Positions 1 to 64,000 of a stretch of DNA of 64,000 nt are shown in pieces. This stretch comes from Pedobacter endophyticus. Lineage in GTDB: Bacteria > Bacteroidota > Bacteroidia > Sphingobacteriales > Sphingobacteriaceae. A model generated the notes under the pieces. It saw nothing but the letters and a program-made list of their open reading frames with translations, did no database searches and had not been told where the DNA came from. The translations under genes and the position numbers were made by a program. Where the stretch lies: contig NZ_CP064939.1 of assembly GCF_015679185.1 (NCBI RefSeq), forward strand, positions 5,270,001-5,334,000, read 5' to 3'. How positions within the stretch are numbered: the first letter of the stretch is position 1; each line of letters opens with the position of its first letter.

Positions 1-1
1 A

Positions 2-1255
2 ATAGATGCATGGCGTGTAGAGCACTCGCACCACATGAGCCCAACAAAAGGCGGTATTCGTTACAGCGAAATGGTAAACGAAGATGAGGTTATGGCCCTT
101 GCTGCGTTAATGACTTATAAATGTGCTATCGTAAACGTACCTTTTGGCGGTGCAAAAGGCGGAATCAAAATCAATACCAAACAATATAGCGTTGCCGAGT
201 TGGAAACCATTACGCGTCGTTATACCACAGAGTTAATCAAGAAAAATTTTATCGGGCCCGGCATCGATGTTCCTGCACCGGATTATGGATCGGGCGAACG
301 CGAAATGAGCTGGATTGCCGATACGTATATGACAATGAATCCCGGTCAGTTAGATGCGCTGGGTTGTGTAACGGGTAAGCCAATTGCGTTGCATGGTATC
401 CGTGGACGTAAAGAAGCCACCGGACGTGGTGTTGCTTATGCGGTTCGCGAATGTGTTGATGTAGCCGAAGATATGGCAAAAATCGGCCTTAAAGCTGGCT
501 TGGGCGATAAGAGAGTAATTGTTCAGGGATTGGGTAATGTGGGCTATCATTCTGCCAAATTTTTGGCCGAGTTCGGCGCTACCATTGTTGGTTTGTGCGA
601 ATACGAAGGTGCAATTTATAACCCTAACGGCCTTAATGTTGATGAGGTTTTTGCACACCGTAAAAATACCGGTTCGATATTGGGCTTTCCGGGTGCAACA
701 GATTTTAAAAACTCAATGGAAGGTCTGGAGCAAGACTGCGATATCATTGTACCTGCAGCTTTAGAAAACCAGTTTACCGAGCACAACATCCGCAACATTA
801 AGGCTAAAATTATTGCCGAAGGTGCCAACGGGCCAACCACACCAGAGGCTGAAACTATTTTTACGCAAATGGGCGGTATCATTATCCCCGATATGTATTG
901 CAACGCAGGTGGTGTAACTGTTTCGTATTTTGAGTGGTTAAAAAACCTTTCGCATGTGGCTTTTGGCCGTATGGAGAACCGTTATGCAGCCAACTCGAAC
1001 GCAAACTTAATTGCTACACTCGAAAATTTAACGGGTAAAACCATTCTTCCTGAGCACCGTTTAATGATTGTTAAAGGCGCCTCGGAAATGGAACTGGTAA
1101 ACTCTGGGTTGGAAGATACAATGATCCATTCTTATCACGAAATTCGTGAAACGAGAATGACCAAGCCAGCAACCGAAACATTAAGAACGGCTGCTTTTGT
1201 AAACTCGATCGATAAAATTGCTGTTTCGTATATGAATTTAGGCGTGTGGCCTTAA
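2..1255 (+). CDS. gdhA: Glu/Leu/Phe/Val (glutamate) dehydrogenase, 5'-truncated by window edge
   Basis: Catalyses reversible oxidative deamination of glutamate to 2-oxoglutarate and ammonia in the cytoplasm. The reading frame is open from base 2, so the gene begins before the window; 417 codons are visible. The substrate-binding segment with PTKGGIR and [10 protein letters not shown] is present, followed by PAPDYGSG and the Rossmann nucleotide-binding motif GLGNVG near the middle. The C-terminus is complete and ends at a TAA just before the satellite array. Family membership is clear. The cofactor (NAD or NADP) cannot be decided from the sequence alone, and a branched-chain amino acid dehydrogenase is less likely given the length and the PTKGGIR motif. 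Confidence 0.93.
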
Positions 1256-1264
1256 TCCACTGCC

Positions 1265-2800
1265 GTCATTGCGAGTCCCGATTTTCATCGGGATGTGGCA
1301 ATCTTTTTAAAAAAATCCCTGCAGATATATCATTTGCAGGGATTTTTTGTACTATTTGTTTCCGTTTGCAATTAAAGAAGTCAAGTTTTTAAAACTTGAC
1401 TTCTCTGTAACACTGTTAATTTTTCGTCTGCCATGACGATAGTCCGGTTAAACACATCCGTCATTGCGAATCTCGATTTTTCATCGGGATGTGGCAATCT
1501 TATTAAAAAAAAATCCCTACAGATGTATAATTTGCAGGGGGTTTTTTTGCTATTTGTTTCCGTTTGCAACTGGAGAAGTCAAGTTTTAAAAACTTGACTT
1601 CTCTGTAAGGGCCGTTAATTTTTCGTCTGCCATTACGATAGTCCGGTTAAACACTGCCGTCATTGCGAATCCCGATTTTTCATCGAGATGTGGCAATCTT
1701 ATTAAAAAAGTCCTTGCATGTCTATAATTTGCAGGGATTTTTTGTGCTATTTGTTTCCGTTTGCAATTAGAGAAGTCAAGTTTTAAAAACTTGACTTCTC
1801 TGTAAGGGCCGTTAATCTTTCGTCTGCCATTACGATAGTCCGGTTAAACACATCCGTCATTGCGAATCCCGATTTTTCATCGGGATGTGGCAATCTTATT
1901 AAAAGAAATCCCTGCAGATGTATCATTTGCAGGGATTTTTTGTACTGCTTGTTTCGGTTTGCAATTAGAGAAGTCAAGTTTTAAAAACTTGACTTCTCTG
2001 TAAGGGCCGTTAATTTTTCTTCTGCCATTACGATAGTCCGGTTAAACACATCCGTCATTGCGAATCTCGATTTTTCATTGAGATGTGGCAATCTTATTAA
2101 AAAAGTCCTTGCATGTCTATAATTTTCGGGGGTTTTTTATGCTATTTGCTTCCGTTTGCAACTGGAGAAGTCAAGTTTTAAAAACTTGACTTCTCTGTAA
2201 GGGCCGTTAATTTTTCGTCTGCCATTACGATAGTCCGGTTAAACACATCCGTCATTGCGAATCCCGATTTTTCATCGGGATGTGGCAATCTTATTAAAAA
2301 AGTCCTTGCATGTCTATAATTTGCAGGGATTTTTTGTGCTATTTGTTTCCGTTTGCAATTAGAGAAGTCAAGTTTTTAAAACTTGACTTCTCTGTAACAC
2401 TGTTAATTTTTCGTCTGCCATTACGATAGTCCGGTTAAACACATCCGTCATTGCGAGTCCCGATTTTTCATCGAGATGTGGCAATCTTTTAAAAGAAATC
2501 CCTGCAGATGTATCATTTGCAGGGTTTTTTTGTACTGCTTGTTTCGGTTTGCAATTAGAGAAGTCAAGTTTTAAAAACTTGACTTCTCTGTAAGGGCCGT
2601 TAATTTTTCATCTGCCATTACGATAGTCCGGTTAAACACTGCCGTCATTGCGAATCCCGATTTTTCATCGGATGTGGCAATCTTTTTAAAAAAATCCCTG
2701 CAGATGTATAATTTTCGGGGGTTTTTTTGCTATTTGTTTCCGTTTGCAACTGGGGAAGTCAAGTTTTAAAAAACTTGACTTCTCTGTAAGGGCGTTAGTT
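1265..2800. repeat. Tandem satellite: eight ~197-bp units, each with three hairpins
   Basis: The word GTCATTGCGA recurs at 1265, 1460, 1659, 1856, 2054, 2251, 2447 and 2644, giving periods of 195-199 bp; the eighth unit is shorter. Each unit carries hairpin 1 (ATCCCGAT/ATCGGGAT inside ATTGC/GCAAT), hairpin 2 (TCCCTGCA/TGCAGGGA followed by a T run, terminator-like) and hairpin 3 (AGAAGTCAAGTTTT and its complement, almost perfect). Units differ by scattered substitutions and two variants of the hairpin-2 left arm. The first hairpin 2 (about 1309-1348) could terminate gdhA. No convincing coding potential; the period is not a multiple of three. Confidence 0.95.
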
Positions 2801-3058
2801 TATTAAGCCAAAACAGCATGACGGTATATTTAATGAAAGATGACCGCCCCTTCGAGCCTGAAAATGAGCCTCTCGGCTTGAGCTTGTATCGAGTGTAGTC
2901 GAAACGCTACGACGATGTAAGGGCATAGGAAGACTAGTGAACAATTGAACTTCGGACTTCGGACTTTTCGACTCCAGACTTTCGGGCTTCCACTATCAGC
3001 TAATTGTCAATATAAAGACAAGAAAAATGTAAATGAATGTTCACTATGGCTATTTTTC
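2801..3058. other. Non-coding mosaic of dispersed repeat fragments
   Basis: Contains a fragment of the family built around GTCGAAA and CTTGAGCTTG (2875-2910) and a run of CTTCGGA-like words (2947-2995) that recurs in other intergenic regions of the window. No gene is visible. Confidence 0.6.
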
Positions 3059-3066
3059 TATCTTTG
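3059..3066 (+). promoter_or_regulatory. Bacteroidota -7 promoter element of ccmE
   Basis: TATCTTTG matches the Bacteroidota -7 consensus TAnnTTTG and lies 28 bases before the ccmE ATG. No clear -33 TTTG is seen 19 bases upstream. Its position inside the longer possible reading frame from 3037 supports the later start. Confidence 0.5.
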
Positions 3067-3093
3067 TTACCAGCTTTTACAATAACATATAAA

Positions 3094-3528
3094 ATGAAAA
3101 AAAGTGCAATAATTGGTCTGATAACCATTGCTATTTCTGTGGGAATCTTATTTAGCTTAAATGCAAATACAGACACTTATTCAAATTTTAAGGAAGCCGC
3201 TGCTTCGCAAAAAGAAGAGCATGTAATGGGTTACTGGGAAAAATCGCAAGGAACTTATTACGATGCAGTAAAAGACCCTAATCACTTTTCTTTCCACATG
3301 AAAGATGAAAAAGGGGAGATCCGCGAAGTTGTTTACTCAGGCACAAAGCCTCAAGATTTCGAAAAATCGGAAAAGCTTGTGCTGATAGGCAAAATGGATC
3401 AGGACAAGTTCTACGCCTCAAAAATCTTAATGAAATGCCCTTCAAAATATAATGATAACCTCGTCGAAATTAACAAAGATGGTAAAGTGGACGAAGTAGG
3501 TAAGTACGGCGAGAAAAAATATAACTAA
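3094..3528 (+). CDS. ccmE: Cytochrome c maturation heme chaperone CcmE, Cys-type (CxxxY)
   Basis: Periplasmic, membrane-anchored heme chaperone that carries heme to the CcmF lyase. The 144-residue protein has one N-terminal membrane anchor (residues about 4-22) and an OB-fold-sized periplasmic domain. In the classical family heme binds a His in an HxxxY motif; here the equivalent site reads C115-P-S-K-Y119, the CxxxY variant known from some other bacteria and archaea. The ATG at 3094 is preferred over 3037 because it starts the anchor directly and follows a -7 promoter element. It is four bases upstream of ccmF and surely co-transcribed with it. Confidence 0.9.
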   Translation: MKKSAIIGLITIAISVGILFSLNANTDTYSNFKEAAASQKEEHVMGYWEKSQGTYYDAVKDPNHFSFHMKDEKGEIREVVYSGTKPQDFEKSEKLVLIGKMDQDKFYASKILMKCPSKYNDNLVEINKDGKVDEVGKYGEKKYN

Positions 3529-3532
3529 TTTA

Positions 3533-6001
3533 ATGGATATTCAATTTATAGGCGAAAACCTATTACCGGGTAAAATCGGTCAGTTCTTTATTGTTTTGGC
3601 GTTTAGTGCATCGTTGTTATCAACAGTTGCGTACTTTTTCGCCAGTCGCAACACAAACCTTGAAGATAAATCGTGGAGAAATCTGGGAAGAATTGGATTC
3701 CTTGTTAACTGGGCCAGTATTATTGGTATCGGGGTAACCTTGTTTTACCTCATTTTAGGGCATTACAACGAATACAGTTACGTTTACTGGCATTCATCAA
3801 AACAGTTGCCCGTTTATTATATCGTTTCGGCCTTTTGGGAAGGACAAGAGGGAAGTTTTTGGCTTTGGGCTTTTTGGCAGTCGTTTTTAGGTGCACTTTT
3901 AATTTGGAAGGCAAAAACCTGGGAGCGTCCGGTAATGACAGTTGTTGCTTTTTCTCAATTGTTTTTAACCTCAATGATGCTGGGCGTTGAAATTTTCGGC
4001 GAGCGCATCGGCAGTTCTCCATTCATCCTTTTAAGAGATTCGCTCGATTTAAAATCGATGGCGCCGGTGGTTTTCGCCAACCCCGAAAACTTCGCTAACT
4101 ATTTAAAGTTTATTACCGATGGGCGAGGACTAAATCCTTTGTTGCAGAACTATTGGATGGTGATTCACCCGCCGACCTTATTTTTGGGTTTCGCCAGTAT
4201 GGTGGTTCCTTTTGCTTATGGAATTGCAGCGCTTTGGCAAAAACGCTACAAAGAATGGATTAAGCCGGCAATGCCGTGGACGCTTTTTGCGGTAATGGTT
4301 TTGGGAACCGGTATTATTATGGGCTCTTTTTGGGCTTACGAAGCGCTAAACTTCGGCGGTTTCTGGGCCTGGGACCCTGTAGAAAATGCATCGTTAATTC
4401 CGTGGCTTACCTTAATTGGCGCAGTACACGTTATGATTGCCTATAAAAACACAGGTCATGCCTATTTTACCGCAATTGCACTCGTTTTTCTGAGTTTCTT
4501 GCTGGTGCTTTACGCATCTTTCTTAACCCGAAGCGGCATTTTGGGCGATACCTCGGTTCACTCGTTTACCGATATGGGTATGTTTGGTCACCTGATCCTT
4601 TACAATGTTGTTTTTGCCGCATTGGCCGTTACTTTAATTGTAATGAGATGGAAAGAATTGCCCATTACCACAAAGGATGAAGAAACCTATTCTCGTGAAT
4701 TTTGGATGTTTATTGGTGCCTTGGTAGTAACCATAGCCTGTATTCAGGTCATATTCTCCACTTCCGTTCCCGTATTTAACAAAGCCTTCGGAACCAACTT
4801 TTCGCCACCAATTGATGCCGTTAAATATTACAACCAGTGGCAGGCACCGTTTGCAGTATTGATTACTTTAATCTCCGGTTTCTCGCAATACTTAAAATAC
4901 AAAAGGACCGATCCGCGTAAATTTTACAGCAGCCTCATTTCAGTTATACTTTTTTCTATTGTTTTAACTGCGGCACTGGTTTACGTAGCCGATGTGTACA
5001 CAAACACCATGTACATATTAATAACGTTTAGTTGTTTGTTTGCCATCCTGTCAAATGCAGCCGTATTGTACCAGGCTTTCGGCGGAAAGGCGAAGCTTGC
5101 AGGCTCAGCTATTGCGCACATTGGTTTCGCTTTGTTGATTCTTGGCGCATTAATTTCGGCCGCTACAAATAAGCCTTTGTCTATCAATGCAAACAGGTTT
5201 ATTCCGGTTAAGGATTTCGAAAAGACCGAAAAACCCGGCGAGAACATTATGTTGTATAAAAATGAGCCTAAAAAAATGGGCAAGTACACCGTAACTTATG
5301 TTAGCGATACCACCGAGGCGCCAAATACCATTTACGAGCTTAATTTTAAGGTTGTGGATGAGGCAACAGGGAAAGTGAAGGAAGATTTTAACCTGCATCC
5401 TCACGTTCAGGATAATGAAAAAATGGGATTGATTGCATCGCCCGATACCAAGCATTATTTAACTTACGATGTGTATACCCACATTACCAGTGCAGCCATA
5501 AAGGCAGAATCGCACGAAGACCATGAAGGGCATTCAGACGATGAGAATTACAAAGCACCACGTATTGTTAAGGTGTCCGAAGGCGATACCATCCACACAT
5601 CGAGTGGAATTATAACCGTTAAGGGTTTAAACAATAAGCCTACAGCAAAAGATTTGGCGTTGGCACAAGGCGATTTTGCTGTTGGCCTGCCATTGGAGAT
5701 TAACAGCGCCGGAAAAGTTTATAATACAGAGCCTATCTTTCTGATCAAAGGCAACAACACTTTCGATTTTGCACGGAAAATAGATCAGCTCGATTTAAAG
5801 TTCCGGTTTACGCGTGTTTTGCCTGAAGAGAAAAAAGTAGAATTACAGATTTTTGAGAAACCTCAGCAAGCCAAAGATTGGGTGGTTTTTAAAGCTATCG
5901 AATTTCCGTTTATCAATTTATATTGGGCAGGAACCATTGTAATGGTGATTGGATTTTTGTTATCTATTTTTAGGAGACGAAAAGAAGCGAAAACTGCATA
6001 A
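3533..6001 (+). CDS. ccmF: Cytochrome c biogenesis heme lyase subunit CcmF
   Basis: Integral membrane protein (822 residues) of the heme lyase that attaches heme to apocytochrome c. Many transmembrane segments are visible. The tryptophan-rich WWD heme-handling signature (GGFWAWDPVENASLIPWL) sits near residue 275, with conserved periplasmic histidines in contexts such as VIHPP near residue 210. A large extracytoplasmic domain precedes the last transmembrane helix and contains a His/Asp/Glu-rich stretch (SHEDHEGHSDDE, about residue 656), possibly metal-binding. Length is above the E. coli protein (about 650) but in the range I expect for Bacteroidota. It follows ccmE by four bases; ccmA-D, G and H are not in the window. 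Confidence 0.95.
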   Translation: MDIQFIGENLLPGKIGQFFIVLAFSASLLSTVAYFFASRNTNLEDKSWRNLGRIGFLVNWASIIGIGVTLFYLILGHYNEYSYVYWHSSKQLPVYYIVSAFWEGQEGSFWLWAFWQSFLGALLIWKAKTWERPVMTVVAFSQLFLTSMMLGVEIFGERIGSSPFILLRDSLDLKSMAPVVFANPENFANYLKFITDGRGLNPLLQNYWMVIHPPTLFLGFASMVVPFAYGIAALWQKRYKEWIKPAMPWTLFAVMVLGTGIIMGSFWAYEALNFGGFWAWDPVENASLIPWLTLIGAVHVMIAYKNTGHAYFTAIALVFLSFLLVLYASFLTRSGILGDTSVHSFTDMGMFGHLILYNVVFAALAVTLIVMRWKELPITTKDEETYSREFWMFIGALVVTIACIQVIFSTSVPVFNKAFGTNFSPPIDAVKYYNQWQAPFAVLITLISGFSQYLKYKRTDPRKFYSSLISVILFSIVLTAALVYVADVYTNTMYILITFSCLFAILSNAAVLYQAFGGKAKLAGSAIAHIGFALLILGALISAATNKPLSINANRFIPVKDFEKTEKPGENIMLYKNEPKKMGKYTVTYVSDTTEAPNTIYELNFKVVDEATGKVKEDFNLHPHVQDNEKMGLIASPDTKHYLTYDVYTHITSAAIKAESHEDHEGHSDDENYKAPRIVKVSEGDTIHTSSGIITVKGLNNKPTAKDLALAQGDFAVGLPLEINSAGKVYNTEPIFLIKGNNTFDFARKIDQLDLKFRFTRVLPEEKKVELQIFEKPQQAKDWVVFKAIEFPFINLYWAGTIVMVIGFLLSIFRRRKEAKTA

Positions 6002-6005
6002 GCAA

Positions 6006-6770
6006 ATGAATATTGTTTTATTAGGTTCGGGGAACGTTGCCACACAACTCGCCAAGGCTTTAACAGCAAAAGGCGAAACAATTGTGCAGGTTTATAGCCC
6101 CAACTTAAGCCATGCAGCACTGTTGGCCAATAAAGTGAACGCAGCTGCAGTTTCGGCAGTGAACGAAATACAAAAGAACGCCGATTTATACATCATTGCT
6201 GTAAAAGATGATGCTATTGAAAGCCTTGCCATTGCGTTAAGTGCTGTTGGCGGATTGGTGGTACATACATCCGGTACTACCGATATTAACGTTTTGGCAA
6301 AGCACTGCAAGCGCACAGGCGTTTTTTACCCGCTTCAAACCTTTTCCAAAGAAAAATCGGTATCGTTTGATCAGATTCCACTTTGTTTAGAGGCGAAACA
6401 ACCAGGTGATTTGAGCCTATTACAACAATTGGCTAAAAAATTAAGCCAGAGGGTTTATGAAATGGATGGCGGAAAAAGAAAGGTATTGCATCTTTCGGCA
6501 GTATTTGCCTGCAATTTTCCGAATCATCTGTACGCTTTGGCTGCTCAAATTTTGGACGAGAATGGTTTAGATTTTGATTTGATGCGGCCACTGATTTTAG
6601 AAACTGCCGAAAAAATAGAAACGAACAGGCCTTTCGATGTGCAAACTGGTCCGGCCGTTCGAAAAGATGAAAATACTATAAATGAGCATTTAAGCATGCT
6701 CAACAACCTGCCCGAATTGCAGAAAATATATCAATCCCTTAGCGAGAGCATTAAATTAGTACATAAATAG
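6006..6770 (+). CDS. Rossmann-like and DUF2520 domain protein
   Basis: The 254-residue cytoplasmic protein starts with a dinucleotide-binding fold (LGSGNVATQLA, residues 5-15) like that of F420/NADP-dependent oxidoreductases, followed by a C-terminal helical DUF2520 domain of 6-phosphogluconate-dehydrogenase type. The substrate is unknown. ATG 6006 is chosen because the Rossmann strand begins there; the longer frame from 5949 overlaps ccmF. It starts four bases after ccmF, so it is in the same transcript. In Bacteroidota this family often lies near kdsC-like and maf genes, as it does here. Confidence 0.85.
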   Translation: MNIVLLGSGNVATQLAKALTAKGETIVQVYSPNLSHAALLANKVNAAAVSAVNEIQKNADLYIIAVKDDAIESLAIALSAVGGLVVHTSGTTDINVLAKHCKRTGVFYPLQTFSKEKSVSFDQIPLCLEAKQPGDLSLLQQLAKKLSQRVYEMDGGKRKVLHLSAVFACNFPNHLYALAAQILDENGLDFDLMRPLILETAEKIETNRPFDVQTGPAVRKDENTINEHLSMLNNLPELQKIYQSLSESIKLVHK

Positions 6771-6810
6771 TACAATTGCCGCTTTTGCTTATTACTTTTG
6801 CATAATACTT

Positions 6811-7143
6811 ATGAGCATTTTTAAACTGAAAATAAATTTTGAGGAAGCAGATCACCAGCCGGTTGAATTACCAATAGCAGCCGGAGAATCTGTTTTAGAT
6901 GTTTGCCTTGATAACGGAATCGAGCTTCAGCATAACTGCGGCGGCGTTTGCGGTTGCAGTACCTGCCACGTTTACGTAACCAAGGGCATGGATAACATTC
7001 AGGAAATTTCTGATAAAGAAGAAGACTTTATCGATCGGGCCGTTCGCCCTCGAATTACCTCCCGCTTAGGTTGCCAATGTGTGGTAATTAATGGCGATAT
7101 TGAGGTTACCATCCCTGATCAATCTGGCTTTATGGGACATTAA
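6811..7143 (+). CDS. fdx: 2Fe-2S ferredoxin, ISC/adrenodoxin type
   Basis: Small electron carrier (110 residues) for iron-sulfur cluster assembly. Cysteines C43, C49, C52 and C88 reproduce the Cx5Cx2Cx35C ligand spacing of ISC ferredoxins; extra cysteines at 47 and 90 flank the ligands. Acidic surface residues DKEEDF follow the cluster loop, as in adrenodoxin-type proteins. A possible TACTTTTG -7 element lies at 6793-6800. The next gene encodes IscX, supporting an Fe-S assembly role, although the rest of the isc operon is not in the window. Confidence 0.92.
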   Translation: MSIFKLKINFEEADHQPVELPIAAGESVLDVCLDNGIELQHNCGGVCGCSTCHVYVTKGMDNIQEISDKEEDFIDRAVRPRITSRLGCQCVVINGDIEVTIPDQSGFMGH

Positions 7144-7270
7144 TTAGTCTTAAGTCCGAAGTCTTGAGTCAAAATTTCGACAACCAATGACCCAATGACC
7201 AATGAACTAATGACCAATGACCAGTGAACTAATGACCAATTAACCAATTACCCAGTTACCCAATTTAAAC
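7144..7270. repeat. Degenerate AATGACC/AATGAACT short-word repeat between fdx and iscX
   Basis: A run of 8-10-base words such as CCAATGAC, TGAACTAA and CAATTAACC fills most of the fdx-iscX gap (7180-7262). The same words occur downstream of uspA, cmk, lon and pabB. Confidence 0.7.
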
Positions 7271-7278
7271 TCCTATAC

Positions 7279-7521
7279 ATGAATAACGATAAGTTTGCCC
7301 TCCCATTTTACTGGAACGATTATGAAGATATTGCGATGTCTCTGTATGAAAAGTTTGGCGACGAGTTTGGTGAAACAAAAATCTACCGCATCCGTTTTAC
7401 CGAATTGTTGGAGTGGGTGTTAACATTGCCAAACTTTAAAGGTACCCGCGAAGAAAGTAATGAAGGCCATTTAGAACAAATTCAATCGGCCTGGGTTTAC
7501 GAGTGGAGAGATAATCAGTAG
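7279..7521 (+). CDS. iscX: Fe-S cluster assembly protein IscX
   Basis: Small acidic protein (80 residues, against 66 in E. coli) that binds IscS and modulates iron delivery during Fe-S cluster synthesis. The family core is visible: WNDYEDIAMSLYEKF at residues 11-25, then TKIYRIRFTELLEWV and a C-terminal segment ending in AWVYEWRDNQ, close to the typical LE.IQ..W..E pattern. It lies downstream of the 2Fe-2S ferredoxin in the same orientation, as in isc operons, though 135 bases of short repeats separate them. Confidence 0.88.
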   Translation: MNNDKFALPFYWNDYEDIAMSLYEKFGDEFGETKIYRIRFTELLEWVLTLPNFKGTREESNEGHLEQIQSAWVYEWRDNQ

Positions 7522-7776
7522 TTAGTCTGGAGTCTTAGTCGTGAGTCTCGAGTTGTGAATCTCTGTCAACGCTGAATAGTTAGAAGTAGGAATTAGCGTC
7601 TAAAAATAGCCGATTCATCGATTGCGGCGTCAAAAAACTATAAGACCTATATGTCTATATGGTTTAAATAGCGACAACTAAATAATATGAAGCACCAAGG
7701 CATGAGGGCACCTAATAAAAACTATATGTACTATAGGTAAATATGGTCAATTAATTGAACACACTTCCAACCCAAC

Positions 7777-8304
7777 ATGTTTCTACAAAAGCTACGCGAA
7801 ATTAACACATTTATCTTCGATGTAGATGGCGTTTTAACCGACGGTTCGGTGCAAGTTACCGATAACGGACAATCATTACGCACCTTTAATATCAAAGATG
7901 GTTATGCCATGCAGTTGGCCGTTAAACGCGGATATACTATTTGTATCATATCGGGCGGCAACGGTATTGCGTTGGCCAGGCGCTTTCTTAACCTCGGCAT
8001 ATCTGATGTGTTTTTAGGGGTGGAAGATAAGGGAGCGGTTTTTGATCAATACTTAAAAGATAAAAACGTTAACGCTGCCGAAGTGCTTTACATGGGCGAC
8101 GACATCCCTGATTTAGAAATTATGGAAAGGGTGGGATTGCCGACCTGTCCGGCAGATGCAGTTGAAGAAGTTAAGGCCAGTTCGCAATTTATATCCCCGT
8201 ATAATGGCGGCAAAACTGCGGTTAGAGACGTTATCGAAAAGGTAATGAAAGTGCAGGGCAAATGGCACGACGAACACCCCAATGCCGCCGATTCATCCAT
8301 TTGA
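7777..8304 (+). CDS. kdsC: KdsC-like HAD phosphatase (3-deoxy-D-manno-octulosonate 8-phosphate phosphatase)
   Basis: Cytoplasmic HAD-family hydrolase expected to dephosphorylate Kdo-8-phosphate for lipopolysaccharide core synthesis. The 175-residue length and the absence of a cap domain fit the KdsC type. HAD motif I is DVDGVLTDG (residues 15-23), motif II the Ser in IISGGNG, and motif IV MGDDIPDLE, where the aspartates bind Mg. Such proteins function as tetramers. Related YrbI-type phosphatases acting on other 9-carbon sugar phosphates cannot be excluded, since no kdsA, kdsB or kdsD gene is adjacent. No terminator is obvious downstream. Confidence 0.85.
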   Translation: MFLQKLREINTFIFDVDGVLTDGSVQVTDNGQSLRTFNIKDGYAMQLAVKRGYTICIISGGNGIALARRFLNLGISDVFLGVEDKGAVFDQYLKDKNVNAAEVLYMGDDIPDLEIMERVGLPTCPADAVEEVKASSQFISPYNGGKTAVRDVIEKVMKVQGKWHDEHPNAADSSI

Positions 8305-8538
8305 GTATTAGCCGCAACGGTACAAAAAGCATCGTTTTTATTTTAGCGTAACGCGATGTGCCCTATGTATCTATGTGGTCAATTTTTTGCAGCTATAGCT
8401 GACTTAATGATACGGCGGCACGGGCAGGATTGCTCGAAGATTAAAAATAATTGTATGCAACAGTGAAGTTACATTTGCCCGTTAAACTTTCGATTGCATT
8501 GCCCATCAAACGTGTCTAAAATCTCTAATAAAAACAAC

Positions 8539-8940
8539 ATGAAAAAATTAATGATGATTTGTGCACTGTTATTTTCAGTAGTAACTTTTGCAAACGCACA
8601 ACAAGGCGGCGGTCAGGGCAGGGGCGGAATGATGATGAAACCCGAAGACAGGGTGAAGCAATTGGATGAAAAGCTGAAGCTTAGCGATGATCAGAAAACA
8701 AAATTAACCACAGTGTTTACTGAGCAGGCAGACGCGATGAAAAAAATGCGTGAAGAAGGACAAGGTGGCGATCGAGCTGCAATGAGAGAGAAAATGCAAA
8801 AGATGCGTACCGATAACGATGTTAAAGTGAATGCTGTTTTAACAGCAGATCAGCAAAAAACCTATAAAACCTGGCAAGATGAGCAGCGTGCTGAAATGCA
8901 AAAACGTATGCAAGAACGTCAGGGAGGGGGAAACAACTAA
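8539..8940 (+). CDS. Secreted Spy/LTXXQ-like small helical protein
   Basis: A 133-residue exported protein: signal peptide MKKLMMICALLFSVVTFANA (residues 1-20), then a short Gly-rich stretch and a charged helical region rich in Met, Lys, Glu and Gln. The pattern (E)DRVKQLDEKLKLSDDQKTKL resembles periplasmic Spy/CpxP-like chaperones and the DUF4890-type proteins of Bacteroidota. A role in envelope stress or chaperoning is an inference. The ATG at 8539 is chosen because it directly starts the signal peptide. A strong hairpin terminator follows at 8961. Confidence 0.75.
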   Translation: MKKLMMICALLFSVVTFANAQQGGGQGRGGMMMKPEDRVKQLDEKLKLSDDQKTKLTTVFTEQADAMKKMREEGQGGDRAAMREKMQKMRTDNDVKVNAVLTADQQKTYKTWQDEQRAEMQKRMQERQGGGNN

Positions 8941-8960
8941 TTTTCGATAAATGAATTTCA

Positions 8961-8995
8961 ACAAAAGCGGCTTATCAGTCGCTTTTGTTATTTTT
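8961..8995 (+). terminator. Intrinsic terminator after the Spy-like gene
   Basis: ACAAAAGCG (8961-8969) pairs with CGCTTTTGT (8980-8988), followed by TATTTTT. Confidence 0.75.
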
Positions 8996-9012
8996 GGGCT
9001 TTTAAGATCATT

Positions 9013-9573
9013 ATGTTAAAACACTTACCTATTATACTGGCTTCAAAATCGCCACGCCGCCAGGAACTCTTATCGTTAATGGACCTTAATTTTAGGGTGG
9101 AGCTTAAAGACGTTGATGAAAGCTATCCCGGAAACCTCGAACCTGCGGAGATTGCCGTTTACATTGCCGAACAAAAGGCGAAAGCTTTTGAAGCTGCAGG
9201 CGAGATTGTAATTACAGCCGATACCATTGTGGCCATAAACGGAGAGATTTTGGGCAAACCGAAAGATGTTGCCCAAGCCCGGGAAATGTTGAGAAAGCTT
9301 TCTGGAGAAAAACACGAGGTTTTTACTGGCGTTACCCTTGTTAAGGGCGAATATATCGAGTCGTTCTTCGACCGTACAACAGTATATTTCAGGGAAGTTA
9401 CCGCAGACGAAATTGATTTCTATATCGAAAATTACAAGCCTTTTGATAAGGCCGGAAGCTACGGCATTCAAGATTGGTGGGGCAACACCGTTGTGCAGCG
9501 CATAGAGGGATCGTATACCAATGTAATGGGCTTGCCCACAGAGAAGCTTTACCAGGCACTTTTGAGATTATAA
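9013..9573 (+). CDS. maf: Maf family nucleoside triphosphate pyrophosphatase
   Basis: Hydrolyses non-canonical or modified nucleoside triphosphates such as dTTP/UTP or m7GTP to the monophosphates, a house-cleaning role linked to septum formation in B. subtilis. The 186-residue protein carries the family signatures: SKSPRRQELL at residues 11-20, the catalytic Asp in ADTIV (near 71), KPKDVAQA, and KAGSYGIQ (near 147-154). The last motif is typical of the dTTP/UTP-preferring subgroup. It is preceded by a terminator, so it probably has its own promoter. Confidence 0.92.
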   Translation: MLKHLPIILASKSPRRQELLSLMDLNFRVELKDVDESYPGNLEPAEIAVYIAEQKAKAFEAAGEIVITADTIVAINGEILGKPKDVAQAREMLRKLSGEKHEVFTGVTLVKGEYIESFFDRTTVYFREVTADEIDFYIENYKPFDKAGSYGIQDWWGNTVVQRIEGSYTNVMGLPTEKLYQALLRL

Positions 9574-9950
9574 TAATCTATGTTGATGGAGATTTGCAGT
9601 CTCGTCTTAGCTAATGCTGGATTTGAAATCCAGAGCTAGGGGAGTCGGGATTACAAATTCTGACTGGCGGGTGTTTATTTGTTATTTCTTACATAAAAGG
9701 TCTTCGACTGAGTTTATCTTGAGCGAAGTCGAAAGGCTCACATCCGATAGCTATCGGATGTGAGCCGTGGAGTTCCTGGCTAACGCTGGTTTTAAAATCC
9801 AGAGCTAGAAGGTTTTGTCATGCTGAGGAACAGCCTTCCCCGAATTATCGGGACACGCGTTGCACTCAGGATGACAGGGTTCCTCGTCCTGACTAGCAGT
9901 CTTTTATTCAAGATTGAAACTCGGAAAGTCAACAAACATAGCTCATCAAA
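9574..9950. other. Non-coding mosaic of dispersed repeats between maf and ppx
   Basis: The 377-base gap between convergent genes holds a GTCTTCGACTGAG...GTCGAAAGGCTCA element (9701-9740), two copies of a GCTGG..TTTGAAATCCAGAGCTAG motif (9612-9640 and 9782-9810) and the 32-bp palindrome listed separately. No gene is visible. Confidence 0.7.
9735..9766. repeat. Perfect 32-bp palindrome with CCGATAGCTATCGG core
   Basis: GGCTCACATCCGATAG is followed immediately by its reverse complement. The core recurs at 17891-17908, 20032-20049 and, with one central mismatch, at 41693-41710. Confidence 0.85.
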
Positions 9951-10874
9951 TCAAGCATTGTTAAGTGCATTCGCTATAATTCCCATTTTTAAATCGTAGG
10001 TAGAAAGCACTAAGTTGTTGATTTTTAGTCTGCCCAGCACATAGTTGGTAATCAGCGTTGCCATCATTACCATGTCTATACGTAACGGAATCATGCCCGG
10101 CATTTCAGCCCGTTGCTGGTGCGTGGCGTTCAGTAATTGCAAACTTATTGCAATGTAATCATCAAAATTGAACTGGTAGGTTTTTAAGTTTGCAAGATCA
10201 ATCGTCCGAAGGTGTTTCCGCTCAATAAGCTCTGCAAAAGTTTCGAAAGCACCTGCCGACCCAATTAAAGTTGTAGGTTGAAACTGTGCTGCAATTTCAA
10301 ATAAATCGGCCAATTCGTTTTGGATATGGAAGAGAATAGCATTTTTGTCGTTATCAGAAATGGGATCGGTTTTAAAGAACTGTTGCATCAGCCGGGCGGC
10401 ACCAATGTTGTAACTTTTCTTCCAAATCAGCTCATCTTCATCGCACAATATAAACTCTACGCTACCCCCTCCAATATCCATAATTAACGATCGAGCGCTT
10501 ACTGCGCCGCTCAGCTTTACGCCCTTATAAATCAGTTCCGCCTCTTCATCGCCACTAATTACCGCTATGCTGATATTGGCTTCGGCTTTCGCAGCAGCAA
10601 CAAATTCTTGCCCGTTTTGGGCACTTCTAACCGCCGATGTAGCGGTCGCAACAACCGTATCTACCCCAAAATCAATAATCTTCGAATTAAAGTCTTTCAA
10701 ACAACTGATTCCCCGCTCAAATGCCGCCGGGATAATAACGTTCTCGTTTATTCTTCCTTCACCCAGCTTTACCGGAACGTTTGTTTTAAACAGCACGTTA
10801 ATATTCGCCCCACCCACTTCGGCAATAAGCAAATGAAAAGTGTTGGTTCCAAGATCGATGGCTGCAATGCGCAT
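9951..10874 (-). CDS. ppx: Ppx/GppA family exopolyphosphatase
   Basis: Cytoplasmic ASKHA-fold phosphatase that degrades inorganic polyphosphate or pppGpp. The 307-residue length matches the short, two-domain bacterial form lacking the C-terminal HD-like domain. The phosphate-binding motifs are DLGTNTFHLLIAEV (residues 7-20) and MDIGGGSVEF (about 142-151); the catalytic Glu is expected between them, in the region with RSAQNGQEF. Which of the two substrates it uses cannot be read from the sequence. It points away from dnaJ and faces maf across a repeat-rich gap. Confidence 0.9.
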   Translation of the reverse strand: MRIAAIDLGTNTFHLLIAEVGGANINVLFKTNVPVKLGEGRINENVIIPAAFERGISCLKDFNSKIIDFGVDTVVATATSAVRSAQNGQEFVAAAKAEANISIAVISGDEEAELIYKGVKLSGAVSARSLIMDIGGGSVEFILCDEDELIWKKSYNIGAARLMQQFFKTDPISDNDKNAILFHIQNELADLFEIAAQFQPTTLIGSAGAFETFAELIERKHLRTIDLANLKTYQFNFDDYIAISLQLLNATHQQRAEMPGMIPLRIDMVMMATLITNYVLGRLKINNLVLSTYDLKMGIIANALNNA

Positions 10875-10918
10875 AGTACAAAGTTTTAGTGTTAAATACG
10901 TCGTTTAATTTTCGTGCC

Positions 10919-10961
10919 ATTCATCCGATGAATAGCTGCAAAACGCCAATTGTTCATCGGA
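10919..10961. repeat. Dispersed inverted repeat TCATCCGATGAATA, copy 1 (degenerate)
   Basis: The left arm ATTCATCCGATGAAT is followed by a right arm truncated to TTCATCGGAAT. It lies 20 bases from copy 2. Confidence 0.7.
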
Positions 10962-10981
10962 ATAATGATATTGCTGCCTTG

Positions 10982-11029
10982 ATTCATCCGATGAATATAT
11001 GCAACACGCCAATTATTCATCGGATGAAT
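10982..11029. repeat. Dispersed inverted repeat TCATCCGATGAATA, copy 2
   Basis: Arms ATTCATCCGATGAAT and ATTCATCGGATGAAT flank an 18-base loop. The family also occurs at 34892, 36131, 39816, 59509, 59622 and 60482. Confidence 0.85.
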
Positions 11030-11045
11030 ATTGACCTTTCAAACA

Positions 11046-11074
11046 AAAAACCGATGCTTTCGGCATCGGTTTTT
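11046..11074 (-). terminator. Intrinsic terminator after dnaJ
   Basis: AAAAACCGATGC pairs with GCATCGGTTTTT around a tetra-/pentaloop, 19 bases after the dnaJ stop. It has A and T runs on both sides, so it could act in both directions. Confidence 0.85.
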
Positions 11075-11092
11075 CAATTTATATTTAATTTA

Positions 11093-12256
11093 CTACTCGA
11101 AGTATTCTTTCATTCGTTCGAAGAAGCTCTTGTCGTTTTTGCCTGGTTGCGGCTTAAAGTTAGGCGATTCGCGTAGCTTTTCGAGGGCGTTACGTTCATC
11201 GCTGCTCAAGGCCTTTGGTGTCCAGATATTGATATGAATAATCTCATCGCCCCTGTGGTACGAGTTCACCTCAGGTAATCCCTTTCCTTTTAAGCGCAGC
11301 AATTTGCCACTTTGCGTTCCCGGGTCGATCTTGATTTTCGCTTTTCCATCTATCGTCGGTACCTCAATACTCATTCCGAGGGCTGCATCAACAAAACTGA
11401 GGTGCAAATCGTAAACGATATTGTTTCCTTCGCGTTTCAATGTTTCGTGCGGGGTTTCTTCGATCAATATAATCAAATCGCCTGGTATGCCACCGTTTGG
11501 TGCGGCATTACCTTTTCCGCTCATGCTTAACTGCATGCCTTCGCTAACACCGGCCGGAATGTTAATTGTAATGGTTTCTTCGCCACGCACTACGCCGTCG
11601 CCGTGGCAAACACCACATTTCGCCGTAATTTGTTGCCCACTGCCGTTACAGGTAGGGCAGGTTGAAGCCGTTTGCATTTGGCCCAGAATGGTATTGGTAA
11701 CCCTTCGCACCTGTCCGCTACCGCCGCAGGTACCGCAAGTACTTACTGATGATTTATCTTTTGCTCCCGTACCATCGCAGGTTTTACAGCCAACCAGTTT
11801 ATTAACCTTAATTTTTTTCTCTGCTCCATGTGCAATCTCTTCGAGCGTTAACTTTACTTTGATCCGCAGGTTAGAACCCTTGGCCACCCTGCGGCCACCA
11901 CGCTGCTGACCGCCGCCACCACCGCCAAAGAAGCTTTCGAAAGGGTTATGACCGCCAAAAATATCTCCAAAATTACTGAAGATATCGTCCATGTTCATGC
12001 TTCCGCCACCATAACCTCCGGATGCACTGCTGCCAACTCCTGCATGACCAAACTGATCATATCGTTGCTTTTTCTCCGGGCTACTTAAAACCTCATAAGC
12101 CTCTGCCGCTTCCTTAAATTTATCTTCCGCAGTTTTATCACCTGGGTTTTTATCAGGGTGATATTTGATCGCCATCTTGCGATAGGCTTTCTTTATTTCA
12201 TCTGCCGAAGAACTTTTGCTAACGCCTAGTACGTCGTAATAATCTCTTTTACTCAT
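11093..12256 (-). CDS. dnaJ: Chaperone protein DnaJ (Hsp40)
   Basis: Co-chaperone that delivers unfolded clients to DnaK and stimulates its ATPase. All type I domains are present in the 387 residues: a J domain with the HPD motif at 33-35, a Gly/Phe-rich linker ([20 protein letters not shown]), a zinc-finger region with four CxxCxGxG-type repeats ([32 protein letters not shown]) and a C-terminal substrate-binding domain. grpE lies upstream on the same strand, so the pair is probably co-expressed. dnaK is not in the window. Confidence 0.97.
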
Positions 12257-12269
12257 CTTTTTCTTAATG

Positions 12270-12421
12270 AATGAATGATCGAATGATTAAATGAGAGAAT
12301 GTTAATTCACTCAGTCAAAATCTATCATCCAATAACTATTTTTAGGATTGAATGAAAGAATGATTAAATGATAGAATGATAGAATGTTCATTCACTCAAT
12401 CAAAATTCAATCATTCAACAA
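12270..12421. repeat. Imperfect direct repeat of GAATGATTAAATGA words between grpE and dnaJ
   Basis: GAATGATTAAATGAGAGAAT (from 12283) recurs in altered form from 12358, each followed by TTCACTCA.TCAAAAT. It fills the grpE-dnaJ spacer and is AT-rich with short imperfect tandem words. Confidence 0.55.
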
Positions 12422-12427
12422 TTCCTT

Positions 12428-13009
12428 CTATGCTCCAACTACTACCTTCGCAAAGCGAATTACATTATCGTTTAAGGTATAGCCTTTCTCAACCTCGTCT
12501 ATCACTTTGCCTTTAAGCTCGTCGGTAGGTGCCGGAATATTGGTAATGGCCTCGTGGAAATCGGTATCGAAAGGTTGATTAATACTTTCTACATCTTTTA
12601 AGCCTTTTTGCGCCAACGTGTTTTTCAACTTACTGCTCACCAAAAGAATACCTTCTTTAACCGGAGCAACATCAGAAGCTGTTTCCATGGCCTTTAACGC
12701 ACGATCAAAATCATCTAAAACCGGCAATAAGGATACAATGACGTCTTTACCAGCAGTTTGTAACAGCTCAACACGTTCTTTCTGTGTACGACGCTTAAAG
12801 TTGTCAAACTCAGCATATAACCGTAAATATTTATCATTAAGCTGTTGAACTTCTGCCTGTAGTTTTTCTTCAGGAGACAATTCTGCAGCCTGTTCTGTCT
12901 CATTCGCAGGAGCATCAGCATTTTCTACATTTTCTGCAGCATTTTCTGATGTATTTTCAGTATTCATTATATTTTCGTCTTTATCGTTATTTTTCTTCTT
13001 ATTAAACAT
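12428..13009 (-). CDS. grpE: Nucleotide exchange factor GrpE
   Basis: Promotes ADP release from DnaK. The 193-residue protein has an acidic, low-complexity N-terminus, a long coiled-coil helix (SPEEKLQAEVQQLNDKYLRLYAEFDNFKRRT) and the C-terminal beta domain, with the family signature near its end (GYTLNDNVIRFAKVVVG). The start is uncertain: ATG at 13009 (MFNKKK) and ATG at 12967 (MNTENT) are both possible, and a longer frame opens at 13033. The first conserved segment begins well after all three. It lies upstream of dnaJ with a 171-base repeat-rich spacer. Confidence 0.93.
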   Translation of the reverse strand: MFNKKKNNDKDENIMNTENTSENAAENVENADAPANETEQAAELSPEEKLQAEVQQLNDKYLRLYAEFDNFKRRTQKERVELLQTAGKDVIVSLLPVLDDFDRALKAMETASDVAPVKEGILLVSSKLKNTLAQKGLKDVESINQPFDTDFHEAITNIPAPTDELKGKVIDEVEKGYTLNDNVIRFAKVVVGA

Positions 13010-13215
13010 AATATTAGGCTGAATTTTTTCCAATCAATCTCAACTATTTTGCCATAAACGAAAATCAGCCAAGCTGTCACATTTATTTGAATTTATGTGA
13101 ACAGATTGGCTGATTGACTGACAAGAGATTACGATTGTAGATTTACGGTTCTATATTAAAGAGTGAGTGGTGTACAATTTTCGCTAATCGTGATTTGTAA
13201 ATCTAAAATCGTAAA

Positions 13216-13899
13216 TTAAACAATTTGCCCACCCTCTAAAACCAGTCCGTTTTCACATTTGATAATCCTCGAAGGTAGGGTGCGGAGGATCTGGTAATCG
13301 TGAGTGGCCATCAGTACCGCAGTACCGTTTTGACTAATTTGTTTTAACAGCGATACAATTCCCTCGGCCGTTTCCGGATCCAGGTTTCCTGTTGGTTCAT
13401 CCGCCAAAATAATCTCGGGGTCGTTAAGTAAAGCCCTTGCAATTACAATCCTTTGTTGTTCGCCACCCGATATTTCATGCGGCATTTTTTTGATCTTTGA
13501 GCGAAGACCTACTTTGTCCAAAACATCTTTAATGCGCTCATCAATCAGTTTTGCATCTTTCCAACCCGTTGCCTTCAAAACAAATTCGAGGTTTTTTTCG
13601 ATCGTTCTGTCCGTCAACAACTGAAAATCCTGAAATACTACGCCCAACTTGCGGCGTAAAAAAGGAACCTGACTTTCTTTAAGATTTTTTAAGTCGAAAC
13701 CCGCGATATTTCCTTCGCCATTGCCAATATGCAAATCGCCATATAATATTTTAAGCAAGCTGCTTTTTCCGGAGCCGGTTTGACCGATCAAAAATAAAAA
13801 CTCATCTTTTTCGATGTGCAAATTTACGTTGGAGAGCACTAAGTGTTTTTGTTGAAAAACATCAACATTGCTTAAATGAATTACTGCGTTTCCTGCCAT
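13216..13899 (-). CDS. ftsE: ABC transporter ATP-binding protein, FtsE-like
   Basis: Cytoplasmic ATPase (227 residues) of an ABC complex; FtsE with FtsX controls peptidoglycan hydrolases at division. Walker A is GQTGSGKSS (about residues 39-47), the ABC signature is SGGEQQR, Walker B is IILADEPTGN, and a switch His follows in MATHD. FtsE is the best match by length and by the LLxxxTVxxNLEF-like Q-loop region. No ftsX gene is adjacent; a small protein gene lies directly upstream. LolD- or MacB-type ATPases share these motifs, so the symbol is a family-level assignment. Confidence 0.8.
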   Translation of the reverse strand: MAGNAVIHLSNVDVFQQKHLVLSNVNLHIEKDEFLFLIGQTGSGKSSLLKILYGDLHIGNGEGNIAGFDLKNLKESQVPFLRRKLGVVFQDFQLLTDRTIEKNLEFVLKATGWKDAKLIDERIKDVLDKVGLRSKIKKMPHEISGGEQQRIVIARALLNDPEIILADEPTGNLDPETAEGIVSLLKQISQNGTAVLMATHDYQILRTLPSRIIKCENGLVLEGGQIV

Positions 13900-13901
13900 A
13901 T

Positions 13902-14105
13902 TTATATTTCTAATTTAGCTATTTGCCCAAAAGGCAAGTCCTTAACCATTTCCATAATGTAATCCTGCTGATCGCCAAGGCCAAGCTTCTCCAAAGATTT
14001 ATCCGGCCTATCGACCCTAAAATAAGCCAATAGCGTAAACTTGTCATCTCTAAGCTGTACGTAATCCGGAATTTTGGCTATGCCCTTAACTTTGATGATA
14101 TACAT
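13902..14105 (-). CDS. Small conserved-looking protein upstream of ftsE-like gene
   Basis: A 67-residue cytoplasmic protein with no membrane segment or signal peptide (begins MYIIKVKGIAKIPDYVQL). I do not recognise a family. It ends two bases before the ftsE-like gene and must be co-transcribed with it, which supports it as a real gene. The ATG at 14105 is preferred; an in-frame ATG at 14123 adds six hydrophobic residues. The sequence predicts a compact alpha/beta protein ending in GQIAKLEI. No function is proposed. Confidence 0.65.
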   Translation of the reverse strand: MYIIKVKGIAKIPDYVQLRDDKFTLLAYFRVDRPDKSLEKLGLGDQQDYIMEMVKDLPFGQIAKLEI

Positions 14106-14157
14106 TGTGCTCAAAAATAGCATTTCCAAATGATAAGCCGAAGCCAGCCTGCCTTTT

Positions 14158-16068
14158 TTATCGCATCAGCATTACCCAGCCACTAAACATTTTGAAATCT
14201 TGGTTGAAGTAAATGGTGTAATAATACGGGGCGGGCGGAAGGTCTTTGCCTTTAAATTTCCCATCCCAGGGCTTAAACGGGCCTTTGCTTTCGTACACCA
14301 ACTGCCCATTTCTATTGCTTATTCTTACAAGCGGACTTGCAAATGCCGAAGCGGCTGGAATATTCCAAGTGTCATTTACGGCATCGCCATTGGGTGAGAA
14401 AGTATTTGGAATAACAATTTTCGGATATACTTTTACAAACACCTCGTCTACACCATTCGTACAGCCTAAATTCGAAATGGCGTGTAGGGTGTAAGTGATA
14501 TCAGTTGGCGGACTCGCAACGGGGTTAAGTTTTGTCGGGTCGTCTAAATAATCCGCGGGCGTCCAGTAATAAGTAAAATCTTCGCCACTTACTTTACCAT
14601 TTAGCGAAACCGAATGCCCGCTGATAATTTTCAGGTCTTCGCCTGCATCGGCAAAAGCTTTTTTGTTTACTTTAATATTAACCTCAACAGTTTCAGTGCA
14701 GGCGGAATTTGATATGCGAACGCGGTAAGTTGTGGTTTCTGTAGGCGAGGCAATCGGGTTTGGAGCTTGCGGATCTGATAAGCCCAGTGCCGGCTGCCAA
14801 AGGTAAGCGGTACCACCCGATGCCACCAACTGAATGGCGTTTCCCTCGCAAATGGTTGCCGATTGTACATTTACCGCTGGCAATACCGCTGGTAAAACCC
14901 TAACATTGATGGTGGCTGCAGCATCGCAGCTGTTGGCAGATACATTAACCGTGTAGTTGCCTGTCATAGCCGTTGTGGCGTTTGGGATAATTGGATTTTG
15001 GGCTGTTGATGTGAACCCATTTGGTCCCGTCCATTTATAGGTTGTTCCGCCCGAGGCCCTTAATTGTATAGCGTTTCCTGCACAGATGGGCGCAAGCGTT
15101 TCGATGTTGGCAATAGGGCGGGGAGTAACCTGTACCGTTAATGGTGATCCGGCGATGCGACAATTTGCAGCGCTGATATTTGCGCCATCGGCAGCCAGCA
15201 ACCTGTATTGGTAAACGCCACGGGCAGCATTCTGAAACCTTACATTTAGTGTTGTCGACGTTTCCCTGTCAAGATCCGAAAAACCTGAACCTGTATTAAT
15301 CTGCCATTGATATCGGGCATCCTGATAAACGCCGGGACTCACCTCCGTTTTAAACTCAAACGTTGCGTCTGTTCCCTCGCATATCGAGGTAAAAGTAGCA
15401 TTGCTTCCACCTATCGATGGGGTTAAGGAGGGGCCGCAGGCGCTAAACGTAATATCATCTAAGGCCAGATCGTTACCCCTGCCACCAGGGTTTTCATTGG
15501 TCATTTTTAGGGTAATGTTGCCCAGATTTGCCGGAGTTGTAAACGTTAACGAGTATTTAATCCAATTGCTTGCGTTGCCCTCAATAATATCGGGAGTAAC
15601 TAATGGCGGCACAATGTTAACCCCATTATTTTCTATAGAAAACTTAACTTTAGGTTTAATTCCGGGATTCCGTAACACATTAATTATCCAGGCCGAAAAT
15701 TCGTAAGTGGTGTTTGGGCATAAACCGTTAACTGCAGATTGGTAAAAGATGCCCGGCACGTCGTTGGCGTTCACCAGCATCATGTATCCATTCGGGTCGT
15801 TGGGTGTATGATTTACGATATTTTGAATCCAGCCACTGTTCAATCCTGCGGTACTTTTTACGATGGCATATTGCCCGTCGTCTGGCGAGCCCGCAATAAA
15901 ACCGTAGTTTGTTTCTCCGTTGGTAAGGGCAGGGCCGAAGGTGCTGGTTCCCGATCCGAAGTCTTTTTTAATAATCGGATCTCCGAGCGTGCCACTGCAT
16001 TGCCCAAACAGTACGTTCGAAGTGCATAACAACATCATGAAAGTCAAAACGATACAGGGATAACGCAT
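14158..16068 (-). CDS. Secreted type IX secretion (type B) Ig/PKD-repeat protein with gliding-motility C-terminal domain
   Basis: A 636-residue exported protein. It has an N-terminal signal peptide (about residues 1-22), then a jelly-roll-like, possibly carbohydrate-binding region ending in DLALDDITF (about 30-210). Ig/PKD-like repeats follow, with recurring ICEGNAIQL and AICAGNAIQL motifs. The C-terminal CHU_C domain (about 550-636) contains NTFSPNGDAVNDTW and ends in KMFSGWVMLMR, the signal for type IX secretion type B cargo. It probably ends up secreted or attached at the cell surface. No catalytic domain is seen, so an adhesin or binding role is an inference. No T9SS machinery genes are nearby. 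Confidence 0.88.
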   Translation of the reverse strand: MRYPCIVLTFMMLLCTSNVLFGQCSGTLGDPIIKKDFGSGTSTFGPALTNGETNYGFIAGSPDDGQYAIVKSTAGLNSGWIQNIVNHTPNDPNGYMMLVNANDVPGIFYQSAVNGLCPNTTYEFSAWIINVLRNPGIKPKVKFSIENNGVNIVPPLVTPDIIEGNASNWIKYSLTFTTPANLGNITLKMTNENPGGRGNDLALDDITFSACGPSLTPSIGGSNATFTSICEGTDATFEFKTEVSPGVYQDARYQWQINTGSGFSDLDRETSTTLNVRFQNAARGVYQYRLLAADGANISAANCRIAGSPLTVQVTPRPIANIETLAPICAGNAIQLRASGGTTYKWTGPNGFTSTAQNPIIPNATTAMTGNYTVNVSANSCDAAATINVRVLPAVLPAVNVQSATICEGNAIQLVASGGTAYLWQPALGLSDPQAPNPIASPTETTTYRVRISNSACTETVEVNIKVNKKAFADAGEDLKIISGHSVSLNGKVSGEDFTYYWTPADYLDDPTKLNPVASPPTDITYTLHAISNLGCTNGVDEVFVKVYPKIVIPNTFSPNGDAVNDTWNIPAASAFASPLVRISNRNGQLVYESKGPFKPWDGKFKGKDLPPAPYYYTIYFNQDFKMFSGWVMLMR

Positions 16069-16326
16069 TGCTTTAAAAGGGATTTAGCGAATATCCAAAT
16101 AAAAAATTAGATTTCAATTGGTTAACGAGAAGTTCTCGCCATCATTTCTTACCAATACGAGCCAGTTCGGGAATTTTGCTACAGTCGAAATTACGGCTAA
16201 TTGCACTTTCAGAACATAAGGGAATTGTGATGAGTGCGCAAATTAGCACCTCAACTCGCTACTGCCCAGAGAGGGCGGTGAGTGAGCAAGGATGGTAAAA
16301 AGTAAATTACGCCTGCCAGTTTTTAA

Positions 16327-17346
16327 CTAATCTGCCAGCTCATTCAAAAACGCTATCGTGTTTACGTTATCGGCATAATCCCAAAGTTTTGGATGCTGAC
16401 TATCGCCAAAAGCATAAGTTGGCAGGTTAAGATCTGTCTTAGAAACGATACATTGAATATTTTCGCGCTGTAAACCGAGTTTTTCCGAAACCGCTTTCAA
16501 ACTTTCATACTCCTCGTAAAAAAGCACGGCCAGTGGCGAAGCCAGATTCTCGTCTTCCTTTAAAAGCAGAAAGCCATTATCGAAGTGTTTCGCCGCATTA
16601 ACTAAATAGATCGACTTGTTGTAGTCGTAGTTATTCTGGTATTTGAAATGATTAATAACAGGTAAAAAGCTTTCAATTCCCTGGTACAAGTTTGCCACAT
16701 CGTAACCTTTAGGGAAGTACACTTTTGAAACATTTCTACAGCCTAATCCAAAATAATCAAAGATATCCGAACCCAGTCGTTGTATATCTTCAAATGTCTC
16801 CGAACCATCGAGTACCGCAACGCTATTCCTGTTTTTTCTGATAATGTTCGGCACTTTCGAAAAATAATAATCAAAGTATCTCGATGAGTTATTGCTCCCA
16901 GTGGCAATTACCGCGTCGAAATCCTTCAACCGTTCAACATATGCTATCTTATCCTCAAAAGCAGGCTCTATTTTGATTAATTCGGAAATAACGGCGGTAA
17001 TCAGTTTATCATCAGATGAGGATAATTTAATAAGTGCAATGTTTCCCGTAGCCAAAACTGATAATACATCATGAAAACCCACCATCGGGATGTTTCCGGC
17101 AAGGATAAGCCCAACTTTTTTTGGCGTGGGAGTGAACTTTGCAGATTCGATCCAAACGTCGATATCATGCTCGTTCAACATCTCCGAAAACGACAAAATT
17201 GATTTTTCTATATTTTCTCTGGTGAACCACGGATTGTTGCTTTCGGCACTAAAAAATGCATTTCCTAGTATGTCAGTAGGGTTACTAAGCATTTGACCTA
17301 ATTTCTTGAACGCAATTATTACTTTTTCGTGAGTTAATGCCGACAT
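16327..17346 (-). CDS. LuxC-family acyl-CoA reductase
   Basis: A 339-residue cytoplasmic aldehyde-dehydrogenase-fold protein of the LuxC type, expected to reduce a fatty acyl-CoA or acyl-thioester to an aldehyde with NADPH. Visible features are the cofactor-binding region (KKVGLILAGNIPMVGFHDVL, about 75-95), the segment IATGSNNSSRYFDYYF and the catalytic Cys in GLGCRNVSKVY (near residue 202). Length is shorter than LuxC of luminous bacteria (about 480). No lux partners are present. Divergent from a dicluster ferredoxin gene across a 77-base gap, an arrangement I recall in other Bacteroidota. The native substrate is unknown. Confidence 0.82.
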   Translation of the reverse strand: MSALTHEKVIIAFKKLGQMLSNPTDILGNAFFSAESNNPWFTRENIEKSILSFSEMLNEHDIDVWIESAKFTPTPKKVGLILAGNIPMVGFHDVLSVLATGNIALIKLSSSDDKLITAVISELIKIEPAFEDKIAYVERLKDFDAVIATGSNNSSRYFDYYFSKVPNIIRKNRNSVAVLDGSETFEDIQRLGSDIFDYFGLGCRNVSKVYFPKGYDVANLYQGIESFLPVINHFKYQNNYDYNKSIYLVNAAKHFDNGFLLLKEDENLASPLAVLFYEEYESLKAVSEKLGLQRENIQCIVSKTDLNLPTYAFGDSQHPKLWDYADNVNTIAFLNELAD

Positions 17347-17374
17347 TTAGAACTATTATTAATTGATTATATCT

Positions 17375-17396
17375 TATATTTGCACCTGCAAAGGTA
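17375..17396. promoter_or_regulatory. Divergent -7 elements for ferredoxin (+) and acyl-CoA reductase (-)
   Basis: TATATTTG at 17375-17382 on the plus strand and TACCTTTG on the minus strand at 17389-17396 both match the TAnnTTTG consensus and lie back to back in the 77-base divergent gap. Their -33 elements are weak or absent. Confidence 0.45.
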
Positions 17397-17423
17397 ACTT
17401 AAGCAAAAGAATTAGACGAAGAC

Positions 17424-17774
17424 ATGGCGATTAAAATAACAGATGAGTGTATAAATTGTGGGGCCTGCGAACCAGAATGCCCAAATAATGCAATTTACGA
17501 TGCCGGTACTGCATGGCGTTTTTCTGACGGAACCAATTTAGAAGGCATCATTAATTTTGGAAATCAACAAATAGAAGCAGACGCTGCGCAAGAAGCGGTT
17601 TCTGATGAGGTATATTACATCGTTTCTGATAAATGTACCGAATGTAAAGGCTTCCACGATGAGCCTCAATGCGCTGCCGTTTGTCCGGTAGATTGTTGCG
17701 TTGATGATGAAGATATTCGTGAAACAGAAGAAGAACTATTGGCTAAGAAAGCTTGGCTACACCAGGAAGGATAA
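17424..17774 (+). CDS. fdxA: 2[4Fe-4S] dicluster ferredoxin
   Basis: Small electron carrier of 116 residues with two cysteine sets: [12 protein letters not shown] (residues 10-21) and [22 protein letters not shown] (about 73-94). The second has the CxxC-x8-CxxxCP spacing typical of the long loop in Allochromatium-type ferredoxins, which often have low and unequal redox potentials. An insertion of some 50 residues separates the clusters. Divergently transcribed from an acyl-CoA reductase gene. The electron partner is not identifiable here; a link to the reductase is an inference from position only. A clear terminator follows. Confidence 0.9.
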
Positions 17775-17795
17775 GCTGAAGAAATATATTACAGC

Positions 17796-17827
17796 AAAAA
17801 ATCCCGATTTTCATCGGGATTTTTTTA
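17796..17827 (+). terminator. Intrinsic terminator after ferredoxin gene
   Basis: AAAAATCCCGAT and ATCGGGATTTTTTT form a hairpin with a TTTC loop 21 bases after the stop codon. Confidence 0.85.
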
Positions 17828-17886
17828 TTTATGAGTTTTTCCAGTTTTTAGTTGGCAGTTTTCAATCTATTGAACCAATGACCAAT

Positions 17887-18125
17887 TGTCATCCGATAGC
17901 TATCGGATCTGAGCGGAGTCGAAAGACAATTCGCAATAAACAATGACCAATTAACCAGTTGTCATCCTGAGCGGAGTCGAAGGACAATTCGCAATAACCA
18001 ATAACCAATTAACCAACCAATTGTCATCCTGAGCGGAGTCGAAGGACAATTCGCAATAACCAATGACCAGTGACTCATTAACCAATTGTCATCCTGAGCG
18101 GAGTCGAAGGACAATTCGCAATGAC
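17887..18125. repeat. Tandem repeat of 62-73 bp, four copies, with palindromic insertion in the first
   Basis: Four units start with TTGTCATC at 17887, 17960, 18022 and 18086, each reading GTCATCCTGAGCGGAGTCGA, then GGACAATTCGCAAT and short CCAATTAACC-type words. ATTGTC and GACAAT at the unit ends can pair. The first unit has 15 extra bases forming a palindrome (17891-17908). The array fills the gap between the convergent ferredoxin and uspA genes. Confidence 0.85.
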
Positions 18126-18156
18126 CAATGAACTAATGAACTAATGAGCCAGCGAA

Positions 18157-18609
18157 CTAGTCCACGTCACATTTATTCGGGATAATCAAAACCGGGCAAG
18201 CCGATTTTCGGGCCACGTGTTCAGCTACGCTTCCCATCAAAAAGTGGTACAATCCTGTACGGCCGTAGGTACCGATAACAATTAAGTCCGATCCCCATTC
18301 GTCAGATTGTTGAATAATGCCGTGTGCCGCAGTATCAACCACACTTAAATACGTTGTTGTAATGCCATTACCGTATTTCGCTTCCATCTCTTTCAAAAGC
18401 AAATGGCTGTTTTCTTCGCTATTGTCGTACGTTTCTAAAAATACAGGCGCTAATGTTAAATCGGGGTTCACATTTGCGGGAATTGGCTCGATAATGTTTA
18501 CCAGTGCCACTTCGGCGCCGAAGGTTTCGGCCATGTCGTAACCGGCCTTGGCTGCTTTTTCTGAGCAGGTGCTATTATCAACGGCAATTAATATTTTCTT
18601 AAAATTCAT
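18157..18609 (-). CDS. uspA: Universal stress protein, UspA family
   Basis: Single-domain Usp of 150 residues, cytoplasmic. The N-terminal strand ILIAVDNSTCSEKAAKAGYD is typical, and the ATP-binding motif G-x2-G-x9-G-S appears as GTYGRTGLYHFLMGS near the C-terminus, so it probably binds ATP and acts in stress signalling or survival. The ATG at 18609 (MNFKKILIAVD) is chosen because it starts the first strand; a longer frame adds nine hydrophobic residues without support. Downstream is the tandem repeat array. Its target is unknown. Confidence 0.9.
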   Translation of the reverse strand: MNFKKILIAVDNSTCSEKAAKAGYDMAETFGAEVALVNIIEPIPANVNPDLTLAPVFLETYDNSEENSHLLLKEMEAKYGNGITTTYLSVVDTAAHGIIQQSDEWGSDLIVIGTYGRTGLYHFLMGSVAEHVARKSACPVLIIPNKCDVD

Positions 18610-18718
18610 AACGAGCAGTTTTAAATGTAATATCATAAAAATAACAAAATTATACGTAAAATGTTAGGCAATCGTAGTTATTTATTAGTTTTACTAAATC
18701 ATTCACGAGCATAATTAA

Positions 18719-19504
18719 ATGGAAAATCAGTACGGTATTTGTAGAATAGCAGTGGCACCATTAAGAGCCGAACCATCAGATAGGGCAGAGATCGTTTCGC
18801 AGCTACTCTTTGGCGAGCCGGTAAAAGTTGTAGAGAAAGACGAACGCTGGTGGCTGGTTGAGAACGGTTACGACGCCTATCGGGGCTGGATAGACTTCAG
18901 GCAATTGGCTTCGATTACGCAAAGCCAGTTTGAAGAGCAGAGTGATTGTAAATTGCTGGCGCCATTGAGTTTTAACAATGTGTTAACAGCGGCCGACGGA
19001 AGTGTTTACCACTTAAGCCCGGGTAGTAACCTACCTTATTTAAAAGATGGTTTTTGTTATGCCGGTGCCGAAAAATTCGAGCTCAGTTTTACGCCACACG
19101 ATGCTTCGAAAAGCGATTTCAAAGCAGACATTGAGGCAACAGCCAGATTTTTTCAGAACGTTCCATACCTGTGGGGCGGCAGGCATTTGTTCGGGTTAGA
19201 CTGCTCGGGCTTTGTGCAAACCGTATTTAAGATGCTCAACGTTAAGCTTAACCGAGATGCCTCGCAACAAGCCGAACAAGGCGAACTTGTGGCTTTTTTA
19301 GCCGAGTGCAGGCCGGGCGATGTTGCGTTTTTCGATAATGCGGAAGGTAAAATTACCCATGTGGGCATTATGCTAAGCCCGAGCGAAATTATTCATTCCT
19401 CAGCTAAGGTAAAAATAGATCCCATAGATGATCAAGGCATTTTTAACAAGGAATTGGGTGTTTATAGCCATAATTTGAGGATTATAAAACGCTTTGTGCA
19501 GTAG
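18719..19504 (+). CDS. C40-family (NlpC/P60) peptidase with N-terminal SH3 domain
   Basis: A 261-residue cell-wall peptidase. It has an N-terminal bacterial SH3 domain (about residues 1-60), a second SH3-like region, and a C-terminal NlpC/P60 papain-like domain. The catalytic Cys is in LDCSGFVQ (near residue 160) and the catalytic His in THVGIML (near 214). This matches gamma-D-glutamyl-meso-diaminopimelate endopeptidases that trim peptidoglycan stem peptides. No signal peptide is evident, so it may instead act in cytoplasmic muropeptide recycling. The gene stands alone. Confidence 0.88.
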   Translation: MENQYGICRIAVAPLRAEPSDRAEIVSQLLFGEPVKVVEKDERWWLVENGYDAYRGWIDFRQLASITQSQFEEQSDCKLLAPLSFNNVLTAADGSVYHLSPGSNLPYLKDGFCYAGAEKFELSFTPHDASKSDFKADIEATARFFQNVPYLWGGRHLFGLDCSGFVQTVFKMLNVKLNRDASQQAEQGELVAFLAECRPGDVAFFDNAEGKITHVGIMLSPSEIIHSSAKVKIDPIDDQGIFNKELGVYSHNLRIIKRFVQ

Positions 19505-20204
19505 CATTTTATTTTCCGATTCTAAACCCATTAAATTAGTTAATAGCTATTCTATAATTACTTTGGCAAAACCGGTTTTTTGCCAAAGCAATGTTTCGCC
19601 TGAGCCACTTTTCATGACCTAGCCGGTTGTGTTGACACATTTCTTCCCAAAGGTCGTTATTGCGAGGCCGGGCTTGTGCCTTTCGGACACGCTCAGGATA
19701 AACTCAGCAGAAGCAATCTGATTTACGAAAAGAGATTGCTTTCCCGAGAAATCCGGTCATTTGGACAAATCTATGAGACGCAAACCAGATAGGTTGTTTG
19801 CGCATTACAGATATTTTCTTGTTTTTCTTTTTGGAAACGAACAGACAGCAGCACTGTGGCAACTGTAGCCCCGTGCCGAAGGCACTCTTTTGGAACCATT
19901 CGCTATAGCCCGCAAGAAAAATTTGGGGCTGCCGCTGCTGTCGCGTTTATTAACAGCGGTCGGTAACCAAAACAAGTTTTCATTTCTTCGGATAAACCAT
20001 TGTTTCTAAACCCGATCGAAGCGAGATCCCGATCCGATAGCTATCGGATTTTTCTATCGGCAGAAGCGGGAGCGGGTCTGCTGGCCGCCAAGAAAACCGA
20101 ATCGTTCATTTCCAAAAGAAGCTGGTCGGGCCACGCTCTAAACGTTTAATTTCGAAAAAGTTACACCGCTTATAGATTTTGCCTATCAATCCATAGAATT
20201 AAAT
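19505..20204. other. Non-coding mosaic of dispersed repeats upstream of katG
   Basis: Holds a GTTATTGCGAGGC...AGCAATCTGATT element (19655-19725), a CTGTAGCCCCGTGCCGAAGG segment (19864) with a GGGGCTGCCGCTGCTGTCG word (19925) that recurs at 59806, and the CCGATAGCTATCGG palindrome (20032-20049). No gene is visible. Confidence 0.65.
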
Positions 20205-20234
20205 GATTGTGTTTATTGCGATCAATACCTTAAA

Positions 20235-22570
<2,336 letters not shown>

Positions 22571-22582
22571 TCAGTTAGCAAT

Positions 22583-22612
22583 AAAAAAAGGCATCTTCGG
22601 ATGCCTTTTTTT
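22583..22612. terminator. Bidirectional terminator between katG and the MscS gene
   Basis: AAAAAAAGGCAT and ATGCCTTTTTTT pair around CTTCGG, a stable tetraloop-like hairpin serving the converging katG and mscS transcripts. Confidence 0.9.
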
Positions 22613-22633
22613 GTTGATGCTTTTTGCCAGATC

Positions 22634-23521
22634 TTAGGCCGGTTTTTGTGTCACTTCGTTTAAAGGAACACCGCCCTTTATCCCAAAGTCTAACGTTCTG
22701 ATTGGGAAAGGAATCATGATGTTATTCTTATCATAAGCTTTTTTGATGCGAATAATCGCCTGGCTTCTAACTTCTAAAAAGTCGGGTTGTTGCGTATTGC
22801 TAACCCACAATCTAATTACATAATTAATAGAGCTGTCGCCAAATGTAGTATAAAACATAGTCACTTCGTCCGTTCTCGAAAGTCCGTCAATGTCCTTAAC
22901 CGATTCGAGCGTTATGGCTTTAACTCTTTCCAGATCTTCGCCGTACGATATACCCACTTCCAGGTCTACACGGCGCTTACCAAGTAGGGTGAAATTTTCA
23001 ATCGGATTTTGAAAAATCTGTTTATTTGGGATGATGACCATTTGGCCCTGATAGGTGCGAATTACTACGTCCCTTAAATTAATCTCTTCAACTTCGCCCA
23101 TATAATCCTGTATTTTCACCGTATCGTTAACATGCAGCGGTTTTCTAATTGAAATTAATATGCCCGACATAAAGTTGGCGGCAATATCCTGAAAGGCAAA
23201 GGCAATGGTTAACCCGAGTATTCCGGCACCTGCTAAAATAGAGGTCACGGCCTTATCGAGTTTAAGTACACTCAACGCAATAAAAATGGTTATCCCAACT
23301 AAAATAATATAGCTTATTGAGGCAAAGAGGTGCTCAAGCGTTTGGTTTTGTACAAACCGCCCAATTAGTTTTTTGATCAGCTTTTTTAGCCACCTGGCGA
23401 TAAGTACTCCAAGAATTAAAATAATTATGGCCAGCGCAATGTTCGGCAACAGTTTGATAATGTCTCTTGCCCACGAGAGTAACTTATCAGTAATTAAATG
23501 ATAGGCATTGTTAAAATCCAT
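22634..23521 (-). CDS. mscS: Small-conductance mechanosensitive channel, MscS family
   Basis: Inner-membrane channel that opens on hypo-osmotic shock. The 295-residue length matches E. coli MscS (286). Three N-terminal transmembrane segments are seen (about residues 18-45, 60-85 and 90-115). The pore-lining third helix, with LAGAGILGLTIAFAFQDIAA, is followed by the beta domain containing the PNKQIFQNPIENF segment, equivalent to the family's IPNxxxxxxxIxN signature. A second, larger MscS-family protein is encoded at 24857-26755. The gene faces katG across a terminator. Confidence 0.93.
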   Translation of the reverse strand: MDFNNAYHLITDKLLSWARDIIKLLPNIALAIIILILGVLIARWLKKLIKKLIGRFVQNQTLEHLFASISYIILVGITIFIALSVLKLDKAVTSILAGAGILGLTIAFAFQDIAANFMSGILISIRKPLHVNDTVKIQDYMGEVEEINLRDVVIRTYQGQMVIIPNKQIFQNPIENFTLLGKRRVDLEVGISYGEDLERVKAITLESVKDIDGLSRTDEVTMFYTTFGDSSINYVIRLWVSNTQQPDFLEVRSQAIIRIKKAYDKNNIMIPFPIRTLDFGIKGGVPLNEVTQKPA

Positions 23522-23788
23522 GATAATCTGTTAAAGGAAGGCGTTTATTGGCGTTGTAGGCGGAGTTTTTACACCTACAAAGTTTGTTTATGGCCCGGGT
23601 TAATGTTATTAATCATACATACAATTGAACAACATCAGGCGTTATCAGATAACAATAGGGGGGATTTTTTGCAAAGAACACGATTTAGTTTCTTAAATGC
23701 AAATGGTTGGGGGTTGAAAAGTAAAAAAACTTCGCTCACGCAAAGCTTCTTTACTTTATGGATTTGAATACTGATTAGTTTACTTATT

Positions 23789-24358
23789 TTATTTTTTTAC
23801 TGCTTTAGGGGCCATGGTAAGAAACATTCGTTTTCCTTCCATTTTGGGTAACAGCTCCACTTTGCCGACCTCTTCCAAACCCTGCGCAAATTTTAAAAGT
23901 AAAATCTCACCACGGTCTTTATAAACAATAGATCTTCCCTTAAAATGGACAAAGGCCCTTACTTTTTCGCCGCTTTCTAAAAATGAGACGGCGTGTTTAA
24001 GCTTAAAGTCAAAATCATGATCGTCGGTATTCGGTCCGAAGCGGATATCCTTTATAATAGTTTGCTTCGCCTTGGATTTAATTTCTTTTTGCTTTTTTTT
24101 CTGCTCGTAAAGAAACTTATTGTAATCGATAATGCGGCAGACTGGGGGTACGGCCTTCGGAGAAATTTCGACCAGATCGAGATTCTGTTCTTTCGCCATT
24201 TGAATGGCTTCCTCAATTGGGAATATCTTTGCTTCGATATCTTCACCTGTTACACGCACCTCCGGAGAGATGATCAATTCGTTAATTCTGTGTGCTGCTT
24301 GTTTTTTTCTGAAAGGCAAGCGTGGCCCTTTGTAAAATCCTGATTTTCGTAATGCCAA
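23789..24358 (-). CDS. infC: Translation initiation factor IF-3, TTG start
   Basis: Binds the 30S subunit and checks start-codon and initiator-tRNA pairing. The 189-residue protein has both domains: the N-terminal one with INELIISPEVRVTG and VEISPKAVPPVCRIIDYNKF, and the C-terminal one with KDIRFGPNTDDHDFDFKLKHA and FKGRSIVYKDRGE. The start codon is TTG (24356-24358): no ATG exists before residue 53 and a stop lies in frame five codons upstream. Many infC genes use rare start codons for autoregulation by IF-3. Unusually, thrS is not upstream and rpmI-rplT are not downstream. Confidence 0.93.
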   Translation of the reverse strand: MALRKSGFYKGPRLPFRKKQAAHRINELIISPEVRVTGEDIEAKIFPIEEAIQMAKEQNLDLVEISPKAVPPVCRIIDYNKFLYEQKKKQKEIKSKAKQTIIKDIRFGPNTDDHDFDFKLKHAVSFLESGEKVRAFVHFKGRSIVYKDRGEILLLKFAQGLEEVGKVELLPKMEGKRMFLTMAPKAVKK

Positions 24359-24360
24359 AT

Positions 24361-24856
24361 TAAAATGGTTTTAGTTAAAAATGTGTTATTTATTGCTCCT
24401 CAAAATTGGTGGCGTTTTGTGCCGTCGTTTGCATCGATTATATTATATTAATTTCATTAACCAGGTTTTAATTTTAGTTAAACATGATTAAAGCCAGCGA
24501 TGTACTGGGTTGAGAACGCATTCTGATGATGATGGGCAATCAGAAGGCATATAATTGATAACATCTGGTTGATAAAAACCAGCTTTAGCGTGAAAATTTT
24601 CCGGACGCCGGAATGACAGCGGTGTTCTTTAACGACCTAATTTTCGGGAAGCTTTTACTAATGGAAGTTATCCATAATTATAAATATAGCATTTTTAGCG
24701 CAGAATACCAAATATTTTTGCAATTAATGACGTGAAAGATCCTCAAACCATTATAGCTGTTACCAAATTCTCGCTCGCGAGCAGAATAAAGGTTGTGACT
24801 AAAAATTGGCCAATAGTTTTTCTTGCGCCTGGTGATTGCTTACTACCCGAACAGTA
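24361..24856. other. Intergenic region between infC and the large MscS gene
   Basis: About 500 AT-rich bases. Apart from a GCTCGCGAGC palindrome (24773-24782) and a TTTTCCGGACGCCGGAATGAC word (about 24597), no recognisable repeat, gene or terminator is seen. It contains the infC leader at its left end. Confidence 0.5.
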
Positions 24857-26755
24857 TTAGTTGCTTTCTTTCGTTGCGGAAGGCGTTTTTTGCCTGGTTG
24901 CCGAGCTTTCGGTTCTAAACTTCGGCGCATCATAATCCTTTGGCAAATACGCTGAAGGAATGGTGGTGGCATTTCCATCGCGGAGGGCTTTGTAGTGCGG
25001 CGACATAATTTCCACACCGGCCTTGTTAAACTCATCCTGAATGTTGGCATGTAAACCCGAATAAATCACCGCCTGGCGGTTGGGCGATTTTGTGTGCGCA
25101 TTTAATCTGTAGCTCACATAATAATCATCCAAACTGGTTTGAAGTACATACGGAGCGGGTTCAGCCTCTATCAATTCGGTAGCAAGTGCGGCATCGATCA
25201 GCAATTGGTGCACCTGTCTCCAGGGCACATCGTAGCCGATAGTAACCGTAGTATTTACAATAAGGCCCTTTTCGGCAGCCTCTATGCTAAAGTTAATAGT
25301 GTGGTTGTTCATTACCGTCGAATTTGGGATAGACACCACTTCGTTTTGAATGGTGCGCACCCGGGTTACCAGCAAGGTTTTTTCGATAATATCCCCCGTT
25401 ACATCACCAATTCGTACCCTGTCGCCAATTCTAAAGGCACGCATATAAGTAAGTACCAGGCCAGCCACCAGGTTGCCGAGCGCCCCTGCCGAGCCGAAAG
25501 TAAAAAGCACCCCAACAAAAACCGATACGCCTTTGAACACACCAGAATCAGACCCGGGAAGATAGGGGAAGATAACGATAAGCATAAAGGCAAGAATAAG
25601 CACCCGAATGATTTGGTAAGTAGGATTTGCCCAATCCTTGTAAAACCCGGGGATGGTGAGCTTGCCTCGCTCAATTTCCGTTTTAAGGAACCTGACTAAC
25701 CTGATTACGTACCGGAATACCAAAAGCAGCACCAGTATTGTCATCAAATTTGGAATGTAATTCCATATTGATACACCTATTTTTCTTAAGGGGCTAAGAA
25801 TGTAATTGATTAGGTTTACAGAAAGGTCGCGGGTGAAAGGAAATATGCCGAACAAAACCGGAATTGCAAGGTATATGACCAGTAAAATAACAATGTAACG
25901 AATAGTTCTGATCAGGATATTAAGTGCGCCCTGCTGCCTTTCGGAATCCAGAAGCTCATAATTTCTTATTTTTATTCCCTTCCCTAACTTATTGTCTGTA
26001 GATAAAATTTTACTTTTTAATTTTTTAAAGAGCTTGTTTATCAGATAAATAAGCCCAATTACAACAGAGATAACGAGTAAGGTTAGCAGAATCTCTTTTA
26101 GCAGCACCTGCCAGCTATTTTCTTCCTTAAATTTATTTAAACTTGCGGAGATTTTACGTTTGATCTCGGCAGCATACGAATTGCGGTCTTTTCTGGCCCA
26201 CATGGCATCCTGCTCGGTTATAGAAAGCAGCAAGTTGTTGCCATAAAGCAAATCGATTGCTTGTTCGCCGGGGCTAAGTTTTAGTGAATCTGTAGAAAAA
26301 CCAGGCGTTTCGCTAATACGCTCGAGCCTTTCGGTAATAGCATGCGCCCGGTCGCTGGCGCTGAAACTGCCAAACTTTGCAAATATGTAGAAAATGGTAT
26401 CGGCATCAAATACCACCGGCATTCCCTTAACAATAGCCCGCAACGAGTCTATTTGATGAAGCTGGCGGGCCAAATGAACAGAATCTCTTTGCTTAAGTTG
26501 GTTCAGCTCTTTCATCAGCGCAGCTTTTTGGGCCTTATCGTCTGTTCCTAGGTCGCTAAATTTTCGTTCAAGCTCCGATCGCTTTAGCGAATCAGAAAGT
26601 CGCTCAGCGGCTAATTGGCGAACACCATCCAGACTGTTGTCAAGTTTTTTGTCGATCAGGCTATCCTGCCTCGATGCGGTACTGTCTTTCTGTGCAAGGC
26701 AGGTGATAGATGCAGAAAGGGAAAGAAAGAAGAATGCGGCAAAGATTTTGATCAT
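24857..26755 (-). CDS. Large MscS-family mechanosensitive channel with periplasmic N-terminal domain
   Basis: A 632-residue membrane protein. It begins with a signal peptide (residues 1-21) and a Lys/Glu/Asp-rich helical, probably periplasmic, region (about 22-185) like the N-termini of MscK/MscM. Several transmembrane helices follow (about 210-420). The MscS pore and beta domain are at 430-580, with FGSAGALGNLVAGLVLTYM and the VSIPNSTVMNNHTINF signature. The C-terminal tail of about 30 residues is charged and low-complexity. It probably acts as an osmotic safety valve. It is a paralogue of the channel at 22634, not a duplicate. Confidence 0.88.
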   Translation of the reverse strand: MIKIFAAFFFLSLSASITCLAQKDSTASRQDSLIDKKLDNSLDGVRQLAAERLSDSLKRSELERKFSDLGTDDKAQKAALMKELNQLKQRDSVHLARQLHQIDSLRAIVKGMPVVFDADTIFYIFAKFGSFSASDRAHAITERLERISETPGFSTDSLKLSPGEQAIDLLYGNNLLLSITEQDAMWARKDRNSYAAEIKRKISASLNKFKEENSWQVLLKEILLTLLVISVVIGLIYLINKLFKKLKSKILSTDNKLGKGIKIRNYELLDSERQQGALNILIRTIRYIVILLVIYLAIPVLFGIFPFTRDLSVNLINYILSPLRKIGVSIWNYIPNLMTILVLLLVFRYVIRLVRFLKTEIERGKLTIPGFYKDWANPTYQIIRVLILAFMLIVIFPYLPGSDSGVFKGVSVFVGVLFTFGSAGALGNLVAGLVLTYMRAFRIGDRVRIGDVTGDIIEKTLLVTRVRTIQNEVVSIPNSTVMNNHTINFSIEAAEKGLIVNTTVTIGYDVPWRQVHQLLIDAALATELIEAEPAPYVLQTSLDDYYVSYRLNAHTKSPNRQAVIYSGLHANIQDEFNKAGVEIMSPHYKALRDGNATTIPSAYLPKDYDAPKFRTESSATRQKTPSATKESN

Positions 26756-27215
26756 TTTGTTGGTTTATCCTGAAAAGATAAAATTAAAGCATCGCGATTA
26801 CAAAACTGCTATCTTTCTAAAAAAAAGTAATCAATTTTATTACCTTTGTAAAAATTCCGTTAACTATAACGCTTTTTACCTCCATCCCAAAACGGAGTTT
26901 CCTAATTATATCGCGGTAGTTATTTCCTCTGGGGTTTCCATGCCGCTAATTATTTGACATAAAAAACAACCATGCAAAAAAAAATGCTCGTCGGTTACCG
27001 CTGGTTGCCGATCTGTTTTGGTAAACTTAATGATGAAACAACTGGCATCCGAATCTCGAAATTGTCGAAATTCTTCATGTCTGGCGTCAACCATGCCAAT
27101 GCCGTGGGGTTAAAAGTTATCGCTTTTCAGCCTTAACGCCACGTTGCCCGTTCTTTACCTCTACCAATTTTTCTAACACACATCTTTGTTCTCTGGCCAA
27201 TTATTACACTTAAAC
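26756..27215. other. Gap between the large MscS and APC permease genes
   Basis: About 460 bases between divergent genes. It holds the weak 62-residue frame at 26906-27094 and a CATCTTTG word (27181-27188) resembling a -7 element for the permease. No dispersed repeat is recognised here. Confidence 0.5.
26906..27094 (-). CDS. Possible small protein, 62 residues (weak)
   Basis: An ATG-started reading frame (MVDARHEEFRQF) ending in TPEEITTAI with reasonable codon use, in a gap that otherwise has no gene. Four features are visible: a basic/acidic N-terminus, two cysteines (CFLC), no signal peptide and no membrane segment. I do not recognise a family. It may be a decayed gene or a chance frame. 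Confidence 0.25.
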   Translation of the reverse strand: MVDARHEEFRQFRDSDASCFIIKFTKTDRQPAVTDEHFFLHGCFLCQIISGMETPEEITTAI

Positions 27216-28952
27216 ATGCAACACCATAAAAAACTCTCCGAACTTGCTGCAACCGCAATCTGTGGTAACGATATTACCTCTTCGTGCCTTTATGTATCAA
27301 GCTTAACGATCATTTACGCGGGCCAATACGCCTGGCTGGCCTTACTTATTGTAGCCGCTGTTTTGTTCATCTTCAGGAAAATATACGGCGAGGTAGTCGG
27401 AGCGCTTCCGCTAAATGGAGGCGCGTATAACGTGTTGCTTAATACAACGAGTAAAAGCAATGCCTCTATTGCGGCCTGTTTAACCATTCTTTCTTATATG
27501 ACTACGGCTGTAATTTCTGCCAGCGAAGGAATGCATTATTTGCACAACGTGTTTCCAAGTGTTCCGGTAATGGCGGCCACGGCGGTTTTAATCACCCTGT
27601 TTTTGTTTTTGGTGATGTCCGGCATAAGCGAATCATCAATAGTAGCCATTGTTATTTTTGTACTGCATATTTTAGCCATGCTACTGCTGATTGGGAGTGG
27701 GGTGTGGTTTGTAATGCACAATGGCCTCGATGTAGCGAAGCTGAACTTTAGCCAGCCATTGAAAAATGGTTTCGGTACGGCACTTTTTCTTGGGTTTAGC
27801 ACGGCCATGCTTGGGATTTCGGGCTTCGAAAGCTCTGCCAATTTTGTGGAAGAACAAAAGCAGGGTGTTTTTAGGAAAACACTTCGCAATATGTGGGTGG
27901 CGGTATCGGTAATAAACCCTTTAATGGCTCTTACGGCGGTGGCTGTGTTGCCTATTGCAGAAATTGCAGGTCATCAGGAAGCACTGCTTTCGCATATGGG
28001 TGCCAATACAGGCGGGCAATGGTTGGCCACCTTTATCTCTATCGATGCGGTGTTGGTGCTTAGCGGCGCTTTATTAACCTCGTACGTGGGCGTAAACGGA
28101 TTGATTAAACGGATGACGCTTGACCGGATTTTGCCGCAATTTCTGCTTAAAGAGAACAAAAAAGGCAGTTCGCCGCGGATATTGATATTGTTTTATCTGT
28201 TGTGCATTTCGGTATTGCTCATTACCAAGGGCGAGCTGGGGCCGCTTGCTGGCGTATACACGATATCGTTTCTTTTGGTAATGATTTATTTCGGTTTCGG
28301 AAACTTTCTGCTAAAAATTAAACGGGCCCGGTTACCCCGCCCCGAAACGGCCTCAACCTTGTCGGTAGCATTGGCCATTTTGGCGGTTGCTGCGGCGCTT
28401 TACGGCAACGTGATTATGCATGCAGATTATCTGATCGTTTTTTTACAATACTTTGTACCCGCCATGGTTATCATCTTTATACTGCTGAGCAGGAACGTGA
28501 TGCTTAAGTACTTATTGATTGTAGTTGATGGCTTTTTTAATACGCTTAAAAGAGCTGCAGCGTTAACAAGGCTGCACATTAGCCGTAATTTGAAAAAACT
28601 GAACGACCAGGAGTTTGTGTATTTTACGAAGGCTGACGACATTTCGGTGCTTAATAAGGTAATGATTTATGTACAGGAGAATGAGATTACCAAAAAGCTC
28701 AGGATTGTGACCGTTTTGGGCGGCAGAGGTGAGGTTTCGAAGGCTTTCTTAGATGATCTTAGCGTGCTCGATCGGGCCTATCCCGAAATAAAAATTGAAT
28801 TTCTCAGTCTCGAAGGTGACTTCGGCCCCGAATTTATTGAACAATTGAGTGCAGATTGGCAAATTCCGATCAATTTCATGTTTATCAGTTCTCCAAGCGA
28901 TAGTTTTAGCCACAGGGTGTCTGATTTGGGAGGTGTGAGGTTGATTATTTAG
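27216..28952 (+). CDS. APC-superfamily amino acid/polyamine permease
   Basis: A 578-residue inner-membrane transporter with about 12 hydrophobic helices (roughly residues 10-440) and a cytoplasmic C-terminal domain of some 120 residues. The first helix region with ATAICGNDITSSCLYVS is like the APC-fold helix 1 unwinding motif, and GISGFESSANFVEEQ in the middle matches the helix 6 signature. The substrate cannot be assigned. ATG 27216 is chosen because the frame's earlier start is a TTG in non-coding-like sequence. The C-terminal tail may be regulatory. It stands alone. Confidence 0.82.
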   Translation: MQHHKKLSELAATAICGNDITSSCLYVSSLTIIYAGQYAWLALLIVAAVLFIFRKIYGEVVGALPLNGGAYNVLLNTTSKSNASIAACLTILSYMTTAVISASEGMHYLHNVFPSVPVMAATAVLITLFLFLVMSGISESSIVAIVIFVLHILAMLLLIGSGVWFVMHNGLDVAKLNFSQPLKNGFGTALFLGFSTAMLGISGFESSANFVEEQKQGVFRKTLRNMWVAVSVINPLMALTAVAVLPIAEIAGHQEALLSHMGANTGGQWLATFISIDAVLVLSGALLTSYVGVNGLIKRMTLDRILPQFLLKENKKGSSPRILILFYLLCISVLLITKGELGPLAGVYTISFLLVMIYFGFGNFLLKIKRARLPRPETASTLSVALAILAVAAALYGNVIMHADYLIVFLQYFVPAMVIIFILLSRNVMLKYLLIVVDGFFNTLKRAAALTRLHISRNLKKLNDQEFVYFTKADDISVLNKVMIYVQENEITKKLRIVTVLGGRGEVSKAFLDDLSVLDRAYPEIKIEFLSLEGDFGPEFIEQLSADWQIPINFMFISSPSDSFSHRVSDLGGVRLII

Positions 28953-29020
28953 AGCGTTTGATGCTGCCGATAGCAAGTAGCACGGCCATGTACAAATATT
29001 TAAGGCAATTTTCTACCCTT

Positions 29021-29028
29021 TACCTTTG
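29021..29028 (+). promoter_or_regulatory. -7 promoter element for the GH20 gene
   Basis: TACCTTTG matches TAnnTTTG and lies 75 bases before the ATG; no -33 TTTG is evident at the expected distance. Confidence 0.35.
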
Positions 29029-29102
29029 TATTTTCATCCATTTTTAGTTGATAAAATTCTAGTTTTGAATTGAACCTATACCCGACGATAAACGACAACC
29101 AA

Positions 29103-30695
29103 ATGGAGAAGATTTTACACCTTATTTTAGTATTCATTTCAGGAAATGTATTCGCACAAACAGTCCCGGCAATAATTCCTAAACCTGTCAAGTTAGTTGC
29201 AGCAAAAGGTTTTTTTCAATTGAATAGCGAAAAAACAATCGGCTTTAATGATTCGCGACTGAAACAATCGATCTATTATTTGCAAAACCAATTATTGAGG
29301 CAACGGGGCATCACCATTCAGCAAAACACAGCTTCTCCAGCTATCCGCTTATCGGTAGAGCCAAAAAAAAGGGGGGCAGATTCGGCCGCTTACAAAATTA
29401 GTGTAAAACCCAATCACATTTTAATTTCGGCATCGCATCCGAACGGCATTTTTTATGGCTTGATTACCGTTTTGCAAATGGCGTTGACCAGTGAGGGCAA
29501 TAAAATTCCGGTTTGCGAAATTAACGATAGTCCAGCCTATTCGTGGCGTGGTTTTATGTTAGATGAATCGCGGCACTTTTTTGGTAAGCAAAAGGTGAAA
29601 TCCATTTTAGATTGGATGGCCTTTTATAAGTTAAATACTTTTCACTGGCATTTAACCGACGAACCTGGGTGGCGTTTGGAGATTAAGAAATACCCGAAGC
29701 TATCGCTGGTTGGTGGCATTGGCGATTACCTCAACCCGAATTTACCGGCACAGTTTTATACACAGGCTGATATAAATGAAATTGTTGCTTATGCAGCCGA
29801 GCGGTACATTACCGTAATACCCGAAATTGACATGCCCGGTCATGCCACAGCAGCAAATATGGCTTACCCGGAGTACTCGGGCGGTGGCTCGGCTGCTCAT
29901 CCAGCGTTTACCTTCAACCCCGGCCTCGAGTCGACCTACGGGTATTTAACCAACATATTAAAAGAAACCAATGTGCTGTTTCCATCGGGATTAATTCATC
30001 TTGGTGGCGACGAGGTTAGTTTTGGTAACGAAAAGTGGAAAGTTAACCCCGATATTTTAAAGCTTAAGCTACGCGAACATTTAAAGGACGAAACAGCGGT
30101 TGAGCGATATTTTATGAAAAGAATGGCCGATTCGGTTTATCACTTAAACGCAAAGGCACTTTTATGGGATGAAATGGCAGATACTGATTTACCGAAAGAT
30201 AAAACGATCATTTTTTGGTGGCGACATGATAAACCCGTTCAGTTGCAAACCGCTTTGAGTAAAGGCTACCAAACGGTTCTTTGCCCTCGGCTGCCATTAT
30301 ATTTAGATTTTGTTCAGGATAGTACGCACCGATACGGCCGTAAATGGAATAAACTGTATAATCCGATCGAAAGCGTTTACAATTTTGATGCAAAGTCATT
30401 TGCCCAAATTGATAAGGAAAAATCATTGATTTTAGGCATTCAAGCCAATATATGGACAGAAACTGTAGACAATGAGTTTCGGCTGGATTATTTACTGTTT
30501 CCCCGAATAGCAGCGCTGGCTGAAGCGGCGTGGACTGAAGCCAAAAATAAGGATTTCAAACAGTTTAACACTCGCATGCAGCCTCATTTTTTGCTTTACG
30601 GAAAGGCAGGGCTTTATTATTACAATCCTGCCAAACCCCTACAAAACCCCGAGCTACCGGTGAAAAGTAAGCAATCGTTAGATTATAAAGATTAG
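29103..30695 (+). CDS. Beta-N-acetylhexosaminidase, glycoside hydrolase family 20
   Basis: Exported enzyme (530 residues) that removes terminal N-acetylglucosamine or N-acetylgalactosamine from chitin or glycan fragments. It has a signal peptide ending in VFAQ, a GH20b-like N-terminal domain (about 25-140) and a TIM-barrel catalytic domain. The barrel contains FHWHLTDEPGWRLEI, IPEIDMPGHA and the catalytic Asp-Glu pair in HLGGDEV (near residue 302). The substrate-assisted mechanism of the family applies. No PUL (SusC/SusD) genes are adjacent, so it is probably a free-standing periplasmic enzyme. ATG 29103 starts the signal peptide directly. Confidence 0.93.
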   Translation: MEKILHLILVFISGNVFAQTVPAIIPKPVKLVAAKGFFQLNSEKTIGFNDSRLKQSIYYLQNQLLRQRGITIQQNTASPAIRLSVEPKKRGADSAAYKISVKPNHILISASHPNGIFYGLITVLQMALTSEGNKIPVCEINDSPAYSWRGFMLDESRHFFGKQKVKSILDWMAFYKLNTFHWHLTDEPGWRLEIKKYPKLSLVGGIGDYLNPNLPAQFYTQADINEIVAYAAERYITVIPEIDMPGHATAANMAYPEYSGGGSAAHPAFTFNPGLESTYGYLTNILKETNVLFPSGLIHLGGDEVSFGNEKWKVNPDILKLKLREHLKDETAVERYFMKRMADSVYHLNAKALLWDEMADTDLPKDKTIIFWWRHDKPVQLQTALSKGYQTVLCPRLPLYLDFVQDSTHRYGRKWNKLYNPIESVYNFDAKSFAQIDKEKSLILGIQANIWTETVDNEFRLDYLLFPRIAALAEAAWTEAKNKDFKQFNTRMQPHFLLYGKAGLYYYNPAKPLQNPELPVKSKQSLDYKD

Positions 30696-31030
30696 CGCCA
30701 AAACTTAGTGTCATTTAGTGAAACTGAATTTTCGACTCTTTGTGTGTGGCGAGCGCTCAGTGTTGCTTCGAAAGCAAAAAACCGAGAAATATTGTCACCC
30801 TGAGCATTTGAACTCCGCTTAATATAGGCTTAGTTGGGCACATGTTTATAGATTTATCCTAGAAAAAAGTCTTCGACTGAGTTTATCTTGAGCATTTCGA
30901 CTACGCTCAATACAAGCTCAAGTCGAAAGGCTCAGACTGACCTTTCATGCTTAACTAAACGACATCGGGCGGCCGCTCAGACTGACAACGATTTCGTTTG
31001 GATAACTATTTTTAAAAAAACGCAAACATC
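30696..31030. other. Non-coding mosaic of dispersed repeats
   Basis: The 335-base stretch contains a GTCTTCGACTGAGTTTATCT element continuing into CTACGCTCAATACAAGCTCA and GTCGAAAGGCTCAGACTGAC (30870-30943). The same element occurs at 41627-41695 and, partly, at 9701-9740. No gene is visible. Confidence 0.65.
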
Positions 31031-31067
31031 AAAAAGCCACATTCTTTTTCTCAAAAATGTGGCTTTT
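31031..31067. terminator. Hairpin terminator after tRNA-Arg
   Basis: AAAAAGCCACATT and AATGTGGCTTTT pair around a T/C-rich loop, 11 bases past the tRNA 3' end. It has A/T runs on both sides, so it could act in both directions. Confidence 0.8.
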
Positions 31068-31077
31068 ATGTTTATTG

Positions 31078-31149
31078 TGCTCCCGACGAGATTCGAACTC
31101 ATATCGATGGTACCGGAAACCATAATTCTATCCATTGAACTACGGGAGC
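31078..31149 (-). tRNA. tRNA-Arg (anticodon CCG)
   Basis: On the minus strand the 72 bases fold as a tRNA. The acceptor stem is GCTCCCG with CGGGAGC. The D arm starts GTTC. The anticodon stem ATGGT/ACCAT closes the loop TTCCGGT, whose anticodon CCG reads the Arg codon CGG. The T arm is ATGAG-TTCGAAT-CTCGT. The discriminator is A and the CCA end is not encoded. A TATATTTG promoter element lies 11 bases upstream. Confidence 0.95.
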
Positions 31150-31159
31150 GTAAGGGCTG

Positions 31160-31167
31160 CAAATATA
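31160..31167 (-). promoter_or_regulatory. -7 promoter element of tRNA-Arg
   Basis: Minus-strand TATATTTG matches TAnnTTTG and ends 11 bases before the mature tRNA 5' end. No -33 element is clear. Confidence 0.45.
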
Positions 31168-31245
31168 GGGATTCAAACGCTTATATTTCGCTGCTTTTAT
31201 AAAAATATTGCTTCATCCGTGTACGGGGTGTAGCAAAATGACAAT

Positions 31246-32241
31246 CTACTTTTTGTTAAACGTTCCCCGGGTAAATCCCTCGCCAATTAACGTGTTTTCA
31301 TCTCTAATCAACAATAAAATAAGGTTTTGCTGGTCGTACATTTTAATCATGTCGCCATCAATTACATATTTCGATTTAAAGGTCGAATCGGTATAAATAT
31401 CTTTAACCGTAACCGAATCATTGGCGCCAAAATCAAAGCTCCGATACTGTGTTTCGCTGTCGCTTACATACATTCCAGAAACGGTTCTTTCCTGAATGAA
31501 GGTTACAAAGCAAAAATAGATAACAATTAAAACTACAATGGCAGAAATGCCAATTAAAAACCTGTTCTGGTTAGAGTACTTAAAAATGAAATATAAAATG
31601 GTACCCATGATGAGGGCAACAATGACAAAAAATATGATGCTTGAGTAATCTTTGTCGATTTTTGGAATTTCTACAGCAACGGTTGATTTTTTAACGACTG
31701 CTTTTACTGGTGAAATCCTGGTTAAAAATTCTTTGCTTACCCAGCCCTGGCCATTCGTAACCTTAATTTTGAAGTAACTCGCGTCTGTCGAATCGATAAC
31801 CGCCACGTTCTCATTTTCGGGCAAAAACCCGATTACCTTACTTTTTGGGTCGGCTTTTTCCCTCACCCTCAAATTATCGGCAGTTACGCGATAAATTACA
31901 TCATTTGTAGAATCGGCAGTTGTTGCGCTTGGTGGTGGTGTGGCCGACGATGGGGCGGTAGTTTGCGGGGTCGTGGGTTTTGCTGCTGTCGAAATTTTTT
32001 CCAGAAAGTCTTTACTCACCCAACCTTGTCCGTTTTTAAACTTTACCTTGTAAAACTTAGGGTTGCTCGCATCCAAAACCGACACTTTTTCATTTTGGAG
32101 AATCGATCCGATCACTTTGCTCTTTAAGTCGTTCGTTTCCCTGACTCTCAGCTTATCGGCAGTTACACGGTAAACGTCTTGTGCGCTTAGGCCGTTCGAA
32201 AAAATAAAAAGAGCAGTTAAAAGGAAGAGAATTCTAGTCAT
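31246..32241 (-). CDS. Membrane-anchored protein with two SH3b domains
   Basis: A 331-residue exported protein. It has a signal peptide (residues 1-20), two bacterial SH3 domains (about 21-90 and 118-185, both with VTADxLRVRE and GQGWVSKxFLxxIS motifs), a Ser/Thr/Pro-rich linker between them, two hydrophobic segments near 200-220 and 227-248, and a C-terminal domain of about 75 residues of unknown fold. The SH3b domains probably bind peptidoglycan or other envelope material. No enzymatic domain is seen. A role as an envelope sensor or anchor is only an inference. Confidence 0.75.
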   Translation of the reverse strand: MTRILFLLTALFIFSNGLSAQDVYRVTADKLRVRETNDLKSKVIGSILQNEKVSVLDASNPKFYKVKFKNGQGWVSKDFLEKISTAAKPTTPQTTAPSSATPPPSATTADSTNDVIYRVTADNLRVREKADPKSKVIGFLPENENVAVIDSTDASYFKIKVTNGQGWVSKEFLTRISPVKAVVKKSTVAVEIPKIDKDYSSIIFFVIVALIMGTILYFIFKYSNQNRFLIGISAIVVLIVIYFCFVTFIQERTVSGMYVSDSETQYRSFDFGANDSVTVKDIYTDSTFKSKYVIDGDMIKMYDQQNLILLLIRDENTLIGEGFTRGTFNKK

Positions 32242-32470
32242 AATTTTCGGATTTCAGCAGAGCATTTATAAAATAGGCATCGTTAAAAACAAACATGTTG
32301 CTATGCGCTTCAAAATTATAAAATACTTTTAATTACGACGCTATATGACTGGATTAATTGAATTTCATTTACCTAACTGGCACTTTTTAGCCCGTAACGC
32401 CAACTTTATCAGCCGGTGAACTGAAGTATCTTAAAGTTATTCGTTTCAATCGGGTGAAGTGAATCGTCGA

Positions 32471-33307
32471 TTAATTTTTTAGAATCTTTTCCACTACTTG
32501 GTCTAATTTGGCTTTATCCTTAGCATACGGCGCCAAATCGAAGAGTTTTACGGTTTTAAACTGGATGGGGTGGCTCTCACTTTGCAGCGAAATATATCCA
32601 GACGTTAACGGCGTACCATCAACCTTAACTTTTGGATCAAAATTGGTGACACCCTCGCCTCCAATTTGCGGTTTCGTGTATTCCAATACAACTTCATTGT
32701 CTATAATGTGTTTAATAACCGAATCGCCCAGAACTAAGAACTCGGCAGTAACCCATTGATCTCCGGCGTACGTTTTTGATTTAGAATCTAAACAGTGCGG
32801 GGTAAACAATTTTCCTTTATAATCAATTAGTGTTCCTGGCGTACAAACGTTACTGGTGTGGCGCTCGTGTTCACCATCGCCACCAAGAATTTGTGCCTCA
32901 ACGGAAATGGGGAAATTTTGGTTTTTGCCTATCGTAGCCGGATCCTGGCAGTGCAACATTGCGCCACTATTTCGCGTAGCCCAACCCTCGCCACCCTTAG
33001 CTTGCTCGCCAATAAAGCGATACGTAACTTTTAACAGATAATAGGAGAATGGTTTTTTATAAAATATATGACCATACTGTTGATCAAATTCTGTGTACCC
33101 ATCGTAACTTACCGTTATCAGGCCATCCTCAACCCTAAAGGTGTTGGCGTAATTCTCTTTGTAATCGTGTTTAGCGATTTTAATGTTCCAATCCTTTAAA
33201 TCTTTCCCATTGAAGAGATTGATCCAGCCTTTTTGTGCATTGGCGGTAAACGACAAACAAGCGAAAAATACAAATAGGAAAGTGATATGCTTTAGCGGAT
33301 ATTTCAT
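32471..33307 (-). CDS. Secreted DUF1080 (3-keto-disaccharide hydrolase) domain protein
   Basis: An exported 278-residue protein with a signal peptide ending in ANA and one DUF1080 domain, a LamG/concanavalin-like jelly roll. It opens with GWINLFNGKDLKDWN (about residues 27-41), the family hallmark, and ends with a SGYISLQSESHPIQFKTVKL-type segment. Some members act on 3-keto-disaccharides produced by flavin-dependent oxidation; others are of unknown function. Substrate and activity are not shown here. ATG 33307 is chosen, as the longer frame starts from a TTG two codons earlier. Confidence 0.85.
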   Translation of the reverse strand: MKYPLKHITFLFVFFACLSFTANAQKGWINLFNGKDLKDWNIKIAKHDYKENYANTFRVEDGLITVSYDGYTEFDQQYGHIFYKKPFSYYLLKVTYRFIGEQAKGGEGWATRNSGAMLHCQDPATIGKNQNFPISVEAQILGGDGEHERHTSNVCTPGTLIDYKGKLFTPHCLDSKSKTYAGDQWVTAEFLVLGDSVIKHIIDNEVVLEYTKPQIGGEGVTNFDPKVKVDGTPLTSGYISLQSESHPIQFKTVKLFDLAPYAKDKAKLDQVVEKILKN

Positions 33308-33313
33308 GTACAA

Positions 33314-33631
33314 AAAGGTTATTACTGGTAATAATACATAAATTTGTGTGATGTCGGAAATTAAAAATAAACCCAGGTTCGAAAAACGAATATTTTGGGA
33401 TGTAAATTTTGAAACACTTGATTAGGATAAACGGGCTTCGTTTGTAATTGAAGGCGTATTCGAGCGGGGCGATGTTGAAGACAGAAGGCAGTGCCGCAGA
33501 TATGATGGTGATGAGCTGGTAAATGCGTCAGTTGACGGTAGACAGTTGGCAGTTAACAGTTTTTAGTTGGAAAACCGATTCAACAGTTAACCAATTAGAC
33601 AGTTAAACCAATGAACTAATGAACCAGTGAA
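33314..33631. other. Gap upstream of the DUF1080 gene and downstream of cmk
   Basis: The 318-base gap ends with GTTGACGGTAGACAGTTGGC-like words and a run of AACCAATGAACTAATGAACC-type octamers (33600-33638) that abuts the cmk stop codon. No gene is visible. Confidence 0.6.
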
Positions 33632-34312
33632 CTAATGAACCAACAACGGCTCCACTCTTTCTAACGCGAATGCCAATTGTTCATCTTGTGTTAAATCGGT
33701 ATTATCGAGAATAACAGCATCTTCGGCCCTTACTAAAGGACTTTCTTTTCGGGTTGTATCGGCATAATCTCTGTGGGCCAGGTTTTCGAAAACATCTTCT
33801 AAGGTGGTTTCGTTGTTACCCTTGCTTTCTAGTTCCTTAAATCGGCGCTCGGCCCTGATCTTCGGATCCGCAGTCATGAAAAATTTGAGCGGCGCATCAG
33901 GAAAAACGGTTGTGCCAATATCGCGACCATCCATAACAATGTTTTTTGATTTGCCCATGCGCTGTTGTTGTTTCACCATTTCATGGCGAACAATTTTATG
34001 CGCAGATACTTCGCTCACATTTTCAGAAACAGGCATTAAACGAATTTCATCAGAAACCTCTTCACCGTTTAGGGTAATGTGCGATTCATAATCGCGGGAG
34101 TGAAAGTTGAGTTCAATGTGTTGAAGCGCATCGGCCACAGCATCATCATTGCTAATATCAACATTGTTCCTTAAAAAGTATAAGGTTACTGCACGATACA
34201 TGGCGCCGCTATCGACATAAATGAAACCTAATTTTTTAGCTAATGCCTTTGCTAAAGTACTCTTTCCGCAAGATGAATAGCCATCAATAGCTATAACTAA
34301 GTTCTTTGTCAT
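33632..34312 (-). CDS. cmk: Cytidylate kinase
   Basis: Phosphorylates CMP and dCMP to the diphosphates for nucleic acid precursor supply. The 226-residue protein starts with the P-loop IDGYSSCGKSTLA (residues 9-21), followed by VDSGAMYRAVTLYF and the NMP-binding insert. MDGRDIGTTVFPDAPLKFFM (near 125) and RAERRFKELESKG are both family landmarks. A TACCTTTG promoter with a TTG 18 bases upstream lies directly before it. It is divergent from arfB. Confidence 0.95.
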   Translation of the reverse strand: MTKNLVIAIDGYSSCGKSTLAKALAKKLGFIYVDSGAMYRAVTLYFLRNNVDISNDDAVADALQHIELNFHSRDYESHITLNGEEVSDEIRLMPVSENVSEVSAHKIVRHEMVKQQQRMGKSKNIVMDGRDIGTTVFPDAPLKFFMTADPKIRAERRFKELESKGNNETTLEDVFENLAHRDYADTTRKESPLVRAEDAVILDNTDLTQDEQLAFALERVEPLLVH

Positions 34313-34319
34313 GATGGTG

Positions 34320-34380
34320 CAAAGGTAAAAAAAGCGATCGATTTACAACTTTTTTTACATCAGTATTCTTTATACTTTTG
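34320..34380. promoter_or_regulatory. Divergent promoters for cmk (-) and arfB (+)
   Basis: Minus strand: TTG (34346-34348), 18 bases, TACCTTTG (34320-34327), leaving a leader of only about 8 bases to the cmk ATG. Plus strand: TACTTTTG at 34373-34380, five bases before the arfB ATG, which would give a leaderless or nearly leaderless transcript. Confidence 0.5.
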
Positions 34381-34385
34381 TGAAT

Positions 34386-34796
34386 ATGCTACCCACCAGA
34401 GAAGAAATATTGCGATCGGCTACGTTCAAAACGTCAAGAAGCGGCGGTAAAGGCGGGCAAAATGTAAATAAGGTTTCGAGTAAGGTTGAGCTGATTTTTA
34501 ACATTGAAAACAACGAGAATTTAACCGAAGAGGAAAAACTTTTGCTGCAATCGAAATTAGAGAACAGGCTGGATAGCGATGGTTTGCTGCACATTGTTTC
34601 GCAAGAGGATAGGAGCCAGCTTTTAAATAAGGAAAAAACAGTGGCAAAACTTATTGAACTATTGAAGCGATCGTTGCAAATTCAAAAGAAACGAAAACCT
34701 ACAAAAGTCCCGAAAACGGTTATCGAAAAAAGGTTAAAAACAAAATCTGTTACGGCGCAAAGAAAAGAGGCCCGCAAAAAGCCGAATGTTGAGTGA
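34386..34796 (+). CDS. arfB: Alternative ribosome rescue factor ArfB (YaeJ-like peptidyl-tRNA hydrolase)
   Basis: A 136-residue protein with the release-factor GGQ catalytic motif in SGGKGGQNVNKVSSKVEL (near residues 20-37). It has no codon-recognition domains, so it is the single-domain rescue type that frees stalled ribosomes. The C-terminal tail is highly basic (many Lys/Arg in KKRKPTKVPKTVIEKRLKTK and beyond), as needed to enter the empty mRNA channel. ATG 34386 is chosen over an upstream GTG at 34380 because the -7 promoter element overlaps the latter. Confidence 0.9.
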   Translation: MLPTREEILRSATFKTSRSGGKGGQNVNKVSSKVELIFNIENNENLTEEEKLLLQSKLENRLDSDGLLHIVSQEDRSQLLNKEKTVAKLIELLKRSLQIQKKRKPTKVPKTVIEKRLKTKSVTAQRKEARKKPNVE

Positions 34797-34891
34797 GCAG
34801 CTTTCTAGTTTTCAGTTGACAGTTTTGTCAGTTGGGAGTTTTCAGTTAATAGTTTTCAGTTAACAATTAGCAATGGGCAGTACGCAAGGGA

Positions 34892-34938
34892 AGTCATCCG
34901 ATGAATATGAACAGGCTGCCTATATTCATCGGATGACT
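34892..34938. repeat. Dispersed inverted repeat TCATCCGATGAATA, copy 3
   Basis: Arms AGTCATCCGATGAATAT and ATATTCATCGGATGACT flank a 13-base loop, between arfB and the lpxR-like gene. The flanks hold CAGTTTTCAGTTGACAGT-like words and AGCAATAGGCAGTT runs. Confidence 0.85.
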
Positions 34939-34998
34939 CAATGCAATAATCAATTAGCAATAGACAATAAGCAATAGGCAGTTAAACAGTTAACCGAG

Positions 34999-35946
34999 CT
35001 ACCTTCCAAACCTGTAATACAAACTCAGGCCGCCATAATTTTGCGCTTTGGCCGAACTCTTCACTTCCCTGGTTTTAAAAATAATGTTGAAATCTATCGT
35101 AAATCGTTGTGAGCTATAGTTTACGCCAAACTGCTGTTCGAAAACAATAGGTTTTACGCCAAACGTTACGGGACTGTTACTATTGAACAAGCTGCCCTGA
35201 ATGGTTGCATCGTACGCAACAAAGTTAAGCTGTGGTTTTACATAAAAGAAAAATTCGGATTTGTTGAAAGCCTCGGTTCTCGAATTGCCGATTACGGCAT
35301 TGTATGATGCACTATTGAACAATTGATTTAGTCTTCCGGCCCTGAATAGCACAGAAGCCCCAAGCCCCGAAAACGTCGTCCCTAAATTTGCATAGCCTTG
35401 TCCAACAAGATCAACGGAACGATCTGATGATCGAATGAGAAGTTTGCTGTAGTTGGCTGCTAAATTGGCTGCTACTTCGTTTTTTATCTGATATTCCCAG
35501 CCCGCTGGCGTATAAAAACCCACCGTTTTATGAAGAAACTCCTGTCCCTTTTCGGCTAATGAACTGGGGCCGACAGTACCCAACTCAACACTGGTTTTAA
35601 TTGCGCTTTCGTCGTTAAAAAAGACAGCATACGCTGCGCCGGCGTAAAGGTAACCCGCAAAGGGCCGGTCTTGATTTTCGGCCTTCGGCACCATGCCCCA
35701 GTAAGGCGTGTACATCTTTTGGCCCACCGAAATCTCGAAAGTCTTTTTCTCTATTTTGGATGAATATTTGGTTGAATCTATCGCCCTGCGGAAATAAATA
35801 AATAGTCCGTTGGTGTAATAACGGTCATTTCGGGTGGCTAAATAGGCGTCGTTTTCAGTTTTAAATCCAAATTCGTTCTTAAACGACTGACTAAAGCCTG
35901 TAAGCGTAACGAAGCAGAGCAACGCGGTAATAAAGAGTGATTTCAT
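34999..35946 (-). CDS. lpxR: LpxR-family outer-membrane lipid A deacylase
   Basis: Predicted 12-strand outer-membrane barrel (315 residues with a signal peptide of about 20) that removes the 3' acyloxyacyl chain of lipid A or related glycolipid. Family motifs present are TEND (N32-D33), DRYYTNGL (41-48), DRPFAGYLYAG (93-102), GPSS (126-129) and H139 in GQEFLHKTVG, at the expected active-site position. The C-terminus ends with an aromatic-rich strand (GGLSLYYRFGR), typical of an outer-membrane barrel. In Bacteroidota the family is widespread; activity on this organism's own lipid A is an inference. Confidence 0.8.
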   Translation of the reverse strand: MKSLFITALLCFVTLTGFSQSFKNEFGFKTENDAYLATRNDRYYTNGLFIYFRRAIDSTKYSSKIEKKTFEISVGQKMYTPYWGMVPKAENQDRPFAGYLYAGAAYAVFFNDESAIKTSVELGTVGPSSLAEKGQEFLHKTVGFYTPAGWEYQIKNEVAANLAANYSKLLIRSSDRSVDLVGQGYANLGTTFSGLGASVLFRAGRLNQLFNSASYNAVIGNSRTEAFNKSEFFFYVKPQLNFVAYDATIQGSLFNSNSPVTFGVKPIVFEQQFGVNYSSQRFTIDFNIIFKTREVKSSAKAQNYGGLSLYYRFGR

Positions 35947-36130
35947 AAAAAAGCCGGGGCAATTACCCAGGCTATAAATGTATTTATTGTTATCGAATTT
36001 TTGACCCTAAATTTAAAAGATTACAATTTATAATGAATGTTCAATTAGCCATAGGCAATAGCCAATTAGCAATAAACAATGAGCAGATTGCAATGACCAA
36101 CATTGAATAATTAATTCTCAATAATCTACA

Positions 36131-36177
36131 ACGTCATCCGATGAATGTACGCAACATGCAAGTATTCATCGAATGAC
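36131..36177. repeat. Dispersed inverted repeat TCATCCGATGAATA, copy 4
   Basis: Arms GTCATCCGATGAAT and ATTCATCGAATGAC (one mismatch) flank a 15-17-base loop. The copy is followed by an AATGAACCAATGACAC octamer-like run that reaches the lon stop codon. Confidence 0.8.
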
Positions 36178-36223
36178 CGAATAGCTATACACCAATGAAC
36201 CAATGACACTAATGAACCAATAA

Positions 36224-38695
36224 TTAATTCACAATCGGAGCAATTTTAACACTTAAATCCAATGGCTTTTTAACTTTGCTCTTTGTAAGCGCCAGTTCAA
36301 TAACCTCGCTCATTTCGGTTACATAATGGAAGTTTAAGTCTTTAATGTAACTTTCCTTAATCTCCAAAATGTCTTTACGATTGGCTTTGCAAAGGATAAT
36401 TTCTTTGATATTAGCTCTTTTTGCTGCGAGAATCTTTTCTTTGATTCCGCCAACAGGAAGCACTTTTCCACGCAGCGTTATTTCGCCCGTCATGGCCAAA
36501 TGTTGTTTCACCTTGCGTTGTGTAAAGGCCGAAGTTAGCGCTGTAAGCATGGTTACGCCGGCCGATGGTCCATCTTTAGGCGTGGCACCTGCCGGAACGT
36601 GTACGTGCACGTCCCAATTATCAAAAAGCGTGTATTCAATGCCAAACTCGCTGGCATGGGCACGAAGATAGGCCAATGCAATTACCGCCGATTCTTTCAT
36701 TACGTCGCCAAGGTTTCCGGTTAGGGTAAGTTTACCTTTTCCTGGGCTCAGGCTCGATTCGATGAACAAAATATCACCGCCAACGCTGGTCCAGGCCAGG
36801 CCAGTAACCACGCCAGCAACCTCATTGCCCTCGTAATAGTCTTTATCGTAAATTGGAGCGCCTAAAATGCGTTCAACATCTGCCAGGGTGAGGGTGGTAT
36901 TGTATTCTTCTTCCATGGCAATTTTTGTAGCTACGCCACGCACCAACGAACCGATTTTTTTCTCTAAGCCACGCACGCCAGATTCACGCGTATAATCTTC
37001 AATTACCTTTTCAATTAAAGCAGGTTTTAAGTTGAAATCCTTTGTTGTTAAACCGTGATTTTCTTTTTGTTTGGGCAATAGATATTTCTTGGCGATTTCT
37101 ATTTTCTCCTCAATCGTATATCCGTTTACCTCAATAATTTCCATACGATCTAACAGCGCAGGCTGGATCGAACTTAGGGAATTTGCAGTGGCAATAAAGA
37201 GGATATTGGATAAATCGTAATCCATTTCGACGTAATGATCGTAAAATGCATTGTTTTGCTCCGGATCTAATACCTCTAACAATGCAGATGATGGATCGCC
37301 GCGGTGATCGGTTCCGACCTTGTCAATTTCATCTAAAACAAAAACGGGGTTATCAGCGCCAGCTTTCTTAATTGACGAAATGATACGGCCGGGCATGGCA
37401 CCAATATACGTTTTACGGTGTCCGCGAACTTCTGCTTCATCGCGGATGCCACCCAGGGCCATACGCACATATTTACGCCCCAAAGCCTTGGCAATAGATT
37501 TCCCCAATGAGGTTTTACCTACTCCGGGAGGGCCAACCAGACACAAAATCGGCGCTTTCATGTTGCGTTTAAGTTTCAGTACAGCTAAATATTCAATAAT
37601 GCGCTGCTTAACTTTCTCTAAACCAAAATGATCTTTATCTAAAATGCGTTGTGCCCGCTTTAAGTCGAAATTGTCTTTCGTAAACTCGCTCCATGGCAAA
37701 TCCAGTAAAAGCTCTAAATAGTTGAGCTGCACCGAATAATCAGGAGCGGCTGGATTCATCCGGCCAAGTTTATCCAGTTCCTTATCGAAGTGAGCATATA
37801 TGTCTTTCGACCATTTTTTTAGCTTTGCTCTTTCCTGCAAGGCATCGAATTCCAAATCGGCAGAGTTTCCGCCCAATTCTTCCTGAATGGTTTTTAGTTG
37901 CTGATTTAAGAAATAATCGCGTTGTTGTTTGTCTAAATCGGTTCTTACCTTCGATTGGATTTGATTTCTCAACTCCAGCATCTGCAGTTCAATCATCAAA
38001 AGCTCCATCACCTTTTGGGCACGATCCTGCAATTTATCCATTTCGAGGATTTTTTGCTTATCGGCCATTTCGGCATTCATGTTCGATGATATGAAATTGA
38101 TCAGAAATGAATTGCTTTCGATGTTTTTTAACGCAATGCTCGCTTCACTTGGAATATTAGGCGATAGCTGTATAATCTGCGCAGACATTTCGCGGATGGA
38201 AGCAATCAGTGCTTTAAATTCTTTATCCGTTTTGTGTTTTTGCTCTTCAAACTTGGTAACAACCGCTTTAATATAAGGTTCATTTTGCACCTCTTCAATT
38301 AAGCTGAACCGTTGTTTTCCCTGAATGATCACTGTAGTATTGCCATCGGGCATTTGCAGCAACTTTACAATGTTGGCTACTGTACCTACCGTATTAAGCT
38401 GCTCAAAACTAGGATCTTCTATAGAAACGTCTTTCTGCGAAACTACGCCAATGATCTTGTTGCCTTTATAGGCCTCCTTTATTAGCTTGATAGATTTATC
38501 TCTGCCTACCGTAATGGGAATAACCACCCCCGGAAACAAAACCGTATTTCGCAACGGTAAAATGGCCAGGGTATCTGGCGTTTCCTCGTTGTTCATCTCA
38601 TCTTCATCTTGTTGAGACATTAAAGGGAAAAATTCGGTGTCTTCGTTTATTATCGGCATTGCAGAATGAAAATCAAATATATCTTGTTTGCTCAT
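36224..38695 (-). CDS. lon: ATP-dependent Lon protease
   Basis: Cytoplasmic AAA+ serine protease degrading misfolded and regulatory proteins. The 823-residue protein contains the N-terminal substrate-binding domain (from about residue 43, [15 protein letters not shown]), the AAA+ module with Walker [10 protein letters not shown] (near 390) and Walker [11 protein letters not shown], and the C-terminal protease domain with the catalytic Ser in [11 protein letters not shown] and the Lys in [12 protein letters not shown] 38695 is chosen; a GTG two codons earlier is less likely. The gene ends next to octamer repeats. Confidence 0.97.
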
Positions 38696-38701
38696 TATCA
38701 C

Positions 38702-39003
38702 TGTTCCTCTAACGACAAACTGGCAGGTGTGTCGTCTTCACGTTATTTATTTATATTATTAAACTAGTAATTTCAACTCTTGTGCCAAAGTGAAAATAAT
38801 ATTAAACCTATGTTAAAAAGGCAGGGGCAATTTAAATATTCCGATACATATCATATAAATTATTTTTTAACGTTTAAGCTATTATTTAGGGTGATCGATT
38901 TTAAAGTAAAGAAATTAAAAAACTTTTAAATTATCAGAATAGGATTATATTGCAAAAAATTTCAGCCATAAGGTAAAAATTTATCTAACTTATTATTCAG
39001 TAC
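38702..39003. other. Divergent intergenic region between lon and the TPR gene
   Basis: About 300 AT-rich bases that must contain both promoters. No inverted repeat, dispersed repeat or confident -7/-33 pair was recognised. Confidence 0.4.
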
Positions 39004-39624
39004 ATGAACCATTTAAAACAAGCTATATTAGGATTAATTATTTTCTCATCGACTACTAGTTTTGCACAAAATAATTACGAAAGAAGTATGCAGGCGATGA
39101 TGAAAGGTGATTTTAAAACTGCAGTTAGCCAATTGGAAAAAGCCGATTCGAAAACACCTGATAATGCAAAAATATTACAAATGTTGGGTTATTCCTATTT
39201 TCAGAACGGCGAATATGAAAAATGCATTGCAACTTACAGCCGTTTGATCAATGTTAAGCCCAGCGAGGTTTCTTCTTACTACTACCGGGGGAAAGCCCGT
39301 TTGAATATAGCGAACGACCCGAAAGAGTCGTTAAATGCCATGCGAGACAATTTTTATACGGCATCGATAAAGGATTTTACAAAGGCGATTGAGATTACCG
39401 GCGATGAAGACGCTCAAATGTTGCAAAATCGGGCCATTGCCTATAAAGATTACGCGATTTTTAAATCGTACAAGGCGAAAAAAAGAGACGAAAAAACAGC
39501 CTGTGTTGCCTTGTTTAACAATTCAATTGCCGATTTTCAGAAGGTGCTCACCATGCAGCCGCTCAGAAAAGATATCATCGATTGGATTACCTACGATAAA
39601 GCGCAGATTGCCAGCTTGAAATGA
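39004..39624 (+). CDS. Exported tetratricopeptide repeat protein
   Basis: A 206-residue periplasmic or surface protein. A signal peptide (residues 1-21, ending TTSFA) is followed by about four TPR helical hairpins, for example AMMKGDFKTAVSQLEKADSK and GEYEKCIATYSRLINVKP. The remaining C-terminal region is helical and includes a charged KAKKRDEKTA stretch. TPRs mediate protein contacts; no specific partner or function can be given. It stands alone with repeat-rich DNA downstream. Confidence 0.78.
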   Translation: MNHLKQAILGLIIFSSTTSFAQNNYERSMQAMMKGDFKTAVSQLEKADSKTPDNAKILQMLGYSYFQNGEYEKCIATYSRLINVKPSEVSSYYYRGKARLNIANDPKESLNAMRDNFYTASIKDFTKAIEITGDEDAQMLQNRAIAYKDYAIFKSYKAKKRDEKTACVALFNNSIADFQKVLTMQPLRKDIIDWITYDKAQIASLK

Positions 39625-39877
39625 ATAAACCCGAAAGTTGGAAAGACCGGGGGCCGAAGATAAAGCTGAAAAAAGTCTGGAAGTGGGAAAGACCGGGGTC
39701 CGAAGTTTGATTGCCCTATCTTAAAAAAGTCCGGAAGTCAGAAAAACTGGAGTCCGAAGCTTGATTGCCACAAGTAAAAATTCGCCGGCTTAATATCTAC
39801 GTTAGCTTATTGTTAGTGATCCGATGAATAATATGCTTTGTGCAAATGGTCACCGAATCACTTTTTTAATTAATTCA
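39625..39877. repeat. Short-word repeats and degenerate inverted repeat between the TPR and sulfatase genes
   Basis: About three copies of a GTC(T)GGAAGT...AAAGACCGGGGTCCGAAG unit (39635-39765), then a degenerate TGATCCGATGAATA...CACCGAATCAC inverted repeat (39816-39861), a diverged member of the TCATCCGATGAATA family. Confidence 0.65.
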
Positions 39878-41356
39878 TCATAATAGCTCAGCCATGTTGG
39901 TTATATCCAATGGGTCGTTCAGTTTCTTCTGCTCTTTCAATAATGCTGCAAACAATTGCTTAGCTGTCGATTTATACTTCTTGTCGTCAGCAAGATTATG
40001 CATTTCTTCAGGGTCTTTATTCAAATCGAACAGGAGTATTTTATTTATTTTAGGAAACAGAATCAATTTATGATCGCCAACCCGCACACTACGCTGTAGA
40101 TTCATATAACCCCCATAAATAGCTTTGTGTATTCGTTTATTTGAAATTCCTTTAGCAGCGCTTAAAAACGACTGAAACTCTACATTGTTGAGCTTTTCAG
40201 CGTTGGCAAGTTCAAGACTGGTAGCCATGATATCTTGTAAATAAACAGGCATTTCAGAAATTGTATTTGGTGCAATGCCCGGGCCCGCTACAATAACCGG
40301 CGGTTTCATGCTGTGTTCAAAAAGCGTCTGTTTACCCATAAAACCGTGCCTTCCCATGGCCAGACCATGATCAGCGGTAAAAAAGATATAGGTATTGTTC
40401 ATCTTTCCTGTGGCTTCAAGTGCATCCAATATTTCGCCAATTTGCTTATCTAAAAATGTAACAGCGGCATAATACTCCTGTAAATGCGTTTTTATGGCCA
40501 ATTCGGTCCTTGGAAAGGGCGCCAACGCCTCATCCCGAAGCGAAGCATCATTGCCTATCGAATCTTTGTACGGGTTTTCGGGCAACCAACTTTTAGGCAT
40601 AGAAATGCCGTTTAATGGGTACTTATCTATATATTCTTCTGGCGATTGACGTGGATCGTGAGGAGCATTGGAGGCCAGATACAAGAAAAATGGTTTTTCT
40701 TGCCTGCCGGCTGCCTCGATGTGTGAGATTGAGTTCTTTTTAAATATCACCGACTGGTGTGTTCCGTTTTCCCAATATCCGCCGAAGCGCTCATCAGAGG
40801 GCGACCATGTATTATCGTTAGCGCTCTGCGGTCTGTTGTAGCCCGGCGTGTTAAAATTTTTGTTGCTCACAAACCCCGGAAGTTTTGCATTTTCGGGCGT
40901 TCCGTAGGGCAACATTCCCGGCTTAACGTCGGTAACATGCTGAAATATTTTGTTTGGATCGATATTAACATGCCACTTTCCGGTCATGTAGGTTTCGTAA
41001 CCGGCACGCTCCATCATTTTTGGCCAGGTAGTCTCAGAAAAACCGGGTAGCTTATCTTCAATTTTTTTAACGTTCCAAATGGTTCTACCGGTAATAATCA
41101 TCGATCGCGAAGCAACACAAACTGCGCCGTGCCAGGCCCCCATATTGTAAGCATTTGTAAAGCTCTTTCCCATCCTTGCAAGGCGATCGAGGTTGGGCGT
41201 TTCAATTTCTTTATTGCCCAACGCGTGGATGGTATAGTAGGCCTGATCGTCGGTATAAATAAAAACAATGTTTGGTTTTGATTGTGCTTTGGCCAGGTTT
41301 GTGATCAAAAGGATACTAACGAAAATAATTGCAATGCAACGGGTTAGGAAAATCAT
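39878..41356 (-). CDS. Secreted sulfatase, formylglycine-type
   Basis: An exported arylsulfatase-family enzyme (492 residues) with a signal peptide (about 1-22, ending in AKA) followed by the alkaline-phosphatase-fold core KPNIVFIYTDDQAYYTI. The catalytic site reads C-V-A-S-R within VCVASRSMIITGR, fitting the CxPSR/CxASR rule, so the Cys must be oxidised to formylglycine by a maturase not seen in this window. Asp-Asp of TDD and DHG (in FTADHGLAMGR) supply metal ligands. Substrates may be sulfated glycans, but no adjacent glycan-degradation genes support one. ATG 41356 starts the signal peptide. Confidence 0.92.
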   Translation of the reverse strand: MIFLTRCIAIIFVSILLITNLAKAQSKPNIVFIYTDDQAYYTIHALGNKEIETPNLDRLARMGKSFTNAYNMGAWHGAVCVASRSMIITGRTIWNVKKIEDKLPGFSETTWPKMMERAGYETYMTGKWHVNIDPNKIFQHVTDVKPGMLPYGTPENAKLPGFVSNKNFNTPGYNRPQSANDNTWSPSDERFGGYWENGTHQSVIFKKNSISHIEAAGRQEKPFFLYLASNAPHDPRQSPEEYIDKYPLNGISMPKSWLPENPYKDSIGNDASLRDEALAPFPRTELAIKTHLQEYYAAVTFLDKQIGEILDALEATGKMNNTYIFFTADHGLAMGRHGFMGKQTLFEHSMKPPVIVAGPGIAPNTISEMPVYLQDIMATSLELANAEKLNNVEFQSFLSAAKGISNKRIHKAIYGGYMNLQRSVRVGDHKLILFPKINKILLFDLNKDPEEMHNLADDKKYKSTAKQLFAALLKEQKKLNDPLDITNMAELL

Positions 41357-41389
41357 AAATAACGCTTGGTTTATATTGGTTAGCAACAA

Positions 41390-41964
41390 TATACAGAATT
41401 TTCTTGATTAATTATAATGGATGGTTACTACGTTATAATAGATTAAATAGGACAGGCTGGCAGCTGACAATTTTAGAGACGCTTTTTTATGAAATGTATG
41501 TTCACTGCTTGTGGCGGTTCTCATTCCCGCTCCTCAACGTCATTTAGTTAAGGAAAAAACAAAAAACACTGTCACCCTGAGCTGAGTCGAAGGGCGATGT
41601 TTATTTGTTTTTTCCTACAGAAAAGGTCTTCGACTGAGTTTATCTTGAGCATTTCGACTACGCTCAATACAAGCTCAAGTCGAAAGGCTCAGATCCGATA
41701 GGTATCGGATGACACCCGTCGAGCTTAACTAAATGACATTGCGCTCCCGCTTCTGCTCCCGAGAAAGGATTGGAGAGCATCCCGCTTCGATCAGGTTTAG
41801 GAACATAAGGTTGGTGCAATGGACTAACAAAAGAAGTCAAGTTTCTAAACGCCTGGCTAGAAAAACTTGACTTCTTTAGCAGCTAACTGCTGTTAATAAA
41901 CGCGACAGCAACGGCTTTAATCAGCTTTACACAATATCAGAACAAATGTAAAGCATCCGCTTTT
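41390..41964. other. Non-coding mosaic of dispersed repeats
   Basis: The 575-base gap contains a GTCACCCTGAGCTGAGTCGA element (41570-41590), a long GTCTTCGACTGAG element (41627-41695), the CCGATAG.TATCGG palindrome with one mismatch (41693-41710) and a solitary AAGAAGTCAAGTTT hairpin (41831-41876) that shares its arms with the satellite at 1265-2800. No gene is visible. Confidence 0.65.
41831..41876. repeat. Solitary hairpin sharing arms with the 1265-2800 satellite
   Basis: AAGAAGTCAAGTTTCTA and TAGAAAAACTTGACTTCTT pair; the 14-base core of each arm equals hairpin 3 of the satellite, but the loop differs. Confidence 0.8.
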
Positions 41965-42492
41965 TTACTTAAGCCTGCCTGTAATTTTATAATTTTTCTC
42001 GTTAAGAATCCTGATTTTTTGCTTCTTTGAAATGTCGTACAAACTGTCAGGATAATAAGTTAGGGTATCGTTAGACTGGAACAGCACATTCTTATTATGA
42101 ATAATGATCTGCACCATACTTACAGTGGAATCGCGACGGGCGATTGTAACCTTTTTTACAGGAATTTTCTTGTTGTTAGTGATATAACTGATTTTGCTAT
42201 CAGCTACATTGGTTTGAAAACTACCTTTCCACGAGGCTTTGTTGATGTCGGCATTGATAAAGACAGCAAATTCTCTTTCCCAATCGGCAATTTTGATCTT
42301 CTTGCTTTCTGTTGCACCGTTTATGCTCACGGTTTTAAAAACGCTCGGATTTGCCTTTTTCATTCGCAGGCTTTCTTTCTTAAAATAGCCCTGCAAATCG
42401 AAATACAGTAATTTGTTGTTTGCTTCAGTCTTTTTTTCGGTACATGAAAACAAAATCGAAGCAAACAACAAGACATAAAGGTTTTTAGTCAT
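41965..42492 (-). CDS. Putative lipoprotein of unknown function
   Basis: A 175-residue exported protein with a lipobox near residue 17 (LLFASILFSC), so it is probably lipid-anchored in the outer or inner membrane. The mature part is Lys-rich, mostly predicted beta with segments such as KLLYFDLQGYFKKE and SMVQIIIHNKNVLF. I do not recognise a family. Its ATG overlaps the gpmI stop codon in a TAATG arrangement, implying translational coupling. Why a lipoprotein should follow a glycolytic gene is unclear. Confidence 0.75.
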   Translation of the reverse strand: MTKNLYVLLFASILFSCTEKKTEANNKLLYFDLQGYFKKESLRMKKANPSVFKTVSINGATESKKIKIADWEREFAVFINADINKASWKGSFQTNVADSKISYITNNKKIPVKKVTIARRDSTVSMVQIIIHNKNVLFQSNDTLTYYPDSLYDISKKQKIRILNEKNYKITGRLK

Positions 42493-44015
42493 TATACTAA
42501 AACGTTACCCGTCATTTCTTCAGGTATGGCAACGCCCAAAATCTTTAAGATAGTAGGGGCAACGTCGCCAAGTTTCCCATCGGCAATGGCTTTGTAGTCA
42601 TTATCAATTAATATGCAGGGAACCAGGTTAGTGGTGTGCGCAGTATTTACCGATCCATCGGCATTTACCATGTATTCTGAGTTGCCATGATCTGCCAAAA
42701 GAATAAACGAATAGCCGTGCTCGAGTCCTTTGTTAACGACGGTTTGAGCGCATTTATCGGCAGTTTCAACTGCTTTTACTACGGCATCGAAAACCCCGGT
42801 GTGGCCAACCATATCGGGATTGGCAAAGTTTAGGCAAATAAAATCAGCCCATCCTTTTTCCATTTCTGCCGTAATTGCCTCGGTAATTCCTGCGGCGCTC
42901 ATTTCTGGCTGCAAATCGTAAGTGGCTACTTTTGGCGATGGAATTAAAATGCGTTTTTCATTGTTGAACTCTGATTCGCGGCCTCCCGAAAAGAAGAAAG
43001 TTACATGTGGATATTTTTCGGTTTCGGCAATGCGAATCTGGTTTTTGTTGTTCTCAGCCAATACTTCGCCGATGGTTTTGGTCAAGTCGTCTTTGGTAAA
43101 AACAACATTTACATTGGCGAAGTTTTCGTCGTATGTAGTCATCGTAACGTAGTACAATGGCAATTTGTGCATCTGTTGTTCAGGAAAATCCTTTTGTGTA
43201 AGTGCGGTAGTAATTTCACGCCCTCTATCGGTGCGGAAATTGAAGCAGATGACCACATCATCATTTTGAATGGTTGCAACAGCTGTTCCATTATTATCAG
43301 TCAATACAACAGGCTTAAGGAATTCGTCGGTTATGCCATCTGCATACGATTTTTTTATTGTGGCTGCGGCGTCTGTAGCTTTTTCGCCGATGCCATTCAC
43401 CATTACATCATAAGCCTGTTTAACACGTTCCCAACGATTATCGCGATCCATTGCATAATATCTGCCCACCATTGTGGCCAGCTTTGCATTGGTATTTTGA
43501 ATGTGGTTTTGAAGGTCAGTAATAAAGCCAAGTCCCGAGTTCGGGTCGGTATCACGTCCGTCTAAAAAAGCATGAACGAACGTTTTTTCAACTTGTGCTT
43601 CGTTTGCAGCGTCGCATAGCGCTTTTAAATGCTCAATATGTGCATGTACACCACCGTTTGAAACAAGCCCGATAAAGTGTACCGCTTTGTTGTTTTGCTT
43701 TGCGTAATTAAAGGCTGAAACCAAAACCGGATTGTTGTGCAATTCTCTGTCAACAATCGCTTTGTTTATTCTTCCCAGTTCCTGATAAACAACACGTCCG
43801 GCACCTAAATTCATGTGCCCAACTTCAGAGTTGCCCATTTGACCGGCTGGCAGTCCGACTGCTTCGCCAGAGGCCTCAAGCTTCGAATTGGGATAATTTT
43901 GCAACAATGAATCGAAAAATGGGGTGTTGGCAGCATAAGCAGCATCAGAATTATCTTGCTTTCCGTAGCCCCAACCGTCTAAAATTATGAGTGCGAGTTT
44001 CTTGTTATTTATCAT
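42492..44015 (-). CDS. gpmI: 2,3-bisphosphoglycerate-independent phosphoglycerate mutase
   Basis: Interconverts 3- and 2-phosphoglycerate in glycolysis with two Mn ions. The 507-residue length is standard. Visible motifs include LIILDGWGYG at the N-terminus, the nucleophilic Ser in GQMGNSEVGHMNLGAG (near residue 62), HAFLDGRDTDP, and metal-binding LADHGNSEYM near the C-terminus. A downstream lipoprotein gene overlaps its stop codon by one base. A 37-base perfect hairpin lies in the leader, close after a TATATTTG element at 44087-44094. Confidence 0.96.
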   Translation of the reverse strand: MINNKKLALIILDGWGYGKQDNSDAAYAANTPFFDSLLQNYPNSKLEASGEAVGLPAGQMGNSEVGHMNLGAGRVVYQELGRINKAIVDRELHNNPVLVSAFNYAKQNNKAVHFIGLVSNGGVHAHIEHLKALCDAANEAQVEKTFVHAFLDGRDTDPNSGLGFITDLQNHIQNTNAKLATMVGRYYAMDRDNRWERVKQAYDVMVNGIGEKATDAAATIKKSYADGITDEFLKPVVLTDNNGTAVATIQNDDVVICFNFRTDRGREITTALTQKDFPEQQMHKLPLYYVTMTTYDENFANVNVVFTKDDLTKTIGEVLAENNKNQIRIAETEKYPHVTFFFSGGRESEFNNEKRILIPSPKVATYDLQPEMSAAGITEAITAEMEKGWADFICLNFANPDMVGHTGVFDAVVKAVETADKCAQTVVNKGLEHGYSFILLADHGNSEYMVNADGSVNTAHTTNLVPCILIDNDYKAIADGKLGDVAPTILKILGVAIPEEMTGNVLV

Positions 44016-44037
44016 CTTCTAAAAAAAATTTATATCT

Positions 44038-44094
44038 AACGAAAAACATTTTCCGAAAAATAATGTTTTTCGTTTTATTAATAGGACAAATATA
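44038..44094 (-). promoter_or_regulatory. gpmI -7 promoter element and perfect leader hairpin
   Basis: Minus-strand TATATTTG (44087-44094) is followed by a 13-base-pair perfect hairpin (AACGAAAAACATT at 44038-44050 with AATGTTTTTCGTT at 44062-44074; 11-base loop). The hairpin would begin a few bases from the likely transcript 5' end and ends 22 bases before the gpmI start. Confidence 0.5.
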
Positions 44095-44185
44095 GCTTTC
44101 TTGAAGCTTATATAAATTATGAATTGGTTTTTTTGATGAGCTAATGGCATAATTTTAGCTACATGGTTCTGTATAAAATACAGAA

Positions 44186-44584
44186 ATGACCCGAAGCTTA
44201 TTTATACTCATTATTAGTTTATCATCATTATTTAGTTCAAAGCCGTTTCAGGCCGATATTATTGATGATTTATCGTCGTATTTTAAATCAAGCAATGCTA
44301 AAGAAATAGCAAGAAATTTCGCCTCTACCATTGAACTGATAATCGTTGACGAAGAAGATGTATACTCAAAAGCACAGGGCGAGCAGATTCTGAAAGATTT
44401 TTTTATTAAGCACCCGCCGGTTAAAACAAGTATTTTTCATAAGATAAACACCAATCCCAACTATCGCTTTGGCGTCATTTTGCTGAGCACATCGAAAGAG
44501 ACCTTTAGGGTTTCGGTTACAATGAAAAAGTTTAATAGCAATTATCTGATTACCGAGCTGAGAATAGAACCAGCGAAAGATTAG
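44186..44584 (+). CDS. DUF4783 domain exported protein
   Basis: A 132-residue protein with an N-terminal signal sequence (about residues 1-18) and a cystatin-like or NTF2-like small domain of the DUF4783 family, which is found mainly in Bacteroidota. The conserved features are ADIIDDLSSYFKSSNAKEIARNFAS near the start of the mature part and YFK-like segments after EQILKDFFIKHPP. Function is unknown. In relatives, as I recall, it lies beside nadC; here 687 bases of repeat DNA separate them. Confidence 0.75.
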   Translation: MTRSLFILIISLSSLFSSKPFQADIIDDLSSYFKSSNAKEIARNFASTIELIIVDEEDVYSKAQGEQILKDFFIKHPPVKTSIFHKINTNPNYRFGVILLSTSKETFRVSVTMKKFNSNYLITELRIEPAKD

Positions 44585-45222
44585 GAGCCTCTTGCAACTC
44601 TCTATTTTGATGTATTGAGTTAAGGATAAAACTACAAAATATTGTTGTTCTAAGTTTAAATTATTCAGAAAAAGATTCAACATGAATAACGTATAAAACA
44701 ACCGCCCTCCCAAAGCGATGCCTTTGGCACTTGTCTCCCGAAGAAATCGGGAGGAGTTGGAAAGTGTGATCTTTGATGTTTTCGAGGCCAAATGGTTGTG
44801 CAGTTGCTACTCCTTTCCCATTTTAGGAGAGCCTATCCCGACCAATTCGGGAGGTTGGGGTGGTTAACTTGTGGCGCTGTTTATCAGTGTGTTGCAAAAA
44901 CACGTCAATGGTAGCGCAGTCCAACGAAGATATTTTTGTTTTATCATACAGAAAAGGTCTTCGACTCCGCTCAGACTGACAAATGATAACTTAATTTAAT
45001 AGCATTGATCTCCATGGGCGAGGAGCAGACTTCGACTCGTTACTTGCGAATTGCGTTCCGCTTTAATCTTTGAGATTCAGACTTTGGACTTCGAACTCCG
45101 CACTCCCAACTCCGCGCTCCCAACTTTCTTACGCTTTATTTTTTAGCTTTTATCTTCGGACCTCGGACTTCCAGACTCCGGACTTCTGACTCCGGACTCC
45201 CAACTTCGTATCCCAACTTAAA
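44585..45222. other. Non-coding mosaic of dispersed repeats between DUF4783 gene and nadC
   Basis: It carries a CCCGAAGAAATCGGGAGGAG element (44738-44760), a GTCTTCGACTCCGCTCAGAC element (44957-44982) and a long run of CTTCGGACTT/CCGGACTCCCAACT words (45065-45215). No gene is visible. Confidence 0.6.
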
Positions 45223-45253
45223 ATTGTCAGCTAATAAATAATTCTTATTTTTG
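45223..45253 (+). promoter_or_regulatory. nadC promoter, -33 TTG and -7 TAnnTTTG
   Basis: ATTG (45223-45226), 19 bases, TATTTTTG (45246-45253): the spacing is exactly the Bacteroidota consensus TTTG-N19-TAnnTTTG, with the -33 box one base off (ATTG for TTTG). It places the transcript start near 45258, shortly before the TTG start codon. Confidence 0.7.
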
Positions 45254-45271
45254 CTGTATAAAATCAATATT

Positions 45272-46114
45272 TTGGACATTCAGCTGATCGATCAATTCAT
45301 AAAAAATGCACTTGCCGAAGACGTTGGCGATGGTGACCATACGTCTCTTTCAACAATTCCAGCGGGTACGCAGGGCAAGGCTAAACTGATTATTAAAGAG
45401 GATGGGATTTTGGCCGGAATGGAACTTGCCGTTGAAATTTTCAAAGTAGTAGACAGCGATTTAAAGGTTACTGTTTTGCTTAACGATGGTGCTGAGGTTA
45501 GCGTTGGCGATATTGGCTTAACGGTTTCGGGAAGTACACATTCTATTTTAATCGCGGAGCGTTTGGTGTTGAATTGCATGCAGCGGATGAGTGGTATCGC
45601 AACGAAAACTCATCGTATCGTTTCGCTGTTAAAAGATACGAAAACTAAGATTTTAGACACTCGTAAAACTACACCCGGTTTACGCTACCTGGAGAAATGG
45701 GCAGTAAGAATTGGTGGTGGCGTTAATCATCGTATCGGGCTTTACGATATGATATTGATTAAAGATAACCATGTTGATTATGCGGGCGGGATTTCAAATG
45801 CTATTAAATCGGCTCAAAAATACCTTGCTGAGAATGGCAAGAAGCTTCAAATCGAAATCGAAGTGCGCAACCTCGAGGAGTTGTCGGAGGTGCTGGCTAT
45901 TGGCGGAGTAGATCGAATTATGCTCGATAACTTTGCTTTCGACAACCTAAAGACAGCTGTTAAAATGATTGATGGACGATTCATCAGCGAAGCCTCGGGC
46001 GGAATTACTGAGGAAAATGTGGCAGAATACGCGGCTTGCGGAGTCGATTTTATTTCAATGGGTGCACTTACCCATTCTGTTAAAAGCCTCGACATTAGTT
46101 TAAAAGCATATTAA
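45272..46114 (+). CDS. nadC: Nicotinate-nucleotide pyrophosphorylase (quinolinate phosphoribosyltransferase), TTG start
   Basis: Converts quinolinate and PRPP to nicotinate mononucleotide in NAD synthesis. The 280-residue length is typical. Landmarks are ALAEDVGDGDHTS near the start, RLVLNCMQRMSGIAT, DTRKTTPGLRYLEKWAVRIGGGVNHRIGLYD, and the C-terminal barrel with EIEVRNLEEL, IMLDNF and EASGGI. There is no ATG at the N-terminus. TTG 45272 is preferred to TTG 45251, because the latter lies within the -7 box. Downstream is plsY. Confidence 0.94.
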   Translation: MDIQLIDQFIKNALAEDVGDGDHTSLSTIPAGTQGKAKLIIKEDGILAGMELAVEIFKVVDSDLKVTVLLNDGAEVSVGDIGLTVSGSTHSILIAERLVLNCMQRMSGIATKTHRIVSLLKDTKTKILDTRKTTPGLRYLEKWAVRIGGGVNHRIGLYDMILIKDNHVDYAGGISNAIKSAQKYLAENGKKLQIEIEVRNLEELSEVLAIGGVDRIMLDNFAFDNLKTAVKMIDGRFISEASGGITEENVAEYAACGVDFISMGALTHSVKSLDISLKAY

Positions 46115-46163
46115 GGTGAATTCGTATAAAATTGAAAGCTTATTTTTTGTATCATTGTAGGCT

Positions 46164-46811
46164 ATGGTTACGGTTTATTCGCTCAGCGCATTATTAGTTG
46201 CGTATCTTTTTGGATCAATACCAACGGCTGTTTGGCTCGGCCAGGCTTTTTATGGCGTTGACGTACGCGAGTATGGCAGCGGTAATGCCGGTGCAACCAA
46301 TACTTTTCGGGTTTTAGGCAAAAAAGCTGGAATCGCCGTAATGGTGATTGATATTGCAAAGGGCTATACCGCAACAAATCTGGCCTATTTCATCGGACTT
46401 TCTGTAACAGGCCCCCAAAACTCAGTTGTTTTTGTAAACTACCAACTTGCCCTGGGCGTTACTGCTGTAATGGGCCATTTATTTCCGGTATTTGCAGGTT
46501 TTAGGGGCGGCAAGGGTGTTGCCACTCTTTTTGGGATGATACTGGCAGTAAATTTCGAAGCATCGATGCTCTGTGTACTGGTTTTCGTAGTTATTTTACT
46601 AATTACAAAGTACGTTTCTCTAAGTTCAATCTGTGCGGGATTTACTTTCCCCTTAAGTGTTGTATTTCTGTTTCAGGTCTCTATCAAATCCGAAGTCCTT
46701 TATGGAATGGTAGTTTGTATCTTAATTTTGGTTACGCACCAGAAAAATCTCGAAAGACTGTTAAAAGGCAAAGAATCGAAGGTTTATTTGTTCAGGAAAA
46801 AGACGAATTGA
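46164..46811 (+). CDS. plsY: Glycerol-3-phosphate acyltransferase PlsY
   Basis: Inner-membrane enzyme that acylates glycerol-3-phosphate from acyl-phosphate, the first step in phospholipid synthesis. The 215-residue protein has about five to seven hydrophobic helices. The three PlsY motifs are visible: GSIPTAVWLG (near residue 17), GSGNAGATNTFRVLGKK and GHLFPVFAGFRGGKGVAT. It is 49 bases downstream of nadC in the same orientation, possibly in one transcript. The C-terminus is basic, as expected for the cytoplasmic side. Confidence 0.95.
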   Translation: MVTVYSLSALLVAYLFGSIPTAVWLGQAFYGVDVREYGSGNAGATNTFRVLGKKAGIAVMVIDIAKGYTATNLAYFIGLSVTGPQNSVVFVNYQLALGVTAVMGHLFPVFAGFRGGKGVATLFGMILAVNFEASMLCVLVFVVILLITKYVSLSSICAGFTFPLSVVFLFQVSIKSEVLYGMVVCILILVTHQKNLERLLKGKESKVYLFRKKTN

Positions 46812-46899
46812 TCAATCGATACGATTCTTCGAAACATATTTGTTCAATCGCTGTTACTATTCAAAATCGCAGAAAGGATTGACATTAACGACAAAATTT

Positions 46900-47703
46900 A
46901 TGAAAAAGTTATTTTTATCGGCAAGTGTTGCCGGAATTTTACTATTCAACTCATGTTCTACTGTTCCCTTAACAGGCAGAAGCAGGTTAAGCTTAGTGGA
47001 TGAGAGTTCTTTGCAACAACAAGCTGCAATCGGATATCAACAATTGTTGAGTGACCCGCAAACGAAAGTAATTTCAGCGGGCAATAGCAACGCTGCCATG
47101 GTAAAACGCGTTGGGCAAAAAATCGCCGCCGCAGTAACTCAATACATGAACCAGAACGGTTACGGTGAGCAGATAAAAAATTATAAATGGGAATATAATT
47201 TGATCGATAGTAAGGAAATCAATGCATGGTGTATGCCGGGCGGTAAGATTGCAGTTTACACGGGGATTTTACCGGTAACGAAAGATGAAGCTGGCTTGGC
47301 CACTGTAATGGGACACGAGGTTGCGCACGCTATTGCCCAGCATTCTGCCGAAAGAGCTTCTCAAATGCAAGCTGCACAGGTTGGAGGAGCATTAGTAGGA
47401 GCAGCGTCATCTAATTCAAAATACGCTGATTATATCAACCAGGCTTACGGTATAGGCGGACAGTTGACTATTTTAAAATATGGCAGAAATCAAGAGTTGG
47501 AAGCTGATAAAATGGGTTTGTCTTTCATGGCAATGGCCGGTTATAACCCCAGTAATGCTGTCGCTTTTTGGCAAAGAATGGCGCAAGCCAGTGCAGGTTC
47601 ACAAAAACCACCAGCTTTTTTAAGTACCCACCCGACTGATCAATCGCGTATTGCGCAAATACAAAGAGATTTACCAGAGGCGATGAAATATTATAAGAAA
47701 TAA
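46900..47703 (+). CDS. M48-family metalloprotease lipoprotein
   Basis: Zinc metallopeptidase (267 residues) of the BepA/LoiP/Oma1-like group that acts in envelope quality control. The N-terminal signal ends in a lipobox (ILLFNSC, Cys near residue 20), so it is lipid-anchored in the envelope. HEVAHA (near residue 145) holds two zinc His and the catalytic Glu, and a second Glu ligand lies in NQELEADKMG. WCMPGGKIAVYTGIL precedes it, a family landmark. ATG 46900 starts the signal peptide; the longer frame from 46840 has no support. Confidence 0.92.
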   Translation: MKKLFLSASVAGILLFNSCSTVPLTGRSRLSLVDESSLQQQAAIGYQQLLSDPQTKVISAGNSNAAMVKRVGQKIAAAVTQYMNQNGYGEQIKNYKWEYNLIDSKEINAWCMPGGKIAVYTGILPVTKDEAGLATVMGHEVAHAIAQHSAERASQMQAAQVGGALVGAASSNSKYADYINQAYGIGGQLTILKYGRNQELEADKMGLSFMAMAGYNPSNAVAFWQRMAQASAGSQKPPAFLSTHPTDQSRIAQIQRDLPEAMKYYKK

Positions 47704-47941
47704 AATAGAAAGGTTTAAGGTAGCTAAAAGACTAAAGCTGAAAGACTAAAGATAAAAGACCAAGCAAAGTCTAGGTGCCTAAGAAACGTGAAAAATACAA
47801 TGATTTAAGGTGAAAGGTTTTTGCGTGATGCAGAAACTTTTCACCTTTTGTATTTTTGAAAGACAGATTTTTGATGAATAGGCGTTGCACCTGGTTGAAT
47901 GCAGTTCACAAAAACAATGGCGTTAGGGAGCTGTTCACCCT

Positions 47942-47998
47942 AATGAACCAATGAACCAATGAACCAATGAACCAATGAACCAATGAACCAATGAACTA
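47942..47998. repeat. Octamer microsatellite AATGAACC, about seven copies, at the pabB 3' end
   Basis: Uninterrupted period-8 run, reading (GGTTCATT)n on the pabB coding strand and overlapping the pabB stop codon. The gap 47704-47941 also holds AAGACTAAAG words and an AAGGTGAAAGGTTTTTGC... CTTTTCACCTT hairpin (47808-47848). Confidence 0.85.
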
Positions 47999-49252
47999 AT
48001 TTCCCAATACCTTCAATATTGCGCTTGCCTTTAGTAAGCATTCTTCGTACTCTTTCTCTGCATCGCATTGAAATGTAATTGCACCACCGACCTGAAAGGA
48101 TAAGTATTTACTGCTGGCGTTATAAAGGATACTTCGTATTACGACATTAAAATCAAAATTGCCTTCGGGCGTAATGCAACCGAAGGAGCCGGAATAAGCT
48201 CCTCTTTTGGTTTCCTCGTAGGTTTCGATTAATTTCATCGCTTTAACTTTCGGTGCACCCGTCATGGAACCCATCGGAAAAGCATTTTTAATTGCGTCGA
48301 TAAAATGGACTTGCGCATCTAGTTCGCAGCTGATGGTTGAAATCATTTGGTGTACCTGGGGGAAGCTGTAAATGCCAAACAGTTCATCTACCTTCACAGA
48401 GCCTTTAACGGCTGACTTGGTGAGGTCGTGACGGACGAGATCGACGATCATCACATTTTCTGATTGCTCCTTGATATCATTTTTAAGCTGAATTTTGATC
48501 TGCTCATCTTCTGCCAGATCGTTACTTCGCCGTGCCGTTCCCTTAATGGGTTGAGACGTTAAAGTTGAACCACGTTTACACAAAAATCGCTCGGGTGTTG
48601 CAGATAAAATGTACTGCTCATAAATCTTGAAATAGCCAGCGAAGGGGGTGGGAGATACCTTATTCAGCAGTTCGAAAGTTGGCAAAGGGTTAATTGTCGC
48701 ATTTTCTGCAAAAAACTCCTGACAAAAGTTTACCTCATAAATGTCGCCACGAGCAATATGGTCTTTTAAGGCGTCGACTTTTTCCAGGTAATTTTGCTTG
48801 GAAAGCCGTTGTTTTATTTTTATCGATTCGTTTGCGTCATTTTCGGTAATAATGAAGTTGCTGATTTCTTCCAAAATGGCGTTGTCACCCATGAGCATTT
48901 GTAACTGCCCATCCTTTGAAGCGATTAAATACCTGGGAACAAAAAAGAAGAGGTCAGGGAAATTTAGATAATCGGCGTTGTTCGACTGAAGATCTTCGGT
49001 CTGATTCTTTAAATCGTAGCTAAAGAAACCGAATAGCCAGTTTTTATGGAGTTCGTAAAATGTTTTTAAGTGTTCGAATGCGTTTCCGTTAGCGCATTTT
49101 AGTTCTGCCTGAACATCTACAGCAAGGATAAAATCGTAAGCCGAATAGGCATCTTTATAATGATTGGAATCTAAAAAGCAGCACACATCATACTGGTTTG
49201 CCCAACGCAATGCGCTTTGTTTAAAATCGGATGTGTTTTGTAGGGTTTCCAA
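47996..49252 (-). CDS. pabB: Aminodeoxychorismate/anthranilate synthase component I (PabB-like), TTG start
   Basis: Chorismate-binding enzyme (418 residues) that makes 4-amino-4-deoxychorismate for folate with a glutamine amidotransferase partner not in the window. The C-terminal catalytic domain shows IYEVNFCQEFFA, SPTPFAGYFKI, LSATPERFLC, QPIKGTARR, MIVDLVRHDL, and GAPKVKAMKLIE, the usual chorismate-enzyme set. The single-subunit form lacks an amidotransferase domain. No ATG precedes the first conserved region; the start is TTG at 49250-49252. The gene ends inside the octamer repeat. Confidence 0.9.
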   Translation of the reverse strand: METLQNTSDFKQSALRWANQYDVCCFLDSNHYKDAYSAYDFILAVDVQAELKCANGNAFEHLKTFYELHKNWLFGFFSYDLKNQTEDLQSNNADYLNFPDLFFFVPRYLIASKDGQLQMLMGDNAILEEISNFIITENDANESIKIKQRLSKQNYLEKVDALKDHIARGDIYEVNFCQEFFAENATINPLPTFELLNKVSPTPFAGYFKIYEQYILSATPERFLCKRGSTLTSQPIKGTARRSNDLAEDEQIKIQLKNDIKEQSENVMIVDLVRHDLTKSAVKGSVKVDELFGIYSFPQVHQMISTISCELDAQVHFIDAIKNAFPMGSMTGAPKVKAMKLIETYEETKRGAYSGSFGCITPEGNFDFNVVIRSILYNASSKYLSFQVGGAITFQCDAEKEYEECLLKASAILKVLGN

Positions 49253-49812
49253 GATGCGCCAAAGGTAAGTAAACGCAATAGAAGTGGAAAGATGCGATGT
49301 AGAGAATTTTGAGGATATTGGGATTCTGGTCAGAGACCCACTTTAAAAGACCTCTCCGCTGCGGTCGAGATGACGGCTGCGGATGAGATGACGACCTGAT
49401 GTATAAAAAAAGCAAACCAATTTTGGATTGCTTTTGGCTCCGTCAGTTGAAACTGAAGGTAATGGTTTGATAGCGATTTGATGATAGGCATTTGCAATTC
49501 ATTGCCGTTGACTTCAGTCAACGGTTAAAGAAGGTAAAGAGCGAGTTAAAAAGATCTCTCCGCTGCGGTCGAGATGACGGTTGCGATTGAGAATAATTCC
49601 TAAAAAAAACATCCTAATTATGGATTGCTTTTGGCTCCGTCAGTTGAAACTGACGGTAATGGTTTGATAGCGATTTGATGATAGGCATTTGCAATTCATT
49701 GCCGTTGACTTCAGTCAACGGTTGAAGAAGGTAAAGAACCAGTTTAAAAGATCTCTCCGCTGCGGTCGAGATGACTTAGCTAGCAGCCGATGACGACATT
49801 GTAAAAGAAAAG

Positions 49813-50115
49813 TCAGTGTTGTTTAGGGTTCATCTTGGTATGCCTAACCCTTAATATTCGAATTATTTCGTTTTCATTACGATAAGATACTCTAAAATGA
49901 TGTTTTTCAAAAGCACGATAGGTTCCATCGTTATCTTTTTTATACTGGTCGATTTTATGCTTTTCGGGGTATTTTGCAATATTCTCAACAGCAATAACTA
50001 AATCATTAATCACCTTGATTGCAGCCTTATCAGATTCTTTGCTGATATAATCGTGAATTTCTTTCAGATGGTTTTGCGCTGGCTTAGTCCAAACAATTTC
50101 TAAAGTGTTCTTCAC
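49813..50115 (-). CDS. RelE/ParE-family toxin
   Basis: A 100-residue basic protein of the RelE/ParE superfamily, likely an mRNA endonuclease or gyrase inhibitor. It has the usual alpha-beta order with an N-terminal helix pair (KPAQNHLKEIHDYISKES) and C-terminal strands ending in IIRILRVRHTKMNPKQ. Start choice: GTG at 50115 overlaps the antitoxin stop (GTGA), and a TTG one codon earlier is possible. Translational coupling to the upstream antitoxin gene is clear. RelE and ParE mechanisms cannot be told apart by eye. Confidence 0.85.
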   Translation of the reverse strand: MKNTLEIVWTKPAQNHLKEIHDYISKESDKAAIKVINDLVIAVENIAKYPEKHKIDQYKKDNDGTYRAFEKHHFRVSYRNENEIIRILRVRHTKMNPKQH

Positions 50116-50339
50116 CAACTTTTGATTTCTTTCAATAGCTCATTTTGCGTGATGAAATTGCCGTTTTTAAATTCAGTTTCTGCAGCTAAAAGTTCATTAT
50201 TATATTGGTCTAAAGTAATATTGCCATTTTCGCCTTTACTTTTTATAAACGCTTTCAACATGTTGACCACAGACATTTTTTCGGCATCATCTAGCTGAGT
50301 AAAATAATTAAGCATTTCATTTTCTAAGATAATTGCCAT
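50112..50339 (-). CDS. Antitoxin of RelE/ParE-type module
   Basis: A 75-residue acidic protein upstream of the toxin and overlapping it by four bases, the normal order for type II modules. It is helical and charged, without a clear DNA-binding motif such as a full ribbon-helix-helix; the C-terminal half (LDQYNNELLAAETEFKNGNF) probably wraps the toxin. Family assignment is by position and the look of related small Bacteroidota antitoxins. The pair lies within the satellite array, which suggests it arrived by insertion. Confidence 0.8.
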   Translation of the reverse strand: MAIILENEMLNYFTQLDDAEKMSVVNMLKAFIKSKGENGNITLDQYNNELLAAETEFKNGNFITQNELLKEIKSW

Positions 50340-51101
50340 AATGATGTGTTATACTCAAATTTACATAAATAGAATGTTATAAGCAAATTGCTGTTTTTCC
50401 TTTCCAAAATAAAAAAGCAACCCTATTGTGGATTGCTTTTGGCTTCATCAGTTGAAACTGACGGTAATGATTTGATAATAGATATTTTGCAATTCATTGC
50501 CGTCAACGGTTGAAGAAGGTAAAGAGCGAGTTAAAAAGATCTCTCCGCTGCGGTCGAGATGACGGCTGCGGTCGAGATGACGATTAATTCATGAAAAAAA
50601 GCAACCCAATTTTGGATTGCTTTTGGCTCCGTCAGTTGAAACTGACGGCAATGATTTGATGATAGATATTTTGCACTTCATTGCCGTTGACTTCAGTCAA
50701 CGGTTGAAGAAGGTAAAGAACCAGTTTAAAAGATCTCTCCGCTGCGGTCGAGATGACGACTGCGGATGAGATGACGACTTGATGTATAAAAAAAGCAACC
50801 CAATTATGGATTGTTTTTGGCTCCGTCAGTTGAAACTGACGGTAATGGTTTGATAGCGATTTGATGATAGATACTTTGCACTTCACTGCCGTTGACTTCA
50901 GTCAACGGTTGAAGAAGGTAAAGAGCGAGTTAAAAAGATCTCTCCGCTGCGGCCGAGATGAGGGCTGCGGATGAGATGACGACTTGATGTATAAAAAAAA
51001 GCAACCCAATTTTGGATTGCTTTTTAAAGGCTTTTTGATGATAGATATTTTGCACTCCATTGCCGTTGACTTCAGTCAACGGTTTGCGGCGAGAAGGCGT
51101 T

Positions 51102-52403
<1,302 letters not shown>

Positions 52404-52420
52404 TTATTTTGTAAATTGAT

Positions 52421-52915
52421 TTAGTTTGCTTCAACCTTGGCCGCTTCGGTGCTTTCGCTTACTTTTCGGGCCATGCTGCAATCTGAGCAGAAACCATAGA
52501 GGTTTAAAGAATGGTGCTTTACATCAAACTTTAATAGATCGCCAACCATGGTTTGGATTTGGTGAATACGGGGATCACAGAATTCTACAACCTTACCACA
52601 CTCAATACAGATTACGTGGTCGTGCTGGCGGTACCCATAAGATTTCTCGAATTGCGCCATGTTTTTGCCAAACTGGTGTTTGGTAACCAGATCGCATGAA
52701 ACCAATAGCTCTAACGTGTTATACACCGTAGCACGACTTACGCGGTACTTTTGGTTCTTCATGTGAATATATAGGGTTTCAACGTCAAAGTGGTCGTTTC
52801 TGGAATATATTTCCTCCAATATGGCGAAACGCTCAGGTGTTTTGCGTAGATTCTTGTTTTCTAAATAAGCCTCAAAAATCTTGCGAACGAGCTCATTTGT
52901 ATTTTGTTCAGACAT
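52421..52915 (-). CDS. fur: Fur-family metalloregulator
   Basis: Dimeric DNA-binding regulator (164 residues) that senses iron, peroxide or zinc. It has an N-terminal winged helix (RKTPERFAILEEIYSRNDHFDVETLYIHM) and a dimerisation and metal domain with two CxxC pairs, CIEC (near 108) and CSDC (near 148), and a His-rich HDH motif. These residues suit a structural zinc site and a regulatory site. Fur, PerR and Zur cannot be separated by eye. A TACCTTTG -7 box lies 17 bases upstream. Upstream of purA; PerR-type control of katG is only a speculation. Confidence 0.88.
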   Translation of the reverse strand: MSEQNTNELVRKIFEAYLENKNLRKTPERFAILEEIYSRNDHFDVETLYIHMKNQKYRVSRATVYNTLELLVSCDLVTKHQFGKNMAQFEKSYGYRQHDHVICIECGKVVEFCDPRIHQIQTMVGDLLKFDVKHHSLNLYGFCSDCSMARKVSESTEAAKVEAN

Positions 52916-52979
52916 AGTTTTTAAACTCCATTCAAAGGTATATAAATTGTTTGATTGTTGTAGTGTTTGATTGTTGAAT

Positions 52980-53160
52980 TGTTGTAATATGTCGGGAAGT
53001 CCGAAGTGCTTAGTCCATAGTCTTTAGTCGACAGTCTTTAGTCTGTAGTCTAAAGTCGTGTCGTATGCACCCAGACCTCCGACTTTCGGACTTCGGACTT
53101 TCGGACTTCGGACTTCTGACTTCGGACTAACGACTCCGGACTCACGACTCCCGACTCAAG
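52980..53160. repeat. CTTCGGACTT short-word repeat downstream of rel/spoT
   Basis: About 180 bases of quasi-periodic words (GTCTTTAGTC, CTTCGGACTT, CTCACGACTCCC) with a period near 10 bases. The same words fill 2947-2995, 39635-39765 and 45065-45215. The run ends at the rel/spoT stop. Confidence 0.7.
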
Positions 53161-53161
53161 A

Positions 53162-55369
53162 CTATGCATCAAACCTTGTTACGCCTGTAACTCCTCTTAC
53201 CTGCAACAAATTTTTAATCAGGTTTTCCAGATGCTCTGTATCGTTAACGAAAATCATGATCGATCCCTCAAAAATGCCTTCATTGGTATCAACGGTAATC
53301 GATCGCATATTTACCTTAAAATCGGTAGAAATTACCCGGGTAATATTGTTTATCAAACCAACATCATCTATCCCTACAATGCGCAAACCGGTTAAAAAAG
53401 TCAGTTCCTGTTGCTTGTTCCATTTTGCCTTTACAATCCGATAGCCATAATTTGCCATTAATTGGGCAGCATTCGGACAATTAGTCCGGTGGATTTTGAT
53501 GCCATCGCTAACTGTTATGAAACCGAAAACGTCATCGCCCGGAATTGGGTTACAACAAGCTGCAAGCGTGTAATCGATGCGCTGCATATCTTCGCCAATT
53601 AACAGAATGTCCGAATCGCCACCTTTAATTTTGCTTTTAACTCCTTCGACGCTAAGGTTTTCAGGACGCTCGGGCCCGCGGCTTTCTACCTCTTTTTCGG
53701 TATTCAGGTATTCCTTAATATCCTTGAGTTCTATTTTACCCAAAGCCACGTTTACAAAAAGCTCTTGCGTAGATGGCAGCTTGAAGAAGTAACTCAGCTT
53801 CTGAATGTTATCGGTATTGTAGGTAATTTTGAGCGACTTCATTTTACGTTCCAAAATCTCCTTGCCATTGTCGGCAATTTTACGTTTTTCTTCTTTGAGC
53901 GAGGACTTTATCTTCGATTTTGCCTTCGCGGTAACCACGATATTCAGCCAATCCTCTTTTGGTGTTTGCTTGTTCGAGGTGATGATTTCTACCTGATCTC
54001 CATTTTGGAGTTTGTAGGAAATAGGAACCAGTTTATGGTTTACCTTGGCCCCAATACACGTTGCGCCGACTCCGGTATGGATCTCGAATGCAAAATCCAA
54101 AGCGGTTGCACCCAATGGGAGTTGGATTAAGGCTCCTTTTGGCGTAAAAATGAAAATCTCATCAGAGAAAAGATTCATTTTGAAATCATCAAGGAAGTCC
54201 AATGCATTCGCTTCCGGGTTGCTTAACATTTCGCGAACCTTTTGAATCCATTGATCCAGGCCATTATCATTGCTCGATTCTTTGTATTTCCAGTGTGCTG
54301 CAAATCCCTTTTCGGCAATCTCGTTCATTCTTTGTGTGCGGATTTGAACCTCAACCCACTGTCCGCGGGGTCCCATTACAGTAGTGTGCAAACTTTCGTA
54401 GCCATTACCCTTCGGCGATGACACCCAGTCGCGGAGGCGATCCGGATTGGGGCGGTACAAATCCGTTACAATTGAATACGCTTTCCAACAATCCGCTTTT
54501 TCGTTTTCTATGGCCGAATCAAGGATGATGCGAATGGCAAAAAGATCATAAACCTCTTCGAAGGGAATGTTCTTCTTTTTCATCTTATTCCATATCGAAT
54601 GGATAGATTTGGGCCTTCCGTACACATCAGCTACTAAACCCTGCTCGTGAACGATTTCATCAATTGGTTCAACAAATTTCTTGATAAACAGCGCACGCTC
54701 AGCCTTTTTTTCGTTTAACTTTTTGGCGATGAATTTATAGGTGTCAGGATCGAGATACTTCATTGAAAGATCTTCCAACTCTGATTTTATGGCATATAAC
54801 CCTAACCTGTGGGCCAGTGGGGCGTAGAGGTAAATGGTTTCTGAGGCAATTTTAAGCTGTTTATGGCGAGGCATAAAATCCATCGTACGCATGTTATGCA
54901 AACGATCGGCAAGCTTGATTAAAATAACGCGAACATCATCGGCAAGCGTAAGTAACATCTTCCGAAAATTTTCGGCCTGTAGCGAGCTATTGGTATCAAA
55001 AACGCCCGAGATTTTGGTTAGTCCATCGATAATTTTCGCGGTTTTTTTGCCAAATTCTCGCTCAATATCTTCGAGCGTAATGTCCGTATCCTCTACAACA
55101 TCGTGCAACAAGGCACACACAATGGAGGTTGTGCCCAGGCCAATTTCTTCGGCAGCAATCTGCGCCACGGCAATAGGATGGTAAATATAAGGCTCGCCAG
55201 ATTTACGGCGCATATCTTTGTGGCTCTCCAGCGCCATATCGAAAGCTTTCCTGATTTCTTTTTTATCGCCCCGTTGTAAAGTTGATTTGCTCGCCCGTAA
55301 TAATGCCCTATATCGTTTAAGAATTTCTTGCTTTTCCGCCTCTAAATCAATCACTAACTCTGTTTTCAT
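53162..55369 (-). CDS. relA: Bifunctional (p)ppGpp synthetase/hydrolase, RelA/SpoT family
   Basis: Makes and degrades the stringent-response alarmone. The 735-residue protein has an HD hydrolase domain with HDVVEDTD and RLHNMRT motifs (about residues 80-150), the synthetase domain with RPKSIHSIWNKM and GNGYESLHTTVMGPRG (about 240-350), a TGS domain (IFTPKGALIQLPLGATALDFAFEIH), and a C-terminal ACT domain. The synthetase loop reads PDRLRDWVSSPK, basic in character, as in bifunctional enzymes. The intact HD motif predicts hydrolase activity too. Confidence 0.95.
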   Translation of the reverse strand: MKTELVIDLEAEKQEILKRYRALLRASKSTLQRGDKKEIRKAFDMALESHKDMRRKSGEPYIYHPIAVAQIAAEEIGLGTTSIVCALLHDVVEDTDITLEDIEREFGKKTAKIIDGLTKISGVFDTNSSLQAENFRKMLLTLADDVRVILIKLADRLHNMRTMDFMPRHKQLKIASETIYLYAPLAHRLGLYAIKSELEDLSMKYLDPDTYKFIAKKLNEKKAERALFIKKFVEPIDEIVHEQGLVADVYGRPKSIHSIWNKMKKKNIPFEEVYDLFAIRIILDSAIENEKADCWKAYSIVTDLYRPNPDRLRDWVSSPKGNGYESLHTTVMGPRGQWVEVQIRTQRMNEIAEKGFAAHWKYKESSNDNGLDQWIQKVREMLSNPEANALDFLDDFKMNLFSDEIFIFTPKGALIQLPLGATALDFAFEIHTGVGATCIGAKVNHKLVPISYKLQNGDQVEIITSNKQTPKEDWLNIVVTAKAKSKIKSSLKEEKRKIADNGKEILERKMKSLKITYNTDNIQKLSYFFKLPSTQELFVNVALGKIELKDIKEYLNTEKEVESRGPERPENLSVEGVKSKIKGGDSDILLIGEDMQRIDYTLAACCNPIPGDDVFGFITVSDGIKIHRTNCPNAAQLMANYGYRIVKAKWNKQQELTFLTGLRIVGIDDVGLINNITRVISTDFKVNMRSITVDTNEGIFEGSIMIFVNDTEHLENLIKNLLQVRGVTGVTRFDA

Positions 55370-55455
55370 TTGTTTTTTTTGCGTAAAATTTGCGTCTTAT
55401 TTAGTAATAAAACTTATATTAGTTTGGTTGAACAACTAATATATGAAATAACACC

Positions 55456-55463
55456 TAACTTTG
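55456..55463 (+). promoter_or_regulatory. -7 promoter element of the DUF4294-gpx-bshB1 operon
   Basis: TAACTTTG matches TAnnTTTG and ends 15 bases before the DUF4294 ATG. The nearest TTG lies 25 bases upstream, not the usual 19. Confidence 0.45.
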
Positions 55464-55478
55464 TAAAAGTATAAATTT

Positions 55479-56093
55479 ATGAAATTTAAAGGGCTAATCA
55501 TTCTGTTTATTGTCATGATTTTTAGCGTAAAGCTAAAAGCGCAAGATTCTATTGCTCCGGTTTTTCCGAAATTGGGCAAGGCAGACACCATCAGAGTGGC
55601 CTCTACAAATGATCATGGTGTAATGATTCCCTGGATGCAACTGCAGGATGTGAGCATTTACGCGGCGAGGATCTGGAAATCGCCTGCCGAACAGGCCGCT
55701 TTTAACCGGTTGCGCTATAACGTATTAAAGGTGATGCCCTATGCCTTGTATGCCAAGCGCCGGTACGAACAATTAGAACAGGATATTGCCCATACACCCG
55801 AAAAAAAGGAGCAAAAAAAATTGGTTAAACAGTGCGATAAGGAAATAAAAGACATGTTTAACCGGGAGATAAAGGAACTGACCATTACGCAAGGGCAAAT
55901 TTTAACCAAGCTGATCGACCGCGAAGTAGGCAGAACTACCTACGATATTGTTAAACAAACAAAGGGCGGCTTTGCAGCATTTTCATATCAGATTATTGCA
56001 CGTGTGGTTGGCCACAATTTAAAAAGTACTTACGATCCAAATGAGGACAGGGATATCGAATCCATCATCCGTACCTCGGGTTTTTATCAATAA
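55479..56093 (+). CDS. DUF4294 domain exported protein
   Basis: A 204-residue protein of the Bacteroidota-specific DUF4294 family, with a signal peptide (about 1-21, ending in LKAQ). The mature part is a charged helical domain. It begins with an MIPWMQLQDVSIYAARIWKS segment, then a long Lys/Glu-rich helix (KRRYEQLEQDIAHTPEKKEQ) and a C-terminal region (ITQGQILTKLIDREVGRTTY). The function is unknown. It is the first gene of an operon with a glutathione peroxidase and BshB1 (gaps of 5 and 4 bases), hinting at a link with envelope or redox homeostasis. Confidence 0.82.
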   Translation: MKFKGLIILFIVMIFSVKLKAQDSIAPVFPKLGKADTIRVASTNDHGVMIPWMQLQDVSIYAARIWKSPAEQAAFNRLRYNVLKVMPYALYAKRRYEQLEQDIAHTPEKKEQKKLVKQCDKEIKDMFNREIKELTITQGQILTKLIDREVGRTTYDIVKQTKGGFAAFSYQIIARVVGHNLKSTYDPNEDRDIESIIRTSGFYQ

Positions 56094-56098
56094 TTATA

Positions 56099-56614
56099 AT
56101 GCAGGAGAGCATTCCGAATATTTATTCTTTCAAGGTTAAAAAGATCAATGGCGAAGACCAGCCTTTGTCTGCTTACCGCAACAAGGTGCTTTTAATCGTA
56201 AATACGGCTTCCGAGTGCGGTTTTACGCCACAGTTAAAGGAGCTGCAATTGTTGAGAGACGAAATTGACAATCCCGATTTCGAAATTTTGGGTTTTCCAT
56301 CTAACGATTTTGGTAAGCAGGAGCCGCTTAACGGGGCGGAAATCGCTTCATTTTGCGAGGTCAATCACGGTGCAACATTTCCTGTATTTGATAAAATTAT
56401 GGTTCGTGGCGAACATGCTCATCCGCTGTATCAGTTTTTAGGCGATAAGAAGCAGAATGCCAGTCTAAGCTCTAAACCGCGATGGAACTTTCATAAATAC
56501 CTCATTAACAAAAAGGGCGAACTTGTAGATTATTATCTGCCGTTTACCAAGCCCCTGAGCTCAAAGATTAAAAAGAAAATTCAGCGCCTACTGACTGAAG
56601 ACCACCAACAATAA
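56099..56614 (+). CDS. Glutathione peroxidase-family thiol peroxidase
   Basis: A 171-residue thioredoxin-fold peroxidase that reduces hydrogen peroxide or lipid hydroperoxides. The catalytic Cys is in NTASECGFTPQ (near residue 40), the Gln in FGKQEP (near 75) and the Trp in RWNFHKYLI (near 131). The protein has Cys rather than selenocysteine. Most such bacterial enzymes use thioredoxin rather than glutathione. The gene sits between DUF4294 and bshB1 with tight spacing, so bacillithiol could be the physiological thiol, an inference from position. Confidence 0.93.
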   Translation: MQESIPNIYSFKVKKINGEDQPLSAYRNKVLLIVNTASECGFTPQLKELQLLRDEIDNPDFEILGFPSNDFGKQEPLNGAEIASFCEVNHGATFPVFDKIMVRGEHAHPLYQFLGDKKQNASLSSKPRWNFHKYLINKKGELVDYYLPFTKPLSSKIKKKIQRLLTEDHQQ

Positions 56615-56618
56615 ATTA

Positions 56619-57335
56619 ATGAAATTAGACATTTTAGTTATCGCCGTTCATCCCGATGATGCAGAGCTTTGCTGTTCGGGAACGATTTTGAAGCACATAG
56701 CCCTTGGTAAAAAGGTAGGAATAATAGATTTAACCCGCGGTGAACTGGGAACCCGGGGAACCGCCGAAACGCGGGATGAAGAGGCTGCTGATTCGGCCAA
56801 AATTTTAGGTTTGCACGCCCGTGAAAACTTAAGGCTGCGTGATGGATTTTTTCAAAATGATGAATTTCACCGTTTGGAAGTCATAAAGGCCATCAGAAAA
56901 TACCAACCAGAAATTATTTTAAGCAATGCGTTGGAAGATCGCCACCCAGATCACGGTAGAGCAGGCGATTTGGTGTACGATGCTGTTTTTCTATCCGGAT
57001 TGCCCAAGATTGAAACTGAGGTTGACGGAGCTAAACAAACTGCCCACCGCCCTCGGTTATTGCTTCAATTTATTCAGGACCGTTATCTTAAGCCTGATAT
57101 CATTGTCGATATTTCTGATCATATGGACAAAAAGATTGAGTCGATTAAGGCATTTAAAACGCAGTTTTACAATCCAGATGTTGCGGGACAACAAACTTAT
57201 ATTTCGTCGCCAGAGTTTTTTGAAACCGTTATTGGCCGTTCGAGGGAGTTCGGTAAGAGTATTGGCGCCACTTTTGGCGAGGGCTTTACCTCAAGAAAGT
57301 TATTGGGCGTTGATAATTTGTTCGATCTGCGGTAA
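56619..57335 (+). CDS. bshB1: Bacillithiol biosynthesis deacetylase BshB1
   Basis: Zinc-dependent hydrolase (238 residues) of the PIG-L/LmbE family that deacetylates GlcNAc-malate to GlcN-malate in bacillithiol synthesis. The zinc-binding AVHPDDAEL motif is at residues 9-17, with the second His in DRHPDHGRAGDLV near 110. The segment TRGELGTRGTAETRDEEAADSAKILG is the BshB1 signature. It is the last gene of an operon with a glutathione peroxidase. Bacteroidota commonly use bacillithiol; bshA and bshC are not in the window. The tandem array starts 52 bases after the stop. Confidence 0.92.
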   Translation: MKLDILVIAVHPDDAELCCSGTILKHIALGKKVGIIDLTRGELGTRGTAETRDEEAADSAKILGLHARENLRLRDGFFQNDEFHRLEVIKAIRKYQPEIILSNALEDRHPDHGRAGDLVYDAVFLSGLPKIETEVDGAKQTAHRPRLLLQFIQDRYLKPDIIVDISDHMDKKIESIKAFKTQFYNPDVAGQQTYISSPEFFETVIGRSREFGKSIGATFGEGFTSRKLLGVDNLFDLR

Positions 57336-57361
57336 GGTTTTAGGCGAAGAACGTTAATACG

Positions 57362-57998
57362 CCGTCATATCGAAAAGCGATCCTTTAGTACTTAGCAAAC
57401 AGATTTCTCCGCTACGGTCGAAATGACGGGAAAATGAAGGGCAGCAGTACTTAGCAAATAGATTTCTCCGCCACGGTCGAAATGACGGGAAAATGAAGGG
57501 CGGCAGTACTTAGCAAACAGATTTCTCCGCTACGGTCGAAATGACGGGAAAATGAAGGGCAGCAGTACTTAGCAAACAGATTTCTCCGCTACGGTCGAAA
57601 TGACGGGAAAATGAAGGGCAGCAGTACTTAGCAAACAGATTTCTCCGCTACGGTCGAAATGACGGGAAAATGAAGGGTAGCAGTACTTCGCAAACAGATT
57701 TCTCGGCTGCGCTCGAAATGACGGGAAAATGAAGGGCAGCAGTACTTAGCAAACAGATTTCTCGGCTGCGCTCGAAATGACGGGAAAATGAAGGGCAGCA
57801 GTACCTAGCAAACAGATTTCTCGGCTGCGCTCGAAATGACGGGAAATGAAGGGCAGCAGTACTTAGCAAACAGATTTCTCCGCTACGGTCGAAATGACGT
57901 GAAAATGAAGGGTAGCAGTACTTAGCAAACAGATTTTCTCGGCTGCGCTCGAAATGATGGATTATAAATACACCGTCATATTGAAAAGCGATCCTTCA
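57362..57998. repeat. 59-bp tandem array, ten units, flanked by a direct repeat
   Basis: AGTA begins units at 57387, 57446, 57505, 57564, 57623, 57682, 57741, 57800, 57858 and 57917: period 59, once 58. Units read AGTACTTAGCAAACAGATTT, then CTCCGCTACGGTCGAAATGA and CGGGAAAATGAAGGGCAGC, with one variant block (GGCTGCGCTC for CGCTACGGTC) in four of the ten. A segment reading CGTCAT.TTGAAAAGCGATCC-like sequence flanks the array on both sides (57363 and 57972). The core CTCCGCT.CGGTCGA.ATGACG also occurs in the array at 49352-51085. Confidence 0.95.
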
Positions 57999-58132
57999 TC
58001 GGTTGAGATATTTGTTGCCAATTAGTACCAAGAAGGGGCAATAGTATCGAAATGACGAAAGGTTCAAAGTGACCACAACAACCCCTCGCCAACAAAATCA
58101 GCACTCGTTTGTTATTCTCAAAACGAATAATA

Positions 58133-59494
58133 ATGGCGAATATACTTTCTTCACTCAAAAATGCGTACAAGCTATTTAAACATGTAGATTTTGATAAGCT
58201 AGACGCGTTATCAAAAAAAGTCGATTTACCCAAAATGGTCGAAACTATATCAAACCTGGATGAGAAACAGATTCAAGGAATGATGAAAATGATGGGCAGA
58301 TCTGGTAAAAAAAGAGAACTTCCGCCAATCGAGGGCGACTTTTATCATTTGGGTGATGAGGCGCTGAATGAGGAAGATCGGGCTTTGCAGTTAAAAGTTA
58401 GGGCATTTTTAGAGAAAGAAGTGAAACCCATTGTAAACCATTATTGGAACAAGGCTGAGTTTCCGTATGAGATTATTCCAAAGCTAGCCGAGCTCAATAT
58501 CTGTGGCTTAACCTACAAAGGCTACGGCTGTCCCGGCAAATCGAACTTAATGGAAGGCATTTTGGCCATGGAAATGGCCCGAATCGACACCTCTATTTCC
58601 ACGTTTTTCGGTGTTCAAAGCGGCCTGGCAATGGGTTCCATTTATTTATGTGGCTCAGAAAAGCAGAAACAACAATGGTTGCCGCTAATGCAACAGTTTA
58701 AAATAATTGGCGCATTTGGCTTAACAGAACCCGAAGTTGGGTCGGCCGCTGCCGGAGGCTTAACCATGACGTGTAAAAAAGTTGGTGAAAAATGGATGCT
58801 GAACGGGCAGAAAAAATGGATTGGAAATGCCACTTTCGCCGACATCATCATCATCTGGGCTCGCGATGAGGACAGCAGCGAGGTAAAGGGCTTCATTGTT
58901 AAAAAAGACAACCCTGGTTTTTCAGTCGAAAAAATGCAGGATAAGATGGCTTTGCGAATCGTTCAAAATGGAATAATTACGTTAACAAATTGCAAAATAG
59001 AAGACGCTGACCGCTTGCAAAACGCCAACTCGTTTAAAGATACTGCCAAGGTTTTGCAGATGACCAGGGCAGGAGTGGCCTGGCAAGCTGTTGGTTGCGC
59101 TCGTGGCGCCTACGAAAATGCGCTTGCTTACACCCAAACCCGTAAACAATTTGGTAAACCAATTGCGTCGTACCAACTGATTCAAAACCATTTGGTAGAA
59201 ATGTTATCGAATTTAACGGCTATGCAAACCTTGTGCTTCAGACTGTCGCAGCTGCAAGATCAGGGTTTATTGAAAGATGAACACGCATCGCTGGCAAAGG
59301 TATTTTGCTCGTTGCGTACCCGCGATGTGGTAAGTAAAGCCCGTGAAGTGATGGGCGGAAACGGCATACTGCTCGAATATAACGTAGCCCGGTTCGTTGC
59401 CGATGCCGAGGCCATTTACTCTTACGAGGGCACAAAAGAAATCAATACCTTAATCGTTGGCCGGGCTATTACCGGTTTCTCGGCGTTTGTTTAG
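58133..59494 (+). CDS. Acyl-CoA dehydrogenase (glutaryl-CoA dehydrogenase-like)
   Basis: FAD-dependent dehydrogenase (453 residues) of acyl-CoA oxidation. The core spans about residues 70-453, including the FAD/substrate motifs AFGLTEPEVGSAAA, KWIGNATFAD, GVAWQAVGCARGAYENAL and QTRKQFGKPI. Near the C-terminus are DVVSKAREVMGGNGILLEYNVAR and a candidate catalytic Glu in IYSYEGTKEINTLIVGRAITG. The overall pattern fits the glutaryl-CoA dehydrogenase subgroup, consistent with lysine degradation, which also involves the aminotransferase at 60991. The first 70 residues are an uncommon charged extension. ATG 58133 is chosen. Confidence 0.9.
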   Translation: MANILSSLKNAYKLFKHVDFDKLDALSKKVDLPKMVETISNLDEKQIQGMMKMMGRSGKKRELPPIEGDFYHLGDEALNEEDRALQLKVRAFLEKEVKPIVNHYWNKAEFPYEIIPKLAELNICGLTYKGYGCPGKSNLMEGILAMEMARIDTSISTFFGVQSGLAMGSIYLCGSEKQKQQWLPLMQQFKIIGAFGLTEPEVGSAAAGGLTMTCKKVGEKWMLNGQKKWIGNATFADIIIIWARDEDSSEVKGFIVKKDNPGFSVEKMQDKMALRIVQNGIITLTNCKIEDADRLQNANSFKDTAKVLQMTRAGVAWQAVGCARGAYENALAYTQTRKQFGKPIASYQLIQNHLVEMLSNLTAMQTLCFRLSQLQDQGLLKDEHASLAKVFCSLRTRDVVSKAREVMGGNGILLEYNVARFVADAEAIYSYEGTKEINTLIVGRAITGFSAFV

Positions 59495-59508
59495 GTTCAT
59501 TGGTGATT

Positions 59509-59557
59509 AAGTCATCCGATGAATATAGGCAGCTTGCAGGTATTCATCGGATGACTT
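59509..59557. repeat. Dispersed inverted repeat TCATCCGATGAATA, copy 6
   Basis: Perfect 17-base arms AAGTCATCCGATGAATA and TATTCATCGGATGACTT flank a 15-base loop, TAGGCAGCTTGCAGG. Confidence 0.9.
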
Positions 59558-59621
59558 AGCTTAGTTATGCGTTTTGATTTGTTTGGGTTGGTTAATTGGT
59601 GTTATTGGTTCACTGGTGATT

Positions 59622-59670
59622 AAGTCATCCGATGAATATAGGCAGCTTGCAGGTATTCATCGGATGACTT
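59622..59670. repeat. Dispersed inverted repeat TCATCCGATGAATA, copy 7
   Basis: Identical over all 49 bases to the copy at 59509-59557, including the loop, and part of the same duplicated segment. Confidence 0.9.
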
Positions 59671-60481
59671 GGCCTAGTTGAACCGTAATGCGTTTAGAAA
59701 GGAGCCGTGCTGCAGGCAATAATTTGGAAATGAACATCAGTTTTACATCGGTTCTTTAGTCCCGCCATGCGCTGTAGCCCTCACCGAAAAGGTTTCGGGG
59801 CTGCCGCTGCTGTCGGGTTTATTAACGATGCTTCTGTGCAGCGGCTGTTGTATCTAAACCCGATTGGAACCTTTCGTGTGGACGCATCTCCGTTTTCTTG
59901 CCGTCATTCCCGCGCAGGCGGTCCCGTACGTACGGGATTAATGCTCGGCACCCAATTTTTGCGCATTAGGATCCCCAGTCAAGCTACCAATGACAGGCAT
60001 ATGAAAGATCGTCATTGCGAGGCACGAAGCAATCTCATTTCGTAAATCAGATTGCTTCGGCTCGCACGAACCTGGCCTCGCAATGATGATTCGCTGAAAA
60101 AAATCTCATCCTAACTCCTTTGTTTTTTCAAAAACTGACCTCTGAGGATGACGACCGTTATTAGAAGACGCTATAAAATTTATTGTTATTTTGATTATTC
60201 CAGCTCGTAAAACGATGTTTCAAAGATGTGTCCACACCATAGGATTGGAACGGATGCCAATTTTTTTCTAATTGGCAGGAGGGAAAGCTCCAAGGAAGTG
60301 CCTTTGGCACGGGGCGTAAGATGCCAAAATGAGCTGCACGTTCATTTCCCTAAAAAAAATAAGAGGTCTAAACAATTTATTTTAAAATTTCGCACATGAC
60401 GGGTATGCGTAAAGCATCGGTTTACTTAAGGCGGCAACTTATCGAGAAAAAACTAGGAAACGAATATCTGTCAATCTAATT

Positions 60482-60530
60482 AAGTCATCCGATGAATATA
60501 GTCGGCTTGCAGGTATTCATCGGATGACTT
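60482..60530. repeat. Dispersed inverted repeat TCATCCGATGAATA, copy 8
   Basis: Same perfect 17-base arms; the loop reads TAGTCGGCTTGCAGG, differing from the copies at 59509 and 59622 in its first half. Confidence 0.9.
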
Positions 60531-60586
60531 CCTTGATAATTGATTATTGACCACTGAAATTTGATGATAGGCTGTGCAGAAAGCCA

Positions 60587-60988
60587 TCAAAACGGATATT
60601 TATTAAACGCTACCTGACTCATGGCGCTCTTTTCGAATAGTGCGACGCATGAACTGTTAAACTGAGGATCAAAATTAACGTCGCCGGGGTGCAACGTTTG
60701 GGGTACGCTGGAGTTTTCCATGAAAAAAAACACTTTGGTATTGCCATATTTGGTGTGGGGCATTAAATTTCCATAATCCTTCATTTCGCTCCAAACAGAA
60801 TCTTTAACCGTTACCACATAAATCCGTTGTACCGGGCCAGTGTTATTTGCGTTTCTGTACTTTACGATTTCCTTAAAACCAGCTTTCATATCGTCGATGC
60901 CTGGCTGGTTGAAAATAGCACGAACCATAAAAAAAACAATCAATAGAACGATCGCTGTGATAGAATAAATTAAAGATTTTCTGCTCAT
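60587..60988 (-). CDS. Small membrane-anchored protein downstream of lysine aminotransferase
   Basis: A 133-residue protein with one N-terminal transmembrane segment (residues 6-25) and an exported or cytoplasmic domain containing WSEMKDYGNLMPHTKYGNTKVFFF. The C-terminus (FEKSAMSQVAFNKYPF) is aromatic. No family is recognised. It starts two bases after the aminotransferase stop, so it is co-transcribed with it. Whether it is linked to lysine metabolism cannot be told from sequence. Confidence 0.72.
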   Translation of the reverse strand: MSRKSLIYSITAIVLLIVFFMVRAIFNQPGIDDMKAGFKEIVKYRNANNTGPVQRIYVVTVKDSVWSEMKDYGNLMPHTKYGNTKVFFFMENSSVPQTLHPGDVNFDPQFNSSCVALFEKSAMSQVAFNKYPF

Positions 60989-60990
60989 CG

Positions 60991-62322
60991 CTACAATAAA
61001 GGCAATATTTTTTCCATAACCGTCAAGCCTTCGTCAATATGTTTTTGCTCAATACAAAGTGCTGGGCGGAAGCGAATTGTTTTTTCGCCACAACCTAAAA
61101 ACATCACGTTATTTTCGAGTCCTTTGGTAATAAAATCGTTTCGCATTTCTTTGGTTGGGAAATCGAACGAGCAAAGTAAACCGCGTCCGCGAACGTTGCT
61201 CATTTTATCGAATTTTTGGGCAAGACCAGCTAAATTATCTTTTAAATATCCACCAAGTGTGGCCGCATTTTCGCAAAGATTATCTTCGGCAACAATTTGA
61301 AGAATTTGAGTTGAGCGTACCATATCAACCAAATTGCCACCCCATGTAGAGTTGATGCGGCTCGGCACGTTAAATACGTTCTTTTCAATTTCATCTACTT
61401 TTTTACCCACCAATATGCCGCAAACCTGCATCTTTTTACCAAAAGCGATGATATCCGGGCGGGCTTTTTCGCTAAAATGCTGATGGCACCAAAATTTGCC
61501 CGTTAGGCCAACGCCGGTTTGTACTTCATCGTAAATTAAAAAAGCGTCGTTTTCATCGGCAAGGGTTTTCAGTTGAATTAAAAATTCTTCTCGCAAATGG
61601 TTGTCGCCACCTTCCGATTGGATGGGCTCAACAATGATGGCGCAAATCTCATCCTTGTTTTCAGCAAAGGCCTTTTTTATTTGCGCTATCGATTCTTCTT
61701 CCGTCTCAATGGCCTTTGCCAAATGATCTCCAGAAAGCGGAAACTTGACCTCAGGAACGGCTACCCGCGGCCAGTCGAACTTGGCAAACCATTTGGTTTT
61801 ATCGGGCAAGGTGTTAGTTAAACTCAGCGTATAACCGGTTCTGCCGTGAAAAGCCCGTTCAAAATGCAGCACCTTAACGCCTTTTTCTTCTTTATAGCCC
61901 TTGGCAAAGTTCTTTTGAACTTTCCAATCCATAGCAACCTTAATGGCGTTTTCTACCGCTAAAGCACCGCCGGCAATAAAAAAAGCATGTGGCAAATAAT
62001 CGGGAATACCCACCGCCGAAAATGTTTCTACAAACTGAGCGAATTGTTGTGTGTAAACATCAGAGTTAGATGGGTTGGCCATTGCCGCCAGCAAAAGGTT
62101 TTTCTTGAAGCCTTCATCGTTAACCATTTTCGGATGATTATAACCCAATGGAACTGAGGCAAAGCAGGTAAAAAAATCAAGCAGTTTTCTATTGTATTTA
62201 GCGTCGTAAATATAGGCGCCCTGACTTTTTTCTATATCATAGGTAAGGTCGAAGCCATCGGCTAAAATGTGTTTATTTAATGATTCGCGCACGCGATCGG
62301 CAGGTACGGTTAATTGATACAT
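60991..62322 (-). CDS. lat: L-lysine 6-transaminase
   Basis: PLP-dependent class III aminotransferase that transfers the epsilon-amino group of lysine to 2-oxoglutarate, giving 2-aminoadipate 6-semialdehyde (or its cyclic form). The 443-residue protein has the Lat-type N-terminus (LTYDIEKSQGAYIYDAKYNRKLLDFF), FERAFHGRTGYTLSLTNT, a PLP-binding DEVQTGVG, and the Lys in IIAFGKKMQVCG near residue 294. Other class III enzymes are less likely because FTCFASVPLGYNHP and the GFDLTYD start fit Lat best. A precise promoter lies upstream. An acyl-CoA dehydrogenase gene is nearby. Confidence 0.88.
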   Translation of the reverse strand: MYQLTVPADRVRESLNKHILADGFDLTYDIEKSQGAYIYDAKYNRKLLDFFTCFASVPLGYNHPKMVNDEGFKKNLLLAAMANPSNSDVYTQQFAQFVETFSAVGIPDYLPHAFFIAGGALAVENAIKVAMDWKVQKNFAKGYKEEKGVKVLHFERAFHGRTGYTLSLTNTLPDKTKWFAKFDWPRVAVPEVKFPLSGDHLAKAIETEEESIAQIKKAFAENKDEICAIIVEPIQSEGGDNHLREEFLIQLKTLADENDAFLIYDEVQTGVGLTGKFWCHQHFSEKARPDIIAFGKKMQVCGILVGKKVDEIEKNVFNVPSRINSTWGGNLVDMVRSTQILQIVAEDNLCENAATLGGYLKDNLAGLAQKFDKMSNVRGRGLLCSFDFPTKEMRNDFITKGLENNVMFLGCGEKTIRFRPALCIEQKHIDEGLTVMEKILPLL

Positions 62323-62343
62323 AAATTTGGTCTTGGTATATTT

Positions 62344-62374
62344 CAAATTTAGTAAAAAGTGCCTAAAATCCAAA
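62344..62374 (-). promoter_or_regulatory. lat promoter with exact Bacteroidota spacing
   Basis: Minus strand TTTG (62371-62374), 19 bases, TAAATTTG (62344-62351): a textbook TTTG-N19-TAnnTTTG promoter, 21 bases before the lat ATG. Confidence 0.75.
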
Positions 62375-62388
62375 TTCAGGCACTTTTT
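62354..62388. promoter_or_regulatory. Inverted repeat bracketing the -33 box of lat, probable operator
   Basis: AAAAAGTGCCT (62354-62364) and its exact complement AGGCACTTTTT (62378-62388) flank 13 bases that include the -33 TTTG. Further AAAAAGTG (62403-62410) and CACTTT (62449-62454) half-sites lie upstream. Confidence 0.6.
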
Positions 62389-62412
62389 GTACTCAAAAAG
62401 CTAAAAAGTGAG

Positions 62413-62528
62413 TTTAAACTGTTTAAAGCCATATATGCGAAAAAAAGACACTTTAAATGGTTTAAACCACGATTTTTTGAGTCAAAAAAGATCGACAAAA
62501 AATGCAATATGCGTTTAAATGAATTAAA
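62413..62528. promoter_or_regulatory. Three TTTAAA-N3-TTTAAA motifs upstream of lat
   Basis: Two exact 15-base motifs, TTTAAA-CTG-TTTAAA (62413-62427) and TTTAAA-TGG-TTTAAA (62452-62466), and a third with one change, TTTAAA-TGA-ATTAAA (62514-62528), in the same AT-rich tract. Spacing between starts is 39 and 62 bases. They could be binding sites for an unknown regulator; chance in AT-rich DNA is possible. Confidence 0.4.
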
Positions 62529-62530
62529 CT

Positions 62531-63434
62531 TGGTTTTTGAAGGAGCGGAGTTGCAAAATATTTGTTTTTCAGCTGCGCCAAATAGACGGGTTATGGGCGA
62601 AAAATAATGCGCAAAGCGTCAGTTTTCGTCGTGTTTTGTGCAAGGCACATGATTTTTTTGTATACCTTATTTAAGAGCGGTGGTCATTTTCAGAGGTTGG
62701 TTTGCAAAGAGCATCGGTTAGCATTACAGGTTTCAATGCTGTCATCCTGAGGGGTAATTATTAGAAATGAAATCAATATTAGTGACGCTTTTAGAGGAGG
62801 ACGCCTAGAAAGGGTCGTCATTTCGACCGAAGTGGAGAAATCTTTGAACCCTGAATAAAGATTTTTCGGCTGCCTGTCCGTCCGGATCAGGCGGGCGCTC
62901 GAAATGACGATTTTTAAATTGTTGCAAAAAACGTCAATGATAGTGCAACGCGTGTCCTGATACTTCCTATCGTGTGGACGCATCTTTGAAACGTGGTTTT
63001 CAAACTACGAAAACTCAAAATAACGATAAAATTTTAGGGGGTTATCCAAGAACGGTCGTCATCCTTCCCGAAACTTCGGGAGGGATCTTAATGCGCAACA
63101 ATTGGGTGCCTTGCATTAAGATTCCCGCCTGCGCGGGAATGACGATGAGTTGAAAGGAAATGTGTCCACACGATCGGATAGTTCGGGGAAGGATCTCCAA
63201 GCGATGAAACGCCGAACGCCCACTGGCAAAAGAGGGCAAGTGAAGGGGGCAAGGACGGTGAGATGTAGGTCACGCCTGCCCGTCCGTTCAGACGGGGATT
63301 TTTTCCCGAGAAGTCGGGACAGGCTATTCGTCAAAATGACAAAACTGGCGCTGTCATTCGTAGCTTGTAATGTCGGTGTTCAATATTAAAACATGCTGAA
63401 GTGCTTTGGCTTAGCAAGTTCCTTAAAATTCAAC
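62531..63434. other. Non-coding mosaic of dispersed repeats before the sigma factor gene
   Basis: About 900 bases with a GTCATTTCGACC-AAG-GGAGAAAT element (62818-62850), an inverse GGGCGCTCGAAATGACG element (62892-62909), CCCGAAACTTCGGGAGGGAT (63068-63087) and GATTCCCGCCTGCGCGGGAA words (63120-63139), and a CCCGAGAAGTCGGGA word (63305-63319). No gene is visible; several short frames are rejected. Confidence 0.65.
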
Positions 63435-63442
63435 TATCTTTG
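63435..63442 (+). promoter_or_regulatory. -7 promoter element of the ECF sigma factor gene
   Basis: TATCTTTG matches TAnnTTTG exactly and lies 10 bases before the start codon. The best TTTG lies 26 bases upstream rather than 19. Confidence 0.5.
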
Positions 63443-63452
63443 TGATAAGTCT

Positions 63453-64000
63453 ATGCATCCTTATCATTTATGTTCAGATCGTGAATTGGCGTTATTGCTC
63501 ACCAAGGGTAACGAACAGGCTTTTACCGAGGTTTATAATCGGTTTTATGGCTTATTGTTTATCCATGCCAGCAAGCGCCTTAACGATGATGAAGAGGCAA
63601 AGGACGTGGTTCACCAGCTATTTGAGTCGCTTTGGTTAAAACGAGCGCAAATCGACCCCGATGGAAACCTTTCTGCTTATTTGTACACCGCGGTCAGAAA
63701 TCGGGTGTTGGATGTATTTGCCCATCAAAAGGTAGAAAATAAATATGTCGATTCTCTTCAGCATTTTATGGATCAGGATCATGTTCGTACCGATCATCGT
63801 GTTCGGGAGCGGCAAATGGCTGCTCTTATTGAACAGGAAATTGATGCACTGCCTCCCAAAATGCGTGAAATTTTTATTTTAAGTCGCAAAGCAAACAAAA
63901 CGCATCGGGAAATTTCCGAAGAACTCGGCCTTTCTGAATTAACTGTTAAAACACAGGTTAAAAATGCGCTGCGTATTTTAAGATCGCGCCTCGGTGCGGT
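63453..64000 (+). CDS. RNA polymerase ECF sigma factor, Bacteroides-expansion type, 3'-truncated by window edge
   Basis: The frame is open to the window end and shows 182 codons. It has the region 2 helices (EQAFTEVYNRFYGLLFIHASKRLNDDEEAKDVVHQLFESLW and onward LSAYLYTAVRNRVLDV), a linker, and the region 4 helix-turn-helix (LPPKMREIFILSRKANKTHREIS, then LGLSELTVKTQVKNALRILRSRL). Such sigma-70 family proteins in Bacteroidota are usually paired with a FecR-type anti-sigma factor and SusC/SusD genes. That partner would lie beyond the window. The start ATG at 63453 follows a TATCTTTG element. Confidence 0.9.
   Translation, partial: MHPYHLCSDRELALLLTKGNEQAFTEVYNRFYGLLFIHASKRLNDDEEAKDVVHQLFESLWLKRAQIDPDGNLSAYLYTAVRNRVLDVFAHQKVENKYVDSLQHFMDQDHVRTDHRVRERQMAALIEQEIDALPPKMREIFILSRKANKTHREISEELGLSELTVKTQVKNALRILRSRLGA

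Follow-up and report, generated by a model that had tools for sequence, protein, structure and literature searches.

A tandem array behind gdhA in a Pedobacter genome, probably amplified from the terminator region of the gene

The glutamate dehydrogenase gene gdhA of the Pedobacter genome studied here is adjoined directly downstream by a tandem array of eight head-to-tail units. The array very probably arose when the gdhA 3' untranslated region, including the predicted terminator of the gene, was amplified in tandem specifically in this lineage. Each unit is composed of a CGTC-tagged, REP-like element (A), the terminator hairpin (B), a 33-bp near-perfect palindrome (hairpin C, hereafter P1) and spacer sequence. 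A and B are homologous to sequences in the gdhA 3' region of relatives, and P1 is dispersed through the genome.

Composition of the array and the gdhA terminator

The window, the whole stretch of DNA analysed, comprises 64,000 nucleotides (bases 5,270,001-5,334,000) of a single-contig 5.43 Mb genome. The PF02812 match of gdhA begins at profile position 33 in a profile search, and the gene shares 90-99% identity with its 80 best relatives, almost all of which are named Pedobacter. TRF reports a repeat at 1263-2801 with a period of 197, 7.8 copies, 89% matches and a score of 2452. Together with the unit alignment, this bears out an earlier note on this DNA, which had described eight copies with a period of 195-199 bases beside gdhA. 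The units start at 1263, 1458, 1657, 1854, 2052, 2249, 2445 and 2642, corresponding to spacings of 195, 199, 197, 198, 197, 196 and 197, and unit 8 is cut at about 160 bp. Any two units are 6-26 substitutions apart, an argument against an assembly artefact. A coding repeat was excluded, as the array contains no ORF of at least 80 aa. Promoter-like sites number 10 against 4.7 expected; one lies outside the array, and the others all coincide with two AT-rich places in the unit.

The three hairpins previously noticed in each unit were confirmed. Most pair cells are intact across the units: 40/40 in the outer helix of A, 60/62 in its inner helix, 99/104 in B and 111/112 in P1.

Table 1. Features of the gdhA locus, in window coordinates.
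Feature	Position	Strand	Basis and remarks
gdhA (glutamate dehydrogenase)	35..1255	+	ORF; PF00208, PF02812; 5' end lost at window edge
Tandem array, eight units of 195-199 bp	1258..2801	+	TRF, unit split, alignment
Element A, unit 1	1263..1305	+	Outer stem ATTGC/GCAAT, inner stem ATCCCGAT/ATCGGGAT; present in every unit
Hairpin B, unit 1 (predicted terminator)	1310..1348	+	17-bp stem, T run; terminator scan, folding, homologous hairpin in relatives; in every unit
P1, unit 1	1374..1406		Pattern match, pairing
P1, unit 2	1572..1604		Pattern match
P1, unit 3	1769..1801		Pattern match
P1, unit 4	1967..1999		Pattern match
Hairpin B, unit 5, pairing lost	2097..2141	+	Folding: -6.7 kcal/mol, z -1.34
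P1, unit 5	2164..2196		Pattern match
P1, unit 6	2361..2393		Pattern match
P1, unit 7	2557..2589		Pattern match
P1, unit 8	2754..2787		Loop one base longer, hence missed by pattern
ccmE, next downstream gene, then ccmF	3097..3528	+	ORF and profile search

Hairpin B has a stem containing G-C pairs and a T run, follows the gene and is conserved in position. Comparison with relatives supports it as the predicted intrinsic terminator of gdhA itself. A T-run hairpin lies no more than 220 nt past the gdhA stop in 71 of the 80 relatives, compared with 2 of 400 control windows within gdhA. The arm CC[C/T]TGCA is common to 32 of the 80 at this hairpin, and pairing is preserved in example forms from relatives (CCTTGCAG/TTGCAAGG, GCGTTGTAGA/TCTGCAACGC and ACCTTACAG/CTGTAAGGT). 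The folding energy of B is -22.5 kcal/mol in unit 1, -24.7 in unit 4 and -20.5 in unit 7, and ranges from -15.5 to -17.0 kcal/mol in units 2, 3, 6 and 8. The loss of pairing that had been noted in the unit at about 2105-2135 is evident in the folding energy of B in unit 5 (Table 1), which contrasts with the values of units 1-4 and 6-8, between -15.5 and -24.7. The wobble pairs described in B are also present, as GU at columns 56/84 and UG at columns 60/80, in units 3, 5 and 6. A simple terminator scan, however, rates only two of the eight B hairpins as terminator-like, against 1.7 expected by shuffling.

Element A (CCGTCATTGCGA...GCAATCTT) opens with CGTC as an unpaired end tag in all eight units. 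It contains a 5-bp outer stem, an 8-bp inner stem with a 5-base loop, and the tail CTT. A does not show the combination of one 8-9 bp stem that begins with AT, a loop of 4-5 bases and a tail near CCA. Because stem and tail deviate in this way, we refer to it as CGTC-tagged REP-like and leave it outside the four published families. The CGTC REPs described in parts of PMC3733652 share with A the CGTC start and the following AT of the stem, but have one stem of 8-9 bp, a loop of 4-5 bases and a CCA end, where A has two stems and ends in CTT. The same parts name Bacteroidetes as one of five phyla that contain CGTC REPs, state that these have no dedicated transposase, and call CGTC clusters rare outside Neisseria and Wolbachia, whereas in this genome they are recurrent in arrays.

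The CGTC motif class is real in this genome, with 54 matches in 83 kb of array-free intergenic sequence against 4 for a control motif. Fragments of A occur at five further places. Between the gdhA stop and the terminator, a strict pattern finds A in four of the 80 relatives (L052, L062, L076 and L084), and diverged forms were recognized by eye in seven more (L065, L066, L067, L074, L087, L088 and L090), four of which carry an altered tag (L066, L067, L087 and L090).

We propose that the ancestral gdhA 3' region carried terminator B, in some lineages with element A before it. The dispersed palindrome P1 would then have been gained beside gdhA in this lineage, after which the composite of A, B, P1 and spacer would have been duplicated in tandem up to eight copies. 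The first duplication was probably due to slippage or template switching at the hairpins, with unequal exchange acting later. In the resulting array, the unit 1 terminator would end gdhA transcription, and the other units would act as drifting back-up terminators and as an insulating spacer before ccmE. Being located after unit 1, units 2-8 can only catch read-through, which is consistent with their drift, and they are probably redundant. The most similar units are those three apart, with a mean difference of 5.9% compared with 9.4% for neighbours (permutation p 0.0099, uncorrected for seven lags), which suggests a late duplication of a three-unit block.

A search for the unit in related genomes, as the earlier note had recommended, matched no more than part of it in any of 144 other Pedobacter genomes. 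The best match is an 85-bp stretch of the A-B part in G156; this genome and L062 read alike after gdhA and are hence not independent, as the G and L handles overlap. No ancestral array was seen at the gdhA loci of the 80 best relatives, five of which extend less than 4 kb downstream (two of these five only about 300 bp), nor at ten additional gdhA loci, most of which read like the 80 again. One relative (L106) has a different, 32-bp repeat directly after gdhA. We found no one-unit intermediate with P1 beside gdhA in relatives, and no source for the rest of the unit (about 75 bp lying on both sides of P1).

Dispersal of P1 at gene ends

P1 is located at 35 further sites of this genome, with equally short boundaries and mostly at gene 3' ends. 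This number corresponds to 43 forward matches minus seven in the array and one weak site with three mismatches (3889342). Based on crude ORFs of at least 90 aa, 15 sites lie between convergent genes, 17 between co-directional and 2 between divergent genes, and one is within a 103-aa ORF. As background, 464 kb of this genome contain 48 convergent, 161 co-directional and 53 divergent gaps. Convergent gaps are enriched (15/34 sites compared with 48/262 gaps, p = 0.001), and the deficit of divergent ones has p = 0.058. The terminator role suggested by the earlier note is upheld for B by homology in 71 of 80 relatives; for P1 such a role is likely, given the convergent enrichment and the different terminator-like hairpins that other species have at one such place.

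The arms of dispersed P1 covary. In 25 distinct rows (10 of the 35 copies are identical to others and were counted once), 23 cells are changed on both sides, compared with 9.2 in shuffles and with none of 500 shuffles as high, a count that kinship among the copies can raise. The signal derives mainly from pairs 2/32 (AU or GC) and 13/21 (UA or CG), and further pair types are not in excess (8 compared with 9.0 in shuffles). The P1 core belonged to the search pattern, so pairing is favoured there; the outer four pairs lie outside the pattern.

The GTAG tag is absent from the 35 aligned copies, which places P1 apart from the GTAG REPs associated with RAYTs. As far as literature searches show, P1 is an unnamed, untagged family. 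A search on its sequence found nothing related, no such array is among the titles listed for palindromic tandem intergenic repeats or REPs in Pedobacter, and the word Pedobacter is absent from the main text of the REP survey PMC12306157.

Allowing up to two mismatches, P1 was found in 29 of 145 Pedobacter genomes, including the one studied here. In an order-wide draw with up to one mismatch, it was present in 22 of 94 genomes of the same genus and in none of 156 from other genera of the family. Among 19 orthologous loci read for one convergent gene pair (L164), only that of G065 retains P1, with a pair change that is compensated; many of the loci without P1 have a different T-run hairpin there. 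At three other sites, the 170 nt examined in the matching genomes showed no P1 (8, 7 and 8 of 8), and several of these relatives instead carry a terminator-like hairpin of unrelated sequence or a different REP-like element. Since other terminator-like hairpins often occupy the orthologous sites, P1 appears to stand in for a terminator. The intergenic DNA of relatives does not align at orthologous P1 sites.

It is possible, though short of probable, that P1 represents a terminator cassette that is mobile or spreads by copying, an untagged REP-like element moved in trans by a RAYT or another transposase, with the array as a by-product. The recurrence of one 33-bp element at numerous loci whose flanks are mostly unrelated argues for this reading: 12 of 595 pairs of sites have some similarity within 150 bp, and in a single pair (L013 and L022) the flanks are similar at equal offset beside P1. 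So do the uneven copy number, which ranges from 1 to 58 across the 29 P1-bearing genomes, its absence from the 170 nt examined in matching genomes at three of the four sites tested, and the complete lack of P1, at up to two mismatches, in four of the eight matching genomes (G156, G164, G107 and G097). However, P1 is missing among the palindromes near all nine Y1-type transposase loci inspected (two in this genome, three of five in G005 and four in other genomes), so that no RAYT link of P1 was found at these loci. The RAYT-type gene of this genome is instead adjoined by a different palindrome family, CCGTTGGTTTCAACCAACGG. At L186 1772-2900 (G000:C1:3738771 region), a RAYT-type gene lies beside a degenerate array of CCGTTGGTTTCAACCAACGG-type palindromes, possibly a REPtron of the Pedobacter studied here.

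Arrays containing P1

Nine arrays with one P1 per unit are found in four Pedobacter genomes: the gdhA array, six arrays in G005, a 3.9-Mb Pedobacter genome, and one each in G065 and G092. The G005 arrays contain 12, 7, 8, 8, 8+4 and 5 copies of P1, with periods of about 95, 114-137, 123, 141, 144 and 153/356. Three weak P1 matches distant from arrays were excluded from the copy counts. In G065 four P1 copies are spaced by 124 bp, and in G092 three are spaced by 160. Contigs C23 and C4 of G005 are alike in opposite orientation (94% over 481 bases), suggesting that their arrays are one array split over two contig ends. Masking P1 leaves similarity in just one of the 45 pairs formed by the ten array regions, namely that of the split array; without masking, all 45 match. 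The nine arrays in four species therefore have only P1 in common. Four of the G005 arrays (L130, L132, L133 and L136, of the set L130-L137) start 28-67 bp past the end of the left-hand ORF.

These arrays raise a somewhat doubtful alternative, in which P1, and REP-like palindromes generally, actively nucleate tandem amplification of host DNA, with the gdhA array as one case; polymerase pausing induced by the hairpin, slippage or nicking by a nuclease are examples of how this could occur. It would account for nine arrays that have one P1 per unit and are otherwise unrelated in sequence. A second observation in its favour comes from the 13 tandem arrays with a period of at least 40 in 464 kb of this genome: CGTC elements are present in the first unit of five of them, compared with 1.4 expected from matched intergenic DNA (17/2000 draws). 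However, three of these five arrays lie in the window that had drawn attention, leaving two of eight in 20 evenly spaced stretches, and in eight of the 13 sampled arrays the first unit lacks the CGTC motif. Only four of the 13 contain perfect palindromes whose arms measure at least 8 (1.3 expected, 12/300 draws as high). According to TRF, 35 of the 36 P1 loci of this genome are outside tandem arrays, indicating that P1 alone is not sufficient, and P1-free arrays are under-counted since the arrays were located through a P1 search. The specific proposal that P1 acts in cis as a seed of tandem duplication, so that this untagged, terminator-like Pedobacter palindrome repeatedly turns unrelated neighbouring DNA into arrays with one P1 per unit, is doubtful. 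P1 may mark places where arrays start.

Several other arrays also contain REP-like elements. A second composite array in the window, at 49334-49775 and 50411-51024, has units of 194-197 bp with a CGTC-tagged element, and its palindromes CCGTCAGTTGAAACTGACGG and CCGTTGACTTCAGTCAACGG resemble those beside the RAYT-type gene. A 59-bp unit with a CGTC-tagged REP-like element (CGTCATTTCGACCGTAGCGGAGAAATC) is present in 9.7 copies at 57387-57957, and a 62-bp repeat at 17909-18141 contains a TGTC-type element (TGTCATCCTGAGCGGAGTCGAAGGA). At L198 14918-15833, a 373-bp unit with CGTC-tagged elements is repeated in 2.5 copies.

Pairing inside the array and relation to known repeats

It had been suggested that some left-arm changes in the second hairpin keep the pairing, and that the array looks like a structured satellite, perhaps acting at the RNA level. 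The count of compensatory changes over the eight units, called for at the time, gave no excess over shuffles: 1 of 40 pairs is changed on both sides, in one cell, compared with 0.6 expected, and 322 of 500 shuffles reach as much. Paired cells make up 97.5% against a shuffled mean of 97.4%. The arms of B vary like the spacer (8/26 compared with 18/79 variable columns, p 0.44), and those of P1 somewhat less (3/28, p 0.27). Nothing was found in support of a small-RNA source, and no Rfam family reaches its gathering score in the array. A set of 46 weak RNA-family matches was rejected, as they fall below the family cut-offs and are scattered over unrelated sRNA, cis-regulatory and microRNA families. 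A structured RNA satellite under selection, whether as stacked terminators needed together or as a source of small RNAs, is thus very improbable: seven of eight B hairpins do fold stably, and intact pair cells far exceed the at most 54.7% of slid versions, with the structure read from the same units, but paired cells and both-side changes show no excess over shuffles, Rfam gives no support and the array was found in only one of 145 Pedobacter genomes searched.

The best reading of the gdhA array is a REP-type tandem cluster, of a known kind, that arose by amplification of a terminator region. The GTAG section of PMC3733652 describes large clusters that are tandemly reiterated with flanking DNA, which is why we class the gdhA array with this kind; the article, in the parts considered here, places both GTAG and CGTC REPs at gene ends. 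Passages of PMC3116915 describe tandem REPINs that include flanking sequence and mention a second mechanism for cluster formation. The gdhA array resembles the REP clusters and BIME-like arrays of these passages in having gene-end palindromes in tandem with flanks of variable length. Its palindromes are dispersed elsewhere (P1 at the 35 further sites, A as fragments), its 195-199 bp units and those of the nine P1 arrays as a whole repeat head to tail with flanking DNA, and P1 is intergenic and mostly at gene 3' ends. Unlike REP and BIME arrays, the gdhA unit contains three dissimilar palindromes, one of which is the predicted terminator of the host gene, and P1 lacks both the GTAG and the CGTC tag; no RAYT was found next to it.

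P1 can also be compared with uptake signals, which parts of PMC1852404 describe as repeated within terminators in Neisseria and Pasteurellaceae. In both cases one conserved inverted-pair sequence forms a hairpin at many gene ends. P1 reaches at most 58 copies per genome, whereas uptake signals are generally said to number at least 1,000.

The gdhA array provides a case of a gene's own predicted terminator being swept into a repeat. It also cautions that, within a young array, variation that looks paired does not by itself speak for selection on RNA. Nine arrays with different flanking DNA and one common palindrome constitute a natural experiment on the tandem growth of REP-type clusters, in which the shared palindrome is a common factor for the comparison of duplication rates.
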